Under the pieces are notes generated by a model. That model had not been told where the DNA came from, searched no databases, and saw only the letters and a list, made by a program, of their open reading frames with translations. 46,140 nucleotides of DNA. Origin: a virus. How positions within the stretch are numbered: the first letter of the stretch is position 1; every line of letters starts with the position of its first letter. Both the position numbers and the translations under genes were made by a program. Below, one piece after another: positions 1 through 46,140 of this stretch. The stretch is from IMG/VR virus record IMGVR_UViG_3300020020_000008, positions 1 through 46,140 of that record. One strand, 5' to 3'.

Positions 1-127
1 GTCGCTACTTCAGTCTCTGCAGTCTACGCACATCTAGAGGGTCTGACGACTACGGACCCACAACTAGACGCTATCATCGAACGGAAACGGATTCAGTTCC
101 ATTCGCTACACAACAAGGGTGAGGCTA
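1..127. repeat. Left copy of 127-bp terminal direct repeat
   Basis: Bases 1-127 are identical to 46014-46140. The helicase reading frame continues without a break when 46013 is joined to base 1, so this is the overlap of a circular or circularly permuted molecule. A length of exactly 127 is a usual assembler k-mer, so it is probably an assembly overlap and not a physical terminal repeat. Confidence 0.95.
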
Positions 128-207
128 CACGATGGAATGAGGACTCAATCATGCGAGAGTTGGCAGAGTCTATCGTATCGGCTCACAGACGTAAGAAGGG
201 CAAGTAG
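1..207 (+). CDS. SprT-SNF2 helicase, C-terminal end (gene wraps the circle)
   Basis: This open frame is the last 68 codons, plus a TAG stop at 205-207, of the gene that starts at 44148. Bases 1-127 duplicate the end of the window; 128-207 add the final residues, which are basic and end in lysine- and arginine-rich sequence. The complete protein is 690 residues. The segment follows helicase motif VI and has no motif of its own. See the entry at 44148 for function. Confidence 0.9.
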   Translation, partial: VATSVSAVYAHLEGLTTTDPQLDAIIERKRIQFHSLHNKGEATRWNEDSIMRELAESIVSAHRRKKGK

Positions 208-220
208 TAGATGGTAAGTA

Positions 221-255
221 CAGGACTGGAGTCTCTATAAAAGATTCCAGTCCTG
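221..255 (+). promoter_or_regulatory. Hairpin with TATAAA-containing loop, upstream of 294
   Basis: CAGGACTGGA (221-230) pairs perfectly with TCCAGTCCTG (246-255) around a 15-nt loop containing TATAAA. There is no T-run, so it is not a standard terminator. It lies between the helicase stop (207) and the gene at 294. A hairpin with the same stem core and the same loop hexamer recurs at 486-528, which points to a shared regulatory or processing role. Confidence 0.55.
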
Positions 256-293
256 AATCGTACTATCAACTAACTAACTAAACGGAGTAACTA

Positions 294-479
294 ATGGAAA
301 AGGTATTGACTGAGCAGGAACTGATAGCAGCAAACGAAACCCTTAGAATCGTAGATAAGCATGGGTCATCAATTGATGATGTTCAGCTAATCCTCATGAT
401 TCTGAAGATGGCCGGATTAGGCGGCACCAGAACATTGAAGGCAATGCGAGCAATGGTGGAAATTGCTGAAGTAGACTAA
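294..479 (+). CDS. Hypothetical 61-aa protein
   Basis: ATG start with a GGAG ribosome site eight bases upstream in an ACTAACTA-rich leader like that of the next gene. The product is mostly helical and mildly acidic, with no cysteine pairs, membrane segment or motif I recognise. It is bracketed by two related hairpins (221-255 and 486-528), so it may be transcribed or processed as its own unit. A small early host-takeover protein is plausible from position only. Confidence 0.7.
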   Translation: MEKVLTEQELIAANETLRIVDKHGSSIDDVQLILMILKMAGLGGTRTLKAMRAMVEIAEVD

Positions 480-485
480 CACTAC

Positions 486-528
486 ATACAGAATGGACTG
501 CATATAAAGAACCAGTCCTAAGCTGTAT
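486..528 (+). promoter_or_regulatory. Two-tier hairpin with TATAAA loop between 479 and 605
   Basis: Outer stem ATACAG (486-491)/CTGTAT (523-528); inner stem GGACTG (495-500)/CAGTCC (513-518). The loop contains TATAAAGA. The inner stem and loop match those of the 221-255 hairpin. A smaller stem GTCAG/CTGAC follows near 555-573. No T-tract is present. Confidence 0.55.
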
Positions 529-604
529 GCCTTCCGCCGGAGATTGCGGTCAAGAGTCAGTAGGTAAGCTGACTCACTTAATCTGACTAACTAGGAGACT
601 AACA

Positions 605-820
605 ATGACTGGAATGGATTGGGCGTATGGTGTGCTGGTAGAAATCGCACTCGCACACGGTAAGGAACATCTCAAGTTGCGCGCACAGCAATTCAATAAA
701 GAAGTATTGGATGCGTGTGTCGGCATGGCATGTGGTGACATCGATTACGGTCCCACTCGATTTACATATGCATACGAGATGGTGCGCGACGTATGCAAAG
801 AACTAACTGGAGGTAACTAA
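605..820 (+). CDS. Hypothetical 71-aa protein
   Basis: Starts at ATG with the leader AGGAGACTAACA, a strong Shine-Dalgarno. Its TAA stop shares one base with the next ATG (TAATG), so the two genes are translationally coupled. The protein is a small mixed helical product with three cysteines that form no zinc-knuckle spacing. I do not recognise the family. Its position in the early arm suggests an accessory or host-modulation role. Confidence 0.75.
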   Translation: MTGMDWAYGVLVEIALAHGKEHLKLRAQQFNKEVLDACVGMACGDIDYGPTRFTYAYEMVRDVCKELTGGN

Positions 821-1071
821 TGGGCGTCAGGATTATCGGTGACGACGAGACTGCTGTGATGTATTGCAGCACTACTGACTGGGCATTTGGGCCTGTGTTC
901 TCTGATAAAGATGAACATAGTGCATTTGAACGCATCGAATCATTCCTTCGTTGGCTTCGTGTAGACCCACGTGAGTTCGATGAAGTAGACCTTTCAATGA
1001 AATACACTGAGTGGCTTTCACAAGAGAAGACTCAGTGGATGGTTGAAGCAGAGAAGGAAACAGAAGAATAG
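820..1071 (+). CDS. Hypothetical 83-aa acidic protein
   Basis: Overlaps the preceding stop by one base (TAATG). The product is acidic with a helical, charged C-terminal half and no recognised motif. It ends six bases before the split tRNA locus at 1078, so its transcript probably runs into the tRNA region. Confidence 0.75.
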   Translation: MGVRIIGDDETAVMYCSTTDWAFGPVFSDKDEHSAFERIESFLRWLRVDPREFDEVDLSMKYTEWLSQEKTQWMVEAEKETEE

Positions 1072-1077
1072 AAGATA

Positions 1078-1113
1078 GCCGGGATGGTGGAATAGGCAGA
1101 CACTACGGAGACT
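1078..1113 (+). tRNA. 5' half of an interrupted tRNA-Leu-like gene
   Basis: GCCGGGA (1078-1084) is a seven-base acceptor strand, followed by TG and a D-arm with stem GTG (1087-1089)/CAC (1101-1103). The loop GAATAGGCAGA closely resembles bacterial tRNA-Leu. The partner acceptor strand TCCCGGC and a perfect T-arm are found only at 1620-1644, about 0.5 kb away. No convincing anticodon arm can be built: the expected anticodon stem is replaced by the GGAG/ATG start region of the inserted HNH reading frame. It is either an intron-split gene or a tRNA broken by insertion. Confidence 0.6.
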
Positions 1114-1118
1114 ATACA

Positions 1119-1616
1119 ATGAGTGAAAAACCCCCCGTATCCCAACTGGCAGAGGAAACTGCCTTAAAAGCAGTAGAGTATGAGTTCGAATCTCATCGGG
1201 GGGACCATCCTATCTATGGTTCTATGGGATGGAAAGTCTACGGTCCATATCAGAGTATTACAGACTTGAGACGTAGAGTAGTGGCTAGGCGTGATTTCGA
1301 GCAGGTCACTATATCCTATCCGCGCTTCATGATGGAATGTAAACTCAAGAGGTTACTTCTGCCTACTGAGGAAGTCCATCATAAGAATGAGATAGAGTTC
1401 GATGACCGTCTGGACAACTATGAAGTGATTAATTCGACTGAACATCGACAGAATCACAATACCAAGTTTCCCGAACGGTTTGTATGTCCTGTATGTGATA
1501 CTACATTCTTTCTTGAGGGTACACGTCTCTCAACTTACAAGAGCAATAAGAAGCGACGACCTGGTATGAAAGGTCCATACTGTAGCCGAAGCTGTAGCGG
1601 CAAAGTCAATAACTAG
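1119..1616 (+). CDS. HNH homing endonuclease (165 aa from 1119, or 131 aa from 1224)
   Basis: The central part has the HNH signature: E-E-V-H-H-K-N, then an Asn in NYEVINSTEH, then the final H of RQNHN. A C-terminal CxxC...CxxxC zinc finger follows (CPVC, YCSRSC). ATG 1119 has a good ribosome site, GGAG at 1107-1110, almost the same as that of the gene at 605. However, codons 5-30 from this start are entirely an intact tRNA (1131-1207). If the tRNA is only a passenger, the in-frame ATG at 1224 is the likelier start, though it lacks a clear ribosome site. The frame ends at the edge of the 3' tRNA half. It is probably a mobile nuclease that invaded the tRNA locus. Confidence 0.75.
   Translation: MSEKPPVSQLAEETALKAVEYEFESHRGDHPIYGSMGWKVYGPYQSITDLRRRVVARRDFEQVTISYPRFMMECKLKRLLLPTEEVHHKNEIEFDDRLDNYEVINSTEHRQNHNTKFPERFVCPVCDTTFFLEGTRLSTYKSNKKRRPGMKGPYCSRSCSGKVNN
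1131..1207 (+). tRNA. tRNA with UAA anticodon (Leu by codon), CCA encoded
   Basis: A complete cloverleaf. Acceptor CCCCCCG/CGGGGGG (1131-1137/1197-1203) is followed by discriminator A and encoded CCA (1205-1207). The D-stem is TCC/GGA. The anticodon stem ACTGC/GCAGT (1158-1162/1170-1174) closes loop CTTAAAA, giving anticodon TAA. The variable loop is only five bases. The T-arm is ATGAG/CTCAT with loop TTCGAAT. UAA would read UUA leucine codons, but the short variable loop is unlike the long arm of bacterial tRNA-Leu, so charging identity is uncertain. The tRNA lies in frame inside the HNH reading frame. Confidence 0.9.
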
Positions 1617-1644
1617 CATGTGGGTTCGACTCCCACTCCCGGCA
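1617..1644 (+). tRNA. 3' half of the interrupted tRNA-Leu-like gene
   Basis: The T-stem is GTGGG (1620-1624)/CCCAC (1632-1636) with loop TTCGACT. TCCCGGC (1637-1643) follows, fully complementary to 1078-1084, then discriminator A. CCA is not encoded. Just upstream, inside the end of the HNH frame, AGT-CAATA-ACT could be the remains of a leucine-type variable arm. No anticodon-stem partner for the 5' half was found. Confidence 0.6.
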
Positions 1645-1664
1645 CTCTCTGATTAGAGGAACTA

Positions 1665-1826
1665 ATGACTAACAGTAACTGGGTAATTTACAACGATACT
1701 GAGAAACTGTTCTGGTCCAACGAATTAGGTTGGACTGAATTCAGGGCAGCAACTGTATTCACCAGAATTGAGAGACTCTCACTAACTCTCCCGATAGACG
1801 GTAAGTGGATGAGGAGAATAAACTAA
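1665..1826 (+). CDS. Hypothetical 53-aa protein
   Basis: ATG preceded by AGAGGAACTA, a good ribosome site. The product is tryptophan-rich for its size (four Trp) and ends in a basic stretch. Its TAA shares one base with the next ATG at 1826, the coupling style used throughout this arm. It was found by reading the gap after the tRNA locus. The family is not recognised. Confidence 0.65.
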   Translation: MTNSNWVIYNDTEKLFWSNELGWTEFRAATVFTRIERLSLTLPIDGKWMRRIN

Positions 1827-2053
1827 TGTATAGAGACTTCATCGGACCTGAACCACTCAGTAGGCTACAGATTGCAGTAGCGGGTATCCTTGTATTGGAA
1901 TGTGTCGGACACATTAAAGACCTGAGAAATATCTGGGCCGACTGGTGTGAATCGCGCTCAATTAATGGACTACCTCCGGGTGGTTCAATTATGTACCTGG
2001 CATCTAAGCCACGTACTTGGGACGTAACTATCGGTAACTACATCGAGGACTAA
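1826..2053 (+). CDS. Hypothetical 75-aa protein
   Basis: The frame is open from a GTG at 1805, but ATG 1826 is the better start: it has GAGGAG nine bases upstream and overlaps the preceding stop as TAATG. The N-terminal half has a short hydrophobic helix (around residues 14-26), too short and too polar-flanked to call transmembrane with confidence. No family is recognised. Confidence 0.65.
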   Translation: MYRDFIGPEPLSRLQIAVAGILVLECVGHIKDLRNIWADWCESRSINGLPPGGSIMYLASKPRTWDVTIGNYIED

Positions 2054-2054
2054 A

Positions 2055-2276
2055 ATGGCTGATAAACTGTACATCGAATTCCGTCTGCACTTCAATCTTA
2101 ACGCCAATCAAGAGACTCTACGTGAGTTGGCGTTACAGTTCCAAGAACACATCTATGATGTGTGGAACAATGACAATGAACATGGTGCATCACTCGATGT
2201 GAATGATGTCACCTACGAAGTTGTCATGGAGATAGACGAGAAGAATCGGATTCCCGAATGTGGGAATAAGGACTAA
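2055..2276 (+). CDS. Hypothetical 73-aa protein
   Basis: ATG two bases after the preceding stop. The product appears to alternate strand and helix (YIEFRLHFNL, then a helical LRELALQFQEH segment, then a VTYEVVMEI strand), consistent with a small alpha/beta domain. It is acidic. No catalytic or metal-binding pattern was seen and the family is not recognised. Confidence 0.65.
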   Translation: MADKLYIEFRLHFNLNANQETLRELALQFQEHIYDVWNNDNEHGASLDVNDVTYEVVMEIDEKNRIPECGNKD

Positions 2277-2277
2277 C

Positions 2278-2340
2278 ATGCAGATACTAATCGCACTCGT
2301 GCTAATCATCTTTGTGTTGTACGGCATCGCACAGGAGTAA
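2278..2340 (+). CDS. 20-residue membrane microprotein
   Basis: An ATG-to-TAA frame fills the gap between 2276 and 2344. It encodes almost nothing but one hydrophobic helix (about 15 consecutive residues of I, L, V, A, F), ending G-I-A-Q-E. The tight fit between neighbours and the AGGAG that overlaps its own end and serves the next gene favour translation. The role is unknown. Short single-helix phage peptides can act on membranes or host kinases, but nothing here shows that. Confidence 0.5.
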   Translation: MQILIALVLIIFVLYGIAQE

Positions 2341-2343
2341 CTA

Positions 2344-2625
2344 ATGAAGGCATTCAATCGAGTCAATCGACTGGGTCAGCAGTATTACATCACACAGATT
2401 CCATCCAATGAGCAAGTCACTGAGATTCGGACTGGTACCAAGAAAATCATCGTAGAGCATGGCATCGACCGTATCGAGAAGTCATGGTTCCGATACATTG
2501 TGCGAAATGAATTCGTACAGGACGCATTTCCATACTTGACTGCAGATGAACGTGAATTCATTATCACGGGATTCAGCAAAGCCGAATGGGACATAATGTT
2601 CCCAACTGAACAGGAGACAGACTAA
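2344..2625 (+). CDS. Conserved phage hypothetical protein, 93 aa
   Basis: ATG with CAGGAGTAACTA upstream. The second half, with the pattern L-T-A-D-E-R-E-F-I-I-T-G-F followed by W-D-x-M-F, resembles a small protein I have seen in many unrelated phages (from memory, not searched). Its biochemical role is unknown. TAATG overlap with the next gene indicates one operon. Confidence 0.7.
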   Translation: MKAFNRVNRLGQQYYITQIPSNEQVTEIRTGTKKIIVEHGIDRIEKSWFRYIVRNEFVQDAFPYLTADEREFIITGFSKAEWDIMFPTEQETD

Positions 2626-3371
2626 TGACTGAAGAAAAGGCTCTACAGCCACTCTCTAACGGTGGTAATGTACTAATCGTCGGAGCTAAGGCATCCAATT
2701 TCGACGAGGAGATTCGCACTCACCCACGGGTTATCATGTGGGACAGTCAGAACCAACATTGGAGTGACAAGGATATCCCACAGAATGTACGTGCGATATT
2801 CATGACGAGATTCATTTCTCACGCCACATCAACGAAACTGTTGACAGAAGCGCGTAAGAAACAGTTGACAATCTTTAATCCAGACGGCACGGGTAGGATT
2901 GTGCGTCAGGTCAAGGAACTGTTGGCTATTCCAGCGACACCTGTGGTCAGACTTCCGGTAAAACCAATGGTCCAGTCACCTACCAGTACCTACAAAGGTA
3001 AGAGTAAATTCGACCAACTCTATCAGTACATCGATTGGAATAAGAAGATTATCGAGAATGCCAGAGTGTTGTACGCAAAGGCACAGGAACTCGGTATTCA
3101 GACTACTCTCATGTCAACAAATGAGAGGATTCGCTCTTATGGTAGGAGTCTTGGACATCCACCCACGCGTACTTGGAAGAAACAGGGAATCAGAACTGTA
3201 AGAGTTAAGAAAGAGTCAGTCAAGACGACGGAAGTGGATGTGTCAGTCCAGATACTCGACGGCATGATTAAGGGACTGACGGATATGCGTGAGTTCCTTC
3301 TGGCGACAGTCGCTGAAAACCAGGCTCTACGACAGAAGTTGAACCGATTCAAAGAACTGATTGGGGAATAG
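2625..3371 (+). CDS. DUF2325-like protein with C-terminal helical region, 248 aa
   Basis: Residues about 13-100 form an alpha/beta domain that begins GGNVLIVGA. It contains acidic/His pairs (WDSQNQHW) and a segment N-V-R-A-I-F-M-T-R-F-I-S-H, then a helix and N-P-D-G-T-G. This resembles phage and bacterial DUF2325-type proteins proposed to sense or bind nucleotides. The C-terminal third is long helix with a basic central stretch, suggesting oligomerisation or nucleic-acid contact. The gene is coupled to its neighbour by TAATG. No enzymatic residues can be assigned. Confidence 0.6.
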   Translation: MTEEKALQPLSNGGNVLIVGAKASNFDEEIRTHPRVIMWDSQNQHWSDKDIPQNVRAIFMTRFISHATSTKLLTEARKKQLTIFNPDGTGRIVRQVKELLAIPATPVVRLPVKPMVQSPTSTYKGKSKFDQLYQYIDWNKKIIENARVLYAKAQELGIQTTLMSTNERIRSYGRSLGHPPTRTWKKQGIRTVRVKKESVKTTEVDVSVQILDGMIKGLTDMREFLLATVAENQALRQKLNRFKELIGE

Positions 3372-3375
3372 TGTA

Positions 3376-3540
3376 ATGATAACCTTAACAGGACAACTGA
3401 GCATCACAGTGAATACGAATACATTTGTATCATTAGATGTAATTGATTCAAATGGTGGAGCTGTTCGTATTATTCTCAATCCACAGGAACTAATAGAACT
3501 GAGAAATAAACTTAAACTAGCTAGTCACAGAGGACAGTAA
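3376..3540 (+). CDS. Hypothetical 54-aa protein
   Basis: An ATG frame fills the space between the DUF2325-like gene and the nuclease, with TAATG coupling to the nuclease at 3540. Predicted as beta strands (residues 1-35) followed by one charged helix (LIELRNKLKLA). It has the size and shape of a small regulatory or adaptor protein. No family is recognised. Confidence 0.6.
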   Translation: MITLTGQLSITVNTNTFVSLDVIDSNGGAVRIILNPQELIELRNKLKLASHRGQ

Positions 3541-4499
3541 TGGACATCATTCCATCACCGAAGAAGAATGTCATCATGGACGCAACGATGTTGTCCAGTC
3601 TACAATCATGTGCTAGATATCATGACATTAGATTCAACTCTCGGATGACATCCAGTAGAGGTAAGTCCAACTCTCTTGAAGTAGGTTCTCTGATACACAA
3701 AGTGTTCGAGACATTCTATGACCATCAAATCAAGGGATTCCCTCGCGCTACGTGCATCGGTCAGGCACTAGCATCAGGTAATCAATTCATTACTGGATGC
3801 CAGTTCTGTGCAAACTTCACAGATCCGGACTCGAAGCCGACGTGTGGACATCAGCCAGACGAATATCCTGGGATGAGTAACACACCGGAGAATTCAGAGG
3901 GATTCACTACAGGTTGGAGATTCGCACTTGACACGTGTGAACAATACTTCAAACACTACGAGAACACTGATTCATTTATTCCACTTCAATGTGAATACGT
4001 GAAAGGTGAAGTCATCTACGAGGATGATGACATCAGAGTATTATGGAAAGCGAAGTTCGACCTCATCATCGATACGAATCAGATTGGTATCATATCGATG
4101 GACCATAAGACATTCAAGCAGAGGAGAGATAAGTCAACTCTGTCGAATCAGTTCATGGGACATTGTATCCTGCTGAACTCTCGGAATGTCATCGTCAACA
4201 AGATTGGACTACAGTCCACTCTGAAGATTTCTGAACGACTGACGCGTGAAGTGGTCAGTTTCTCAGCAGATAGACTGAGTGAGTGGCAGACTGAAATTGT
4301 ACCATATTATGCGTACAAGTATATTCAGTTCAATGAGTCAGGATACTGGCCTCCAAACTATTCAAGCTGTGACAATATGTTCGGTCCATGTACTTTCAAG
4401 CAGGTATGTGAAGCTGACAGAGGAATGAGAGAAGAGACTCTGCGAAACAACTATGTCCTAGCACCAGTGTGGGACCCAGTCAATAAGGACAATGACTAA
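3540..4499 (+). CDS. PD-(D/E)XK nuclease of RecB/Cas4 type with likely Fe-S cluster
   Basis: A 319-residue protein. Conserved helix with H53 (GSLIHKVF); catalytic core D174, then D188-x-K190 (MDHK); then QFMGH (204-208) as the QxxxY/H motif. C24 together with C277, C284 and C290 has the arrangement that binds a 4Fe-4S cluster in AddB and Cas4 nucleases. An extra cysteine group (C72, C87, C90, C102) is unusual and could bind zinc. It lies beside a RecA-like ATPase, so end processing during recombination-dependent replication is the likely role. Not a CRISPR Cas4: no array or cas genes are present. Confidence 0.85.
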   Translation: MDIIPSPKKNVIMDATMLSSLQSCARYHDIRFNSRMTSSRGKSNSLEVGSLIHKVFETFYDHQIKGFPRATCIGQALASGNQFITGCQFCANFTDPDSKPTCGHQPDEYPGMSNTPENSEGFTTGWRFALDTCEQYFKHYENTDSFIPLQCEYVKGEVIYEDDDIRVLWKAKFDLIIDTNQIGIISMDHKTFKQRRDKSTLSNQFMGHCILLNSRNVIVNKIGLQSTLKISERLTREVVSFSADRLSEWQTEIVPYYAYKYIQFNESGYWPPNYSSCDNMFGPCTFKQVCEADRGMREETLRNNYVLAPVWDPVNKDND

Positions 4500-4678
4500 T
4501 GAATGACTTGATGCGAGAGATTGTCGAGATGTGGAATCCCATGCAATTAGAGGAACACATTCAGAAACTCGAAGTGCGAATAACTGATACGAGGAAACTC
4601 ATCACTGAGTTGAAAGTCTTACTCCGGAAAAAGACTCGTAGAACTACACCAGACAACGGAATCAGAGGTGGGAAATGA
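4499..4678 (+). CDS. Hypothetical 59-aa coiled-coil protein
   Basis: Start TAATG-coupled to the nuclease gene; the stop overlaps the next ATG as ATGA. Residues 17-47 form one amphipathic helix with heptad-like leucines and isoleucines (MQLEEHIQKLEVRI...), followed by a basic tail (KKTRRTT). Likely a small dimeric partner of the recombination proteins on either side, inferred from position only. Confidence 0.65.
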   Translation: MNDLMREIVEMWNPMQLEEHIQKLEVRITDTRKLITELKVLLRKKTRRTTPDNGIRGGK

Positions 4679-4851
4679 CTGTATTGCAACTAATCTCGGA
4701 ACTACTGAAGCTCGAACAGACGAAATCCATCTATTTGGTGGGTACTCAAACGGGTAGATTCGTTATCGAGCCTATCACTGAATCATGCGATGACAAGACA
4801 GTCGTCGGATACGTGATTACAGAACCAGAGACAACAGAAGACACCTACTGA
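4675..4851 (+). CDS. Hypothetical 58-aa protein
   Basis: ATGA overlap with the previous gene. N-terminal leucine-rich helix, two or three strands, and an acidic C-terminus rich in E, T and D. The shape (helix, then strands, Y-x-V-G) resembles many small phage proteins of unknown role. It lies directly upstream of the RecA-like ATPase. Confidence 0.6.
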   Translation: MTVLQLISELLKLEQTKSIYLVGTQTGRFVIEPITESCDDKTVVGYVITEPETTEDTY

Positions 4852-4861
4852 GGAGAGTGTC

Positions 4862-5674
4862 ATGCCTAACATGAACGATGCGAATTTCGATAGTCTGTAT
4901 GTGATGATGAAGGGTGAACCTGGGACTAGAAAAAGTACCCAGGCTCTATCATTCCCTGGACCACAGTATTGGTTTTCATGGGATAGGAAGATGAACGGTA
5001 TTCTGCTTCCCATGAAGAAGTGGGGTATAGACCCTAAGTCTGTCACATACGATGACTATGATGATTGGACAAAGCCGAAGCAGAAATTGGAAAAGTTTCA
5101 GGCAGATTGTCCATACAAGACTATAGTCTTCGATTCCATTACTAGCATGGCAGACATGACATTGCGTCAGACCACTAAGGCGAAGTATGGTATGACACGA
5201 CAGTCAGGTGCAGCCGCAGGTAAGTTGATTGCAGGCATCGCAGTCAATGAGATTGAAGACTACAATGCTGAGAGTGCGGCGATTCAAGAGTTAATCGCAC
5301 TCAGTAAAGACATTCACGCATATCACAAGGTGAATATCATTCTGATTGCTCATGTCATTCAGGCTGAGTATCGGAATACGACGAACAACACGACACATAT
5401 TTCACGGCAGGTAGTCACTGCTGGAAAGAAAGTCGCTGCCAAGATTCCGGCATACTGTGGGGAGGTGTATCACTTTAACATTAAGAAGGGATTCGTGGAA
5501 GGTGCTGGCGGAGACTATAGTCTACTGACCACGCACACGGGGGACGATTTCGCTAGAACTGCGTTAGAAATGCCCACGGAAATCGTATTCGGGGATAAGC
5601 CTCTGTACGATACGTGGATTAAGCCGGCTATCGCTAAGTCTAAGGTCGAATCAGTTCCAACATCCAAGTTCTAA
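4862..5674 (+). CDS. RecA-like P-loop ATPase, Sak4-like recombinase/annealase
   Basis: 270 residues. Walker A is G-E-P-G-T-R-K-S-T (18-26) and Walker B is T-I-V-F-D-S (87-92). A later strand NIILIAHVIQ fits the RecA/Sak4-type core seen in phage ATP-binding proteins that promote strand annealing. GGAGAG precedes the ATG. Nuclease upstream and SSB-like protein downstream make a recombination cassette. The Sak4 label is by fold and context; a generic AAA_24 phage ATPase is the alternative. Confidence 0.8.
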   Translation: MPNMNDANFDSLYVMMKGEPGTRKSTQALSFPGPQYWFSWDRKMNGILLPMKKWGIDPKSVTYDDYDDWTKPKQKLEKFQADCPYKTIVFDSITSMADMTLRQTTKAKYGMTRQSGAAAGKLIAGIAVNEIEDYNAESAAIQELIALSKDIHAYHKVNIILIAHVIQAEYRNTTNNTTHISRQVVTAGKKVAAKIPAYCGEVYHFNIKKGFVEGAGGDYSLLTTHTGDDFARTALEMPTEIVFGDKPLYDTWIKPAIAKSKVESVPTSKF

Positions 5675-5714
5675 CATCACAGTCCATCAGTACAACAACA
5701 CAGGAGTTAGTCTA

Positions 5715-6104
5715 GTGCCTATCATCTCATTCAGTGACCGGGATTTGCTGCGCGGTAAAGTCGTCGAACCCGCGTGGTACGTTGTTACCATTGGCTCTAT
5801 CGGTGAAGCTCCGTCAAAGGACGGCGGCTCTACCAACTATCCCGTCGAGGGGTCTATTGTCAGGAATGCTGACAATGGTTCGGAGGACTACGCTGGTGTT
5901 CCTCTCGACTGGAATTTCAATAGCAAGGCGATTGGCTTTGCTGTCGGATTCCTCGCTGCATTCGGTGTCGAAGTTAAGAGCGGTGCTCGCTTTGAACTGA
6001 AGAACGCCGAAGGCAAACAGTGTGAGATTTTTGTGGAGAATGGCGAGTGGCAGGGTCGTATTGTCAATCGCGTTAACCACAAGTATCGCGCACTTCGTGG
6101 CTAA
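5715..6104 (+). CDS. SSB-like / DUF669-like single-strand DNA-binding protein
   Basis: 129 residues from a GTG start with CAGGAG upstream. Strand-rich with many Gly/Asn turns and a central aromatic-rich segment (PLDWNFNS...GFAVGFLAAFG), ending in two strands and a basic tail (NRVNHKYRALRG). Length, composition and its place immediately after the RecA-like ATPase match the ssDNA-binding proteins that accompany Sak4-type ATPases. No sequence motif proves it. Codon and base composition is richer in GC than its neighbours, which suggests high expression. Confidence 0.55.
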   Translation: MPIISFSDRDLLRGKVVEPAWYVVTIGSIGEAPSKDGGSTNYPVEGSIVRNADNGSEDYAGVPLDWNFNSKAIGFAVGFLAAFGVEVKSGARFELKNAEGKQCEIFVENGEWQGRIVNRVNHKYRALRG

Positions 6105-6111
6105 CTAGTAT

Positions 6112-6141
6112 ATGGGGTGGGTCAAGTACAGTCCACCCCAT
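6112..6141 (+). terminator. GC-rich hairpin after the SSB-like gene
   Basis: ATGGGGTGG (6112-6120) pairs perfectly with CCACCCCAT (6133-6141) across a 12-nt loop, eight bases after the TAA stop. Only a weak AACTTT follows, so it may slow or partly terminate transcription or protect the 3' end of the abundant upstream message. Confidence 0.55.
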
Positions 6142-6194
6142 AACTTTGAGTCGTGACTACACTGAAGCTAGTCCAACGAAATAGGAGAGATGTG

Positions 6195-6362
6195 ATGCGT
6201 TCATTCAAGTTGGTTGATGAGACAGACGAAGATGTGGTCCCCATCACTGAGCCTGGCGTTATCTTCGACGAAGATGAGGAAGAAGATGATGACGAAGATG
6301 ATGGTGTCATCTTTGATGAGGACGAAGAAGAAGAAGAATCAGTTGACGAATCGACTGATTAG
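6195..6362 (+). CDS. Extremely acidic 55-aa protein with internal repeat
   Basis: 29 of 55 residues are D or E and only two are K/R. The block GVIFDEDEEE occurs twice (residues 21-30 and 37-46). The frame is open from a GTG at 6153, but ATG 6195 has AGGAGAG seven bases upstream and is preferred. It lies between two hairpins (6112-6141 and 6428-6480), so it is an isolated unit after the SSB-like gene. Possible roles are DNA mimicry against host DNA-binding enzymes, or an acidic interaction tail in trans for replication proteins. Neither is shown. Confidence 0.7.
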   Translation: MRSFKLVDETDEDVVPITEPGVIFDEDEEEDDDEDDGVIFDEDEEEEESVDESTD

Positions 6363-6427
6363 CAGACTCATTGAATCATTCTGAGCAGGGAACCTATGAC
6401 CCCTCAGTAAGATATGATTTGATGACA

Positions 6428-6480
6428 GGACACGCACTCAACACTGTTAAATCAGATTACGAGTGCGTGTCCGATTTTTC
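6428..6480 (+). terminator. Rho-independent terminator
   Basis: GGACACGCACTC (6428-6439) pairs perfectly with GAGTGCGTGTCC (6461-6472) around a 21-nt loop, followed by GATTTTT. The twelve-base perfect stem with a U-tract separates the recombination/acidic-protein unit from the polymerase operon that begins at 6500. Confidence 0.85.
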
Positions 6481-6499
6481 CGTGTGAAATGAGGAACTA

Positions 6500-6802
6500 G
6501 TGACTGAAATGATTGGTAGAGAAGTTATTAAGCCGGTAATCGGAAAGATTCTCAAGATTAGCCGTAATGGATGGGGATTCATTTCCTCGAAGGAAATTAA
6601 ATTCACTAGAATCTTCTTTCATTGGACCGCGCTGAAACAGGATACGGTTCCATTCCTTGAATTGAAGAATGGAATGACGGTAGAATTCACTCCCATTAAG
6701 ATTGAGGGACGGGGTTATCGTGCGATTCATATCCGCGTAATTCCATCAGAATCAAGAGGAACGAAAGATGATTCAGTTGAAATGTCCCCATTGTCGGAAT
6801 GA
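6500..6802 (+). CDS. Cold-shock-domain protein 1 (100 aa)
   Basis: GTG start with GAGGAAC upstream. Residues 14-80 form an OB-fold cold-shock domain: G-K-I-L..., the RNP1-like N-G-W-G-F-I, the RNP2-like I-F-F-H, then V-E-F-T-P and the closing strand AIHIRVI. An N-terminal basic extension and a Ser-rich tail lie outside the domain. It is first in the polymerase operon, so single-strand nucleic-acid binding during replication or early gene expression is likely. A second, distinct cold-shock protein is at 11212. Confidence 0.8.
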   Translation: MTEMIGREVIKPVIGKILKISRNGWGFISSKEIKFTRIFFHWTALKQDTVPFLELKNGMTVEFTPIKIEGRGYRAIHIRVIPSESRGTKDDSVEMSPLSE

Positions 6803-6983
6803 TGATGAAACAATGATGGAACTCCTTGGTATTCACAAGGGGTCAAAGTATTATTTGTGTGGAGTATGTATTAAGAACTTCGGTATTCCTGTCAAAGTAA
6901 AGGAAACTAATGTCAATGAAGTACGTGCCGGGGATGGGTGCGATAGGCCCGAAGATAATGATACTGGGGGACTCCCCGAGTAG
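6768..6983 (+). CDS. Zinc-ribbon miniprotein (71 aa)
   Basis: CPHC (residues 6-9) and CGVC near residues 31-34 form a four-cysteine zinc ribbon. GAGGA lies eight bases before the ATG. The gene starts inside the end of the cold-shock gene and runs 74 bases into the polymerase gene in another frame, so the C-terminal tail is constrained by overlap. It is a probable nucleic-acid or protein-binding accessory of the polymerase, inferred from its position. Confidence 0.65.
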   Translation: MIQLKCPHCRNDDETMMELLGIHKGSKYYLCGVCIKNFGIPVKVKETNVNEVRAGDGCDRPEDNDTGGLPE

Positions 6984-9438
6984 GGAAGATACTATCGCAG
7001 GTAAACCATTCACTGGAACTCCAGGTAGAGAACTAGAACGATTACTGAAAGATGCTGGTATCAATAAGGGTGACTGTTGGCTCACCAATGTATCCAAATA
7101 TCAGGTTCCACCTAACTATGATAAGAAGAAGTCATCGTTCTATGCACGCGCGGTGGCGTCAGGAATTGATATTAACCAACAACTAGCGGAACTACAACTT
7201 GAAATCAACAGTATTAAGCCTAACATTATTGTCGCTCTCGGCGGCACTCCTCTATGGGCGCTCTCCGGTAAAACTAAGATTAGTAAATTTCGAGGTTCTC
7301 TCGGCTGGGGTATGGGGACTAAGTTTGTTCCTACCTATAATCCCGCGCACCTTCTATTTAGTGCTCCGGGTGGAGAAATCAAAGGTTACTGGAACAGACA
7401 AATAATCATCTTCGATTTGAAACGCGCCTTAGACGAGTCACACTCATCTACTCTCGAATTACCCCAAAGAACTCTCCAGATAGCTCAGAACTCAGGTGAA
7501 CTCTACGAGTTCCTTGAGCGATATAAATCCCATCAAAAATTAGCCGTAGACATTGAGGCTGGTGGTCACTGTCTACCCATCTGCGTCGGACTTGCATTCA
7601 ACAAGTCTCACGGAATGACTGTGCCTCTATGGAATCGAGATAACATTAGTACCATACCGAATTCAGACCTTGTCAATATGTGGCTACTCTTAGCCAAAGT
7701 ATTATGGGAGAAAGACATTGTCGGACAAAACTTCAATTACGATAGAGACAAACTCCGTAGACTGGGTTTCACTATTAGGCGAATTCACTCAGATACTATG
7801 CTCAAAGCATTCGCGATTAACCCTGAACTCCCGAAAGGGCTTGCATTCAATACAAGTATCTACACCCGAGAACCATTCTATAAAGATGAAGGGATGTATG
7901 AGGGGAGCACTAGAGATTTACTACTCGGATGTGCTAGAGATAGTTGTGTTACATACGAAATAAACGATGCGATGGACACCGACTTAGATGAGTTGGGTGT
8001 CAGGAAATTCTACGAGAACTTCATTCTCCAGTTACCAGACTTCTATGCCGAGATTGAATCGAATGGATTCCACGTCGATGAAGCGCGACGTGAGGAATTG
8101 ATTGAGAAGTATGTAACGTGGGATGAGAAGTTGAAGTATGAAATGTATCAGATTGTGGGTGACGACATCAATGTCAACTCAGCTCCTCAGGTGTCATCTT
8201 TACTATTCGATAATTGGAAGTTACCTAGAAGACCTGGTACGGGCGAAGAGGAATTAACTAGTCTATTAAATCTTCAGAAAGGTGTAGAATATCCCCCATA
8301 CAGGCAATGGATTGAAAAGTGTTTAGAGAGACGGCGAGTAAGGAAAACGATATCCACGTATCTAATGGCGATTCCCGATTTCGATGGGAAGATGCGCACT
8401 ACTTGTTTTATGTGTCTTGAAACTGGTCGCACTTCGACCGGACAACAGAATCCGCCCATCAGACCACTGGTGGATTTAGTTGGCAGGGGTAAGCAAGACG
8501 ACATGAAACCTATGGGTACGGCATTTCAGGTATTCACTAAGCATGGTGATATCGGAGCTGACGTGCGAAGTATGTATATCCCTCCGAAGGGGGAAGTATT
8601 TGTCCAATTAGACTCGTCGCAGGCAGAAGCCAGAGTAGTGTTTAACCTCGCTACAGACGAACAGGCATTAAAGGACATAGATGAACATGACTATCATGCA
8701 CTCACTGCGAGCTGGTTTTTCGGTGGTTCGGAGGCTGACTATTCCAAGAAAGTATTGGGGTACGAATCGCCAATTAGATTCGCAGGGAAGACTCTACGTC
8801 ATGCGGGCCATCTTGGCGCGGGCAAACGCAGAGCAGCAACAGAACTTAACACACAAGCACGAAAATATAAGATTCCCCTTACCATTACTGAAGCTATTGC
8901 AGAACGTGCTCTCAACATATTCCACCAAAAGCAACCAAAAATTAGACACATCTTCCACGCACAAGTAGTAGAGGCATTGAAAAATGACAGACGACTCATT
9001 GCACCCCTCCCTTGGGGTATTGACTCTGACCGCGGCGGTGTCCGTACATTTTACGAACGATGGGGAGATGATCTTTTCAGAGAAGCATTATCTTACCTCC
9101 CTCAGCGAGCCGTCACTGATAATACCAAAGCAGCTGGTATTAGAATTAAGAAACAATTCAGAGAGGCGAGAATTATTCTTGAGGCTCATGACGCATTACT
9201 TTACTCGGTCAGAATCGAGTACGTAGATGAGTTCATCGCACTCGCCAAGAAAGAAATGGAGAGGGCGATTAACTTCAGTGCGTGTACTCTCAAGAGAAGA
9301 TTCCTGAAGATTCCATGTGACGTGGAAATCGGAGAGAACTATCAAGACTTGAAGAAACATAAGTTCCCTCTCCCGACTATCATTGAGGAACGAAGTGAAC
9401 CGAAGACTATAACGGATCAGTTTCTAGTACAGGAGTGA
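6910..9438 (+). CDS. Uracil-DNA glycosylase / 3'-5' exonuclease / family A DNA polymerase fusion
   Basis: 842 residues. 1-175 is a UDG-superfamily domain: GDSPSRED (20-27), PFTGTPG, LTNVSKY, and NPAH (144-147) in the second motif. Exonuclease domain: D214-x-E216, D278 in NFNYD, D344. The polymerase has motif A D568-SSQ-x-E573-x-R and motif B R623...K627, with H631 and L635 where E. coli Pol I has F762 and Y766. Motif C is H760-D761-A762, so the usual second acidic residue is alanine. It is the likely replicative polymerase. UDG-like N-termini are known in a few phage polymerases such as SPO1; whether this one is catalytic is untested. Confidence 0.9.
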   Translation: MSMKYVPGMGAIGPKIMILGDSPSREDTIAGKPFTGTPGRELERLLKDAGINKGDCWLTNVSKYQVPPNYDKKKSSFYARAVASGIDINQQLAELQLEINSIKPNIIVALGGTPLWALSGKTKISKFRGSLGWGMGTKFVPTYNPAHLLFSAPGGEIKGYWNRQIIIFDLKRALDESHSSTLELPQRTLQIAQNSGELYEFLERYKSHQKLAVDIEAGGHCLPICVGLAFNKSHGMTVPLWNRDNISTIPNSDLVNMWLLLAKVLWEKDIVGQNFNYDRDKLRRLGFTIRRIHSDTMLKAFAINPELPKGLAFNTSIYTREPFYKDEGMYEGSTRDLLLGCARDSCVTYEINDAMDTDLDELGVRKFYENFILQLPDFYAEIESNGFHVDEARREELIEKYVTWDEKLKYEMYQIVGDDINVNSAPQVSSLLFDNWKLPRRPGTGEEELTSLLNLQKGVEYPPYRQWIEKCLERRRVRKTISTYLMAIPDFDGKMRTTCFMCLETGRTSTGQQNPPIRPLVDLVGRGKQDDMKPMGTAFQVFTKHGDIGADVRSMYIPPKGEVFVQLDSSQAEARVVFNLATDEQALKDIDEHDYHALTASWFFGGSEADYSKKVLGYESPIRFAGKTLRHAGHLGAGKRRAATELNTQARKYKIPLTITEAIAERALNIFHQKQPKIRHIFHAQVVEALKNDRRLIAPLPWGIDSDRGGVRTFYERWGDDLFREALSYLPQRAVTDNTKAAGIRIKKQFREARIILEAHDALLYSVRIEYVDEFIALAKKEMERAINFSACTLKRRFLKIPCDVEIGENYQDLKKHKFPLPTIIEERSEPKTITDQFLVQE

Positions 9439-9442
9439 CTAT

Positions 9443-10720
9443 GTGACATGGCTTGAACGGCTACTAAGTCAACACTCTGAGTTGGAATCACCCACTAATT
9501 TCTGGAAGTGGGGCGCACTCGCGGCAATCTCCGCAGTCGTAAAGGACAATGTATGGATGGACCGTCAGATTTACAATCTGTATCCGAACATCTACGTGAT
9601 GTTCCACGCGGAAAGTGGTTTGAAAAAAGGCCCGCCGATTTCGATGGCGAAGCAACTAGTGAAAGGTGTAGGTGGTACGAGAATTATCTCTGGAAGAAGT
9701 TCTATTCAAGGCATCCTGAAAGACTTAGGAACCGCACAAACACAACCGGGGGGAAGAGTAATCAATAAATCTACTGCATTCATTTGTAGTAGTGAATTGA
9801 CCAGCAGTATCGTAGAAGATAAAGTAGCTACTGACATTCTCACAGACTTGTATGACAGACAGTACAACATTGGAGAGTGGCGTAGTCTACTGAAGATGGA
9901 ACAGTTCAATCTGAAAGATCCGACTATCACGATGTTGACTGCAACTAATGAGGCACATTCGTCGGACTTCTTCGGAAAGAAAGATATCCACGGAGGATAC
10001 TTCGCTCGTACATTCATCATCTCAGAAATCAAACGAAACAGAGCCAACTCACTCATCATACCACTCAAGAATCCACCCAAGTATGCAGACCACATCGATT
10101 ACCTGAAGGAATTAGAGAAGCTGAAGGGACCATTCGAGGCTCTGGGAAGTATTGAAGCGACAGAGAAACACTACATCCCGTACAATGAACACGTCACAGG
10201 AGAGACGAATTACTTCTCTGATGCTGGGATTATCTATCAGAAATGGTACGAGAATTTCATCGACCAGATGTCAAATCAGGACCAGAAAGATGATACAGGG
10301 ACACTGAATCGATTCGGTGATTCTGTACTGAAGGTAGCGATGCTACTATCCTTGACCAGAAGTGCGGAACTCTACATAGATGCGGACAGTATGAATCTAG
10401 CTATCGAATACTCTGAAAAGTTGATTGGTAACGTAAGGGAAATGACTCATGGGAAGAAGGGTCTGAGCGAAGCTAAGTCGATTAAGGGACTTATCATCGC
10501 TGAGTTCTTGGCTAGAGAGACGCACTCAATCAGTAGAGCAATGCTACTGAAACAGATGTGGTCACACTACAAAGAAGCCCATGAGTTAGATGAGATTATG
10601 TTGTCATTCGATCAGGCGGGGATGATTAAGACCCAAACGATTGGGAATCAAATCATCTATACGATGCATGACAATCAGGTGCAGGAGTACAGACGTAGAT
10701 TTGCGGGGAAGAACAGATGA
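9443..10720 (+). CDS. DUF3987-type helicase/primase-associated ATPase
   Basis: 425 residues from GTG with AGGAG seven bases upstream, beginning inside the end of the polymerase operon. The opening FWKWGALAAISA...NLYPNIYVMFHAESGLKKGPP (P-loop at 56-66) is typical of phage DUF3987 proteins with a modified Walker A ending K-G-P-P. STAFICSSEL and a TMLTATNE sensor-like strand follow, then a helical C-terminus with a winged-helix-like end. It lies immediately after the polymerase and is the only candidate replicative helicase here. No primase domain was found in it. Confidence 0.75.
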   Translation: MTWLERLLSQHSELESPTNFWKWGALAAISAVVKDNVWMDRQIYNLYPNIYVMFHAESGLKKGPPISMAKQLVKGVGGTRIISGRSSIQGILKDLGTAQTQPGGRVINKSTAFICSSELTSSIVEDKVATDILTDLYDRQYNIGEWRSLLKMEQFNLKDPTITMLTATNEAHSSDFFGKKDIHGGYFARTFIISEIKRNRANSLIIPLKNPPKYADHIDYLKELEKLKGPFEALGSIEATEKHYIPYNEHVTGETNYFSDAGIIYQKWYENFIDQMSNQDQKDDTGTLNRFGDSVLKVAMLLSLTRSAELYIDADSMNLAIEYSEKLIGNVREMTHGKKGLSEAKSIKGLIIAEFLARETHSISRAMLLKQMWSHYKEAHELDEIMLSFDQAGMIKTQTIGNQIIYTMHDNQVQEYRRRFAGKNR

Positions 10721-11049
10721 ATGAAGATGAGATTAAGACACTCCCATCAGGTGCGGCTACATCAGGTAATTTGCCTCCATATGAATGTCTGACTCCATTG
10801 TTTCTGCGACGTTCAGCAGAGAGAATGAGGTTAGGACTGAGATATGGTAAACACAATTGGAAGAAAGGAATAGAAGATAAAGAGTTCATCCTGAATCGTC
10901 TGAATCATGCATTCGAGCATCTGATTCTAGCGATGGAAGCTATTGATTCGGATACTCCTGTGAGTGATGACAATTTAGCAGCAGTTGTCGTGAACTGTAT
11001 GTTTGCAATGGAGTATGAGGCACATGCTCATCCCTCCTCCGAAACATGA
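10717..11049 (+). CDS. DUF5664 / MazZ-like nucleotide pyrophosphohydrolase
   Basis: 110 residues, ATGA overlap with the helicase gene. The core L-R-Y-G-K-H-N-W-K-K-G (residues 43-53), then R-L-N-H-A-F-E-H-L and a late D-D-N-L-A-A-V-V-V-N-C helix, matches the phage DUF5664 family related to MazG. In 2-aminoadenine phages the MazZ member removes dGTP-type precursors. No PurZ adenylosuccinate-synthetase-like gene is visible here, so the substrate may instead be another dNTP or alarmone. Confidence 0.65.
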   Translation: MNEDEIKTLPSGAATSGNLPPYECLTPLFLRRSAERMRLGLRYGKHNWKKGIEDKEFILNRLNHAFEHLILAMEAIDSDTPVSDDNLAAVVVNCMFAMEYEAHAHPSSET

Positions 11050-11215
11050 AGTTGACTCTTATGTACCGACTGTCACTCAGTCAGTGGGTCAGATGGAACA
11101 TGACCGGATACAGAGGTTCTTGAACGTTGAGCCGTGGATGTGTCCGAATTGTGGATTGAAGAACTTCGGACGTAATGAGAAGTGCGCTAATTACAACTGT
11201 AGGAGAGACAGATGA
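11024..11215 (+). CDS. RanBP2-type zinc-finger miniprotein (63 aa)
   Basis: The C-terminus reads W-M-C-P-N-C, then N-F, then K-C-A-N-Y-N-C-R-R: the W-x-C-x2-C ... N-F ... C-x3-C arrangement of RanBP2/zinc-ribbon fingers. The frame is open from TTG 11003; ATG 11024 with GAGG close upstream is taken as start, and ATG 11015 is possible. It overlaps the MazZ-like gene by 26 bases and the next start by four. Single-stranded RNA or ubiquitin-like binding is known for related fingers; here the ligand is unknown. Confidence 0.65.
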   Translation: MLIPPPKHEVDSYVPTVTQSVGQMEHDRIQRFLNVEPWMCPNCGLKNFGRNEKCANYNCRRDR

Positions 11216-11442
11216 AGGGAATCGTCGCGCGTGCGTCTAACGACAAGGGATATGGATTCATTCTTGGGGATGATAGGGGAGACTACTTCTTCCACAAGGA
11301 TGATTTAATTGGTGATTTCAAGGTACTGGCGGATGATGTGACGACGGGGCGGAAAGTAAAGGTTGAGTTTACTCCCGCCCCATCTCCGAAGGGATTACGA
11401 GCCAGTAACGTAATTCGAGTAGATGGTCCGACTGTAGACTAG
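11212..11442 (+). CDS. Cold-shock-domain protein 2 (76 aa)
   Basis: Almost the whole protein is a canonical CspA fold: K-G-Y-G-F-I (RNP1), D-Y-F-F-H-K (RNP2), V-K-V-E-F-T-P, and a final A-S-N-V-I strand. ATGA overlap with the zinc-finger gene places it last in the replication operon. It is closer to bacterial Csp than the protein at 6500. Expected role: binding ssDNA or RNA, melting secondary structure. It ends one base before the convergent virion arm. Confidence 0.85.
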   Translation: MKGIVARASNDKGYGFILGDDRGDYFFHKDDLIGDFKVLADDVTTGRKVKVEFTPAPSPKGLRASNVIRVDGPTVD

Positions 11443-11443
11443 A

Positions 11444-14400
11444 TTAGCGCTCAGACCAAGGGAATGCACGGGGTTCTTCGTCAGTACCTAGATTCCAAGG
11501 CATGAGATCCTTCATGCCGCCACCAGTAACAAGCCAATCATTATCAGGCTGTAGGAACTTACTGACAGATTCACCTTTACTGTAAACCTGAGTACCTCCA
11601 CCAAATGCTGCTGCCGTACCCATCCAGGGAACTAATGAAGGATCTTCTTCATACAGTTCCATTAAGTCCTGCACAATGAGTGGGACGAATAACTGGACAC
11701 TACGGTCACCAACATGGAATGGATTGTATTCTGACGCACTCGCAATGTCATATGCAAATTTGGTTACCGGATTCAGCTTATTCACAAAGAATCGTTGCAT
11801 CATATCTTCTTGTGTCTGAGCCTGATATCCGGAACCAAATCTGTGGAATTCACCACTCGCACTTGAAGTAGCTCCTCCCATATAGGCACGTGCATATGCG
11901 ACTGCGAATGGTCCAAATCCACCACTCAGGTCCATACGTGCATCACCAAGTCTAACCTTACCGAAGTCTGCACTAGTAGGGTCCATACCTACTGTAGCTT
12001 CATCCCCTGCTGCTTTCTTAATCAATTCAGCCGAAATCCACCATGCTGCGGCAGTAGATACTGCTGCCTTGAGATACTGTTTTCTCACGAATGGACTCGC
12101 CATGATGTACGTATTCGGATTCATCATGCGTACATTACGAGCCAACAGACCTGGAGAGAATAGGACATAACTCAACTTGTCCGTCGCACTCTCCAGAGAT
12201 ACTTCTGCTTTCTTATACGGCAGTAAATGAGTCTTCAGGGGTCCGTGTCCAGTGGCTGTATTAACGAAATCTGCGATTTCCTTACCGCGCACCAGATTAT
12301 GATATGGATTCAAATTCTGTGCATCCTCAGGGGAAATCTTAGTTTTCCACGGCATGATTCCCTGACGCACTTTACCCTTTTCGACCCCTTCCATAGCCAT
12401 ATCTCGTGCAAGATTCAGCAGTTTCTCAGTTCTGTTTACATTCAAGTGATTCAAGAATGTAATGTACATTCGATTCGTTGCACGGATTGGGTATCCGATA
12501 GTATGTTGCCATAATTTAGATCCCCTAGTGGGTTCCCATACTTTCCTTCCAGTCTCTTGGTCTGCTACCCTACGACCGATACCCATCTCTAACCATCGAC
12601 TAGCAGTAGATTCGGCACGAGGTCCAGGTTCACTAGCAGGAGAGAACATTTTGGTGCCAATTAAGTCACCGAATGACTTCTCTAATTTACCAGTATCCTC
12701 ATTGATATGCCGTACCATGATGTCCTTACTTCTAAGGTCGGCATCGATCTGTTTGAACCCCTCATAGCTAATACCCTTGAACATTGCATAGCCGGCTTTC
12801 CAGAATTCAGGGGTTAGAATTAGAGGTAATCCCTGCCGTCCGGGTGCGGATGCATCAAGCATAGTAGTGGCATTAGTAGGTACTGATAGAGCCTCTTTGA
12901 TGTAGTTAACTTCTTTAGCTTTACCTGGTTCCTTACCACTCTGACCCTGACCCCATCCAGTCGCACTTTTAATTCTGGCCCAAGGTCTACCCTTGAACTC
13001 AGACATTATGTCGACGGCAGAAGTTCCATCTCCATCTGTTGAACCAGTGCCAGGAATGTTTCCCTCTCCAGTGGGTCCGGTATTTGCCTGCTTAACTCCC
13101 GTTCTTGTGAGAAGGTCTTCCGTAACCTCTGCTCTCCCTCTTGATTGAGAATAGAGGTGTAGTAATTCCTGAACTTCTGGACTGTATCCCCCAGATTTAT
13201 TACCTCCGGTGTAGAGGTTTGTGAGAACTTCTGTTGCATTGATTCTTCGTTTGGCTCCGAAGGTAGCATACACTTCTCCTAATCTATGAGCGAACCCCAT
13301 TCCGTGTCCAGTATTCCTAAGTCCCACATCTCCATGATTAATCAGTTCATTGATATAGGCTTGAAAGTATTCAGCACCCACTCTGGGATCATCAACATCA
13401 GATGGATTAAATTGAATTGGTGCTCCTGCTTCATTACCAATATGGGCTACTTCATGCTGACCCGTTCCAACAGCTTTATAGGCCGCATCTCTAGGAGTTA
13501 ATCCCTGCTCAATCCGAAGGAATGGATTGAATGCAATGGATGATTTTCCTGTAGTTGGATTCGGGATATGTAACCCATGTGACCCAGGGTCAAATGATAA
13601 TCCTACTCCCTCAAGTCTATCAGCCCATTCTGGCTTATTAGCATGTAAAATAATATTGTCCACCAGAGAGTCGTAGAACTTGAGTATGTTTACGACTAAT
13701 GGATTCTTATTCAGTCTTTCTACTTCCTGAGGAGTCAATCGATTACCAGGGTCTAGTAACAGTGGCTTACGTTTGAGTCCGGGTACAGTCATCTGACCCA
13801 TCGAATCGTATAGTTCCTGAGTGCGATTCTTCGACTTGTCTACTGCAGGTCCAGTAACATTTTTTCTGAGGAAGGTACCGATAATTTCTCTAATATCCTT
13901 CTTTACATCTTCTCTCGTGTTGATGAATGGATAATTATCGTGCATTTCATCAACTTGAGGTTCAATATTTACGACTGCATGTTCAGGTAATCCTGTAATT
14001 TTCTTGGTTGCGTAAAGTGGTTCAGAGAATTGGTACATTCCATTGTTTAAGTAATGGATTTGAATACTTGATCGTTCTACGCTGAGATCAGATGCAGGAA
14101 CTTGAACTTTAACTCGACTATCGTGAGTTACGAAATCTCCGACTAGTTTATCAGTATCGGAATTAGTAAAATTAATATCTTTTACCGAATTATATTGATC
14201 TGGTATCACATCACGTAATGGAGTATCACTAGTTAAGCCATATTCATCATACATTATTTTAGATGGTCTATCTCTAGTATGGTCAAGAATATTCTTAACC
14301 ATTTCTCTAGTATTACGAGTATTTTGTTCATCCTTCAATTGCACTTCAATAGTGGTTCCAGTTGGAGTAGAGTCAGATACACGTACACGATCCCAATCAG

Positions 14401-16804
14401 ATCCATGAACAGGATCTAAGAACTGATCAGGAGTTCCACTTGCAGTAATTTGGTATTTTCGACCATCTTTCGCATCAACTGCGACAGTCTCAATAGTAAA
14501 GTATTTTCCACCAAAGATGTAAGATGCACTACCGATACCCTTACCTCCAGTAGCACCGGCTTCATTCTCCTTGCCAGTTGCAAACATGGTGACTAGTTTT
14601 TCGGATAATGTATCTTCATCCATTCCCTTGCCGTTATCGAATACTTCAATAGTTTTATCACCAACTCTAATCTTAACTACTCCATTTGGACCTAATTGAT
14701 CAGCTGCGTCAAGGGCATTCTGAAGCCCTTCACGAGCCATAATTCCGCTGAGTGGACTGGTGTAGTCTTTAGTGATATTCTGAACGGTACGACGGATATC
14801 CACACTCGCAACTAAGCCCTTACCTGCAGTAGCTCTAGCGAGTGATGGTTCAGTCAGATTACGAATCTCTTCGTCTAATTGAATGACTTGACGTTGGTCC
14901 CCATTACGTGCCGCGTTCTCTCTGAGTGCGATTAATTCATCTACTCCCCTTGCTCGACTACTTGGAGGCTTTTCACCAATATCATTGACGTACCCATTTT
15001 CCACATCTGCCATGTCATGGGCTTCATCATAGTCAGTAGTCTCATGAATAAGAGTACCATCTTCTTCGTAAACCTTATATCTCTTATGTTCACCAGGAGT
15101 TAGATCCTGATATCCACGCTTCGGTCTCGGTTTAGCGGCGTCGAATGATGGACCCTCATCATATTCCGCAGACTGGAATGATGGACTGTCGTCGTCGGGT
15201 TCGACGGAGGCGAATTTACGGAATACAGTCTTCTTATCATCCTTACGGACTACTCTGTATCCAATCTTCTCCATGCTCTGGATGAAGGTTTCGGTAGCCT
15301 TTTCGTTAGCTACTGGTACTATTTCACCCGCTACCAATTTACCAGTTGGGGGCCCAGCTGCTGCATTAGCCTTAGCTCTCATCTGCTGTTCAAATGCAGT
15401 TAATGCTCTACCACCTGGTAATGGGGGCTTACCGACATACAATGATGCTACGTCTTTACGCACCATCTGGATTCGGCCATTAGAGTCCAATAGACCAGGA
15501 ACTGGTACGTAACCATTATCCTCTAGTATTTTACTAGCACCCGCACTCGGTTGGTTAATGGTAGCAATGTGACCATTATCAGATATGGTGACACCATGTG
15601 GCGCAACTAATGGTGCCCTAGCTATGGGTGGAGATGTAGTTGTTGGAATATCTCCCACTGATGCAGGTAATCCGCCAGTCGGTGGTGGAGGTACATTAGG
15701 TGGACGTGGTGGAACATTAGGTGGTGGAACCGGAGGCGGAGCCTGGACTGGACGTGGAGCAAATGAACCAACTGGAACTGCATGATCTGGACGAACTACA
15801 TTTAGACCAAGATTCAATTGACCATTCTCATCGAATGGTAAATCAGTCTGACCCTCTCTCAGTCCATATGGCCCAATGTCTGCACCATACTCTAATCCAG
15901 GGGTAACTTGACGAGTTTGGGGTACTCCTTCTCTAGAAACGTATCCCATTGGAGTACGTTCAAATCGCTCATCAAATGGTACATTCATCTCCATTGATGG
16001 TGGCGGAGGAGTTGGACTCTCAGGAGGCATATCACCCACACTAAAGAGTGAGGGTTGATCCATCTCTGGAACTTTAGCGAAATCGAATAATGACTGCTCT
16101 CCTTCAGGTGCAACTGATCTTTGAGCAGTATTCATAAATGGCACTGGTTCTGCCATCGGAGGTGGAACCTGTGTCTTAGCCAGTGCAGCAGCCGCAGCAT
16201 CAGCATCTGCCTTAGACTTAACAGCTGCAATTTGGTCTAATCTAGTCTTATTGAGTCTACCTAGAGGATATCCTAGTGTAGCACCTGTACCTAGACCAAA
16301 TATACCTCCAGCAGCAGCCTCGCCTAATCCTTCTCCAAGAGTGGGTAATTCTAGGTTACCTTCCTCATCGAAGATTCGTTCCTCTCTCGCCATATGACGA
16401 GGAATGGCACCTGCAGCACCCTGCGCTAAGCCATATCCACCAGATTTAGCAATATATGGTGCTATTTCTTTGAGTACCGCACTCTTGGGTAAATTAGGTC
16501 CAGGGGCTAAGTTGAATAGACCCTCAAGAGCTGCAGTCTTAAAGTTAATTGGTTCATCATTGAGCCATTGACCCGTTAATTCAGCAGCAGCTCCGCCTAG
16601 ACCCGAGATAACTGGATAACTCAGCCCACCCGTGAATGGAGCGAGATATGCGCCAACTTGGTCAGCTAATAATGAGCCACCAACTCTAGCAGCATTCCCC
16701 CTATTGAGGAATTTATTCCTCTCTTCGGGAGGAGGTTGAACATCTTCCCAATCATTGATTTGAGAGGGTGGAACTGTCTCCCAATCAGTAATTTTCTGAG
16801 GCAT
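11444..16804 (-). CDS. Giant multidomain internal virion protein with GHKL ATPase and HExxH peptidase motif
   Basis: 1786 residues. The N-terminus (about 36-160) has Gly/Ala-rich helical stretches typical of ejected proteins. A long Pro-rich linker follows. A GHKL (Hsp90/MutL-type) ATPase domain spans about 670-900: N-box E692...N696, G1 box DNGKGM (723-728), G2 box GGKGIG (753-758). The HEVAH motif (1117-1121) is followed by NEAG, as in zinc metallopeptidases. The C-terminal part is helical, with an apolar segment (AAAWWISAELI). It is last in the virion arm after two other internal-protein-like genes, so it is probably packaged and injected. The mix resembles 'polyvalent' phage proteins; its target is unknown. 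Confidence 0.8.
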   Translation of the reverse strand: MPQKITDWETVPPSQINDWEDVQPPPEERNKFLNRGNAARVGGSLLADQVGAYLAPFTGGLSYPVISGLGGAAAELTGQWLNDEPINFKTAALEGLFNLAPGPNLPKSAVLKEIAPYIAKSGGYGLAQGAAGAIPRHMAREERIFDEEGNLELPTLGEGLGEAAAGGIFGLGTGATLGYPLGRLNKTRLDQIAAVKSKADADAAAAALAKTQVPPPMAEPVPFMNTAQRSVAPEGEQSLFDFAKVPEMDQPSLFSVGDMPPESPTPPPPSMEMNVPFDERFERTPMGYVSREGVPQTRQVTPGLEYGADIGPYGLREGQTDLPFDENGQLNLGLNVVRPDHAVPVGSFAPRPVQAPPPVPPPNVPPRPPNVPPPPTGGLPASVGDIPTTTSPPIARAPLVAPHGVTISDNGHIATINQPSAGASKILEDNGYVPVPGLLDSNGRIQMVRKDVASLYVGKPPLPGGRALTAFEQQMRAKANAAAGPPTGKLVAGEIVPVANEKATETFIQSMEKIGYRVVRKDDKKTVFRKFASVEPDDDSPSFQSAEYDEGPSFDAAKPRPKRGYQDLTPGEHKRYKVYEEDGTLIHETTDYDEAHDMADVENGYVNDIGEKPPSSRARGVDELIALRENAARNGDQRQVIQLDEEIRNLTEPSLARATAGKGLVASVDIRRTVQNITKDYTSPLSGIMAREGLQNALDAADQLGPNGVVKIRVGDKTIEVFDNGKGMDEDTLSEKLVTMFATGKENEAGATGGKGIGSASYIFGGKYFTIETVAVDAKDGRKYQITASGTPDQFLDPVHGSDWDRVRVSDSTPTGTTIEVQLKDEQNTRNTREMVKNILDHTRDRPSKIMYDEYGLTSDTPLRDVIPDQYNSVKDINFTNSDTDKLVGDFVTHDSRVKVQVPASDLSVERSSIQIHYLNNGMYQFSEPLYATKKITGLPEHAVVNIEPQVDEMHDNYPFINTREDVKKDIREIIGTFLRKNVTGPAVDKSKNRTQELYDSMGQMTVPGLKRKPLLLDPGNRLTPQEVERLNKNPLVVNILKFYDSLVDNIILHANKPEWADRLEGVGLSFDPGSHGLHIPNPTTGKSSIAFNPFLRIEQGLTPRDAAYKAVGTGQHEVAHIGNEAGAPIQFNPSDVDDPRVGAEYFQAYINELINHGDVGLRNTGHGMGFAHRLGEVYATFGAKRRINATEVLTNLYTGGNKSGGYSPEVQELLHLYSQSRGRAEVTEDLLTRTGVKQANTGPTGEGNIPGTGSTDGDGTSAVDIMSEFKGRPWARIKSATGWGQGQSGKEPGKAKEVNYIKEALSVPTNATTMLDASAPGRQGLPLILTPEFWKAGYAMFKGISYEGFKQIDADLRSKDIMVRHINEDTGKLEKSFGDLIGTKMFSPASEPGPRAESTASRWLEMGIGRRVADQETGRKVWEPTRGSKLWQHTIGYPIRATNRMYITFLNHLNVNRTEKLLNLARDMAMEGVEKGKVRQGIMPWKTKISPEDAQNLNPYHNLVRGKEIADFVNTATGHGPLKTHLLPYKKAEVSLESATDKLSYVLFSPGLLARNVRMMNPNTYIMASPFVRKQYLKAAVSTAAAWWISAELIKKAAGDEATVGMDPTSADFGKVRLGDARMDLSGGFGPFAVAYARAYMGGATSSASGEFHRFGSGYQAQTQEDMMQRFFVNKLNPVTKFAYDIASASEYNPFHVGDRSVQLFVPLIVQDLMELYEEDPSLVPWMGTAAAFGGGTQVYSKGESVSKFLQPDNDWLVTGGGMKDLMPWNLGTDEEPRAFPWSER

Positions 16805-18378
16805 TATTGGTTACCCCACGTCTGACCACCGTCATGGGAATACTGCCACGTCTTACCGCCATCGGTAGATTTACGCACTTCATTGGGCTGAGATTTACTA
16901 GCCTGAGTGATTACATTCTGTCCTGATGACGCAGGAGCTGATTGAGCAGGAGTATTGGCGGCTCTACGGTCCTTAATTCCCTGTAACTGATTCTGTAGAG
17001 TCTGACGCTGACTCGGTCCCAGATTAGGATTCTTCAGAGCTTCGTTGATTTCAGCTTCTCTCTTCGTATCCGCTGATAAGGAATCGTTGATACCCTTTAA
17101 TTGACCCTCAAGTGCGGCCCTTCCACGGGGGTCTAATTTCGGATTCTCTAAGTCTTTCTGGAGCTGCTGCTGTCTAGTCAGTTTAGGTGGAGCAGGCGGA
17201 GCAGTGGGTCCGATTGCAGATTTAGTCGGCTCTGTTTTCACAGGTTCCGGTACTGTAGTAGGTGTCTTAGCAACAGGAACTTTGTAGGTGTCATCTACAC
17301 TAGCTCTAAATTCATCGTATGCGTTTACATCTTCTTGAGTGTATTTCTGTCCACCGAATCCAAATGTACCAGTACCTGGGATAGTTTCACCTATCACTGG
17401 ACGAGGATTAAAATCGTATTTACCCTCGGCAACTTTCTTAACGTATGGTTTAGTGGTGACATCAGTCTGATATGCATTCTGCAACGCCTCATTTCGGAGA
17501 CGTGCTTTATCCAATACAGAGACTTTAGTAGAACCACCCGGTACAGTTTGTCTGACCTGAATAGCTCCTTCAGTTCTCTTGGCAATTTCTGCCATATCTC
17601 CCTTATGACGTAATTCTTCCAATTCAAGGGGATTGAAATGAGTAGTGAGAGTACCTGTATTGAATGTAGTTCCGTCAGGTCTTTTTGCAATGACGTATTC
17701 ACCTGATGTATCATAGGTATAACTGTACTTAGTCTTCCAGTCAAGTAATCTCTGCTTATCCTGGGCTAACTTGAAATCATTTGACTGTTTCTCAGCCCGT
17801 AAATCAAGTCCACGCTGAGCAACTTCATTCTGATTTGCCCAACGTTCCATATTCGACTCATTCGTCAGGACATTATTCGCTAATTGACGTTCCTGAGAAT
17901 TAGCTGAATTTTCAATAGATGCGCCCTGGTAGAATGGTGTAGTTTTAGCCTTCCAATCCTCCATCGCACGATTATGAGGCGCATACATGACATCTTCTTG
18001 GAGTTTGGGATTATTCTCTCTTCGACCTACTCCCATACCTGATGCGACGATACTCCGCATGATGCCGGGTTCTTGACGTACTGGAGCATTGTCTAATAGA
18101 CCCCTAAATCTGTCCCTATCGACAGTTGATGGGGTATACAATTCATCCATTTTCTCCTGATATGTACGGGAGGGTGCTCCAGTATCCATCGGAAGAGAAT
18201 TGGCAACAGAATTTACATCCTGTTGGATGAATGATGGGTCTATCTCTGGTTCCTGTAGCGGACCCATGATATTTGGGTCCATTTGCTGTTCAGGAGGAAG
18301 TTGGCCGTAATTGTCGAACATCTTACGGCGTAATCCCTTGACATCAATTTGAGGAGTCCAACCGGATGGGGGAAACAT
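16804..18378 (-). CDS. Internal virion/ejection protein, Gln-rich, with C-terminal Asp-box-like repeats (524 aa)
   Basis: Long Gln/Arg/Glu-rich helical protein with repeated stretches such as L-x-N-P-x-L-x-P-x-x-R/Q-x-A/T-L around residues 405-480 and Pro-rich linkers. The last 21 residues hold two short copies of D-G-G-x-T-W, the Asp-box turn found in sialidase-type and other propellers, but two copies alone cannot form a propeller. One-base overlap with the giant protein downstream. A packaged internal or tail-tip protein is inferred. Confidence 0.65.
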   Translation of the reverse strand: MFPPSGWTPQIDVKGLRRKMFDNYGQLPPEQQMDPNIMGPLQEPEIDPSFIQQDVNSVANSLPMDTGAPSRTYQEKMDELYTPSTVDRDRFRGLLDNAPVRQEPGIMRSIVASGMGVGRRENNPKLQEDVMYAPHNRAMEDWKAKTTPFYQGASIENSANSQERQLANNVLTNESNMERWANQNEVAQRGLDLRAEKQSNDFKLAQDKQRLLDWKTKYSYTYDTSGEYVIAKRPDGTTFNTGTLTTHFNPLELEELRHKGDMAEIAKRTEGAIQVRQTVPGGSTKVSVLDKARLRNEALQNAYQTDVTTKPYVKKVAEGKYDFNPRPVIGETIPGTGTFGFGGQKYTQEDVNAYDEFRASVDDTYKVPVAKTPTTVPEPVKTEPTKSAIGPTAPPAPPKLTRQQQLQKDLENPKLDPRGRAALEGQLKGINDSLSADTKREAEINEALKNPNLGPSQRQTLQNQLQGIKDRRAANTPAQSAPASSGQNVITQASKSQPNEVRKSTDGGKTWQYSHDGGQTWGNQ

Positions 18379-19577
18379 TATTGACCTCCCGCCGGAAATT
18401 TAATATTCTTATTCAGAATTGGTTGCTGCATCCCACCTGATGTATATCCGCCGTCTGGCTGAACTCCACCATATTGTGGAGTAGGAGTCTTGTTAAAGTA
18501 TCTCTCTAACATACCTACGTATGGATTAGCGTAAGTCATTGCATCATTAATGTAACCTTTAGTATTCTCGTATCTGCCATCTAACTGCTGCGCATTACCC
18601 TCATGACCAATGTATGAGCTACCCATCTGACCACTGTCACCAATGGCATTACCAAGCTGATTCCCAAACATATTTGCCATTCCGGGGGTAGTTCCATACA
18701 GCGACGTAGCTCCTTGTAACGCATTAATTGCATTACCTTGATTCCACTGATCTGCTTGCATTCCAGCAGTAGCATTGAACTGATTAGTCTGCATTTCTGC
18801 GCCTAATCTGCTATTTTCAATGTCTGACATGCCTCTCATTCCAGCAAGCTGATTACCGATACGATTCTGGTCAATTCCAGCCATACCGCCGAAGCCACTC
18901 AGACGACCAGCATTACGACCTTGAACAATACCAGCTTCTACGTTCTGCATAGCATCTGCCATGCCCTGACCTTGTTCTCTAGCCATTTTGGCCTGTACAG
19001 CAGCAGCATTAGGTGAGTATCCACCCTGTAATGCTCTACCTCGATTTACCTCTCGTTCAGCATTCGCATACGCTGCTCGTATGGGACTAGTACCACGAGC
19101 GCGGAGGTTAGAGATATCATTAGCAGAGTATCCGCCAGTCTTTCCAAACTCGCTATAACCCTGATATGCCTCATTGTTTGGAAGGTCGTATCCACCAGTT
19201 TTACTCATCCCTTCAAAGTCACCATATGACTTGAATGGGTCTGAATAACTTGAATATCGTGCATTAACACCCGGTCCATTAGCTAATGAGGAGAATCGAC
19301 TCATCAGATTATCGTAATCCTGATTTCCCCTCTCTAATGCACCACCGAATCCTTCCCCTAATTGATTCATATAGGGGTCCATCTGTCCTCTGAATCGACT
19401 AGACTCATCTAGAATTCGATTCTGAACACGTCCCCGTTCATCATTTCCGCTGACTTTATAGATGTCAGTATTAGCAGCAGGTGACTGCCATCCTGATGGT
19501 CTTTCTTGAGCTGTCTGTGTATTAGCCGGGGCAGCCGGACGTTGTTCCTGTGGCTTCTTGTTCTTATTGGAACCCAT
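18378..19577 (-). CDS. Internal virion protein, Gly/Asn/Gln-rich (399 aa)
   Basis: Low-complexity N-terminus (Lys/Gln/Pro/Ala), then repeated Gly-Tyr-rich patterns (S/K-T-G-G-Y-x), and a helical central part rich in Ala, Gln and Met (about 190-300) likely to pack as a helical bundle. The Gly-rich C-terminus is disordered. Its place beside two other large internal proteins matches the podovirus ejectosome block. Overlaps the next gene by one base. No enzyme motif. Confidence 0.65.
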   Translation of the reverse strand: MGSNKNKKPQEQRPAAPANTQTAQERPSGWQSPAANTDIYKVSGNDERGRVQNRILDESSRFRGQMDPYMNQLGEGFGGALERGNQDYDNLMSRFSSLANGPGVNARYSSYSDPFKSYGDFEGMSKTGGYDLPNNEAYQGYSEFGKTGGYSANDISNLRARGTSPIRAAYANAEREVNRGRALQGGYSPNAAAVQAKMAREQGQGMADAMQNVEAGIVQGRNAGRLSGFGGMAGIDQNRIGNQLAGMRGMSDIENSRLGAEMQTNQFNATAGMQADQWNQGNAINALQGATSLYGTTPGMANMFGNQLGNAIGDSGQMGSSYIGHEGNAQQLDGRYENTKGYINDAMTYANPYVGMLERYFNKTPTPQYGGVQPDGGYTSGGMQQPILNKNIKFPAGGQ

Positions 19578-19584
19578 AAATGCC

Positions 19585-19956
19585 TCACAAATCTAAAATT
19601 AACGACTGCCCATCAGGTGGTCTAAATCCATTACGTTTCAATCTACGCGCCCAATGAGGATTCTGACTCCACACATACAACTGGTCATATCCATGTCTCT
19701 GAGCGACGTATGATGACACGTTTAGAATCCGATATAATGCCTTAATTCTGTCTCTTGGATCACGGCTCTTATCAGTTACCGTTACGCACTCAGCGATATC
19801 ACGCACTCCACCGACTGTAATGATTCCCTTCTCATCCTCGATGATATAAGCACAAAGATAACTCATAAAATCAGGGAGAGGAAACTCATCTCCAAAATGA
19901 GCGGTATGAATCCGCTCTAATTCTGGTACATCATCTGGAGTGAATGGTCGAATCAT
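19585..19956 (-). CDS. GNAT-like N-acetyltransferase (123 aa)
   Basis: M-I-R-P-F-T-P-D-D-V-P-x-L-E-R-I opens like GNAT proteins, followed by a strand pair (CAYIIEDEKGIITVGGVR). A helix in the acetyl-CoA position comes next (KALYRILNVSSYVAQRHG), then YVWSQNPHWARRLKRNGF. The Q/R-x-x-G-x-A pyrophosphate loop is weak, so activity is uncertain. Similar GNAT-like proteins often sit in podovirus structural blocks; they may modify capsid or host proteins, or be catalytically dead parts. Confidence 0.65.
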   Translation of the reverse strand: MIRPFTPDDVPELERIHTAHFGDEFPLPDFMSYLCAYIIEDEKGIITVGGVRDIAECVTVTDKSRDPRDRIKALYRILNVSSYVAQRHGYDQLYVWSQNPHWARRLKRNGFRPPDGQSLILDL

Positions 19957-19965
19957 GACATTTGA

Positions 19966-20319
19966 TTAAGACGGTGAATCAATGCCTGCGAGTGAATTCC
20001 ACAGAGTCAAAATCTGTGACTGTAAATCGATATCTGCCATTGTACAAGTCGCAGTTTTAGTTTCCTCATCATATGTAGTAGCAGCCACTACATTGACTCC
20101 CATCACTACCTGCGGACCTGCCAATTCAGCACATTGACGTGGATTCTGTACCACTTTTTGTGCATAAAATGCTCTAGGTTGATGGTACGCAGTGGTACCT
20201 GGTTCACTCAGAATAGTTGCACAGCAAAAGGCTAACATAGCCTGAACACGTTCCATGAATCCACCCGGACCATTGTCACGAGTGAGTGCCATTTGTTTAA
20301 CTGAATTTTCTACAGCCAT
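19966..20319 (-). CDS. Small virion-associated protein (117 aa)
   Basis: Helical N-terminal half (VQAMLAFCCATILSE) followed by a short strand region and C-terminal helix. It has the size and position of minor head or tail-completion proteins between fibre genes and internal proteins. Not recognised beyond that. Confidence 0.6.
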   Translation of the reverse strand: MAVENSVKQMALTRDNGPGGFMERVQAMLAFCCATILSEPGTTAYHQPRAFYAQKVVQNPRQCAELAGPQVVMGVNVVAATTYDEETKTATCTMADIDLQSQILTLWNSLAGIDSPS

Positions 20320-20320
20320 G

Positions 20321-20674
20321 TTATGTCCTCGAAGATGCCTGCATCCAATCTAATGTTTCAAGCGCATTTCTAGACGGAGTACCAGTTTGCCAAGGAACAC
20401 CCACAATGTAGTTATACATTAGGTCATATTCAGGCATAGTCAGCTGTAAATTCCTATTCCCTTCAGGTTTTAACTGTCTCTCAGGCTCTCCATTGATCAT
20501 TTTCTTACCACATGGCTTCAATTCACTGATAGTTTCCAATTTCTCGAAGATAGCTACTTCCGTACGCAGGATTTGCATACCTTTCTTCTCTTGCATTGAA
20601 CCACCCAGTACGAATCCCACGAAACAGAACTCGAAATGGGTCTTCCCACGATCATCTTCAAAGTTTAGAATCAT
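20321..20674 (-). CDS. Hypothetical virion-region protein (117 aa)
   Basis: Lies two bases after the fibre gene stop and two before the next gene. Predicted strands at the start (HFEFCFVGFVLGG), then a mixed central part and a helical end. Cysteines are isolated. It could be a fibre chaperone or tail-assembly factor because it directly follows the fibre gene, but no motif supports a firm call. Confidence 0.55.
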   Translation of the reverse strand: MILNFEDDRGKTHFEFCFVGFVLGGSMQEKKGMQILRTEVAIFEKLETISELKPCGKKMINGEPERQLKPEGNRNLQLTMPEYDLMYNYIVGVPWQTGTPSRNALETLDWMQASSRT

Positions 20675-20676
20675 AA

Positions 20677-21822
20677 TTAGTTCTTCTGACAGAATAATAC
20701 GTCAATAAATGGTGGCATATGGTCCGTAAATCCAATTCCGCCAGTTGCTCCAATTGCCGGAGCATTTTGTACGGTTACTTCATGTGAGTGATTCCCACCA
20801 CCCCCGGTATTTCCACTAAAACTTGCAGAAAAGTCATGTGAGTGAGCTGCATAGGAGGTAGTGAAACTACCACCATGATCCGCTCCAGATGTCTGACCTA
20901 TAGAATCACTGGTTCTACCAGAAACTGCTCCACTGAATGGATGTGTATGATCTCCACTTAATGTAGTGACGCCATATCCATGACCATGACCAGGAATTGC
21001 AATATCATGAGTATGATTGTGGTATGAAACACCACCTAATACACCATAAGTAGGACCACTCTTAGGAAATCGTCCATCCCAATTAACACGAGTCCATCCG
21101 GGTGGACATGGACCTGCTGATATGACGATTAATCCTGATGGAAATGTATCAGCAGAAGTAGGTACTGCCCACTGATTATCTCCTCGAAGAAATGTAGCTG
21201 TAGTTGCTGTACCATTACCCATTCGTGCCGTGTGAATTAATCCACTAGCAATATTAGATCCATTTAATGCAGTAATCTGAACACCATTTCCTATAAATGC
21301 TGATGCAACAACTTGATGTACACCTAATTGACCATTTGTAAAAAAGTTATAACTAGCTAAAATTCCACCTATATCATTAAGAGCTTCAATTCGAAAACTT
21401 CCCTCACCATAACATACAATTCTCCAAACTCTTTGATTGACTGGAGATGCTGTAGCAGTGAATCCAAGGAGAGAGTTACCTCCTACGATTTCACTTCCTG
21501 ACCCCATTGTCTGAGGTACAAAGAAGTTATTGATATTCTTGAGTGCGACGTTGGTAGTCAGTCGATTATCTGGTAGGATTCCAGTTGTATCAGTGAGTGG
21601 AATGGTTGCAACGACTGACGGTTCACCAGCAGTTGATCTGACGTATCCTGTTCCAAGTCCACTGAGCGCCCTCGCATTAACTAATCCACCAAATGGTTCA
21701 ACTAACCAATATTTGGCAGCAGCTACCGCACCACCAGCAGGTCCAACTGGTCCCGGTGGACCAATAGCAACAGGATTCCATACAGGAACCCATTCATTAG
21801 TAGCGGGATTAGGGCCAGCCAT
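20677..21822 (-). CDS. Tail fibre with collar-type, histidine-rich tip (381 aa)
   Basis: Starts with a short collagen-like Gly-Pro segment (about 20-32). The middle (roughly 90-165) is a beta-rich module shared with the fibre gene upstream. From about residue 222 a tail-collar-like domain begins (G-L-I-V-I-S-A-G-P-C-P-P-G-W), followed by HNHTH, GHGHG, DHTH and two HSH motifs. Such HxH sets bind metal ions along the tip of T4 gp37-type fibres. Likely receptor-binding fibre. TAATG-style overlap with the upstream fibre. Confidence 0.8.
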   Translation of the reverse strand: MAGPNPATNEWVPVWNPVAIGPPGPVGPAGGAVAAAKYWLVEPFGGLVNARALSGLGTGYVRSTAGEPSVVATIPLTDTTGILPDNRLTTNVALKNINNFFVPQTMGSGSEIVGGNSLLGFTATASPVNQRVWRIVCYGEGSFRIEALNDIGGILASYNFFTNGQLGVHQVVASAFIGNGVQITALNGSNIASGLIHTARMGNGTATTATFLRGDNQWAVPTSADTFPSGLIVISAGPCPPGWTRVNWDGRFPKSGPTYGVLGGVSYHNHTHDIAIPGHGHGYGVTTLSGDHTHPFSGAVSGRTSDSIGQTSGADHGGSFTTSYAAHSHDFSASFSGNTGGGGNHSHEVTVQNAPAIGATGGIGFTDHMPPFIDVLFCQKN

Positions 21823-23105
21823 TAAAATACTTCAAATGTGAGCTGACAAATAATCCCAAATGTACCGACTGGAAATGCAGATACATCTAATTTAGAAATA
21901 CCAACTAGAGTACCTGATGGTGCCACATCTGCAGTAGTACGTGCTCCATTAATAACACTATATGCTGCAGTAAATACTGTATTAGAATTATTAGTAAATC
22001 CACCGGGAATTCTAACATTCAAAGCGGTAGGTGCTCCTGTTACGCTACTTGAACCTGAGAACCACGATACGTAAAGTATCCAATGTAAAGTTCTACCAAT
22101 TATAGCATATCTATTCTGAATAACTGAACCAGATCCAACAGTCCATGTGCCACCAGCACCTGCAAAATAATCTGCTGCATTGAATGGTTGATTTTGCCAG
22201 TGTCCTATTGGCGTTAGTCGATTTTCTTCGTAAAAATATCCATTAGCTTTAAGACTTCCATTTCTATAAAATATAAATCGTCCTATAACTGCATTTTGTG
22301 CATCATTTAATGCATCAATATAAAGTAATTGAGACGTACTTAATAGTCTAAATACACGCTGATCCACAGGTGCTGAAGTATCTTTTAATATGATAAAAGG
22401 TCCATTTGATTCAAGATTTTGAGGCTGAGTGAAGATATTATTCGCATTTAATTGTGCATAACCAGCTAATGAACTACCCTGAGCAGCTTGATTTGCACCA
22501 GTTCCTAATGTTCGTAGACTTCCCCTCGTAGGAGTTGCATCTACTTCCATTGGATCACCGCCACCAGGTTCATGTGTAGTGTGATGAATTACACTACCCG
22601 GAGATGAACCTGGCCACGGTTCTGGAGGTGTGTTCACTCCATTTTTCGTACAGACATAGGTGATCCCATCGGGACCAACAACTATATCACCATCATTATA
22701 TGTATTCCCAGGTACGTAATCACCTACGTAATCTAAATCTGTATTTCCAACTGCATTGATTATACGTCGATTTGGAACCGTATCATCGAATGTAACCCCA
22801 GTTCCGGCGAGTAATTGTTTTGAATTTGGTAATGGAATTGATTCATTTCCTGATGTGAGATAAGTAGCTTGATTAGGAGCACTACCTTCCAATGAACCGA
22901 TAATATTAATGATATTAGTAACAATATTTTTTACACTGTTATCAATATTTTGAATAATATCAGCTTTCTGAAATTCCAGTTGATCTAATCTGTCAATTAG
23001 GATACTTAATGTCTGGCTTAATGCATTGTCAGGAATCTTCGACTGAGCAAGCATCATCTTCAGATCAGAAAATTCCGGTAAACTCGGATCTTTCTCTAAT
23101 GCCAT
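21822..23105 (-). CDS. Tail fibre / receptor-binding protein (427 aa)
   Basis: N-terminal helical coiled segment (residues 20-70, heptad-like I/L spacing) for trimerisation. A small carbohydrate-binding-like domain follows at about 125-165 (G-N-T-Y-N-D-G-D-I-V ... Y-V-C), similar to chitin-binding type 3 modules. A beta-rich repeat module (around 225-300) shared with the 20677 fibre comes next, and a C-terminal jelly-roll-like strand domain ends the protein. Likely proximal or accessory fibre. Confidence 0.75.
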   Translation of the reverse strand: MALEKDPSLPEFSDLKMMLAQSKIPDNALSQTLSILIDRLDQLEFQKADIIQNIDNSVKNIVTNIINIIGSLEGSAPNQATYLTSGNESIPLPNSKQLLAGTGVTFDDTVPNRRIINAVGNTDLDYVGDYVPGNTYNDGDIVVGPDGITYVCTKNGVNTPPEPWPGSSPGSVIHHTTHEPGGGDPMEVDATPTRGSLRTLGTGANQAAQGSSLAGYAQLNANNIFTQPQNLESNGPFIILKDTSAPVDQRVFRLLSTSQLLYIDALNDAQNAVIGRFIFYRNGSLKANGYFYEENRLTPIGHWQNQPFNAADYFAGAGGTWTVGSGSVIQNRYAIIGRTLHWILYVSWFSGSSSVTGAPTALNVRIPGGFTNNSNTVFTAAYSVINGARTTADVAPSGTLVGISKLDVSAFPVGTFGIICQLTFEVF

Positions 23106-23128
23106 GACTATTTACTGAAATGAAGAGA

Positions 23129-23440
23129 CTATGAACCGGGGTAGGATGTGAAAGTAGATTTAGTGTAAATTACAATTCGATGAATTCTAAAAAATTCATT
23201 AATTCCAGTTATTTTAATTTCAAATGCTGAACGTTGACTATTAAAATTAACGAGTCGAGTTGGAATGATTCGATTTTCTTTTGCTAATTTGAATGGAACT
23301 AGTACTTTTCTAATTACATCGTCTAATGTATAGACCGACATGAGTAATTGACCTGTTCCATACGCACGTATTCGAATCGATGCAATATGGGATACATTAT
23401 CACCCGAACTACCTTCACTCGATACTGCTCCTAATGGCAT
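23129..23440 (-). CDS. Small beta-rich tail-region protein (103 aa)
   Basis: Almost entirely predicted strands with Ile/Arg/Val alternation (SIRIRAYGTGQLLMSVY), no membrane segment and no enzyme motif. Placed between the nozzle-like protein and the fibres, so a tail-tip or fibre-attachment protein is likely. The family is unknown. Confidence 0.6.
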   Translation of the reverse strand: MPLGAVSSEGSSGDNVSHIASIRIRAYGTGQLLMSVYTLDDVIRKVLVPFKLAKENRIIPTRLVNFNSQRSAFEIKITGINEFFRIHRIVIYTKSTFTSYPGS

Positions 23441-23442
23441 GA

Positions 23443-23808
23443 CTATTCTCCAATCAAAGCAGTTCGAATCGTGGGATCAGGAATCTTCTTCAATACTTGA
23501 TTGTACGTGTCTCTCATTTGTCTTCTGGCTGGTTCTACCTGATAAATTCCAGATAAATCCTGTGGAGGACATTGTGTACTAAATTCAAATAATAACCTTC
23601 CTTTATATTCTAATTGATACATTCCATTTGTTAAAACAGGGTTAAAACTAGTTAATCGAATTAAGTGGGGTGTAGGAATTGATATAAAGAATGTAGTATA
23701 ATTTCCATTCAGATCCTTTAATTTTAAATTCTCATCACCGACTAAATTCGTTCCAATAATGTCAAGATACAGAAAAGGACAAGTTAACGTTACCATTGAA
23801 ATTGTCAT
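23443..23808 (-). CDS. Beta-rich tail-region protein (121 aa)
   Basis: Begins with strands containing V-T-L-T-C-P-F-L-Y-L-D-I-I-G and ends with a helical, basic stretch. Its start overlaps the end of the nozzle-like gene by four bases, which points to coupled translation. Probably a virion component, by position only. Confidence 0.6.
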   Translation of the reverse strand: MTISMVTLTCPFLYLDIIGTNLVGDENLKLKDLNGNYTTFFISIPTPHLIRLTSFNPVLTNGMYQLEYKGRLLFEFSTQCPPQDLSGIYQVEPARRQMRDTYNQVLKKIPDPTIRTALIGE

Positions 23809-25808
23809 TGTTCTGCTCCAAGGATGACCTTATTAGTTTCAATTAGACAGACTGAACTAATTCTAGCATCAAATATCCATTTAGCCCATCGAATAGATTT
23901 TGCATCCATCCCATTACTGTAATCTGCATATAGTATCATACTTTGAAATAGTGGGGGAAGTGTAATATAGATTTTCTTTCCTATTGAATCATTAGCAACC
24001 TGAATATGATGAAAACTGTTTCTAATTAATGCAGTCCAGAAGTCATCAATTTTGAATGTCAATTCAGGTCTGGAATATGTGCCATTAAACAGCATTAAAC
24101 CTGACCAATCTGCAATCAGGAGAAAATCAGTATTCACGCCACCCGAGTCAAGAACTGTAGCGATGCCATGTACAGACGCTCCAACTCCCTGATCTAATAC
24201 CTCTTCAGACCATGTTGAGGGCTCATCGAAATTGTCTACGTATGCATAAGTACGTGTTCTTTTGAACAGGTATAAAATGTCACGGAATTCCTGACAATTA
24301 GTAAGCGGAGATCCATCTGGGGGAGTAATGATTAATCCATCTACTTTACTAATTGCTTCAGGTTCTCCCGGTGCTGAAACCCGTGCGATTGATCTATTGT
24401 CAATTTGAGCTGTGACTACACGAGTGCGACGTCTTCCTCTAACTTCACCTGCTCTAAGTGATTCTACTGTACCATTTTCGCCCACTACGATCATACGAGA
24501 ATGATAAGTATTAAGATTCACCCCAGCCGGAATTTCGGTGAAATTATCCATCAAATGCGATGCATCCGAAACTAAGTCTGAGTCGTAGTAATTGATTTCT
24601 TTTGATGTATCTGTGTTATTTTCAATTACTCCGCCCGGAATAAAGAAATATTGATATCCATTCTGGTCACCATTATAATTAACAATTTCCTTAGTTGATA
24701 CTAAATGACGTTTCTTAACATACGCATCAGGTGAAACTGGAATATTGTAGACTTTGATAGCTCTAGTTGTACTAACGTATGTTTGACCGCCAAAGAATTT
24801 AGGTCCGGGTGCAGTTAAATAGCCGGTATCAGTTTCATAAACTACACCGATTAAATGAAATCCCAAGTCAGCGAATCCACTTTTTGTTAACTGAACAACT
24901 AAAAGTGCATCCGACATTGGTGGTGCATCTGGTCCTGGTGTATACGGAGGCCAGATACCAGGATTAGCCAATATGGATTCATCTGAAATATTTAATAACA
25001 CTTCAGTTGTAGTATTATCATTAATATTTAAGATAGTATAATAAGTATAAACAAGAGGATCAGGGTTAAATTTCTCAGGCGGAATTGCAAGAGTCATTTG
25101 AACATTACGTGAAGTAGTTCCAGCCGGTCCAATTGGAATGCCGGTTAATTTAATTTGGTTATTTCCCGGTGAGTTAACGATTCTAAATATTTCAACGCTG
25201 AGTGCGGGCGTAGTATTCGGACCCGGAAGTCCTCCATTGTATGTCAGTGCAATAGAATGAATACCTTCAGTTGTAATTCCTTCAATCGTTGAATTATATG
25301 CCAAGAATGGCTTTAAATCACCATTAGTAGGGGGCGATCCTGCTGCCTTACGTGCAGGCGTACCATCTCCTTTGTATACATAAACGAATTGATTCTTTAA
25401 ACCAAGTTGATAGGCTTGACCAGAATCATCAATAAATGTATCAAATGGAGTGATGTATGCCCGTCCAGCGATAGACACCATATTAAAATCAGTCATTCCT
25501 TCGATATGAAGGATGTGGACTGGAGCAACATTTGGTCGAGTAATATGGTATAAATCTCCATTTCCTACTAGTACAAGAAGTGACTGACCTCCTTGCATTA
25601 CATAGTTGAATATGCGTCGGATTCCGGTTAAATTTACACCAGAATTCTGCCACTGATTAATTGGATTACGTGTTTCTATTCCAGATTCGTAGAATTGAAC
25701 ATTGTCTGCAACAGTTAAGTGGTCCGCAGGACATGACTCATCATCACCCCTGTCCCAGAGGCCATTGAATGTTTCAATTACGAATGGTTGATGTCCACGT
25801 ACTGTCAT
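23805..25808 (-). CDS. Tail nozzle-like protein (gp12-type, about 667 aa)
   Basis: Opens with F-N-G-L-W-D-R-G followed by a D-N-V-Q-F-Y-E-S-G-I-E-T-R signature seen in podovirus stabilisation/nozzle proteins. The rest is blade-like beta repeats (L-L-V-L-V-G-N-G-D-L-Y, L-L-I-A-D-W-S-G-L-M-L-F-N-G), consistent with the propeller of tail tube B proteins. The frame is open from a TTG at 25820; ATG at 25808 is chosen. It follows the adaptor gene, as expected for a short tail. Confidence 0.7.
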   Translation of the reverse strand: MTVRGHQPFVIETFNGLWDRGDDESCPADHLTVADNVQFYESGIETRNPINQWQNSGVNLTGIRRIFNYVMQGGQSLLVLVGNGDLYHITRPNVAPVHILHIEGMTDFNMVSIAGRAYITPFDTFIDDSGQAYQLGLKNQFVYVYKGDGTPARKAAGSPPTNGDLKPFLAYNSTIEGITTEGIHSIALTYNGGLPGPNTTPALSVEIFRIVNSPGNNQIKLTGIPIGPAGTTSRNVQMTLAIPPEKFNPDPLVYTYYTILNINDNTTTEVLLNISDESILANPGIWPPYTPGPDAPPMSDALLVVQLTKSGFADLGFHLIGVVYETDTGYLTAPGPKFFGGQTYVSTTRAIKVYNIPVSPDAYVKKRHLVSTKEIVNYNGDQNGYQYFFIPGGVIENNTDTSKEINYYDSDLVSDASHLMDNFTEIPAGVNLNTYHSRMIVVGENGTVESLRAGEVRGRRRTRVVTAQIDNRSIARVSAPGEPEAISKVDGLIITPPDGSPLTNCQEFRDILYLFKRTRTYAYVDNFDEPSTWSEEVLDQGVGASVHGIATVLDSGGVNTDFLLIADWSGLMLFNGTYSRPELTFKIDDFWTALIRNSFHHIQVANDSIGKKIYITLPPLFQSMILYADYSNGMDAKSIRWAKWIFDARISSVCLIETNKVILGAEQ

Positions 25809-25810
25809 AT

Positions 25811-26176
25811 TTAAACCCAAATAAATTGAAAAGTAATAGGTGTTGGTCCAGCATGTTGAATTTGTAATGGCATATTAATTGCATTCATTGAAAATATTGA
25901 TGGATTAGTGGGATGGTAAATATTGGAACTGGGCAATCCACCTGATGACATTGAATAGATATAAGTATTATCCCGTGGGGGAATAATAATTAATCCACTT
26001 AAAATTACTCCGGGTAATGGAAGTGGATTGAAAATTACGTTAACTGTCGCACCCGGTGGAATTGATTGGAAAAATACAACAGCTGGAGAGTTCGGATTTT
26101 CCATGTGGTATACTTGATCCGCATTGAAATCTCCTAATAGTTGGATATGGATACGAACAATTGATCTAGTAGACAT
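25811..26176 (-). CDS. Beta-rich virion protein between adaptor and nozzle (121 aa)
   Basis: Starts with a strand-rich opening (IVRIHIQLLGDF) and Pro/Ile/Asn-rich loops, without cysteines. Its end meets the nozzle start region. A head-tail joining or decoration role is inferred from being between adaptor and nozzle. No family is recognised. Confidence 0.6.
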   Translation of the reverse strand: MSTRSIVRIHIQLLGDFNADQVYHMENPNSPAVVFFQSIPPGATVNVIFNPLPLPGVILSGLIIIPPRDNTYIYSMSSGGLPSSNIYHPTNPSIFSMNAINMPLQIQHAGPTPITFQFIWV

Positions 26177-26177
26177 T

Positions 26178-26858
26178 TTAGTAACCCCTCGTCTTGTAGC
26201 CGGCGCGGAATGGTCTGTGACGAGTCATAATCTGTTGTCTACCTTTGTTACTAATACCAATAATTCGTTCTAATGCCATCTCCGCCTGTTCATTGAGAAT
26301 ACCCGCACGTTGAGAGTCTTCACCAATGAATTGAGCACACAATGCTGCAGTCTTGAAAGAAAGGAAGGAATTAGCGTTTGAACTACCGATAACTCCTTCT
26401 GCATCTTTGACTCGTCGAATTGGTTTACAAGTATATTTTAATTGAATTTCTTTAACTTCATTAGCACCATTTGGATTGAATAAAATTCTTTGACCAAAGT
26501 ATACCCAATATGAAAGTGAACTAGTTTTTGGAAGGATATCAGGAAATTCTCTACGTGGTAATGACATATATGCCACGTTCTGACCGCGTGTTCTTTCACC
26601 TATTTCCTGAACTTCAATAATATCAATTGGGGGATTAGTAACCATATTCTCATGTGGATATACTACAATTGGTTCAGATACTCGATTAGTGATAGGTACA
26701 TTTGCTTCTTCCAAATGTTCATTCAGTTCTTCAATTGCCATATTAAGATACGGCAATACTGCTCCGAATGTATAGTCTGTATAAGCAGGATCATTCATTA
26801 GTGCTGCAACATTTACCATCACTTCTACGGCACTTAAATCTGCAGTACTAATAGCCAT
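26178..26858 (-). CDS. Head-tail adaptor protein (gp11-like, 226 aa)
   Basis: Helical N-terminus (ISTADLSAVEVMVNVAALMND...VLPYLNMAIEELNEHLEEANV), a central strand domain with the pattern Y-W-V-Y-F-G-Q-R-I-L-F-N-P, then a helical end (AALCAQFIGED...MALERII). This is the helix-strand-helix arrangement of podovirus adaptor (tail tubular A) proteins. Position between capsid genes and nozzle agrees. Confidence 0.75.
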   Translation of the reverse strand: MAISTADLSAVEVMVNVAALMNDPAYTDYTFGAVLPYLNMAIEELNEHLEEANVPITNRVSEPIVVYPHENMVTNPPIDIIEVQEIGERTRGQNVAYMSLPRREFPDILPKTSSLSYWVYFGQRILFNPNGANEVKEIQLKYTCKPIRRVKDAEGVIGSSNANSFLSFKTAALCAQFIGEDSQRAGILNEQAEMALERIIGISNKGRQQIMTRHRPFRAGYKTRGY

Positions 26859-26867
26859 GATTCACTC

Positions 26868-27119
26868 CTACGCTACAGTGATAGCCCAATCCGCGCCAGT
26901 CTTAACCAAGGTAATAGTTGCAACGGCACCCAGATCAATCTCTCTGGTAACTGGTCCCGATGCCGGCTGATTACCAGTAGCAGCAACTGTATTATGCTTA
27001 ATTTGAAGCGCACCCATTGGAACTAAGTTTAGATGTAATTCCGAAACATTAGTGATAGCAGCGGCTGTTAACGTTCTATCCGGACCAGTCTTTCCCGTAA
27101 TCGTAGCTGCGTGTGGCAT
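26868..27119 (-). CDS. Small beta-rich virion protein (83 aa)
   Basis: Ala/Thr/Val-rich with alternating strands and no charge clusters. Similar in style to the 95-aa protein after the capsid gene. A capsid decoration or head-completion role is plausible, unproven. Confidence 0.55.
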   Translation of the reverse strand: MPHAATITGKTGPDRTLTAAAITNVSELHLNLVPMGALQIKHNTVAATGNQPASGPVTREIDLGAVATITLVKTGADWAITVA

Positions 27120-27127
27120 GATTACTC

Positions 27128-27820
27128 CTACTGAGCGAATGTGAGATTTAATTCCTTAGCCTTAGCTGGATCGACTACCGCCTTACAAGTCTGACATACA
27201 GGGAACGCAGGATTTCTGAGAGAACCACATGCAACGCAACGAACAAGTTCCGAAGTTTGCAGGTCGCCCAACCACGGTTTAGCCTGAATATTAAGTTCCT
27301 TACATGCCAACCTAGCGTCATCTGAAATACTCAGTGGATTTCCATTAGAACGACTCCACATAATATCTGCGAGTCGAACTAATTCAAGGAACCACTTCTT
27401 CTGCTTGTTTTTAGCATCCAGCAGGAGAGGCATATGTTCCTTCATAAGCCTCTCAGCTGTAAATGAACCAGGAATGTAAAATAATCCCGGCGTCTGGTCT
27501 GCCATGTTACAGGCAAGTAGACCATTCGTATAATCTCTCACGACTGAATCAGCTACTTGAATTGAACTGACAGGAATTTCAAGTAATGGCTGATTCTCGT
27601 CTACTTCACGCCACCAGCTAGATGAGCCAATGACTAAAACTGACGGTTTCTCAAATGTTCCCGGTGCAATTTCAAAGATTCCGGGTTGAATCGTAGCTTT
27701 ACGTTCACGAATCCACTTAGGGAGAATGGATACAATAGTTGACTTATCCATTGGATTCTCAGGCGCACGTACTGTACGTCTGTGAGTCTGTTGCATTCCA
27801 GGAAATTCTCCGACTTGCAT
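27128..27820 (-). CDS. Virion-region protein with C-terminal zinc ribbon (230 aa)
   Basis: The alpha/beta N-terminal part (PSVLVIGSSSWW...) has no clear catalytic site. The C-terminus carries C-V-A-C-G ... C-Q-T-C-K, a four-cysteine zinc ribbon at about 195-215. Zinc ribbons are uncommon in capsid-block proteins; it may bind DNA or another virion protein. The upstream neighbour ends three bases before it. Confidence 0.6.
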   Translation of the reverse strand: MQVGEFPGMQQTHRRTVRAPENPMDKSTIVSILPKWIRERKATIQPGIFEIAPGTFEKPSVLVIGSSSWWREVDENQPLLEIPVSSIQVADSVVRDYTNGLLACNMADQTPGLFYIPGSFTAERLMKEHMPLLLDAKNKQKKWFLELVRLADIMWSRSNGNPLSISDDARLACKELNIQAKPWLGDLQTSELVRCVACGSLRNPAFPVCQTCKAVVDPAKAKELNLTFAQ

Positions 27821-27822
27821 GA

Positions 27823-28359
27823 TTATTCTACCTTCTTGTAATTGGAGGGTACGACGATCCCCTCTTTGTATCGTAATGCGTCGCCTGTCTCAGTCTCATC
27901 TCCAAAGAGTTCCTCTTGGAGTTTCTTCACGCGCTGGTCCTTACCTTCTGGAGTTGTATTCTCTTCTGTATCTGTGTACTTCCTGAGTGAACTTTTACCG
28001 ATTGCAGAGAGTAATGCATCAATAACTAATTCGGTCGCACTCCAGATTGGGGGTAATGGATTTCTTACTGCATCACAGTACGCCCAGATGGGTTCGTAGC
28101 CGACTTTCTTATCGATTAACTCCCTACGCACTTCTTCTGGAATGACTACGAGCCGTTCCAGTACATATAAATCTTTCATGTAAGAGTATTTCTTGACTTC
28201 TCTTACGATAGGATGAACGAGTTGGATACCGTCAATTTCCATGACGTATCTCTTCTCTAATTCATCATTTGCCCACACGATGCGAAAGATGGGCCGACCT
28301 AAATCGTCGGCCCCGAAGTAATCTTTTAGTCGTGTGTTTAGTGTCTCAATAGATTCCAC
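27823..28359 (-). CDS. Hypothetical virion-region protein (178 aa)
   Basis: Mixed alpha/beta N-terminal 110 residues (RIVWANDELEKRYVMEIDGIQL) and a charged, probably disordered C-terminal third rich in E, K and D. No motif. In the head-gene block, so a minor capsid or assembly function is likely. Confidence 0.6.
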   Translation of the reverse strand: MESIETLNTRLKDYFGADDLGRPIFRIVWANDELEKRYVMEIDGIQLVHPIVREVKKYSYMKDLYVLERLVVIPEEVRRELIDKKVGYEPIWAYCDAVRNPLPPIWSATELVIDALLSAIGKSSLRKYTDTEENTTPEGKDQRVKKLQEELFGDETETGDALRYKEGIVVPSNYKKVE

Positions 28360-28362
28360 TGA

Positions 28363-28650
28363 TTAGACTCCCGAGTTGATGAGCCACTTACCGAGTGCGC
28401 GTGAGAACACAAGGAATACTGGACGATTGATAACCATTGTCAGACCGACTGCAATGTTACCAGCAGTTCCCAGTACAGTAGCTGCATTCGAGTTCAGAAT
28501 AAGGAACTGACTCTGACCATTTCCAAGTCCTGGAATGATGTTAACGACAGTTCCAGCACCTGCAATGTGAACGATATCAGTCTTAGCTTTGAACGTCGCA
28601 GCGAATGGAACGACTGATTCGGTTAACTTACTGACACTTCCTGGAATCAT
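28363..28650 (-). CDS. Small capsid-associated protein, possible decoration (95 aa)
   Basis: Directly downstream of the capsid gene. The frame extends to a GTG at 28674, but the ATG at 28650 has AGGA five to six bases upstream and is preferred. Beta-rich with hydrophobic strands, no cysteine. Size and place match head-decoration proteins; a major component is possible since the upstream hairpin could set its expression apart from the capsid. Confidence 0.6.
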   Translation of the reverse strand: MIPGSVSKLTESVVPFAATFKAKTDIVHIAGAGTVVNIIPGLGNGQSQFLILNSNAATVLGTAGNIAVGLTMVINRPVFLVFSRALGKWLINSGV

Positions 28651-28682
28651 AATGTCCTCTTTCCCCACCACCACCGTTTAAT

Positions 28683-28741
28683 GTGGGTGCCAGTACATCT
28701 ATTCAAAGGGGCGAATAGATTTCCCAGGTACTGACACCCAC
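28683..28741 (-). terminator. Long three-tier hairpin after the capsid gene
   Basis: GTGGGTG (28683-28689)/CACCCAC (28735-28741), CAGTAC/GTACTG (28691-28696/28728-28733) and ATCTATTC/GAATAGAT (28697-28704/28713-28720) form one 59-nt stem with small bulges. It starts four bases beyond the capsid stop on the transcribed minus strand. No strong U-run follows, so a partial terminator, processing site or 3' stabiliser of the capsid mRNA is more likely than a complete stop. Confidence 0.7.
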
Positions 28742-28745
28742 AGAG

Positions 28746-29999
28746 TTAGTAACCGACCGGAACTGCGAGGTTGTCGATGTAGCTACAAGCAGCAGGATTC
28801 GACACATAGGTCTGCATTCCGACCACCATGTAGAAGATTTCCGCAGTAGCCACACCACCAGAGGGTCCACGAATCTCGAAAATCTTACGTCCATCAGTTG
28901 TATAGAAACCGATGGGCAGGATTTCCGCACGACCCCACACTTCATCCACAACGAAGTCAATACGGGTTTTATCCCAGTTGTAGGATGGAGTGACAGGCGC
29001 ACCAGCCAACTGCATGTTGGAACCACCGAAATACATATTCAGTGATTCTTCCTTTGCAGCCTTCTGAATGATGGAAACCAACTGACCGATTTCCTCATAC
29101 GCCTGCTGCTGACAAGGATGCGTCCATGCACGTGGACTGATGCTATTCTCGATACCAACACGATTACCGATCTTGTTGATAGCGAGTCGCGGCAGTGGAA
29201 GTGAAAGACCCGAACCACCTGCATTCACACGATTGGCGCGAATCTCAGGTGTAGTGCTACGAGAGAATCCGAGCCATGTACCAGCAGATGCATTGCTGTG
29301 GTGATACGGAACACCAAACAATGCAGGCAGTGAAGCCGGAGCAGCGAGACCAGCGGTAACAATCTTATCCGTGGGCGCGACTGCCGCGATGGTAGGAGTG
29401 ATAGAGATAGTCTTATTCTCCACATCCCACTGAGTGATGGTACCTTCACCACGCTTTACAGCGAGTGCAGCATCCCACACTTGAACAAGCTGACCGTAAC
29501 GCATCAGACGCGCACCGAAACCATCGGTGGTGAGTGTGATGACGTTAGAGCCGCCAGCAGGAGTATCAGTGGTAACAACACCAATGACACCATCACCAGT
29601 CTGCATCATCTGACTATCGAGCTGACGACGCATTTCATCTAATGCAGTCGCAGTCAGACGACGGACTGAATTGACGATAGCCTTACGCGCATCATCAGTA
29701 GCCCACTGAGTCAGCTTGGTGTATTCAATGTTCTCAGAGAGAAACACTGAATTCAACACAGCCTTATCGAACGTAGGACCACCACCACGACCCAGATCAC
29801 CACCATCTGGATTGAAGTATTGAAAGCTTCCACCCGGACGCAGTTCCAGAGGGACACGCATCTGACGATGAGAAATCTTCTCAACATCACGCTTCTTGAT
29901 GTTGGCGTAAAACTTATCATCGCGCTCAAACAGTACACGAACCTTGGGAATAACCTTCTCAAGTTCCGTGGCTGCAACCTGTGCTTCAACAACAGCCAT
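28746..29999 (-). CDS. Major capsid protein (417 aa)
   Basis: The gene follows an acidic scaffold gene and has the length and composition of HK97-fold capsid proteins. It has a helical N-terminal arm (ELEKVIPKVRVLFERDDKFY), a Gly-rich E-loop region (DGGDLGRGGGPTF), a helix VNSVRRLTATALDEMRRQLDSQM and a strand-rich C-terminal domain ending VGY. Local GC content is higher than in adjoining genes, and a long hairpin follows, both signs of high expression. It resembles N4 gp56-type capsids in outline, by recollection only. Confidence 0.85.
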   Translation of the reverse strand: MAVVEAQVAATELEKVIPKVRVLFERDDKFYANIKKRDVEKISHRQMRVPLELRPGGSFQYFNPDGGDLGRGGGPTFDKAVLNSVFLSENIEYTKLTQWATDDARKAIVNSVRRLTATALDEMRRQLDSQMMQTGDGVIGVVTTDTPAGGSNVITLTTDGFGARLMRYGQLVQVWDAALAVKRGEGTITQWDVENKTISITPTIAAVAPTDKIVTAGLAAPASLPALFGVPYHHSNASAGTWLGFSRSTTPEIRANRVNAGGSGLSLPLPRLAINKIGNRVGIENSISPRAWTHPCQQQAYEEIGQLVSIIQKAAKEESLNMYFGGSNMQLAGAPVTPSYNWDKTRIDFVVDEVWGRAEILPIGFYTTDGRKIFEIRGPSGGVATAEIFYMVVGMQTYVSNPAACSYIDNLAVPVGY

Positions 30000-30009
30000 G
30001 TATTTACTC

Positions 30010-31296
30010 CTAATCCTTCATTAGATAATCTAATGAGGATACACCTCGTGGAATCTCCTTACCTGTTTTGTATTTTCCACTAGATGGGGCTGTGGATCTG
30101 CCATTTGAACTAACCGATGGACTCTTTTTAGGAGTCAAAATATCTTCCGTTTCACGACTAGAGCGACCTGATCCCTTCAAAGCGTTATTTCGGGCCGTTT
30201 TAATCACTGACGGCAACAGTGTCTTCGCTTTGCTGAGATAGGCTGATTTAATTCTGTCTGTGGATTCCTTATCGAATCCCTTCTCGAATGCTTTCTCCCA
30301 CAATCTGTCGAGTAGTCCTCTGAAGCGTGTATCTTTTGAGATTAAATCCTCTAAGGTAGAGTGCGCCTCATTGATTGCATGTTTCTTCACGAAGTCAGTC
30401 ATTGAATCTTTTGGGTCAATGTGCTGACTAATCGTGGATTTTAACACATTATCAGCTTTCGTCTGTAATGTGTCTCTTGTATTCTCGAATGCACCCTGAA
30501 ATCTCTGCTGTTCCTCTGACTGAATCTGTTGTCTACGATTGGCTTCATCAGGAGGAACATTCCGACTTAATCCCCTAGGAGGAGTGAATGTCTGTGAACC
30601 AAATACAAATTGATTCAGAACATTAGCAGCAGCCTGTAATGGCGCTCCCTGATCTCCTAGATTCCTACCTTCTTTCACCATCGTAATGATGGTGTCTTTG
30701 ATTACGTTACCAAGCACATGGTAATAAGCCTGTTGGTCTACACGACGGAGAGCCGGAAGATAGTTGTCAGCAATCTTATAGAATGCTTCCTGACTCTCTT
30801 GTTTAGCAGCTGCTAATACTGTAGAGATATCACCACCCATTACCTGCGATTCTACACTGTCTAGAATCCGTGCCTTCTCTGATGCAACTTTGGCGTCTTG
30901 AATTGTAGGAAATGTCTCAGTGAACTGCTGTTCTCTGTAATATGCCTTTTCGAGATATGGAAAGTCCTTGAATAACTTTGGATACTTAGCGAGGATTTCC
31001 TTCCGTCGGACTGGAGTTGTGAGTTCTAAATCCTCTTCCTTTGGACCTTCTAATTCTTCTTCAATTTCCTTTAATTCGTCAACTTCTTCCTCGTCTTCAG
31101 TCGCATCGTCCTCAGGAGTTTCTCCAGTCTCTCCAGACTTCTCTTTAACTCCTGTAAGGTCGATACTCTCTTCGTCCTCTTCTGGAACATTCAATAACTC
31201 CAGTGTATCTAAACCGTCTGATGATTCAGCACCACCACCAGATCCCGCATCTTCCGGTGAGAGTAGAATATTATTGAATAGTTGGTACACTTTCAT
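30010..31296 (-). CDS. Scaffold protein (428 aa)
   Basis: Very acidic N-terminal third (runs of D and E, residues 35-90), long helical middle (about 110-340) with Gln/Glu/Lys-rich heptads and a basic, Ser-rich C-terminus. This charge layout and the position between portal and capsid genes are typical of podovirus scaffold/assembly proteins; the basic end usually contacts the capsid. Its start overlaps the portal's end. Confidence 0.8.
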   Translation of the reverse strand: MKVYQLFNNILLSPEDAGSGGGAESSDGLDTLELLNVPEEDEESIDLTGVKEKSGETGETPEDDATEDEEEVDELKEIEEELEGPKEEDLELTTPVRRKEILAKYPKLFKDFPYLEKAYYREQQFTETFPTIQDAKVASEKARILDSVESQVMGGDISTVLAAAKQESQEAFYKIADNYLPALRRVDQQAYYHVLGNVIKDTIITMVKEGRNLGDQGAPLQAAANVLNQFVFGSQTFTPPRGLSRNVPPDEANRRQQIQSEEQQRFQGAFENTRDTLQTKADNVLKSTISQHIDPKDSMTDFVKKHAINEAHSTLEDLISKDTRFRGLLDRLWEKAFEKGFDKESTDRIKSAYLSKAKTLLPSVIKTARNNALKGSGRSSRETEDILTPKKSPSVSSNGRSTAPSSGKYKTGKEIPRGVSSLDYLMKD

Positions 31297-33619
31297 CTCC
31301 TGAATTCATTTGAACCCCACCACCATCGGGGGGTTGTTGGGGCGGTCCACCAGCCGCCTGTTGTTCGGGTGGCATTCCTTGCATCTGCATCTGTTGTTGC
31401 ATCTGAAGTTGCATATCCATGTCTTTATGCATCTTCATGTGCAGTAATACGTTCTCATATCCGGCTGGATTCTCTAACTTGCACATTCTACCAGCGTCCG
31501 ACACCAACCACCTACGACAGATGTCACCTTCAAGTGGATGATTGTCTACATCCATATCTGCCTGAACACTTGGCAGTCTCTGTGGGGGTGGTGGTGGCTG
31601 TCCCATTTGCATTGCCTGCTGAATCATCATAGGATCAGGAGGCATTTCAATTGGTTCACTGTTTGTAAGCTGCTGAATTTCTTCGTATTGTTTCTGACGG
31701 TCATCTTCACCAGGAATAATGAAATCCGTCAGTCCAGTTGCTCTCTTCAAGTAAGGTAAATTCTCAGGTGATGCGAGAGTCTGAGTGATTCCTTCATTAT
31801 TGATTTGGAATAACTCCATAATCGCATCTTTCTGCTGATTCCACGTAATTGGTAGATTTTCGTTAGCTTCAATTTCAATAGATCCGATTTTTCCTTCTAA
31901 TTCGGCTCTACGAATGAATACATTGATGAAATTACCGAATTCGTCCTTCTTTACTTGCTTCTCGTCATCCTTCATGTTCTTAATGTACATCGGAATGACC
32001 TTCCCATGCACATTTTTCCACCAGTACAATAACATCTTCCAGGTGCTCTGCAATCGTTGGAGAGCTTGCGCCCTACTCATGGAATATTCTGATGCCGTTC
32101 GTGACCCCGACATCTGACCACCAAACAACGACGGCAAAGCACCTGAAACTACCTGTCCTAATTCTTGTATTTTATTAGCGAAGGGTAGTACCTCTTGTGA
32201 AAGAGTAGCAGTTTTAACTTCGTAGAATCCCTCGCTAAGACCTTTGCCAGCTTTGGGAGTTGCCGGATAAATACCACCGGGAATTACCTCACTGTTTCGA
32301 TATGAATTGAAATTCAATACCTTCGGGTCAGCGAATGTCTGTGGAATACCGTGTTCGATAGTCTGAATTACGAGTGAAATCAGATCATTCGTGATATCTT
32401 GAATGGATGTCAGTAGAAGACCCACAGGGTCAAAATGAAGATAATCAGATAAAGGATTATGAGTGAGAGTCCAGCAATCATCAAGTGCTTCGTTGCATGC
32501 ATCTGCCACCTGATCATTAACTACAACTACTCTACATCCCTTCGGGAACTTCTTACGTAATTCTTTAGCTTCATCTTCTGGCAGAATATTGTATGCAGCA
32601 GGACGGAGCCAGCATTTCCTCACAGTGACATTGTGGATTGGAAATTCACCGCGATACTGTGGACTGACTCGGCCCCACTGTTCGTATTGATCGTATGAGG
32701 ACATCGACTGACCTACGATTTTCTCTCGTAAATCAGGATATTGCTCTAATACGTTCGCATAGTGAGTTTCGTATGAATAGATTAGATAGGAGCACTCACC
32801 CTGATTACGTGCCCAAATGGGGATTTTAACGAATAATCCACCATAGACTTCCATGCAGATACGCGCTTTAGGATGCTTAGTGACTCCAACTAATCTGGTG
32901 ATTGTAAATGATTTCTTTACCAGATCAGGAACCATTTGCTGAGCGCATGTCGGACAGAATTCCATTTCTGGAACATCATTGATGAGTGCATCAAAATCAA
33001 TGTCCTCGTCGCCCGGCATGAATTTATCTTCTTGTACGTTAGTGATTTCTTTGTCTGCCAATTCGGTTTGACAGATTGAACAAAGAGTTAATTCATGATC
33101 CTCTTGAACGTCTTCGTAAGTTTTCTTCTCGTATGTTCCGTACTCTTCCGATTCTTTTGGGTATGTGTAACACGCAGTCATTCCTTCAGTCATGTGAATG
33201 AAGAGTGCGTGTAACCACAAGAGTGGCATGTCATTATGACGGAACACCAGTTCAGAGATTTTATTTCCTGCCTTAGCTGTCGTTATGTCCAGTGGGTTAT
33301 CAGCATCATCAGGATAGCAAACGACAGGAGGTACAGTAACACTAAGAGCAGCAATAATAGATTCAAGATAGGCGCGGTATACATTGACCGGCTTATCATA
33401 AAATCCTTGATCTGAGTCTTGACCCGCTCTTTCACTCTCTGGCACGCGCCAGTCATGGGCGACTTCGCTGTAGTACACATGTTGTACATTTTCCCACAAC
33501 AGCTTTAATCTACGCCATGTACGAATCTGTCTATCACGTACACCTCTATCTTCATCGTCGAAATGATCGACAATGAATTTGAGTTGACGCTTCAGATCGT
33601 CGTCTAGTTCATGACTCAT
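31271..33619 (-). CDS. Portal protein with zinc-ribbon insertion (782 aa)
   Basis: The helical N-terminus, an Ile/Leu-rich core and the segment GQMSGSRTASEYSMSRAQAL before a helix with W-K-M-L-L-Y-W-W match podovirus portals. It precedes scaffold and capsid. C180-x2-C183 and C222-x2-C225 form a zinc-ribbon-like insertion in the N-terminal half. The C-terminal 110 residues are Met/Gln/Pro-rich low complexity. It overlaps the scaffold gene by 26 bases. Confidence 0.8.
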   Translation of the reverse strand: MSHELDDDLKRQLKFIVDHFDDEDRGVRDRQIRTWRRLKLLWENVQHVYYSEVAHDWRVPESERAGQDSDQGFYDKPVNVYRAYLESIIAALSVTVPPVVCYPDDADNPLDITTAKAGNKISELVFRHNDMPLLWLHALFIHMTEGMTACYTYPKESEEYGTYEKKTYEDVQEDHELTLCSICQTELADKEITNVQEDKFMPGDEDIDFDALINDVPEMEFCPTCAQQMVPDLVKKSFTITRLVGVTKHPKARICMEVYGGLFVKIPIWARNQGECSYLIYSYETHYANVLEQYPDLREKIVGQSMSSYDQYEQWGRVSPQYRGEFPIHNVTVRKCWLRPAAYNILPEDEAKELRKKFPKGCRVVVVNDQVADACNEALDDCWTLTHNPLSDYLHFDPVGLLLTSIQDITNDLISLVIQTIEHGIPQTFADPKVLNFNSYRNSEVIPGGIYPATPKAGKGLSEGFYEVKTATLSQEVLPFANKIQELGQVVSGALPSLFGGQMSGSRTASEYSMSRAQALQRLQSTWKMLLYWWKNVHGKVIPMYIKNMKDDEKQVKKDEFGNFINVFIRRAELEGKIGSIEIEANENLPITWNQQKDAIMELFQINNEGITQTLASPENLPYLKRATGLTDFIIPGEDDRQKQYEEIQQLTNSEPIEMPPDPMMIQQAMQMGQPPPPPQRLPSVQADMDVDNHPLEGDICRRWLVSDAGRMCKLENPAGYENVLLHMKMHKDMDMQLQMQQQMQMQGMPPEQQAAGGPPQQPPDGGGVQMNSGDESVPTIQ

Positions 33620-34176
33620 TATGCATACCTTCTACGCGCATTCGCACGACCAGCTGCAATAGAGTCACCTAAACTAAACTGTGGTGGCTGATATGATGGG
33701 CCAATGCCTGCTGATTGAGTCTGTGGTGCCTGTTGTTGTGGCTGTTGACCACTATCCCCACCGATTTGATCTAATGCATTCATTCCGAAAGTATTAGCTG
33801 TATTGCCTAATAGTCCCATCATTCCAGTTCCGCCACCGCCAAGTCCCTGAACGAAATTACTCATCTTACCTGTATTAGAGGCTACACTTGCAGCTTTACC
33901 AGCAGCATCACCAGCCTTACCGAACATTCCTAGCTGGCCACCGGGAATGAACATCGATCCGATAGCAGCGCCGGCTCCTACTTTTCCAAGTATTGAATCG
34001 AATTTACTTGGAGCCAATCCTTTAGCAGCATTCTTCTTAGCGTCGGACTCACTCCATTTCTGGACAGCTTTATTAGCTGCGCCTGTACCCATGAGTGACA
34101 ATCCTCCAGTGAATGGAGCTGCCACATATGGTGCCGCCGTGAGTGCGATTTTACCGAACTTGTTCCAAAACCCCAC
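33619..34176 (-). CDS. Gly/Ala-rich internal virion protein (185 aa)
   Basis: GTG start. Residues 10-35 and 63-110 are Gly/Ala-rich apolar stretches of the type that cross membranes in ejected proteins; the C-terminal third is Gln-rich and disordered, ending in basic residues (RANARRRYA). The motif A-P-F-T-G-G-L-S is shared with the N-terminus of the giant internal protein. Shares one base with the portal start. Confidence 0.65.
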   Translation of the reverse strand: MGFWNKFGKIALTAAPYVAAPFTGGLSLMGTGAANKAVQKWSESDAKKNAAKGLAPSKFDSILGKVGAGAAIGSMFIPGGQLGMFGKAGDAAGKAASVASNTGKMSNFVQGLGGGGTGMMGLLGNTANTFGMNALDQIGGDSGQQPQQQAPQTQSAGIGPSYQPPQFSLGDSIAAGRANARRRYA

Positions 34177-34178
34177 TT

Positions 34179-34613
34179 TTAACCTGCTTTCCTTACGATG
34201 TGGCGCTTCAGATATTCAATGATGTCAAATAACAGTAATTCATCATCATTTACCAATCCGAGTACAGTGTTACATCTCCGACATAACAAGTCTCTTACTA
34301 CATTGGTCTTATGATCATGGTCTACTGCTAATCGTTGTCCAGTGGAACAAGGTTGCTTACAAATTGCACAACCACCATTTTGTAAATCAACTCGTTCTTT
34401 ATATTCTTCTAGTGAGATTCCATATTGTTTTACATCGTATCCAATATGTGCTTCTGGATTATTCTTTCTCCAGTTTCGCATATATAATTTATAACAATCA
34501 TGGCAAAGAGCACGAAGTCTATGTCTATTCCATAGACAGTTTTCAAGAGTTAACTCAGTTTTGCAATCCTTACACGCATCACCGAGTTTAGTTGGAGTGC
34601 TGAATCTAGCCAT
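34179..34613 (-). CDS. Endonuclease VII-type HNH nuclease (144 aa)
   Basis: N-terminal CxxC pairs (CKDC, CHDC) and then the Endonuclease VII core: Y-G-I-S-L-E-E-Y ... G-G-C-A-I-C-K ... L-A-V-D-H-D-H-K-T ... V-R-D-L-L-C-R-R-C-N ... G-L. Expected to cut branched DNA, as T4 gp49 does before packaging, or to act as a free-standing homing enzyme. It is richer in AT than its neighbours, which suggests recent arrival. ATG at 34613. Confidence 0.85.
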   Translation of the reverse strand: MARFSTPTKLGDACKDCKTELTLENCLWNRHRLRALCHDCYKLYMRNWRKNNPEAHIGYDVKQYGISLEEYKERVDLQNGGCAICKQPCSTGQRLAVDHDHKTNVVRDLLCRRCNTVLGLVNDDELLLFDIIEYLKRHIVRKAG

Positions 34614-34617
34614 GATA

Positions 34618-35409
34618 TCAACCGTTCATCCCGATATTAGTCCAACCGGCTCTACCTCTACCGCCCTTGTAACCAATACCCATATCAAGGATTTCACCGA
34701 ATGGAGTACGCACTACACCAGCGTCATTTAATCTCTGACCACCGTGTTGTGCTAGCCATGCATCCATTCCAGCTGAATCACCAATACCAGATCCCATCCA
34801 TGCATCACGGTATGCATCTCGATTCATTCCACTCTTTGCAGTACCTTCATGACCTACTGCATCTTCAAATCCACCATATGCATCGAATTTATTCCCACCA
34901 CCTGAATATCCCTGATCTTCTGTTGGATAATCTGGTTGAGTTCCCTGAGTTGCATTTCCAGTAGTTTGAGTTGCAGTTCCCTGTCCTCCAGTATATGCCT
35001 TCATTGCTTCCGCAATACCTGATTGAATAGCTGATTGAAAGTCAGTTTCAGTATATTGTTTCTCTGGCTTTCCTTTAGCAGCTCTCATTCCTGATGGTAC
35101 AGCTTGCTGACTGCCACCGATAGGCGCACGTCTAATGTTGGTTCCATATCCACCAGCGGATGTACCGGCAGTAATTCCACCTGCACCTATACCAGCAATT
35201 CCGCCACTGGATGGCTGTGTTGTAGTAGCTCCGGGACCAGTAGATGGTGCAGCATTCATAGATGGACCAATTCCTCTATTACGAGGAAATCCTCCACCAG
35301 TATTATTCACACCGTTGACTGGTTGTCCAGTCATTGGGCGCACTCCCATATTACTGGGAGATTGCTGCCGTTGTGGTTGTCCTCCTAAACTATTCCAGTA
35401 TCCTGCCAT
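34618..35409 (-). CDS. Gly/Gln/Pro-rich virion protein (263 aa)
   Basis: Low-complexity N-terminal 110 residues (G, P, Q, S, T), a short helical part (ETDFQSAIQSGIAEAMKAY), then a Gly-rich end with a small ordered segment around V-V-R-T-P-F-G-E-I-L-D-M-G. Likely an internal or ejected protein like others in this arm. No enzymatic motif. Confidence 0.6.
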   Translation of the reverse strand: MAGYWNSLGGQPQRQQSPSNMGVRPMTGQPVNGVNNTGGGFPRNRGIGPSMNAAPSTGPGATTTQPSSGGIAGIGAGGITAGTSAGGYGTNIRRAPIGGSQQAVPSGMRAAKGKPEKQYTETDFQSAIQSGIAEAMKAYTGGQGTATQTTGNATQGTQPDYPTEDQGYSGGGNKFDAYGGFEDAVGHEGTAKSGMNRDAYRDAWMGSGIGDSAGMDAWLAQHGGQRLNDAGVVRTPFGEILDMGIGYKGGRGRAGWTNIGMNG

Positions 35410-35410
35410 A

Positions 35411-35584
35411 TCATCCCCTTACTGGAATGTCAGCGATGCCCATTACGCGCATGATATACAGAATCAACACAATCACCACGACGACGTAAATCGCCATCTT
35501 GAATGGTTGTGGCATTGGAACATATGTCGTGATGAGATACACGAGGAATCCCGCGAGTGCGATGGCTAATATCAGACCTATCAT
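35411..35584 (-). CDS. Holin-like two-helix membrane protein (57 aa)
   Basis: Two apolar helices (about residues 2-20 and 31-47) are separated by a short turn (T-T-Y-V-P-M-P-Q-P-F-K-M). The N-terminal end is short and the C-terminal end carries basic R and G-I-A-D. Start overlaps the preceding stop (ATGA). Size and topology fit a class II or small holin. It lies in the virion arm beside the terminase, a usual place for lysis genes, but no endolysin follows. Confidence 0.6.
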   Translation of the reverse strand: MIGLILAIALAGFLVYLITTYVPMPQPFKMAIYVVVVIVLILYIMRVMGIADIPVRG

Positions 35585-35904
35585 ATTGCCTTCTCCTCTT
35601 TCACGCCGAGTTCCTTCTCTAATTCAGCAATCTCTTTCGCCTTATCACGCATCAACTGTGCTTTCTTTCTATCTTCCGCCTCTAGCATCTGCTGACGCAC
35701 CTTCCAAGGGATGAACTGAGACTGTACTGGTCTTAATTCTTCTTCTTTTACAGGAAGTGGTTCGGGTGTATCTTTGATAAGGAGTCGGTTTAATAGTTCC
35801 TTACGCTCTCTATTGCTCTCATCGAGCTGAGCGCGTAGGACTTCACACGTCTCACATACATCTTCGGATAGTCCGAACCACTTATAGAATAACTTGTGTA
35901 GCAT
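35581..35904 (-). CDS. Helical cytoplasmic protein, lysis/packaging block (107 aa)
   Basis: A short N-terminal part with a CxxC (C17-E-T-C20), then a long charged helix through the end (SNRERKELLNRLLI and the E/K/A-rich coil from about 68). No signal peptide or membrane helix, so a classical spanin is unlikely. It overlaps the holin-like gene by four bases and follows the terminase; a packaging adaptor is possible. Confidence 0.6.
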   Translation of the reverse strand: MLHKLFYKWFGLSEDVCETCEVLRAQLDESNRERKELLNRLLIKDTPEPLPVKEEELRPVQSQFIPWKVRQQMLEAEDRKKAQLMRDKAKEIAELEKELGVKEEKAI

Positions 35905-35906
35905 AA

Positions 35907-37547
35907 TCAGTGTCTATACCTAGCAATCGGTTTCACGACTTCCGATTCTTCAGTCTTAGCCATATTCCTATAGAATGCAGTCCAATCCTGATTCTGACTC
36001 AACTGTTGTACTAGAGCTTCTTGTGCTTCAATTCGTTTGAACTCGGTATTAGACTCGTCAAAAAATCCTTCCGCTGCATCAACCAGATAGCGTAATCCGT
36101 CGATGGGGTCATCACCATCAAATTCAGCAATGTCCTCTGCGGGTTTGTTTCCTTTTGGTTTGTCGTAACTACAGGCTTTAATCGCCTCAACAAGTACGTC
36201 GCACCCCTTGAAAATCTGAAGTTTAGGTAGATTCTTTTCTGGTTCTACTGGATTGAATGAATTCATGTACGATTTATATTCATCCATTCCACGATTACGC
36301 ATAATCCACATCGCATACTCATCTGAATACAATGGCATCTCGACTGGATTCATCTCCTTCGGCTTCCAACGGAGATATTCGTGTATGAGTACCTTCCCTG
36401 CGATGCGAGAACCTGGAGTATTATTAGAGAGTTCGATAGATTGACCGAGTTCACTACTAATTTGTTCTTGTATAGTGTGTTCTTGGCCTCTATCTTGTCC
36501 TGCGCTCTTGCAAAATCTGATAAGTCTTGGATGCTCCCTATCAATGTACAATTTAACGTGCGGCGCCCACTCTGCAATCTTGGTTTTGACCCACGTTTGT
36601 TCACGATAGATGTACACTCTTCTATTAGGTGCAATAGCTGCGTAGCCAATCCATGTCATCGCAGCAAATCCCCAGTCACCTACTACAATTTTAGGCCACC
36701 ATTCAGGAATTTCAAATGGTTCAATCACATGGATTGCATTGTCTGATTCATCTTCAAACTTTTTAGCACGAAATTCGTCGAAAACCTGTCCCTGATACGC
36801 GTCCCAATCTCCAAATAACTTTGCTTTCCTCTCAGCTTCGATAGTGATGCCCTGTAGTGACTGTTTATAGTTAGGATCTACGTGTTTATTGTCTTCGAGG
36901 GTGGAATGAATGTAAATTCGTTTATTTCCACCTTTTCCGATAATAATTTTTCCGCCTTTCGGGGCTGGCTTAATGAACCGTTTATATGTCCAAGTATGCC
37001 CAATACCTCCGGGCATTCCAGCCGCTCTAATAATAGCAGGCAACTCTGGGTCAGGGGTTCTAACGCGTTGAAATCCAATATAGAGATAGATCCATTCTGT
37101 AATGGAAGTAAGCTCATCAGGGGTGAACAAGTTGATCTGCATTGAATCGTACTTGTGCACATCATCTTCGTTCTCACAGTGTCCGAGAAATATCATAGAT
37201 CCTTCATTAGAAGGACCGTATTTCGTACTAGTACCCGTTCCATACTGGTCACTACGAGGGAACGTCCAGCACATTTCAGTTTTATTTAGTGTCGCGCCGA
37301 ACCGTCTGTAGAGTTCCCGTGAACGTGGAATGATTTCATTCCTTAGTTCAGGGAAAGTTCTACGCATAAACACTTGCTTAAACTTGGGGTGCTCGTGCCA
37401 TCTGTGTACAATACCGTACAAGAGGAGAACGTCCGACTTTCCTGAACCAGCACCTCCACCATAAAAAGCTTCCTTAATGGTGGTTGGAACAGATAGGAAT
37501 AGCTCTTGCTTTGGTTCAGGCTTCCATTCATTCGGATTCCTACTCAC
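35907..37547 (-). CDS. terL: Terminase large subunit (546 aa)
   Basis: Walker A GGGAGSGKS (30-38). A Walker B-like strand with acidic pair follows (N-L-F-T-P-D-E, about 140-146). The nuclease half begins near V-V-G-D-W-G and ends with D-D-P-I-D-G-L-R-Y, giving the acidic metal-binding residues of RNase H-like terminases. GTG start overlapping the upstream stop as TAGTG. Powers ATP-driven genome packaging through the portal. Confidence 0.92.
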   Translation of the reverse strand: MSRNPNEWKPEPKQELFLSVPTTIKEAFYGGGAGSGKSDVLLLYGIVHRWHEHPKFKQVFMRRTFPELRNEIIPRSRELYRRFGATLNKTEMCWTFPRSDQYGTGTSTKYGPSNEGSMIFLGHCENEDDVHKYDSMQINLFTPDELTSITEWIYLYIGFQRVRTPDPELPAIIRAAGMPGGIGHTWTYKRFIKPAPKGGKIIIGKGGNKRIYIHSTLEDNKHVDPNYKQSLQGITIEAERKAKLFGDWDAYQGQVFDEFRAKKFEDESDNAIHVIEPFEIPEWWPKIVVGDWGFAAMTWIGYAAIAPNRRVYIYREQTWVKTKIAEWAPHVKLYIDREHPRLIRFCKSAGQDRGQEHTIQEQISSELGQSIELSNNTPGSRIAGKVLIHEYLRWKPKEMNPVEMPLYSDEYAMWIMRNRGMDEYKSYMNSFNPVEPEKNLPKLQIFKGCDVLVEAIKACSYDKPKGNKPAEDIAEFDGDDPIDGLRYLVDAAEGFFDESNTEFKRIEAQEALVQQLSQNQDWTAFYRNMAKTEESEVVKPIARYRH

Positions 37548-38053
37548 TACATCCGTCCACTGAATCCAGTATTACGACCGCGCATCTTAGCTAATAGTTG
37601 TGCCATTCCTTGTGGTGATGGTCCCATGCCGGGATTCATACCCATTGGATTAGGAGCTGGTGGACGAATATTCATTCCACTATCAACTCCACCAGGCATC
37701 GGACCAAATACTCCTGTATTAGGATTATTGTATGGAACTGGTTCCATTCCCTCACCACTCATTGGTGGAATATCAGGAGGCATAGATTTCTGTGGCATTT
37801 GCATACCAGGATTGAATGGTTGCATTTGGGGTTTCATTCCACCCATCTGAGGATTCCTACTTAATCCGGGATTCTTATTCATCAATCCTTGTGCGATTCC
37901 ACTGAAGCCACTAGGTGATGGACCGATTCCTCCACCAGGTAATTTCTGAGCAGTTCCTTGTTTCGGACCACCCATTCCCGGTAACATCTTTTTCACAAGA
38001 TTCGGCTTCAATCCACCTTTAATTGCATTACCAATTGCACCAAACATTCCCAT
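37547..38053 (-). CDS. Met/Gly/Pro-rich low-complexity virion protein (168 aa)
   Basis: N-terminus short and basic-amphipathic (MFGAIGNAIKGGLKPNLVKK), then a Met/Pro/Gly/Gln-rich chain with repeats like M-x-P-G-M and P-x-P-x-G, with no fixed fold expected. Composition resembles other putative internal proteins of this genome. Coupled to the terminase start. Confidence 0.6.
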   Translation of the reverse strand: MGMFGAIGNAIKGGLKPNLVKKMLPGMGGPKQGTAQKLPGGGIGPSPSGFSGIAQGLMNKNPGLSRNPQMGGMKPQMQPFNPGMQMPQKSMPPDIPPMSGEGMEPVPYNNPNTGVFGPMPGGVDSGMNIRPPAPNPMGMNPGMGPSPQGMAQLLAKMRGRNTGFSGRM

Positions 38054-38056
38054 GAT

Positions 38057-38731
38057 TTACTTCTTTCTCGCTCTCAATACGAATGTTTCAAATGCTGGAT
38101 TATACCAGAGGTTTGAATCAGGTGGACCCACATGATTGAATGCTGGCCTAGCTTCATCACTAACAGAGTTGGAGATGATGTCGTATACACCAGCGACTAC
38201 ACCATCGAAATCCATCAGTAGCATGATGGCATCGACTGCGTGTCCATTATACTGATTTTGTCCTGGTGTCTTACTAATGTGTCCATACAATGGACTTAAT
38301 GAATTAGATAAAGCAGTCTGAACATTCTCAGTGAATTCACCACATCCCTCATGGGTTCCAAGATTTGGAAGTGTAGATTCGTAGACGTATTGAATGATTT
38401 CCTCAGGTGTCTCACCCGGTACTGGAATTGGTTCAGGTTCAGTAGGAGGAACTACAACCATCTGACTCAATCGCCAGATATCATGTAGAAGCCAGCACTT
38501 ACCACCAGTTTCCTGAATGATCTTGCAGTGTTGAGGCTCAATCACATATTCAGGATGCGCCCACTCTACTGTCACTCCATGACCGATAGTAAAGTCTGGT
38601 GGTAGATGTACGACCAGACATTTATTACCTGCCTGATCGTATCCCTCTTCACCTACTGCAATGACACCATTGTCATGACGGAGAGTTGGAATCGCATTAT
38701 CGACTGGTTGACTATAGAGAATTAGTTCCAT
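38057..38731 (-). CDS. Conserved phage protein with GHAVD motif (224 aa), role unknown
   Basis: N-terminal strand-rich domain (about 1-80), Pro-rich hinge (PPTEPEPIPVPGETP), then a C-terminal domain with L-G-T-H-E-G-C-G-E-F-T-E and G-Q-N-Q-Y-N-G-H-A-V-D-A-I. I recall this second pattern from many phages. C, H and D are placed in a way that could suit a hydrolase, but the function is not established. It is the only weak candidate here for a cell-wall or structural enzyme. Confidence 0.6.
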   Translation of the reverse strand: MELILYSQPVDNAIPTLRHDNGVIAVGEEGYDQAGNKCLVVHLPPDFTIGHGVTVEWAHPEYVIEPQHCKIIQETGGKCWLLHDIWRLSQMVVVPPTEPEPIPVPGETPEEIIQYVYESTLPNLGTHEGCGEFTENVQTALSNSLSPLYGHISKTPGQNQYNGHAVDAIMLLMDFDGVVAGVYDIISNSVSDEARPAFNHVGPPDSNLWYNPAFETFVLRARKK

Positions 38732-38734
38732 GAT

Positions 38735-38962
38735 TTACATCACTGACGAAGACTTACATGTAATGATGGTACCAGCTAATGCGGACTTGACGAAATTAGC
38801 CCCCGTCACTGTACCTGATGTATGTGCGCCGTATGTTGAGTTGTCAAGTGATGTAGTGACTGCCGCTGAACTAGTCAGAACACACGCCCTCGTTGGAAGT
38901 GCGTATGCTACGTTCTGAACTAATGTCACCGGCATACCCATCGGAATTAATTGAATGGGCAT
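38735..38962 (-). CDS. Small Ala/Thr/Ser-rich virion protein (75 aa)
   Basis: Beta-rich, low charge, with two isolated cysteines. Similar in style to the small proteins at 26868 and 28363. Likely a minor head protein by position. The opposite-strand frame at 38730 is its shadow. Confidence 0.5.
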   Translation of the reverse strand: MPIQLIPMGMPVTLVQNVAYALPTRACVLTSSAAVTTSLDNSTYGAHTSGTVTGANFVKSALAGTIITCKSSSVM

Positions 38963-38964
38963 GA

Positions 38965-39570
38965 CTACTTATCTTTCTTCAGCTTTGCTAAGGTTTCCTT
39001 CAACTTATCTGAATCATCTCGATGCTTCTCTTCCTTGAGAGAATTCTCGAATGGCAACTTCAACTGTTCCTCTTTGACTGATTTCTTCGAGTAGGAATCA
39101 TCAGTTAAAGTAGACAGCGGCGCAGCAGCTTCAGTGAAACTAAAATCAACCGGATCTGACACCACTGAACCAGTCTTCACCTTGACTGGAACTACAACCG
39201 GAGCCTGCCACAGTGGCATATTCACACCAGTAGTCAACTCTGTATCTGATACGAAGACTGTCAGTTCATCATATCCATTGAATACAATTGTAGAGAATGG
39301 AGTGAATCCCGTGCCAATGACTCGCAGAGTGAATGATGGTTGACCGAGTTCTACTGTAGTAGGATCTAATGAACCCACTACTGGCGGAGCCACTGAACCC
39401 GCAGTCAGGATGATAGCGAGTGCATGATACATCTTCTCGGCAAACTTACTATCACTCGCCCCAATCATCAGAACATCTTTAATGTACTGATTCTGTTCTG
39501 CTGTCACTTGCAGAGAGGGAGAATTCAGAAGGACCGCATTGAATGGATCACGATACAAGACTTCAGGCAT
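38965..39570 (-). CDS. Ig-like (IPT/TIG) domain virion protein (201 aa)
   Basis: Residues about 60-150 follow the IPT/TIG pattern (P-V-V-G-S-L-D-P-T-T-V-E-L-G, V-I-G-T-G-F, I-V-F-N-G). It is preceded by a helical N-terminus and followed by a Lys/Glu-rich C-terminal helix. Ig-like domains on phage particles commonly aid weak binding to cell-surface glycans. Probably a decoration protein. Confidence 0.65.
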   Translation of the reverse strand: MPEVLYRDPFNAVLLNSPSLQVTAEQNQYIKDVLMIGASDSKFAEKMYHALAIILTAGSVAPPVVGSLDPTTVELGQPSFTLRVIGTGFTPFSTIVFNGYDELTVFVSDTELTTGVNMPLWQAPVVVPVKVKTGSVVSDPVDFSFTEAAAPLSTLTDDSYSKKSVKEEQLKLPFENSLKEEKHRDDSDKLKETLAKLKKDK

Positions 39571-39576
39571 AATTCA

Positions 39577-40161
39577 TTACTCCGATACGTGGATTGTATC
39601 GAATGATCGCTCATCACGAAATTGTGGAGCGAAAATTACGAACTGTGGTGATTTCGGAGCGTTAGGATCTACTGCAGGAGAAGGTGGAGGCTCAAGATTC
39701 TTAATTACTACGGTCATGTCCTTAGCGATTGATGCTAAGTCTTTTGCATCCGTGTAATCTAATTTCTCTTGAGTAATCGCACTCAGCGCACCATTCAATC
39801 TCTTCTGCGCCTTAGAGATGGCTCGTACACGAGACTTATTTATATGACCTATAAGACTCTTATTCGGTGAATCATATGTCGTAGTGCTAGTCGCGCCTTT
39901 GGCATACGCACTCACAGATGAGGGACTGATTCCAAAGTCTGCCGCTAGGTCTAATGCCGCCTGTCTACCTTCGATTACAGACGTCTCTCCGATGATTTTC
40001 CTCAGAGACTCAGGGACATTTACATCACCCTCTGATCTACCTTTACTCGGTGGAGTGATAATTTCTGGAGTGAGTGCGGTTGCCTTACTTGAATTGTTAG
40101 ACTGACTAAGTCTATTCAATTCCTGAAGGAAGAGGTCATCACTAATTAAACCTATTGGCAT
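39577..40161 (-). CDS. Terminase small subunit-like protein (194 aa)
   Basis: First gene of the virion arm. The central segment A-A-L-D-L-A-A-D-F-G-I-S-P-S-S-V-S-A-Y is a helix-turn-helix, followed by helices with A-I-S-K-A-Q-K-R-L. The Pro-rich C-terminal tail is suited to contacting the large subunit. Position at the promoter-proximal end of a terminase arm fits. Confidence is limited because the large subunit is three genes away and small terminases are poorly conserved. Confidence 0.6.
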   Translation of the reverse strand: MPIGLISDDLFLQELNRLSQSNNSSKATALTPEIITPPSKGRSEGDVNVPESLRKIIGETSVIEGRQAALDLAADFGISPSSVSAYAKGATSTTTYDSPNKSLIGHINKSRVRAISKAQKRLNGALSAITQEKLDYTDAKDLASIAKDMTVVIKNLEPPPSPAVDPNAPKSPQFVIFAPQFRDERSFDTIHVSE

Positions 40162-40246
40162 AATAACTATCCTACAGTAATGAAATTACAGTGTGACAGT
40201 TTAGCTGATAGAATTAATCAGTGGACGGGGCTGTCGCCGTCGATGA

Positions 40247-40275
40247 ATTGTGCCTGATTTTTCACGGAAAGTCAA
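40247..40275 (-). promoter_or_regulatory. Putative promoter of the virion arm
   Basis: On the minus strand TTGACT (40275-40270) is followed after 17 bases by CACAAT (40252-40247). The first transcribed gene, the small terminase-like one, starts at 40161, giving a leader of about 80 bases. The -10 matches 4 of 6 consensus bases, so recognition by host sigma70 is plausible but not strong. Confidence 0.5.
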
Positions 40276-40406
40276 GTGCCCAGCTAAGTCGTTCCAAATC
40301 AAAGACTTGAAGGAATCGGGACTCCTCTAGACAGTCTGGGGGAACGAATATCTCTATCTACATGTATGGTACCACATTTATGAGACTCTATTCTTTCATT
40401 TTTGTA

Positions 40407-40437
40407 TCAGATATTCTAGTTTTCTCTCAGATATTCT
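40407..40437. repeat. Direct repeat TCAGATATTCT x2
   Basis: The 11-mer occurs at 40407-40417 and 40427-40437, exactly 20 bases apart, i.e. two helical turns on the same face. It lies upstream of the minus promoter in an AT-rich stretch. Likely a binding site for a dimeric or paired regulator. Confidence 0.55.
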
Positions 40438-40450
40438 CTTTTGAATTTGT

Positions 40451-40464
40451 ATGACATTTGTCAT
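40451..40464. promoter_or_regulatory. Perfect palindrome ATGACATTTGTCAT
   Basis: Six-base arms with a TT centre, 14 bases after the direct repeat above. Form and size of a transcription-factor operator. No gene covers it. Confidence 0.5.
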
Positions 40465-40524
40465 TGCTACAAGCCCCCTCGACTACTTGTGATGAGACTC
40501 TGTATGCATGGGTGTACCCCACCT

Positions 40525-40540
40525 GTCAAGTACAAGATGT
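40525..40540 (-). promoter_or_regulatory. Minus-strand copy of the ATCTTG-n-TTGAC motif
   Basis: Reads ACATCTTGTACTTGAC on the minus strand, matching three plus-strand copies at 40567-40668 and one at 42830. Its TTGACA is followed after 17 bases by the poor -10 candidate CATACA. It overlaps a TGTAGCG/CGCTACA hairpin at 40538-40555. Confidence 0.5.
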
Positions 40541-40555
40541 AGCGTAGTCGCTACA
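40538..40555. repeat. Seven-base hairpin with TAGT loop
   Basis: TGTAGCG (40538-40544) and CGCTACA (40549-40555) around TAGT. Located between the minus- and plus-strand copies of the repeated promoter-like motif. Confidence 0.5.
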
Positions 40556-40566
40556 CTCCTACCCCC

Positions 40567-40668
40567 ATATCTTGTGGCTTGACTTTATGCGCGACATGTG
40601 AACGAAGCCTAGCCTTCCTATATCTTGGGGCTTGACATCCGACACTGTCCCACATCTTGGGGCTTGAC
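40567..40668 (+). promoter_or_regulatory. Three plus-strand copies of A[TC]ATCTTGKGGCTTGAC
   Basis: Copies at 40567-40583, 40620-40636 and 40652-40668, each ending in a -35-like TTGAC. The third is followed after 18 bases by TAGGAC, a fair -10 for high-GC hosts; the others lack a good -10. They precede the gene at 40952 and probably drive or regulate early transcription. Confidence 0.55.
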
Positions 40669-40951
40669 TCGGGCGGCTCGCATGGACTAGGACCGGCGCA
40701 CTATGCATAGCGGCCGACTCTGTCGCCTCACTTTTTTTCGGCCGACCTGCATTTTGTTGTTGCACGGCCCCCCGGTCGTGATACTCTAGACAAGTCGATT
40801 CTGAGTAACGCGCTGGACGGCCGAACGGCCAGACAGACCGCCCGAAAGGATAGACAAAGATTCAGACAGTCGGCACCGGGTCGATAGTCTGGCAGAGCGG
40901 GTAAGACTGACCTGACAGAACTCAGGACGCAAGACATAGGACACTGACACA

Positions 40952-41362
40952 ATGGAAAACACTGTCGAAACCGTCAAGCCGAGCATGACGACCAAGTCGG
41001 AGACTTCGTCATTCTCCACATTCTACGGCACGAAGCTTCCCGCTGCCGTTTCCTTCGATTACACTTGGACTGAGTATCCCGATACGGATGCGATGGTCGC
41101 GGCCAAGGCGGAACTGACTCTGGAAGAGCAGTTGAAAGTCGTCAACACTGACCGACAGATTGCTGCACGTGCGGCTGCTCTGACCATCGCTCAGAAGAAC
41201 GCGGGCCTCGTCAAGCCTACCGCCGAGAACAATGACCAGGTCAGACTGAAGGAACTCTACAAGAACCTTCAGACTGCCAAGGTGAACGGCGTTCGCAAGT
41301 ATACTGACGCAGAGGCGCGCGAAGTTGCCTCGACGGTCAGCGGCGTTGCGTGGGTGGACTAG
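40952..41362 (+). CDS. Conserved small phage protein, likely highly expressed (136 aa)
   Basis: ATG with AGGA nine bases upstream. Coding sequence is noticeably GC-richer with more C-ending codons than most of the genome. Helical, with a charged Lys/Glu/Ala pattern (LTLEEQLKVVNTDRQIAARAAALTIAQKNAGL). It sits alone between the repeated promoter-like motifs and a strong terminator. Similar proteins of unknown role occur in other phages (recollection). Likely an abundant early protein. Confidence 0.8.
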   Translation: MENTVETVKPSMTTKSETSSFSTFYGTKLPAAVSFDYTWTEYPDTDAMVAAKAELTLEEQLKVVNTDRQIAARAAALTIAQKNAGLVKPTAENNDQVRLKELYKNLQTAKVNGVRKYTDAEAREVASTVSGVAWVD

Positions 41363-41433
41363 CAGACAGACTCAGGGGATGGGACTGCAAACCATCCCCG
41401 ACTGACCTACCTCGACAATCTACCGTCCGACCT

Positions 41434-41474
41434 GGGTCGGCTCTATCCTTCGGGATAGGGTCGGCCCTTTTTTT
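41434..41474 (+). terminator. Strong rho-independent terminator with UUCG tetraloop
   Basis: A stem of about 15 pairs (some G-U) closes on CTATCC-TTCG-GGATAG and is followed by seven T's. It ends the single-gene transcript of 40952-41362. Confidence 0.95.
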
Positions 41475-41580
41475 GTGCCCAAAAAATAGAGGTCCAGCCA
41501 GGTCAGCCAGAGGTCTAACCTGTGCAGACCTACCGACTTCGCAGCTAAAGCTGCTGCCGAATTATCCTGTGCAGATATTG

Positions 41581-41618
41581 AATAACTCTAGAAAATATAA
41601 TTAGAGAATATAGTTATT
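41581..41618. repeat. AT-rich palindromic element with AATAACTCTAG
   Basis: AATAACT (41581-41587) pairs with AGTTATT (41612-41618), and CTCTA with TAGAG inside. AATAACTCTAG returns twice at 42899-42922, and TAGAGAATA also occurs in both places. Could be an unwinding element or regulator site. Confidence 0.55.
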
Positions 41619-41700
41619 TGCTAGACATAGTAGGGGGAGAGAGGGACAGTCAGTCTATGAGAGTCAATAGGCCAATCTGGGTGTCCACTCCAGATGACAT

Positions 41701-41797
41701 GTCCCCAAACCAATACACCTATCAATAATTCTATCTTCTATCTTCTTATCATTTTTTTTTTTTAAGAGATGGAAAATAGGTGTAGTGTTTTGGGGAC
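41701..41797. repeat. 22-bp inverted repeat flanking a T12 tract
   Basis: GTCCCCAAACCAATACACCTAT (split here as GTCCCCAAAC + CAATACACCTAT, 41701-41722) is matched at 20 of 22 positions by the inverted arm 41776-41797. The 53-nt loop is pyrimidine-rich and includes twelve T's (41752-41763). It ends six bases before the -35 of the 41804 promoter. Confidence 0.75.
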
Positions 41798-41803
41798 GGT
41801 CGC

Positions 41804-41832
41804 TTGACAGACGAGCCGGATTGTGGTAGAAT
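41804..41832 (+). promoter_or_regulatory. Near-consensus sigma70 promoter
   Basis: TTGACA (41804-41809), a 17-base spacer, then TAGAAT (41827-41832). The next gene starts at 41914, giving a leader of about 75 bases. This is the best promoter in the window and probably drives the early operon into the SprT-SNF2 gene and beyond. Confidence 0.85.
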
Positions 41833-41913
41833 CCTCTCGCGGACGGACTGTCGCTCGCTCCCTCCCCCTGACCTAACGGCAACGAGGATGCCCAAACAAT
41901 ATAGGAGATAGAC

Positions 41914-42321
41914 ATGGCACGAATCACTAATGCTCTGAGGCACGTACACAAATACTTTCGAATGCCGGAGACGGGATTATGGTATTGTGCAGGTATGGAC
42001 GGATGTACACACTACATGCCGAAGAATATGCCGCCGCCTGCGGGTCGGATGTCAGTATGTTGGGGTCCAAATAACTGTAGTAAACAGTTTATGTTGACTC
42101 CATACAATATGCGTAACGATAAGCCGATGTGTGATAAGTGTGAGGAGATTATGGAAGTCATTAACGAGAGTAATGATGACTTCTTCTCTCCGTCGCGCGT
42201 CAGTTCAATCAAGTCAAATCCAATCAAGTCCTCTAGTCAGGTTCAATCAACTGAGTCAGAACATATGAGTGATTGCGCATCATGGCTCGGATTGGATTGT
42301 GATTGCAGGGAACTGCGATGA
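41914..42321 (+). CDS. Zinc-finger early protein (135 aa)
   Basis: ATG with AGGAGA six bases upstream, first gene after the strong promoter. Eight or more cysteines: W-Y-C ... G-C, then V-C-W ... N-C, and C-D-K-C, suggesting one or two zinc sites in residues 20-80. The C-terminal third is Ser/Glu-rich, ending in three cysteines. It probably binds nucleic acid. Unknown family, though similar cysteine patterns recur in phages. Confidence 0.75.
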   Translation: MARITNALRHVHKYFRMPETGLWYCAGMDGCTHYMPKNMPPPAGRMSVCWGPNNCSKQFMLTPYNMRNDKPMCDKCEEIMEVINESNDDFFSPSRVSSIKSNPIKSSSQVQSTESEHMSDCASWLGLDCDCRELR

Positions 42322-42740
42322 ATCCCACAATTGACACTGAAGTAGCGTGGTGTGCTGGATTCTTTGATGGTGAAGGTCACGTATCCTATCATCGTAGTTA
42401 TCCAAGTGAAACTAGTGGTAGAGTATCTCCACAACTTTACGCAAATGTACCTCAAGCTTCAGATAATATCGAGGTTTTAGTATTTTTCCAATCAGTTGTT
42501 GGATTGGGTAAGATTCTTGGACCTTATAAGATGCCAAATAGTAATAGAACTCAACACAAATTACAATTTGGAATAAAAGAAGTTGAACCATTATTTCTCA
42601 TCCTCAGACCATATCTAAGAGCTGAGAAAACAACAGATTTTCAGAATGCTCTCCTGGGATATTGGACACATGATTCAAATCCAACACCAGAAGATTGGGA
42701 AAGAGCTGTGAAAAGAGATATGAAAAAGATGTCGAAATAA
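42318..42740 (+). CDS. LAGLIDADG-type homing endonuclease (140 aa)
   Basis: W-C-A-G-F-F-D-G-E-G-H-V (residues 11-22) is the LAGLIDADG helix with its catalytic acid, followed by strand patterns typical of a single-motif enzyme that acts as a dimer. ATG 42318 overlaps the preceding stop as ATGA. The coding sequence is clearly more AT-rich than its neighbours, so it is probably a recently acquired free-standing mobile gene. Confidence 0.9.
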   Translation: MNPTIDTEVAWCAGFFDGEGHVSYHRSYPSETSGRVSPQLYANVPQASDNIEVLVFFQSVVGLGKILGPYKMPNSNRTQHKLQFGIKEVEPLFLILRPYLRAEKTTDFQNALLGYWTHDSNPTPEDWERAVKRDMKKMSK

Positions 42741-42948
42741 ACATAGTCGGTCCGGGTCGGTTTCGGGTCGGTCGGTGGGTCGCCTGCCCAAACCACAAGG
42801 GGTGGTGGTCCCGCCGACCCGGCTCCGGCACATCTTGTGGTTGACTCGCCTCCCCCGGTCTGTCATGCTCACCAGTGGCGGCCCAACACTTGCCGCCGAA
42901 TAACTCTAGCAAATAACTCTAGAGAATACTCAGTTCCGAGAGGACAGT
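42741..42948. other. GC-rich intergenic region with hairpin and repeats
   Basis: CCGGGTCGG (42752-42760) pairs with CCGACCCGG (42814-42822), with a nested ACCAC/GTGGT stem (42792-42796/42802-42806). Several GGTCGG repeats lie inside. The motif ACATCTTGTGGTTGAC (42830-42845) follows, with CATGCT 18 bases after its TTGAC, a weak promoter candidate. Then two AATAACTCTAG copies (42899-42909, 42912-42922). Confidence 0.6.
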
Positions 42949-43194
42949 ATGCCCACTGACAGATTTATTCCCACCACGCAGGTAGAGTATCACGAAGAGG
43001 TACTCTACTATCTCGAATACCTCGGTTATCCAGACATTGTACTAGGTTTTGAACCTATCGATGTCGCACGTTCCATCGCATCAGTAGTTAATATCTTCCG
43101 CAATGAAGATGTCAGTGTGCGATTCGTCGCGCTTCTAATCTTCGGCATGACTATGAATACTCAAGTCATGAATCCCTCGGTCACTCGTCACTGA
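42949..43194 (+). CDS. Hypothetical 81-aa protein
   Basis: ATG preceded by TTCCGAGAGGACAGT, one of three similar ribosome-site leaders in this operon. Helical, with a hydrophobic C-terminal half (SVVNIFRNEDVSVRFVALLIFGMTMN) but no clear membrane helix of full length. No family recognised. Confidence 0.65.
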   Translation: MPTDRFIPTTQVEYHEEVLYYLEYLGYPDIVLGFEPIDVARSIASVVNIFRNEDVSVRFVALLIFGMTMNTQVMNPSVTRH

Positions 43195-43226
43195 AATTAG
43201 TCAAACAGTTCCGAAAGGACTATCCA

Positions 43227-43433
43227 ATGAAGCGATTCTTTTGTACGACGTGTAAGAAAGTCCGCAGAGTCAGGAGACTGCCTCTCGTAGTGAATTCAGA
43301 TAACGTAGTGGACCGGACTGGAGTATGCGATTGGCATATCTCTGGTAGAGTTCACCCAATTCGCACTCGTCCAGTCTTTTCCAAGAAAGTCGAATCAGTC
43401 AAGTCTGTCTCCTCATCGAAGGGAAGAAAGTAA
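43227..43433 (+). CDS. Basic zinc-binding miniprotein (68 aa)
   Basis: C-T-T-C-K-K near the start plus a later C-D-W-H give a likely CxxC...CxxH zinc site. Very basic, with a Lys/Ser tail. Leader TTCCGAAAGGACTAT. ATG overlap with the next gene (TAATG). Nucleic-acid binding is likely. Confidence 0.65.
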   Translation: MKRFFCTTCKKVRRVRRLPLVVNSDNVVDRTGVCDWHISGRVHPIRTRPVFSKKVESVKSVSSSKGRK

Positions 43434-44104
43434 TGGCTATCACTAAACGCATCATCGGATTCGGTGAGTGCGACTGTTGCACTAAAGTAGAAGTAAATCT
43501 GTATGCTGGCGAAGCGGGTATGAGTCAGTGTGAGGAATGTCTCGCGCTAGACTTATCGACTAAGTCCACCAAAGTGATTGAGATGTCACGTAAAGTGGAT
43601 ACACTCATCGAACTGAAGCAGGACGTATTCCTGGCCGGAACTGTTTCATTCGCCGAATTGCAGTCTGCGATTCAGAATGATTCGACGATTCCTGACGGAC
43701 GGAAGAATTACGCTATCGTAGAAGAGTGCGATAGCCGACTGAAGATTCTGCAGAAGGCAATATTCGATGACGAGGCCGCACTTGTCGCGAAAAAGAATGC
43801 ATATCAGGCTCTACGCGTGAATGCACAGAATGTCGCGGCGCGTCTGACAGAATCGGAACGTGCGAAATACAAGCAATTCGACGTGAGCTATAAGCCTAAC
43901 GCGCCCACGAAGAAAGAGAAGTCGATTAGTCCAGTCTCACAGTCGAAGCCGAAGTACAACAAGACTGAACTAGTGAACGCATCGAAGAAGTATGGTATCG
44001 ACATGCGGCAGATTCAGTTCCTAGCAGCGAAGAAGAATCTGACGGCAGATGCGGCTGCTAGACAGATTGCCGAACTGATGGGCACTCTTCAGCCGGGCAT
44101 GTAA
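43433..44104 (+). CDS. Zinc-finger/coiled-coil protein (223 aa)
   Basis: N-terminal C-D-C-C ... C-E-E-C (residues 13-36) forms a zinc finger. A long helical middle (about 45-150) suggests a coiled coil, followed by a Lys/Ser-rich linker and a C-terminal helical domain (TELVNASKKYGIDMRQIQFLAAKKNLTADAAARQI, shown here as one helix pair in prose only) that may bind DNA. It lies directly before the SprT-SNF2 gene and could be a partner of it. Confidence 0.65.
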   Translation: MAITKRIIGFGECDCCTKVEVNLYAGEAGMSQCEECLALDLSTKSTKVIEMSRKVDTLIELKQDVFLAGTVSFAELQSAIQNDSTIPDGRKNYAIVEECDSRLKILQKAIFDDEAALVAKKNAYQALRVNAQNVAARLTESERAKYKQFDVSYKPNAPTKKEKSISPVSQSKPKYNKTELVNASKKYGIDMRQIQFLAAKKNLTADAAARQIAELMGTLQPGM

Positions 44105-44147
44105 TAGTAACAGAGTAATTGATACGCATCCGCAAGGACTATCACAC

Positions 44148-46140
44148 ATGACTAGACAACAAGCAACACAAAGACTTAGGGAAGAGCTAATTAGGCATGG
44201 ACTGGCAGACTGGTCAGTCAGACTGAATCAGAATGCAGACTCTAGATTCCTAGGACTCTGCAGCTATAAAGACAAGTGTATCATCTTGTCTGCCCACCAC
44301 ATCGACATCCATCCTGACCCGGATGTTATCAATACAATCAAGCACGAAGTTGCCCATGCACTCTGTCCAGGTCATGGACATAATGACACGTGGGCCGCTA
44401 AGGCTAGAGAGATTGGATGTGATAACACTCTGCCCTGCTCGAATCTGTCACTATCACCTGAAGTCATCGATGCGATTAGGTCAGGTGCGACGGTAGAGGT
44501 GACATTCGAGGAACATATCATTCGCACTCCGAAATACAATATCACACGACTTCAGGACAAATGTCCTACGTGTGGTAAAGTCGCCGTCATGAAGTCTGAA
44601 AAGACTATCGTCATGTCAGGCGATACGACTCCCAACATGAGATTCACCACATTGGAATGTGGTCATGTCATTCTCAAGAATATTCCTAAAGGAACTCCAT
44701 TCCATAAGTTCCAGTTCGGTGGGTCAGAGACATGTGAACACAAGTGGGAAAAGAATACTTGTGTACTCTGTAACCGAAAGAGACCCTATGACTTTCAGTT
44801 AAAGGGAATGGAATTCATCGAGGCAGGTCTGGCGGTCAATCATGGCGCGGCATGCTTCGATGACATGGGATTAGGTAAGACAATTCAGGCCGGCGCAGTG
44901 GTGTATTTCCATCCCGAATACTGGCCTGTTCTCTGGATTGTCAAGTCAGCTCTGAAATATCAGACGGCGCACTTCATTATGAATTGGATGTGCCACGGTC
45001 TAGAGACGACACACATTCCACAGATAATCAATTCGTCGAAAGATTATCTGATGCCGGGCGTCAATCACTACATCATCGGATACGATATGTTGGTGCCTAA
45101 GACGCGGACTCTCAAGAACGGCACGATTGTCAACTCAGGATTCAATATCGAGCAATTCAATCGGGTCGGCATCAAGTGTGTGATTCTAGACGAATGTCAA
45201 CAGATTAAGAATGTTGACTCCACACGCACTCAGATGGTACGTAAGGTAGTTAAGGGTAGGAAAGTAATTCCACTCAGTGGGACGCCGTGGAATAACAGAG
45301 GCAGTGAACTATTTCCGGTGTTCAATATGATGGACCCGACTAAGTTCCACTCTGAAGAAGCGTTCAAGCGACAGTGGGTGGATTATTACTTTCAAGGTGC
45401 ATTCCGTAAAGAAGGTGGAATTAGACGTATTCCACAATTCAAAGAATACACGAAAGACTTGTGTATCCGTCGTGAGCGCACGGAAGTATTGCCAGAGTTG
45501 CCACTCGTCAACAGGACGAAGTTGAATGTCGTGATGAGTCCGCAGGATGAGACATCATACGATGAGGCAGTAGACGAATTCGTTAAGTGGTATGAGGCAC
45601 AGGCCGCAGACATGGGCGGTATGGCTATCATCGCTGCTATGGCAAAGATGCGTCACCTCGTCGCACTCGCAAAGATTCCAACTACATTGGACTACGTCGA
45701 GGATTTCGTAGACGGCACGGATAGGAAACTCTGCGTATTCGCCCATCATAAGGATGTTCAGGACATTCTATACGAAGAGATTAAGGCCAAATACGGCAAA
45801 GAGATTCCAGTCCTGCAGTTCGTCGCGGGTGGAGATGTATTCCAGACACAGGAGAAATTCAATTCAGCTCCTCGTGCGATACTCGTAGCCAGTCAGTTAG
45901 CGGCAGGCGAGGGACTCAATCTACAGACGTGTTGTGATTGCCTGATGCATGAAAGACAATGGAATCCAGGCAAAGAGGAACAGTGCGAGGGACGATTCAT
46001 CCGCATCGGTTCTGTCGCTACTTCAGTCTCTGCAGTCTACGCACATCTAGAGGGTCTGACGACTACGGACCCACAACTAGACGCTATCATCGAACGGAAA
46101 CGGATTCAGTTCCATTCGCTACACAACAAGGGTGAGGCTA
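44148..46140 (+). CDS. SprT-like protease fused to SNF2-family helicase (690 aa over the junction)
   Basis: ATG with CCGCAAGGAC upstream. Residues 1-110 carry H66-E-V-A-H70 and G-H-G-H-N-D (75-80), the zinc site of SprT/Spartan-type proteases. Two zinc-finger-like cysteine groups follow (CPTCG near 139-143, and CEHKW/CVLC before the helicase). The SNF2 core has motif I DDMGLGKT (238-245), motif II DECQ (348-351), motif III SGTPWNN from 377, motif V with GEGLNLQ, and motif VI HERQWNP...FIRIG (601-622). The gene continues across the circle to 207. A role in clearing DNA-protein crosslinks or host proteins from phage DNA is inferred. Confidence 0.88.
   Translation, partial: MTRQQATQRLREELIRHGLADWSVRLNQNADSRFLGLCSYKDKCIILSAHHIDIHPDPDVINTIKHEVAHALCPGHGHNDTWAAKAREIGCDNTLPCSNLSLSPEVIDAIRSGATVEVTFEEHIIRTPKYNITRLQDKCPTCGKVAVMKSEKTIVMSGDTTPNMRFTTLECGHVILKNIPKGTPFHKFQFGGSETCEHKWEKNTCVLCNRKRPYDFQLKGMEFIEAGLAVNHGAACFDDMGLGKTIQAGAVVYFHPEYWPVLWIVKSALKYQTAHFIMNWMCHGLETTHIPQIINSSKDYLMPGVNHYIIGYDMLVPKTRTLKNGTIVNSGFNIEQFNRVGIKCVILDECQQIKNVDSTRTQMVRKVVKGRKVIPLSGTPWNNRGSELFPVFNMMDPTKFHSEEAFKRQWVDYYFQGAFRKEGGIRRIPQFKEYTKDLCIRRERTEVLPELPLVNRTKLNVVMSPQDETSYDEAVDEFVKWYEAQAADMGGMAIIAAMAKMRHLVALAKIPTTLDYVEDFVDGTDRKLCVFAHHKDVQDILYEEIKAKYGKEIPVLQFVAGGDVFQTQEKFNSAPRAILVASQLAAGEGLNLQTCCDCLMHERQWNPGKEEQCEGRFIRIGSVATSVSAVYAHLEGLTTTDPQLDAIIERKRIQFHSLHNKGEA
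46014..46140. repeat. Right copy of 127-bp terminal direct repeat
   Basis: Identical to bases 1-127. The non-redundant genome is 46,013 bp. The repeat lies inside a coding region (C-terminal part of the SprT-SNF2 protein), an unusual place for a genuine packaging terminus. Confidence 0.95.

Follow-up and report, generated by a model that had tools for sequence, protein, structure and literature searches.

Homing endonucleases must spare the gene that they invade, which introns and inteins manage by splicing. How, then, does an HNH endonuclease reading frame come to lie between the two halves of one leucine tRNA gene while holding a second leucine tRNA within its own codons, and what becomes of the tRNA that was interrupted? 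The question is raised by positions 1078 to 1644 of a 46,140-nt viral sequence (IMG/VR record IMGVR_UViG_3300020020_000008, analysed over its whole length and hereafter called the window), in which all features located below are on the plus strand. The 5' half of the outer tRNA (1078-1109, GCCGGGATGGTGGAATAGGCAGACACTACGGA), a class II tRNA-Leu(UAA), comprises the acceptor strand, the D-arm and the 5' strand of the anticodon stem (ACGGA), and shares about 91% identity with the tRNA of the related phage locus L027 in 32 aligned columns, with a 26-nt match to that of L023. The 3' half (1615-1644, AGCATGTGGGTTCGACTCCCACTCCCGGCA) retains the last part of the variable arm (AGCAT), the T-arm, the acceptor strand and the discriminator A, and is identical at 30 of 30 positions to the last 30 nt of the intact tRNAs of L008 and L027. 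Comparison with the intact tRNAs of L008, L023 and L027 shows that an insert of 505 nt (1110-1614) stands where these have the anticodon loop, the 3' strand of the anticodon stem and the greater part of the variable arm. The first-pass annotation had described leucine-type halves around the reading frame with acceptors matching at all seven positions, and the intact tRNA-Leu(UAA) genes of L008 and L027 bear this out, the strands GCCGGGA (1078-1084) and TCCCGGC (1637-1643) forming 7/7 Watson-Crick pairs. It had also found no anticodon arm in the outer tRNA, which holds for the loop and for the 3' strand of the stem (TCCGT, the partner of the remaining strand, is absent between 1078 and 1644) but not for the 5' strand ACGGA, which is retained. 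Joining the halves of the window thus does not give the full anticodon arm that is the criterion for split or permuted tRNAs of archaea and algae.

Two scans with the neighbouring genes gathered 85 loci of related phages, 11 of which carry a tRNA in the DNA examined, in every case Leu(UAA) and never with another anticodon. L008, L023 and L027 each have an intact class II (long-arm) tRNA-Leu(UAA) within this gene neighbourhood, and since the neighbourhood is shared with L008 and L027, the outer halves are, by comparison, a single tRNA gene that was split and partly deleted by the insert. The upstream flanking gene (820-1071, 83 aa) has a homologue upstream of the intact tRNA of L008, and the downstream one (1826-2053) has an L008 homologue that begins about 25 nt 3' of that tRNA, with 94.7% amino acid identity. 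The HNH gene is optional, the tRNA being uninterrupted at the same site in L008 and L027, and the comparison with phages lacking the insert leads back to a single intact gene and not to two unrelated sequences. A metagenomic misassembly, by which two tRNA loci would have been fused, might be suspected in a window that represents one virus record; the coherent reading frame across the insert, the synteny of both flanks with L008 and the recurrence of the same architecture in other contigs make it extremely improbable.

The inner tRNA is reported by ARAGORN as tRNA-Leu(taa) at 1131-1207 (77 nt) and is the only tRNA found in the whole window; the covariance-model scan proposed at first pass likewise detects it (Rfam RF00005, 59 bits, E 2.4e-10). 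It folds into a cloverleaf with a UAA anticodon, an encoded CCA and a 5-nt variable loop, that is, the short variable arm of class I, and its earlier description as perfect has to be softened to near-perfect, one pair of the D-stem being non-standard. A class I shape is unusual in bacterial tRNA-Leu. Nevertheless, class I tRNA-Leu(UAA) recurs in related phages, in the same region of L021, L037 and L077, the L037 copy showing 87% identity with the inner tRNA across 60 nt; a search of cultured-phage DNA gave matches limited to relatives of the inner tRNA. The two classes of tRNA-Leu(UAA) therefore appear, from this distribution, to be interchangeable in the phage clade of the window, and since related phages carry either class in this region, the inner one plausibly suffices and, if charged by LeuRS, would restore UUA decoding. 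The earlier suggestion that an insertion replaced one leucine tRNA with another thus agrees with the relatives on both counts, which hold syntenic intact versions of the outer tRNA (L008, L027) and the inner type (L037, L021, L077).

The inner tRNA occupies, as first noticed, codons 5-30, in frame, of an open reading frame of 165 aa (1119-1616, ATG start, TAG stop) that matches PHROG HNH families (E 4.7e-12). Its putative ribosome site, also recognised at the outset, is a GGAG at 1107-1110 that together with its spacer extends to 1118, and similar Shine-Dalgarno motifs precede 10 of 11 reference genes as against 8.6% of other ATGs. The GGA of this motif consists of bases of the outer 5' half, and the AG of the stop codon (1614-1616) is common to the outer 3' half. 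No ribosome site is seen in the sequence before Met36 (1224), and translation is likely to start at Met1. The conserved domain, an HNH motif with a four-cysteine finger, spans residues 36-165 (1224-1613) according to the family alignment, the profile match and the pLDDT values, which are mostly above 80 in the domain and about 50 in residues 1-30. Conservation in the alignment begins at KVYGPY, directly after Met36, and residues 36-165 are probably the ancestral full-length protein. As the conserved sequence starts only there, the N-terminus encoded by the tRNA contains no conserved domain and the in-frame embedding is not remarkable by itself; the idea of a special device is unneeded for a protein whose conserved part begins 3' of the tRNA. 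Long N-terminal extensions are present in the family alignment only in the window and in L112 (1363-1959), a second case of a tRNA within the reading frame, where a tRNA-Leu(UAG) fills codons 13-40 of the HNH gene and no start codon occurs from the tRNA to the HNH domain. In the window protein the first catalytic histidine and the asparagine are conserved in the alignment, the histidine standing in an HH rather than the usual DH pair. The family profile scores it at 161 bits, the window being one of the rows of that profile, and a match to Pfam HNH_3 stays below the Pfam cutoff. The resemblance to I-HmuI is weak both by PDB profile (E 0.0056) and by fold search (rank 6, E 0.97), and a single-protein search of IMG/VR gave no close relatives, those of the family having surfaced through alignments. 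Processing by RNase P at 1131 would sever the nuclease mRNA from its start codon, and because of this detachment one transcript could yield either the tRNA or the nuclease, never both.

Is the outer tRNA still made? The first reading had considered a novel intron-like element with a tRNA cargo, which would require that the insert be spliced, and the fully paired acceptor strands of the window could be taken in its favor. A covariance search for a group I intron (RF00028) gave no match in the window at E values up to 5, no Rfam RNA other than the tRNA was detected, and outside the reading frame and the tRNA the insert leaves no space for a ribozyme. Among 12,834 joins of the outer halves, none produced a UAA tRNA, and the 320 tRNA matches from real joins are fewer than the 364-716 obtained with shuffled inserts. 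The outer tRNA of the window is dead, given that the insert contains no group I intron and that a UAA tRNA is not recovered at any junction. These results, with the loss of the anticodon loop and the 3' anticodon stem, make a spliced element that still delivers the outer tRNA very unlikely. The intron idea is still relevant, for HNH relatives of the window protein do occupy group I introns inside tRNA-Leu(UAA) genes.

Relatives of the window HNH in cultured phages lie mostly within tRNA clusters. In one scan, full-length members of the family were mostly beside, overlapping or inside tRNAs, and among more than 50 HNHs of other families tRNA neighbours were almost absent. A tree places the window in a clade (support 97/90) of which 17 of 19 members are found at tRNA-Leu, most other members being at Arg, Ser, Thr or Met tRNAs; the exact position of the window is unsure, because its HNH forms a long branch. 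With further loci added, 14 of them from a later profile search of genome contigs, 99 non-redundant family loci were sorted by arrangement (ARRANGEMENTS). In arrangement (i) the HNH gene is carried in a group I intron inside tRNA-Leu(UAA); in arrangement (ii), with 48 loci and 38 occurrences of tRNA-Leu(UAA), it stands beside or overlaps an intact tRNA; in arrangement (iii) it is nested, together with a second tRNA-Leu, in a split tRNA. About 29 of the 99 loci have no recognised tRNA, some of them clearly belonging to other contexts. The intron-borne members use a single site, CTT|AAAA in the anticodon loop, near the break at 31/32 in the window, and in-silico splicing at this site gave a complete tRNA-Leu(UAA) for six loci. 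Group I matches in Rfam were obtained for L232 (64.8 bits), L331 (58.9 bits), L282, L207, L357, L245, L271 and L113, and weakly for L103, most of them below the gathering score of 50.

Several features of individual loci may be recorded here. HNH-bearing group I introns or intron-like inserts in tRNA-Leu(UAA) were seen at 13 loci (L101, L103, L106, L107, L110, L113, L207, L232, L245, L268, L271, L282 and L357), lying at or near CTT|AAAA, with nearly all of them on viral contigs. In L331 and L336 an orphan 5' half of a tRNA-Leu is followed by the HNH gene and then by a tRNA-Leu with a group I intron that has no HNH, an arrangement that looks like collaborative homing. Orphan tRNA 5' halves also lie directly upstream of HNH genes in L092, L094, L121, L187 and L191, where the D-arm or anticodon stem, being rich in purines, seems to act as the Shine-Dalgarno sequence. 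In L091 (1-571) and L092 (1480-2022) the stop codon of the HNH gene is the UAA anticodon of an overlapping tRNA-Leu, and tRNA processing would therefore strip the nuclease mRNA of its stop. L121, a viral contig, has an above-threshold Rfam match to permuted tmRNA at 2846-2996 (RF04321, 50.8 bits), and next to the HNH genes of L097 and L187 there is a tRNA-Arg(UCU)-like sequence with a good acceptor and T-arm and no recognisable D-arm.

The nested arrangement extends beyond the window to about six other viral lineages (L200, L222/L227/L236, L243, L260, L324 and L344), and no group I match was obtained in the nested loci tested. Matching outer acceptors occur at 17 loci, counting arrangements (i) and (iii) together, as against a mean of 0.35 and a maximum of 2 matching loci when halves were re-paired between loci as a chance expectation. 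These figures bear on the view that the locus is an accident of recombination or decay, an HNH gene and a tRNA having been placed in an older tRNA gene by illegitimate recombination with no meaning for rescue or homing. Phage tRNA clusters are indeed prone to recombination, the 5' junction of the window has a GGA microhomology, and the exact arrangement of the window is known as a single copy; nevertheless, such an accident seems unlikely when several independent nested cases fall in one HNH family associated with tRNA-Leu and the matching halves exceed the chance expectation as described.

The two tRNAs of the nested units belong to opposite classes in five of the six lineages that could be assigned (the window, L200, the L222 type, L243 and L260), the outer class being judged by the D-arm alone in a small sample of lineages. 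Such opposition is what one would predict for a carried copy that has to evade the enzyme and avoid recombination with the flanking halves. L324, the exception, weakens the stronger proposal that the two tRNAs never share a class. A nested unit common to three contigs (L222, L227 and L236) covers approximately positions 1035-1637. L227 and L236 have it in common precisely from the first base of the outer tRNA to the CCA, beyond which their flanks are unrelated, and this would be anticipated if the unit is mobile. At the outer acceptor pair 6-67, L222 has A-T, L227 T-A and L236 G-C, a difference that fits either homing into alleles that vary in their acceptors or compensatory change. Retained pairing of this kind might again speak for splicing, as might L243, whose outer halves still include a complete anticodon arm and can be joined into a tRNA-Leu(UAA); the pattern of the L222 type can also arise by homing into alleles with different acceptors. 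The same two hints have led us to consider that the nested units form a class of mobile elements that compensate for their own damage and in which both tRNAs matter, the outer halves pairing and being processed or joined so that the unit would switch between tRNA maturation and nuclease expression, and this we regard as quite improbable.

A parallel from a cultured phage is found in Aeromonas phage P19 (OM339718; L190, 809-1400), in which an HNH of the same family interrupts a tRNA-Met at the 34/35 boundary, the stop codon of the HNH gene being T36-A37-A38 of the tRNA. In silico, the joined halves give tRNA-Met(CAT), and the relatives G2 and AS-zj have an intact tRNA-Met at the split site of P19. 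No match to a group I intron was found at this locus, where there is no room for a ribozyme, and another tRNA with a CAT anticodon is located downstream.

Taking together the split gene, its intact relatives, the absence of an intron, the replacement tRNA with the same anticodon, the link between the family and tRNA-Leu, and the recurrence of the arrangement, we consider it probable that the locus is a cassette in which an HNH homing endonuclease is paired with a replacement tRNA, in effect a natural counterpart of cleave-and-rescue elements. A freestanding cassette formed by a tRNA-Leu(UAA) and the HNH gene would have entered the tRNA-Leu(UAA) gene of the phage itself at its anticodon region and broken that gene irreversibly. 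Any tRNA-Leu(UAA) gene without the cassette would be cut by the endonuclease near its anticodon, and repair templated by a cassette-bearing copy would spread the cassette. The carried tRNA, which would also read UUA and belongs to the other structural class, may replace the lost one, and it would be neither recognised by the enzyme nor similar enough for recombination with the halves on either side of it. Those outer halves would be relics that now form part of the ribosome site and of the stop codon of the nuclease. Another possibility, which we hold more tentatively, is that the cassette is kept mainly for the benefit of its tRNA, in codon supply or in escape from tRNA-cutting defences, with the HNH as a domesticated hitchhiker. 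UUA is in fact the most used Leu codon of the window (25.8% of Leu codons), and cooperation of SegB and tRNAs in T6 (PMC13096335) lends this some plausibility, whereas the inner anticodon loop, CTTAAAA, is the ordinary one among these tRNAs. This benefit is compatible with the replacement cassette rather than opposed to it.

SegB of T4 and T6, a freestanding homing endonuclease whose cuts fall within tRNA sequences, which mobilises segments of tRNA genes, and for which the role of domesticated hitchhiker was proposed in T6 (PMC13096335), resembles the window cassette in being a freestanding homing nuclease that adjoins tRNA genes. It differs in being of the GIY-YIG and not the HNH type and in having no preference for a tRNA isotype (PMC13096335), and, unlike the window nuclease, it is not described inside a split tRNA with a replacement of the same anticodon. 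T5 likewise has HNH homing endonucleases (F-TflI, II and IV) within its tRNA gene region (Akulenko 2004, cited in PMC3326045), set apart from the window in that the literature consulted describes for them no preference for tRNA-Leu and no split or carried tRNA. The group I introns that interrupt tRNA-Leu(UAA) in cyanobacteria and plastids (reviewed in PMC3984707) occupy the same gene and the same region of the anticodon loop, and HNH relatives occur in such introns in viral contigs; in contrast, the window has no ribozyme, and its outer tRNA is lost and replaced, not spliced. The same 2014 review places every phage intron observed up to that time in a protein-coding gene (PMC3984707), and those in phage tRNA genes, which it held to be unseen, are now documented. 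F-CphI, a freestanding nuclease from which the genome encoding it is shielded by an altered target (PMC6083498), exemplifies the collaborative homing that L331 and L336 resemble. There it is an intron that protects, whereas in the window protection would come from a tRNA of different class.

The HNH family thus shows three solutions to the need to spare the invaded gene, namely splicing by way of group I introns, residence beside an intact tRNA, and breaking the tRNA while bringing a different copy, the third being found in the window and in several other lineages. A homing nuclease with a replacement tRNA inside a broken tRNA was found nowhere described in the literature searched, subscription papers and preprints lying outside the search. 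In synthetic cleave-and-rescue drives, which are engineered and CRISPR-based, a nuclease destroys a useful gene and the element carries a recoded copy of it. The window element, in contrast, is natural, its rescue is a tRNA, and its drive behavior is putative. If cleavage and rescue both hold true, it would be a natural analogue of those drives, and it would help to explain the switching of tRNA-Leu(UAA) between classes in the phage clade to which the window belongs.

Follow-up and report, generated by a model that had tools for sequence, protein, structure and literature searches.

The giant gene and its protein

The DNA analysed here, a 46,140-nt stretch of viral sequence referred to as the window, has direct terminal repeats of 127 bp and is therefore probably a complete genome. 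Its late operon consists of terminase, portal-sized, capsid, adaptor, tail and fibre genes, followed by a GNAT-like gene and genes for 399-aa and 524-aa proteins, and it ends in a giant open reading frame (Table 1). The coordinates of this frame and its 1786-aa size were given correctly in the initial annotation, which omitted the strand: the gene is on the minus strand and runs from 16804 to 11444, while the plus strand across the same interval contains many stops.

Table 1. Features of the giant gene and of the genes that precede it in the late operon. Coordinates are those of the window; residue numbers are those of the giant protein.
Feature	Coordinates	Strand	Remarks
Giant ORF, 1786 aa	11444..16804	-	Largest gene of the late operon, at its end
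Residues 1-210, N-terminus; 31-210 Gly/Ala-rich	16175..16804	-	32% identity to relative G001 over residues 7-187
Residues 211-654, Pro-rich linker	14843..16174	-	Little conservation
Residues 667-824, predicted Bergerat/GHKL ATP-binding domain	14333..14806	-	Pfam HATPase_c; model matches
N-box E692-D699 (EGLQNALD)	14708..14731	-	E692, Q695, N696 and D699 invariant in ten homologues
G1 box DNGKGM, 723-728	14621..14638	-
G2/lid box GGKGIG, 753-758	14531..14548	-
Residues 825-984, predicted transducer/middle domain of the GHKL machine	13853..14332	-	Structural match extends to model residue 330
YPFINTRED, 958-966, candidate catalytic-arginine loop	13907..13933	-	Y958, P959, F960 and R964 invariant
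Residues 1005-1221, predicted zincin-like metallopeptidase domain	13142..13792	-	Model and VIA neighbours
HEVAH, 1117-1121, predicted zinc ligands and catalytic Glu	13442..13456	-	HExxH invariant in ten homologues
TGHGMGF, 1165-1171; H1167 candidate third zinc ligand	13292..13312	-	Column H or E in 10/10; F1171 invariant
Residues 1261-1786, C-terminal region	11447..13024	-	Common to other giant phage proteins: G001 61%, L013 26%, MW202497 27%
524-aa gene directly upstream, second of ejection-type trio	16804..18378	-	Syntenic in relatives
399-aa gene, first of ejection-type trio	18378..19577	-	Syntenic in relatives
123-aa protein, GNAT-like by eye, between fibre and ejection-type genes	19585..19956	-	Syntenic in G001 and L033

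The motifs lie at the residues originally named, with E692, N696 and D699 falling within REGLQNALD. The ordered N-box/DxGxG/GGxG set did not occur in any of 2000 shuffles of the giant protein. HExxH alone turned up in 3% of 2000 shuffles, so that HEVAH required independent support; conservation supplies it, because the ten homologues described below all align with HExxH unchanged at this position, which marks it as a real signal. A reading of the motifs as chance occurrences is ruled out by the shuffles together with conservation in ten proteins. The Gly-rich N-terminal helices of the initial annotation were confirmed in composition (residues 31-210 are 16% Gly and 18% Ala). They are not strong membrane anchors, because no 19-residue window in this region reaches a hydropathy above 1.3, and a membrane-anchor reading of the N-terminus was rejected for this reason.

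A GHKL ATPase domain followed by a transducer

As judged from sequence and modelled structure, residues 661-985 are a genuine GHKL (Bergerat) ATPase domain, for which ATPase activity is predicted. The N, G1 and G2 boxes occur in order with their invariant Glu, Asn, Asp and Gly residues, and Pfam HATPase_c (30 bits vs. a cut-off of 26.4) and HATPase_c_3 (26.2 vs. 25) both match residues 694-824. A family profile compared with the PDB retrieved Hsp90-type N-domains (E 1.8e-13). The AlphaFold (AF2) model of the module, i.e., the ATPase and peptidase regions together (pLDDT 82, pTM 0.67), matched Topo VI-B, Hsp90, GyrB and MORC2 in VIA with Z-scores of 16.6-18 (MORC2, 16.6) over about 250-280 residues. 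This match spans the Bergerat domain plus a second (transducer/M) domain at an rmsd of 3.5-4 Å, and alignments past model residue 330 have an rmsd of ~10 Å or more. The full Bergerat ATP site that had been proposed is therefore borne out by profile and by modelled fold: structure prediction, named at the outset as the test that could refute it, gave a Bergerat fold, and the HMM search against GHKL families found two above their Pfam cut-offs. As a description of how the N and M domains fold, the label "Hsp90/MORC-like" is fair, and the likeness to MORC covers that region only.

The resemblance to Hsp90/HtpG, Topo VI-B, GyrB and MORC2 thus consists of a modelled Bergerat N-domain with a transducer, to which may be added the similarity of YPFxxxR to a loop of the Hsp90 M domain. 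These proteins differ from the phage protein in that a predicted zincin takes the place of their C-terminal modules, and identity to them is about 11-18%. YPFINTRED resembles LPLNxSRE, the M-domain loop that provides the catalytic arginine of Hsp90; by analogy, R964 may be the catalytic arginine here.

A zincin-like domain around HEVAH

Residues 1005-1221 are, on the evidence of sequence and model, a zincin-like domain that resembles Wss1 and is not a WLM member. Modelled on its own, the domain gave a pLDDT of 82 and a pTM of 0.82, and HExxH plus a third H/E ligand are present in a zincin-type model. The initial claim of a protease at HEVAH is thereby upheld to the extent that a zincin-like domain with a third-ligand-like H1167 is modelled around the motif, proteolysis itself being predicted. 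In VIA, the best match to this model was Wss1 (Z 6.5, 117 aligned residues, 3.7 Å), a weak score in a range (Z <8) that is not decisive, followed by YbeY-type proteins, SPRTN (Z 5.3), and M48 and ERAP peptidases, so that nearly all of the top rows were zinc metalloenzymes. A profile of the peptidase alignment retrieved nothing meaningful from PDB sequences, and Foldseek returned nothing under E 0.1 for the peptidase model; because of the latter result, the zincin assignment leans on the second look with VIA, within the families that VIA lists.

The DNA-protein-crosslink peptidases of the Wss1/WLM and SprT/SPRTN families provide these best rows, and the HExxH-x5-[HE]-x3-F spacing of the compact members of the phage family is similar to that of Wss1. 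The subfamily to which the window protein belongs has an insert of ~40 residues before GHGxxF. Unlike the crosslink peptidases, the domain in the window does not reach the cut-off of any Pfam peptidase model; the relative L016 has sub-cut-off WLM and SprT matches, and it alone matches WLM (22 bits vs. a cut-off of 26, E 1.9e-4). Membership of SprT or WLM was rejected for the window domain, which matches neither Pfam WLM (PF08325) nor SprT (PF10263). The sole SprT match in the window is in a separate gene (44163-44423, plus strand).

One module in ten giant proteins

Database scans identified nine relatives with the same stretch, giving ten proteins in total. Identity to the window's module is 52-57% for five of them (L033, L014, L034, L036 and L035), 27% for G001/L012, 25% for L022, 22% for L017 and 20% for L016. 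The domain order is the same in all ten: GHKL comes first, followed by another domain that has YPFxxxR at its end, a conserved stretch with G(x)..NP, and finally HExxH and [H/E]xxxF. Invariant residues in the ATPase part (window numbering) include D723, G725, G727, G753, G754 and G756 besides the N-box positions, and those in the rest of the module include N1093 and P1094 along with the YPF-R, HExxH and F1171 positions of Table 1, i.e., H1117, E1118 and H1121 in the peptidase motif. For the closest pair, L034 and L036 (~80% identical), dN/dS is ~0.28 in the ATPase and ~0.31 in the peptidase. The invariance of the motifs and the dN/dS values indicate that ATPase and peptidase are a single inherited unit under purifying selection rather than two chance motifs. 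By sequence comparison, GHKL, transducer and HExxH regions thus constitute a single conserved module, some 550-750 aa long, in ten giant proteins of diverse uncultured phages; this joint module was absent from the initial annotation and is new here. L035 and L036 have variant N-boxes (REMGQNGGD and REGLQNTLD) and a HEKAH peptidase motif, with the catalytic residues kept.

An unnamed predicted viral structure, A0A516L4L2, matches over the whole module (E 1.5e-21). Scans with the single modules of L016, L017 and L022 as queries found no further members, and among 297 genomes of the phylum of the L022 host the module was not found beyond the L022 contig itself. The bacterial matches L023-L031 contain GHKL, none has the module's YPF motif, and three Sorangium proteins among them have HExxH far downstream of GHKL. 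Four others (L024, L026, L027 and L031, from Clostridia-type genomes) are chromosomal proteins of ~920 aa in which GHKL appears, by eye, to follow a SIR2-like region, and these resemble defence proteins.

Gene order and mosaicism

The order of the 399-aa, 524-aa and giant genes is kept in close relatives, and in L016, L017 and L022, which are unrelated in sequence around the module, the giant gene again lies behind two mid-sized genes. In each context examined the giant gene therefore closes the late operon after two mid-sized genes, which is the pattern of the ejection proteins of T7 (gp14-15-16) and P22 (gp7-20-16), where the largest gene likewise follows two mid-sized ones at the end of the structural cluster. 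The placement in a late/ejection gene cluster made in the initial annotation is thus corroborated by gene order in the window, in close relatives and in these three contigs. The trio differs from the T7 and P22 proteins in that its members have no sequence match to a PHROG of known function. In L016, a neighbouring gene matches a DNA ejection protein PHROG, and a protein at the position equivalent to the GNAT-like gene matches an acetyltransferase PHROG; the giant protein itself has a virion structural N-terminus and a DarB-like antirestriction C-terminus. That of L017 also contains a flavin/NAD oxidoreductase domain. From position and these homologies, the giant gene is probably a late virion gene, the product of which may be packaged and ejected. 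A small GNAT-like gene, as at window 19585-19956, is also seen at L057 3084-3494, and the giant protein of L017/L058 (5942-12703) combines the FAD/NAD oxidoreductase domain and the GHKL-zincin module with what looks by eye like a ParB-like stretch.

Identity is distributed unevenly along the giant protein. Compared with G001, the window has 84% identity in the major capsid protein (MCP) and 61% in the C-terminus of the giant protein vs. 26% in the module; compared with L033, identity is 55% in the module vs. 27% in the C-terminus. This mismatch indicates that the module has been exchanged, or is diverging, apart from the protein body, and such mosaicism at the sequence level is as expected of an exchanged effector cassette. 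L013 (2-10813) contains a 3604-aa open frame with a helicase-like region and HEVAH, which has only the C-terminal region in common with the window protein.

Relation to RIIA and to polyvalent proteins

Among annotated phages, RIIA was the first match of the window's GHKL domain (E 0.02), and the domains of L017 and L022 found it at 4e-5 and 2e-7. In hhalign, RIIA scored 146.5 over 217 columns, compared with 115.9 for a SIR2-GHKL family and 102.8 for an Hsp90-like family, a gap that is no clean test because the RIIA profile is deeper than those of the two controls. RIIA proteins were also the main named phage matches in the structure search, so that T4-type RIIA is the closest annotated phage GHKL protein by sequence, profile and predicted structure. 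Nevertheless, in a tree of 29 GHKL domains RIIA formed a closed clade (100/100) with the module outside it, and no RIIB was found in the window at E<0.1, under conditions in which 7/7 RIIBs found each other (49 query-record pairs). Owing to the separate clade and the missing RIIB, the ATPase is considered RIIA-like in sequence but not RIIA, and RIIA membership was rejected. T4-type RIIA also differs in being encoded, in annotated records, by its own gene beside rIIB and in having no HExxH domain, whereas the module is part of a giant late protein. RIIA has been described as a GHKL protein with a variable C-terminus (PMC7824862). Another unnamed GHKL family of ~640 aa, on viral contigs (L018 2441-4369 and L019 3623-5527), lies far from both RIIA and the module in the tree.

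The initial annotation had pointed to phage polyvalent proteins, and this comparison holds, since unrelated domains including a predicted zincin occur in one giant late protein. The main text of the polyvalent-protein survey (Iyer et al., 2017, PMC5512222) describes giant multidomain proteins with a virion-type N-terminus, a zincin, a location in late clusters and domain shuffling, with the N4-type virion RNAP proteins as another example, and the DarB-like C-terminus of L016 adds to the likeness. The survey describes DarB as a protein of the P1 head whose protection of DNA operates in cis. The window protein differs in that its zincin is fused behind a GHKL-transducer unit; the survey's main text makes no mention of GHKL, Hsp90 or histidine kinase. 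Nothing matching the transducer-zincin part was found in 50,697 annotated phages, the full module had no counterpart among 72,556 plasmids, and literature searches found no phage GHKL-metallopeptidase fusion. Thus, an injected polyvalent protein is of a known kind, while the GHKL-zincin combination appears to be undescribed.

Proposed function and alternatives

The function that we tentatively favour, with a confidence that falls somewhat short of even, is that of a virion-delivered, ATP-gated clamp that presents host proteins, probably DNA-bound, to its own peptidase. The giant protein would be the third and largest of the internal (ejection) protein trio that ends the late operon, would be packed in the head and would arrive in the cell together with the first DNA. 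On binding ATP, the N/M domains would close as a dimeric clamp, in the manner of Hsp90, Topo VI-B and MORC, with E692 as the general base and R964 contributed by the middle domain. The clamp would hold its substrate, most likely incoming DNA with bound host proteins, beside the tethered Zn peptidase (H1117/E1118/H1121 plus H1167). The peptidase would cut the held proteins and lead to early protection or takeover. The DNA-bound-substrate step is suggested by analogy with MORC/Topo VI and Wss1/SPRTN. Counting against a DNA clamp, the same N-M machine in Hsp90 acts on proteins and not on DNA, and no DNA-binding domain was identified in the giant protein; the weakness of the Wss1 match also speaks against the proposed function. 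A GHKL-powered protease, in which an Hsp90/Topo VI/MORC-type ATP clamp with a Wss1/SPRTN-like peptidase is delivered by the virion, rides the incoming DNA and destroys the host proteins bound to it, is rather unlikely; if true, this would give an ATP-dependent protease with GHKL in the place of an AAA+ motor. Because injected proteins act before phage gene expression, a conserved two-enzyme module in such a protein would be a strong candidate for counter-defence in the first minute of infection. The pairing of GHKL and zincin offers discrete mutable residues (E692, R964, E1118 and H1167), and the RIIA-like ATPase provides a new handle on RIIA-type ATPase function, a question since the classical rII work.

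Other explanations would assign the two enzymes to the phage's own proteins. Either before or after ejection, the peptidase might process the giant polypeptide that it is part of, or else its trio partners, while GHKL would be a folding or conformational switch that sets the time of cleavage or aids refolding of the threaded protein. This is somewhat unlikely, but it draws on the Hsp90-like N and M domains and on the long Pro-rich linker between N-terminus and module, as well as on the self-cleavage of SPRTN (PMC5127644) and the proposal, in the main text of Iyer et al., of zincin processing of multidomain polyvalent proteins (PMC5512222). Neither a cleavage site nor conserved linker sequence was seen, however, and the same text has the related zincin proteins ArdC and TraC1 transferred at full length (PMC5512222). 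A dedicated chaperone that refolds the trio after portal passage, with a peptidase that clears failures, is a quite improbable alternative to the clamp: ejection proteins must unfold to exit the head, and the N plus M architecture is that of Hsp90, but the Hsp90 C-terminal dimerisation domain was not recognised, and in the comparison with G001 the module has diverged far more than the capsid protein has.

A virion-borne RIIA-like counter-defence, in which GHKL would neutralise an abortive system, Rex-like or otherwise, with the peptidase as the effector of this action, is an unlikely reading. It would account for RIIA being the nearest annotated phage GHKL, with the top hhalign score of the three families, and suppression of RexAB has been described for rII homologues of diverse phages (PMC11879866); against it, the closed RIIA clade leaves the module out, the window is without RIIB, and RIIA is normally produced in the cell and not packaged. 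A non-catalytic structural relic, as might be imagined for so large, mosaic and Pro-rich a protein, is a very improbable reading of the module, given catalytic residues that are invariant across ten proteins down to ~20% identity and a dN/dS of ~0.3.

Other genes of the window

A fusion of a SprT-like metallopeptidase domain and an SNF2 helicase (44142-46140, plus strand; PF10263 at 38 bits, PF00176 and PF00271) runs past the window end across the terminal repeat, so that this phage has another HExxH peptidase of broadly the same type. The window also encodes a uracil-DNA glycosylase fused to a family A DNA polymerase (6910-9438, plus strand), and a fusion that looks similar by eye is present on the L022 contig (16429-19560, minus strand).
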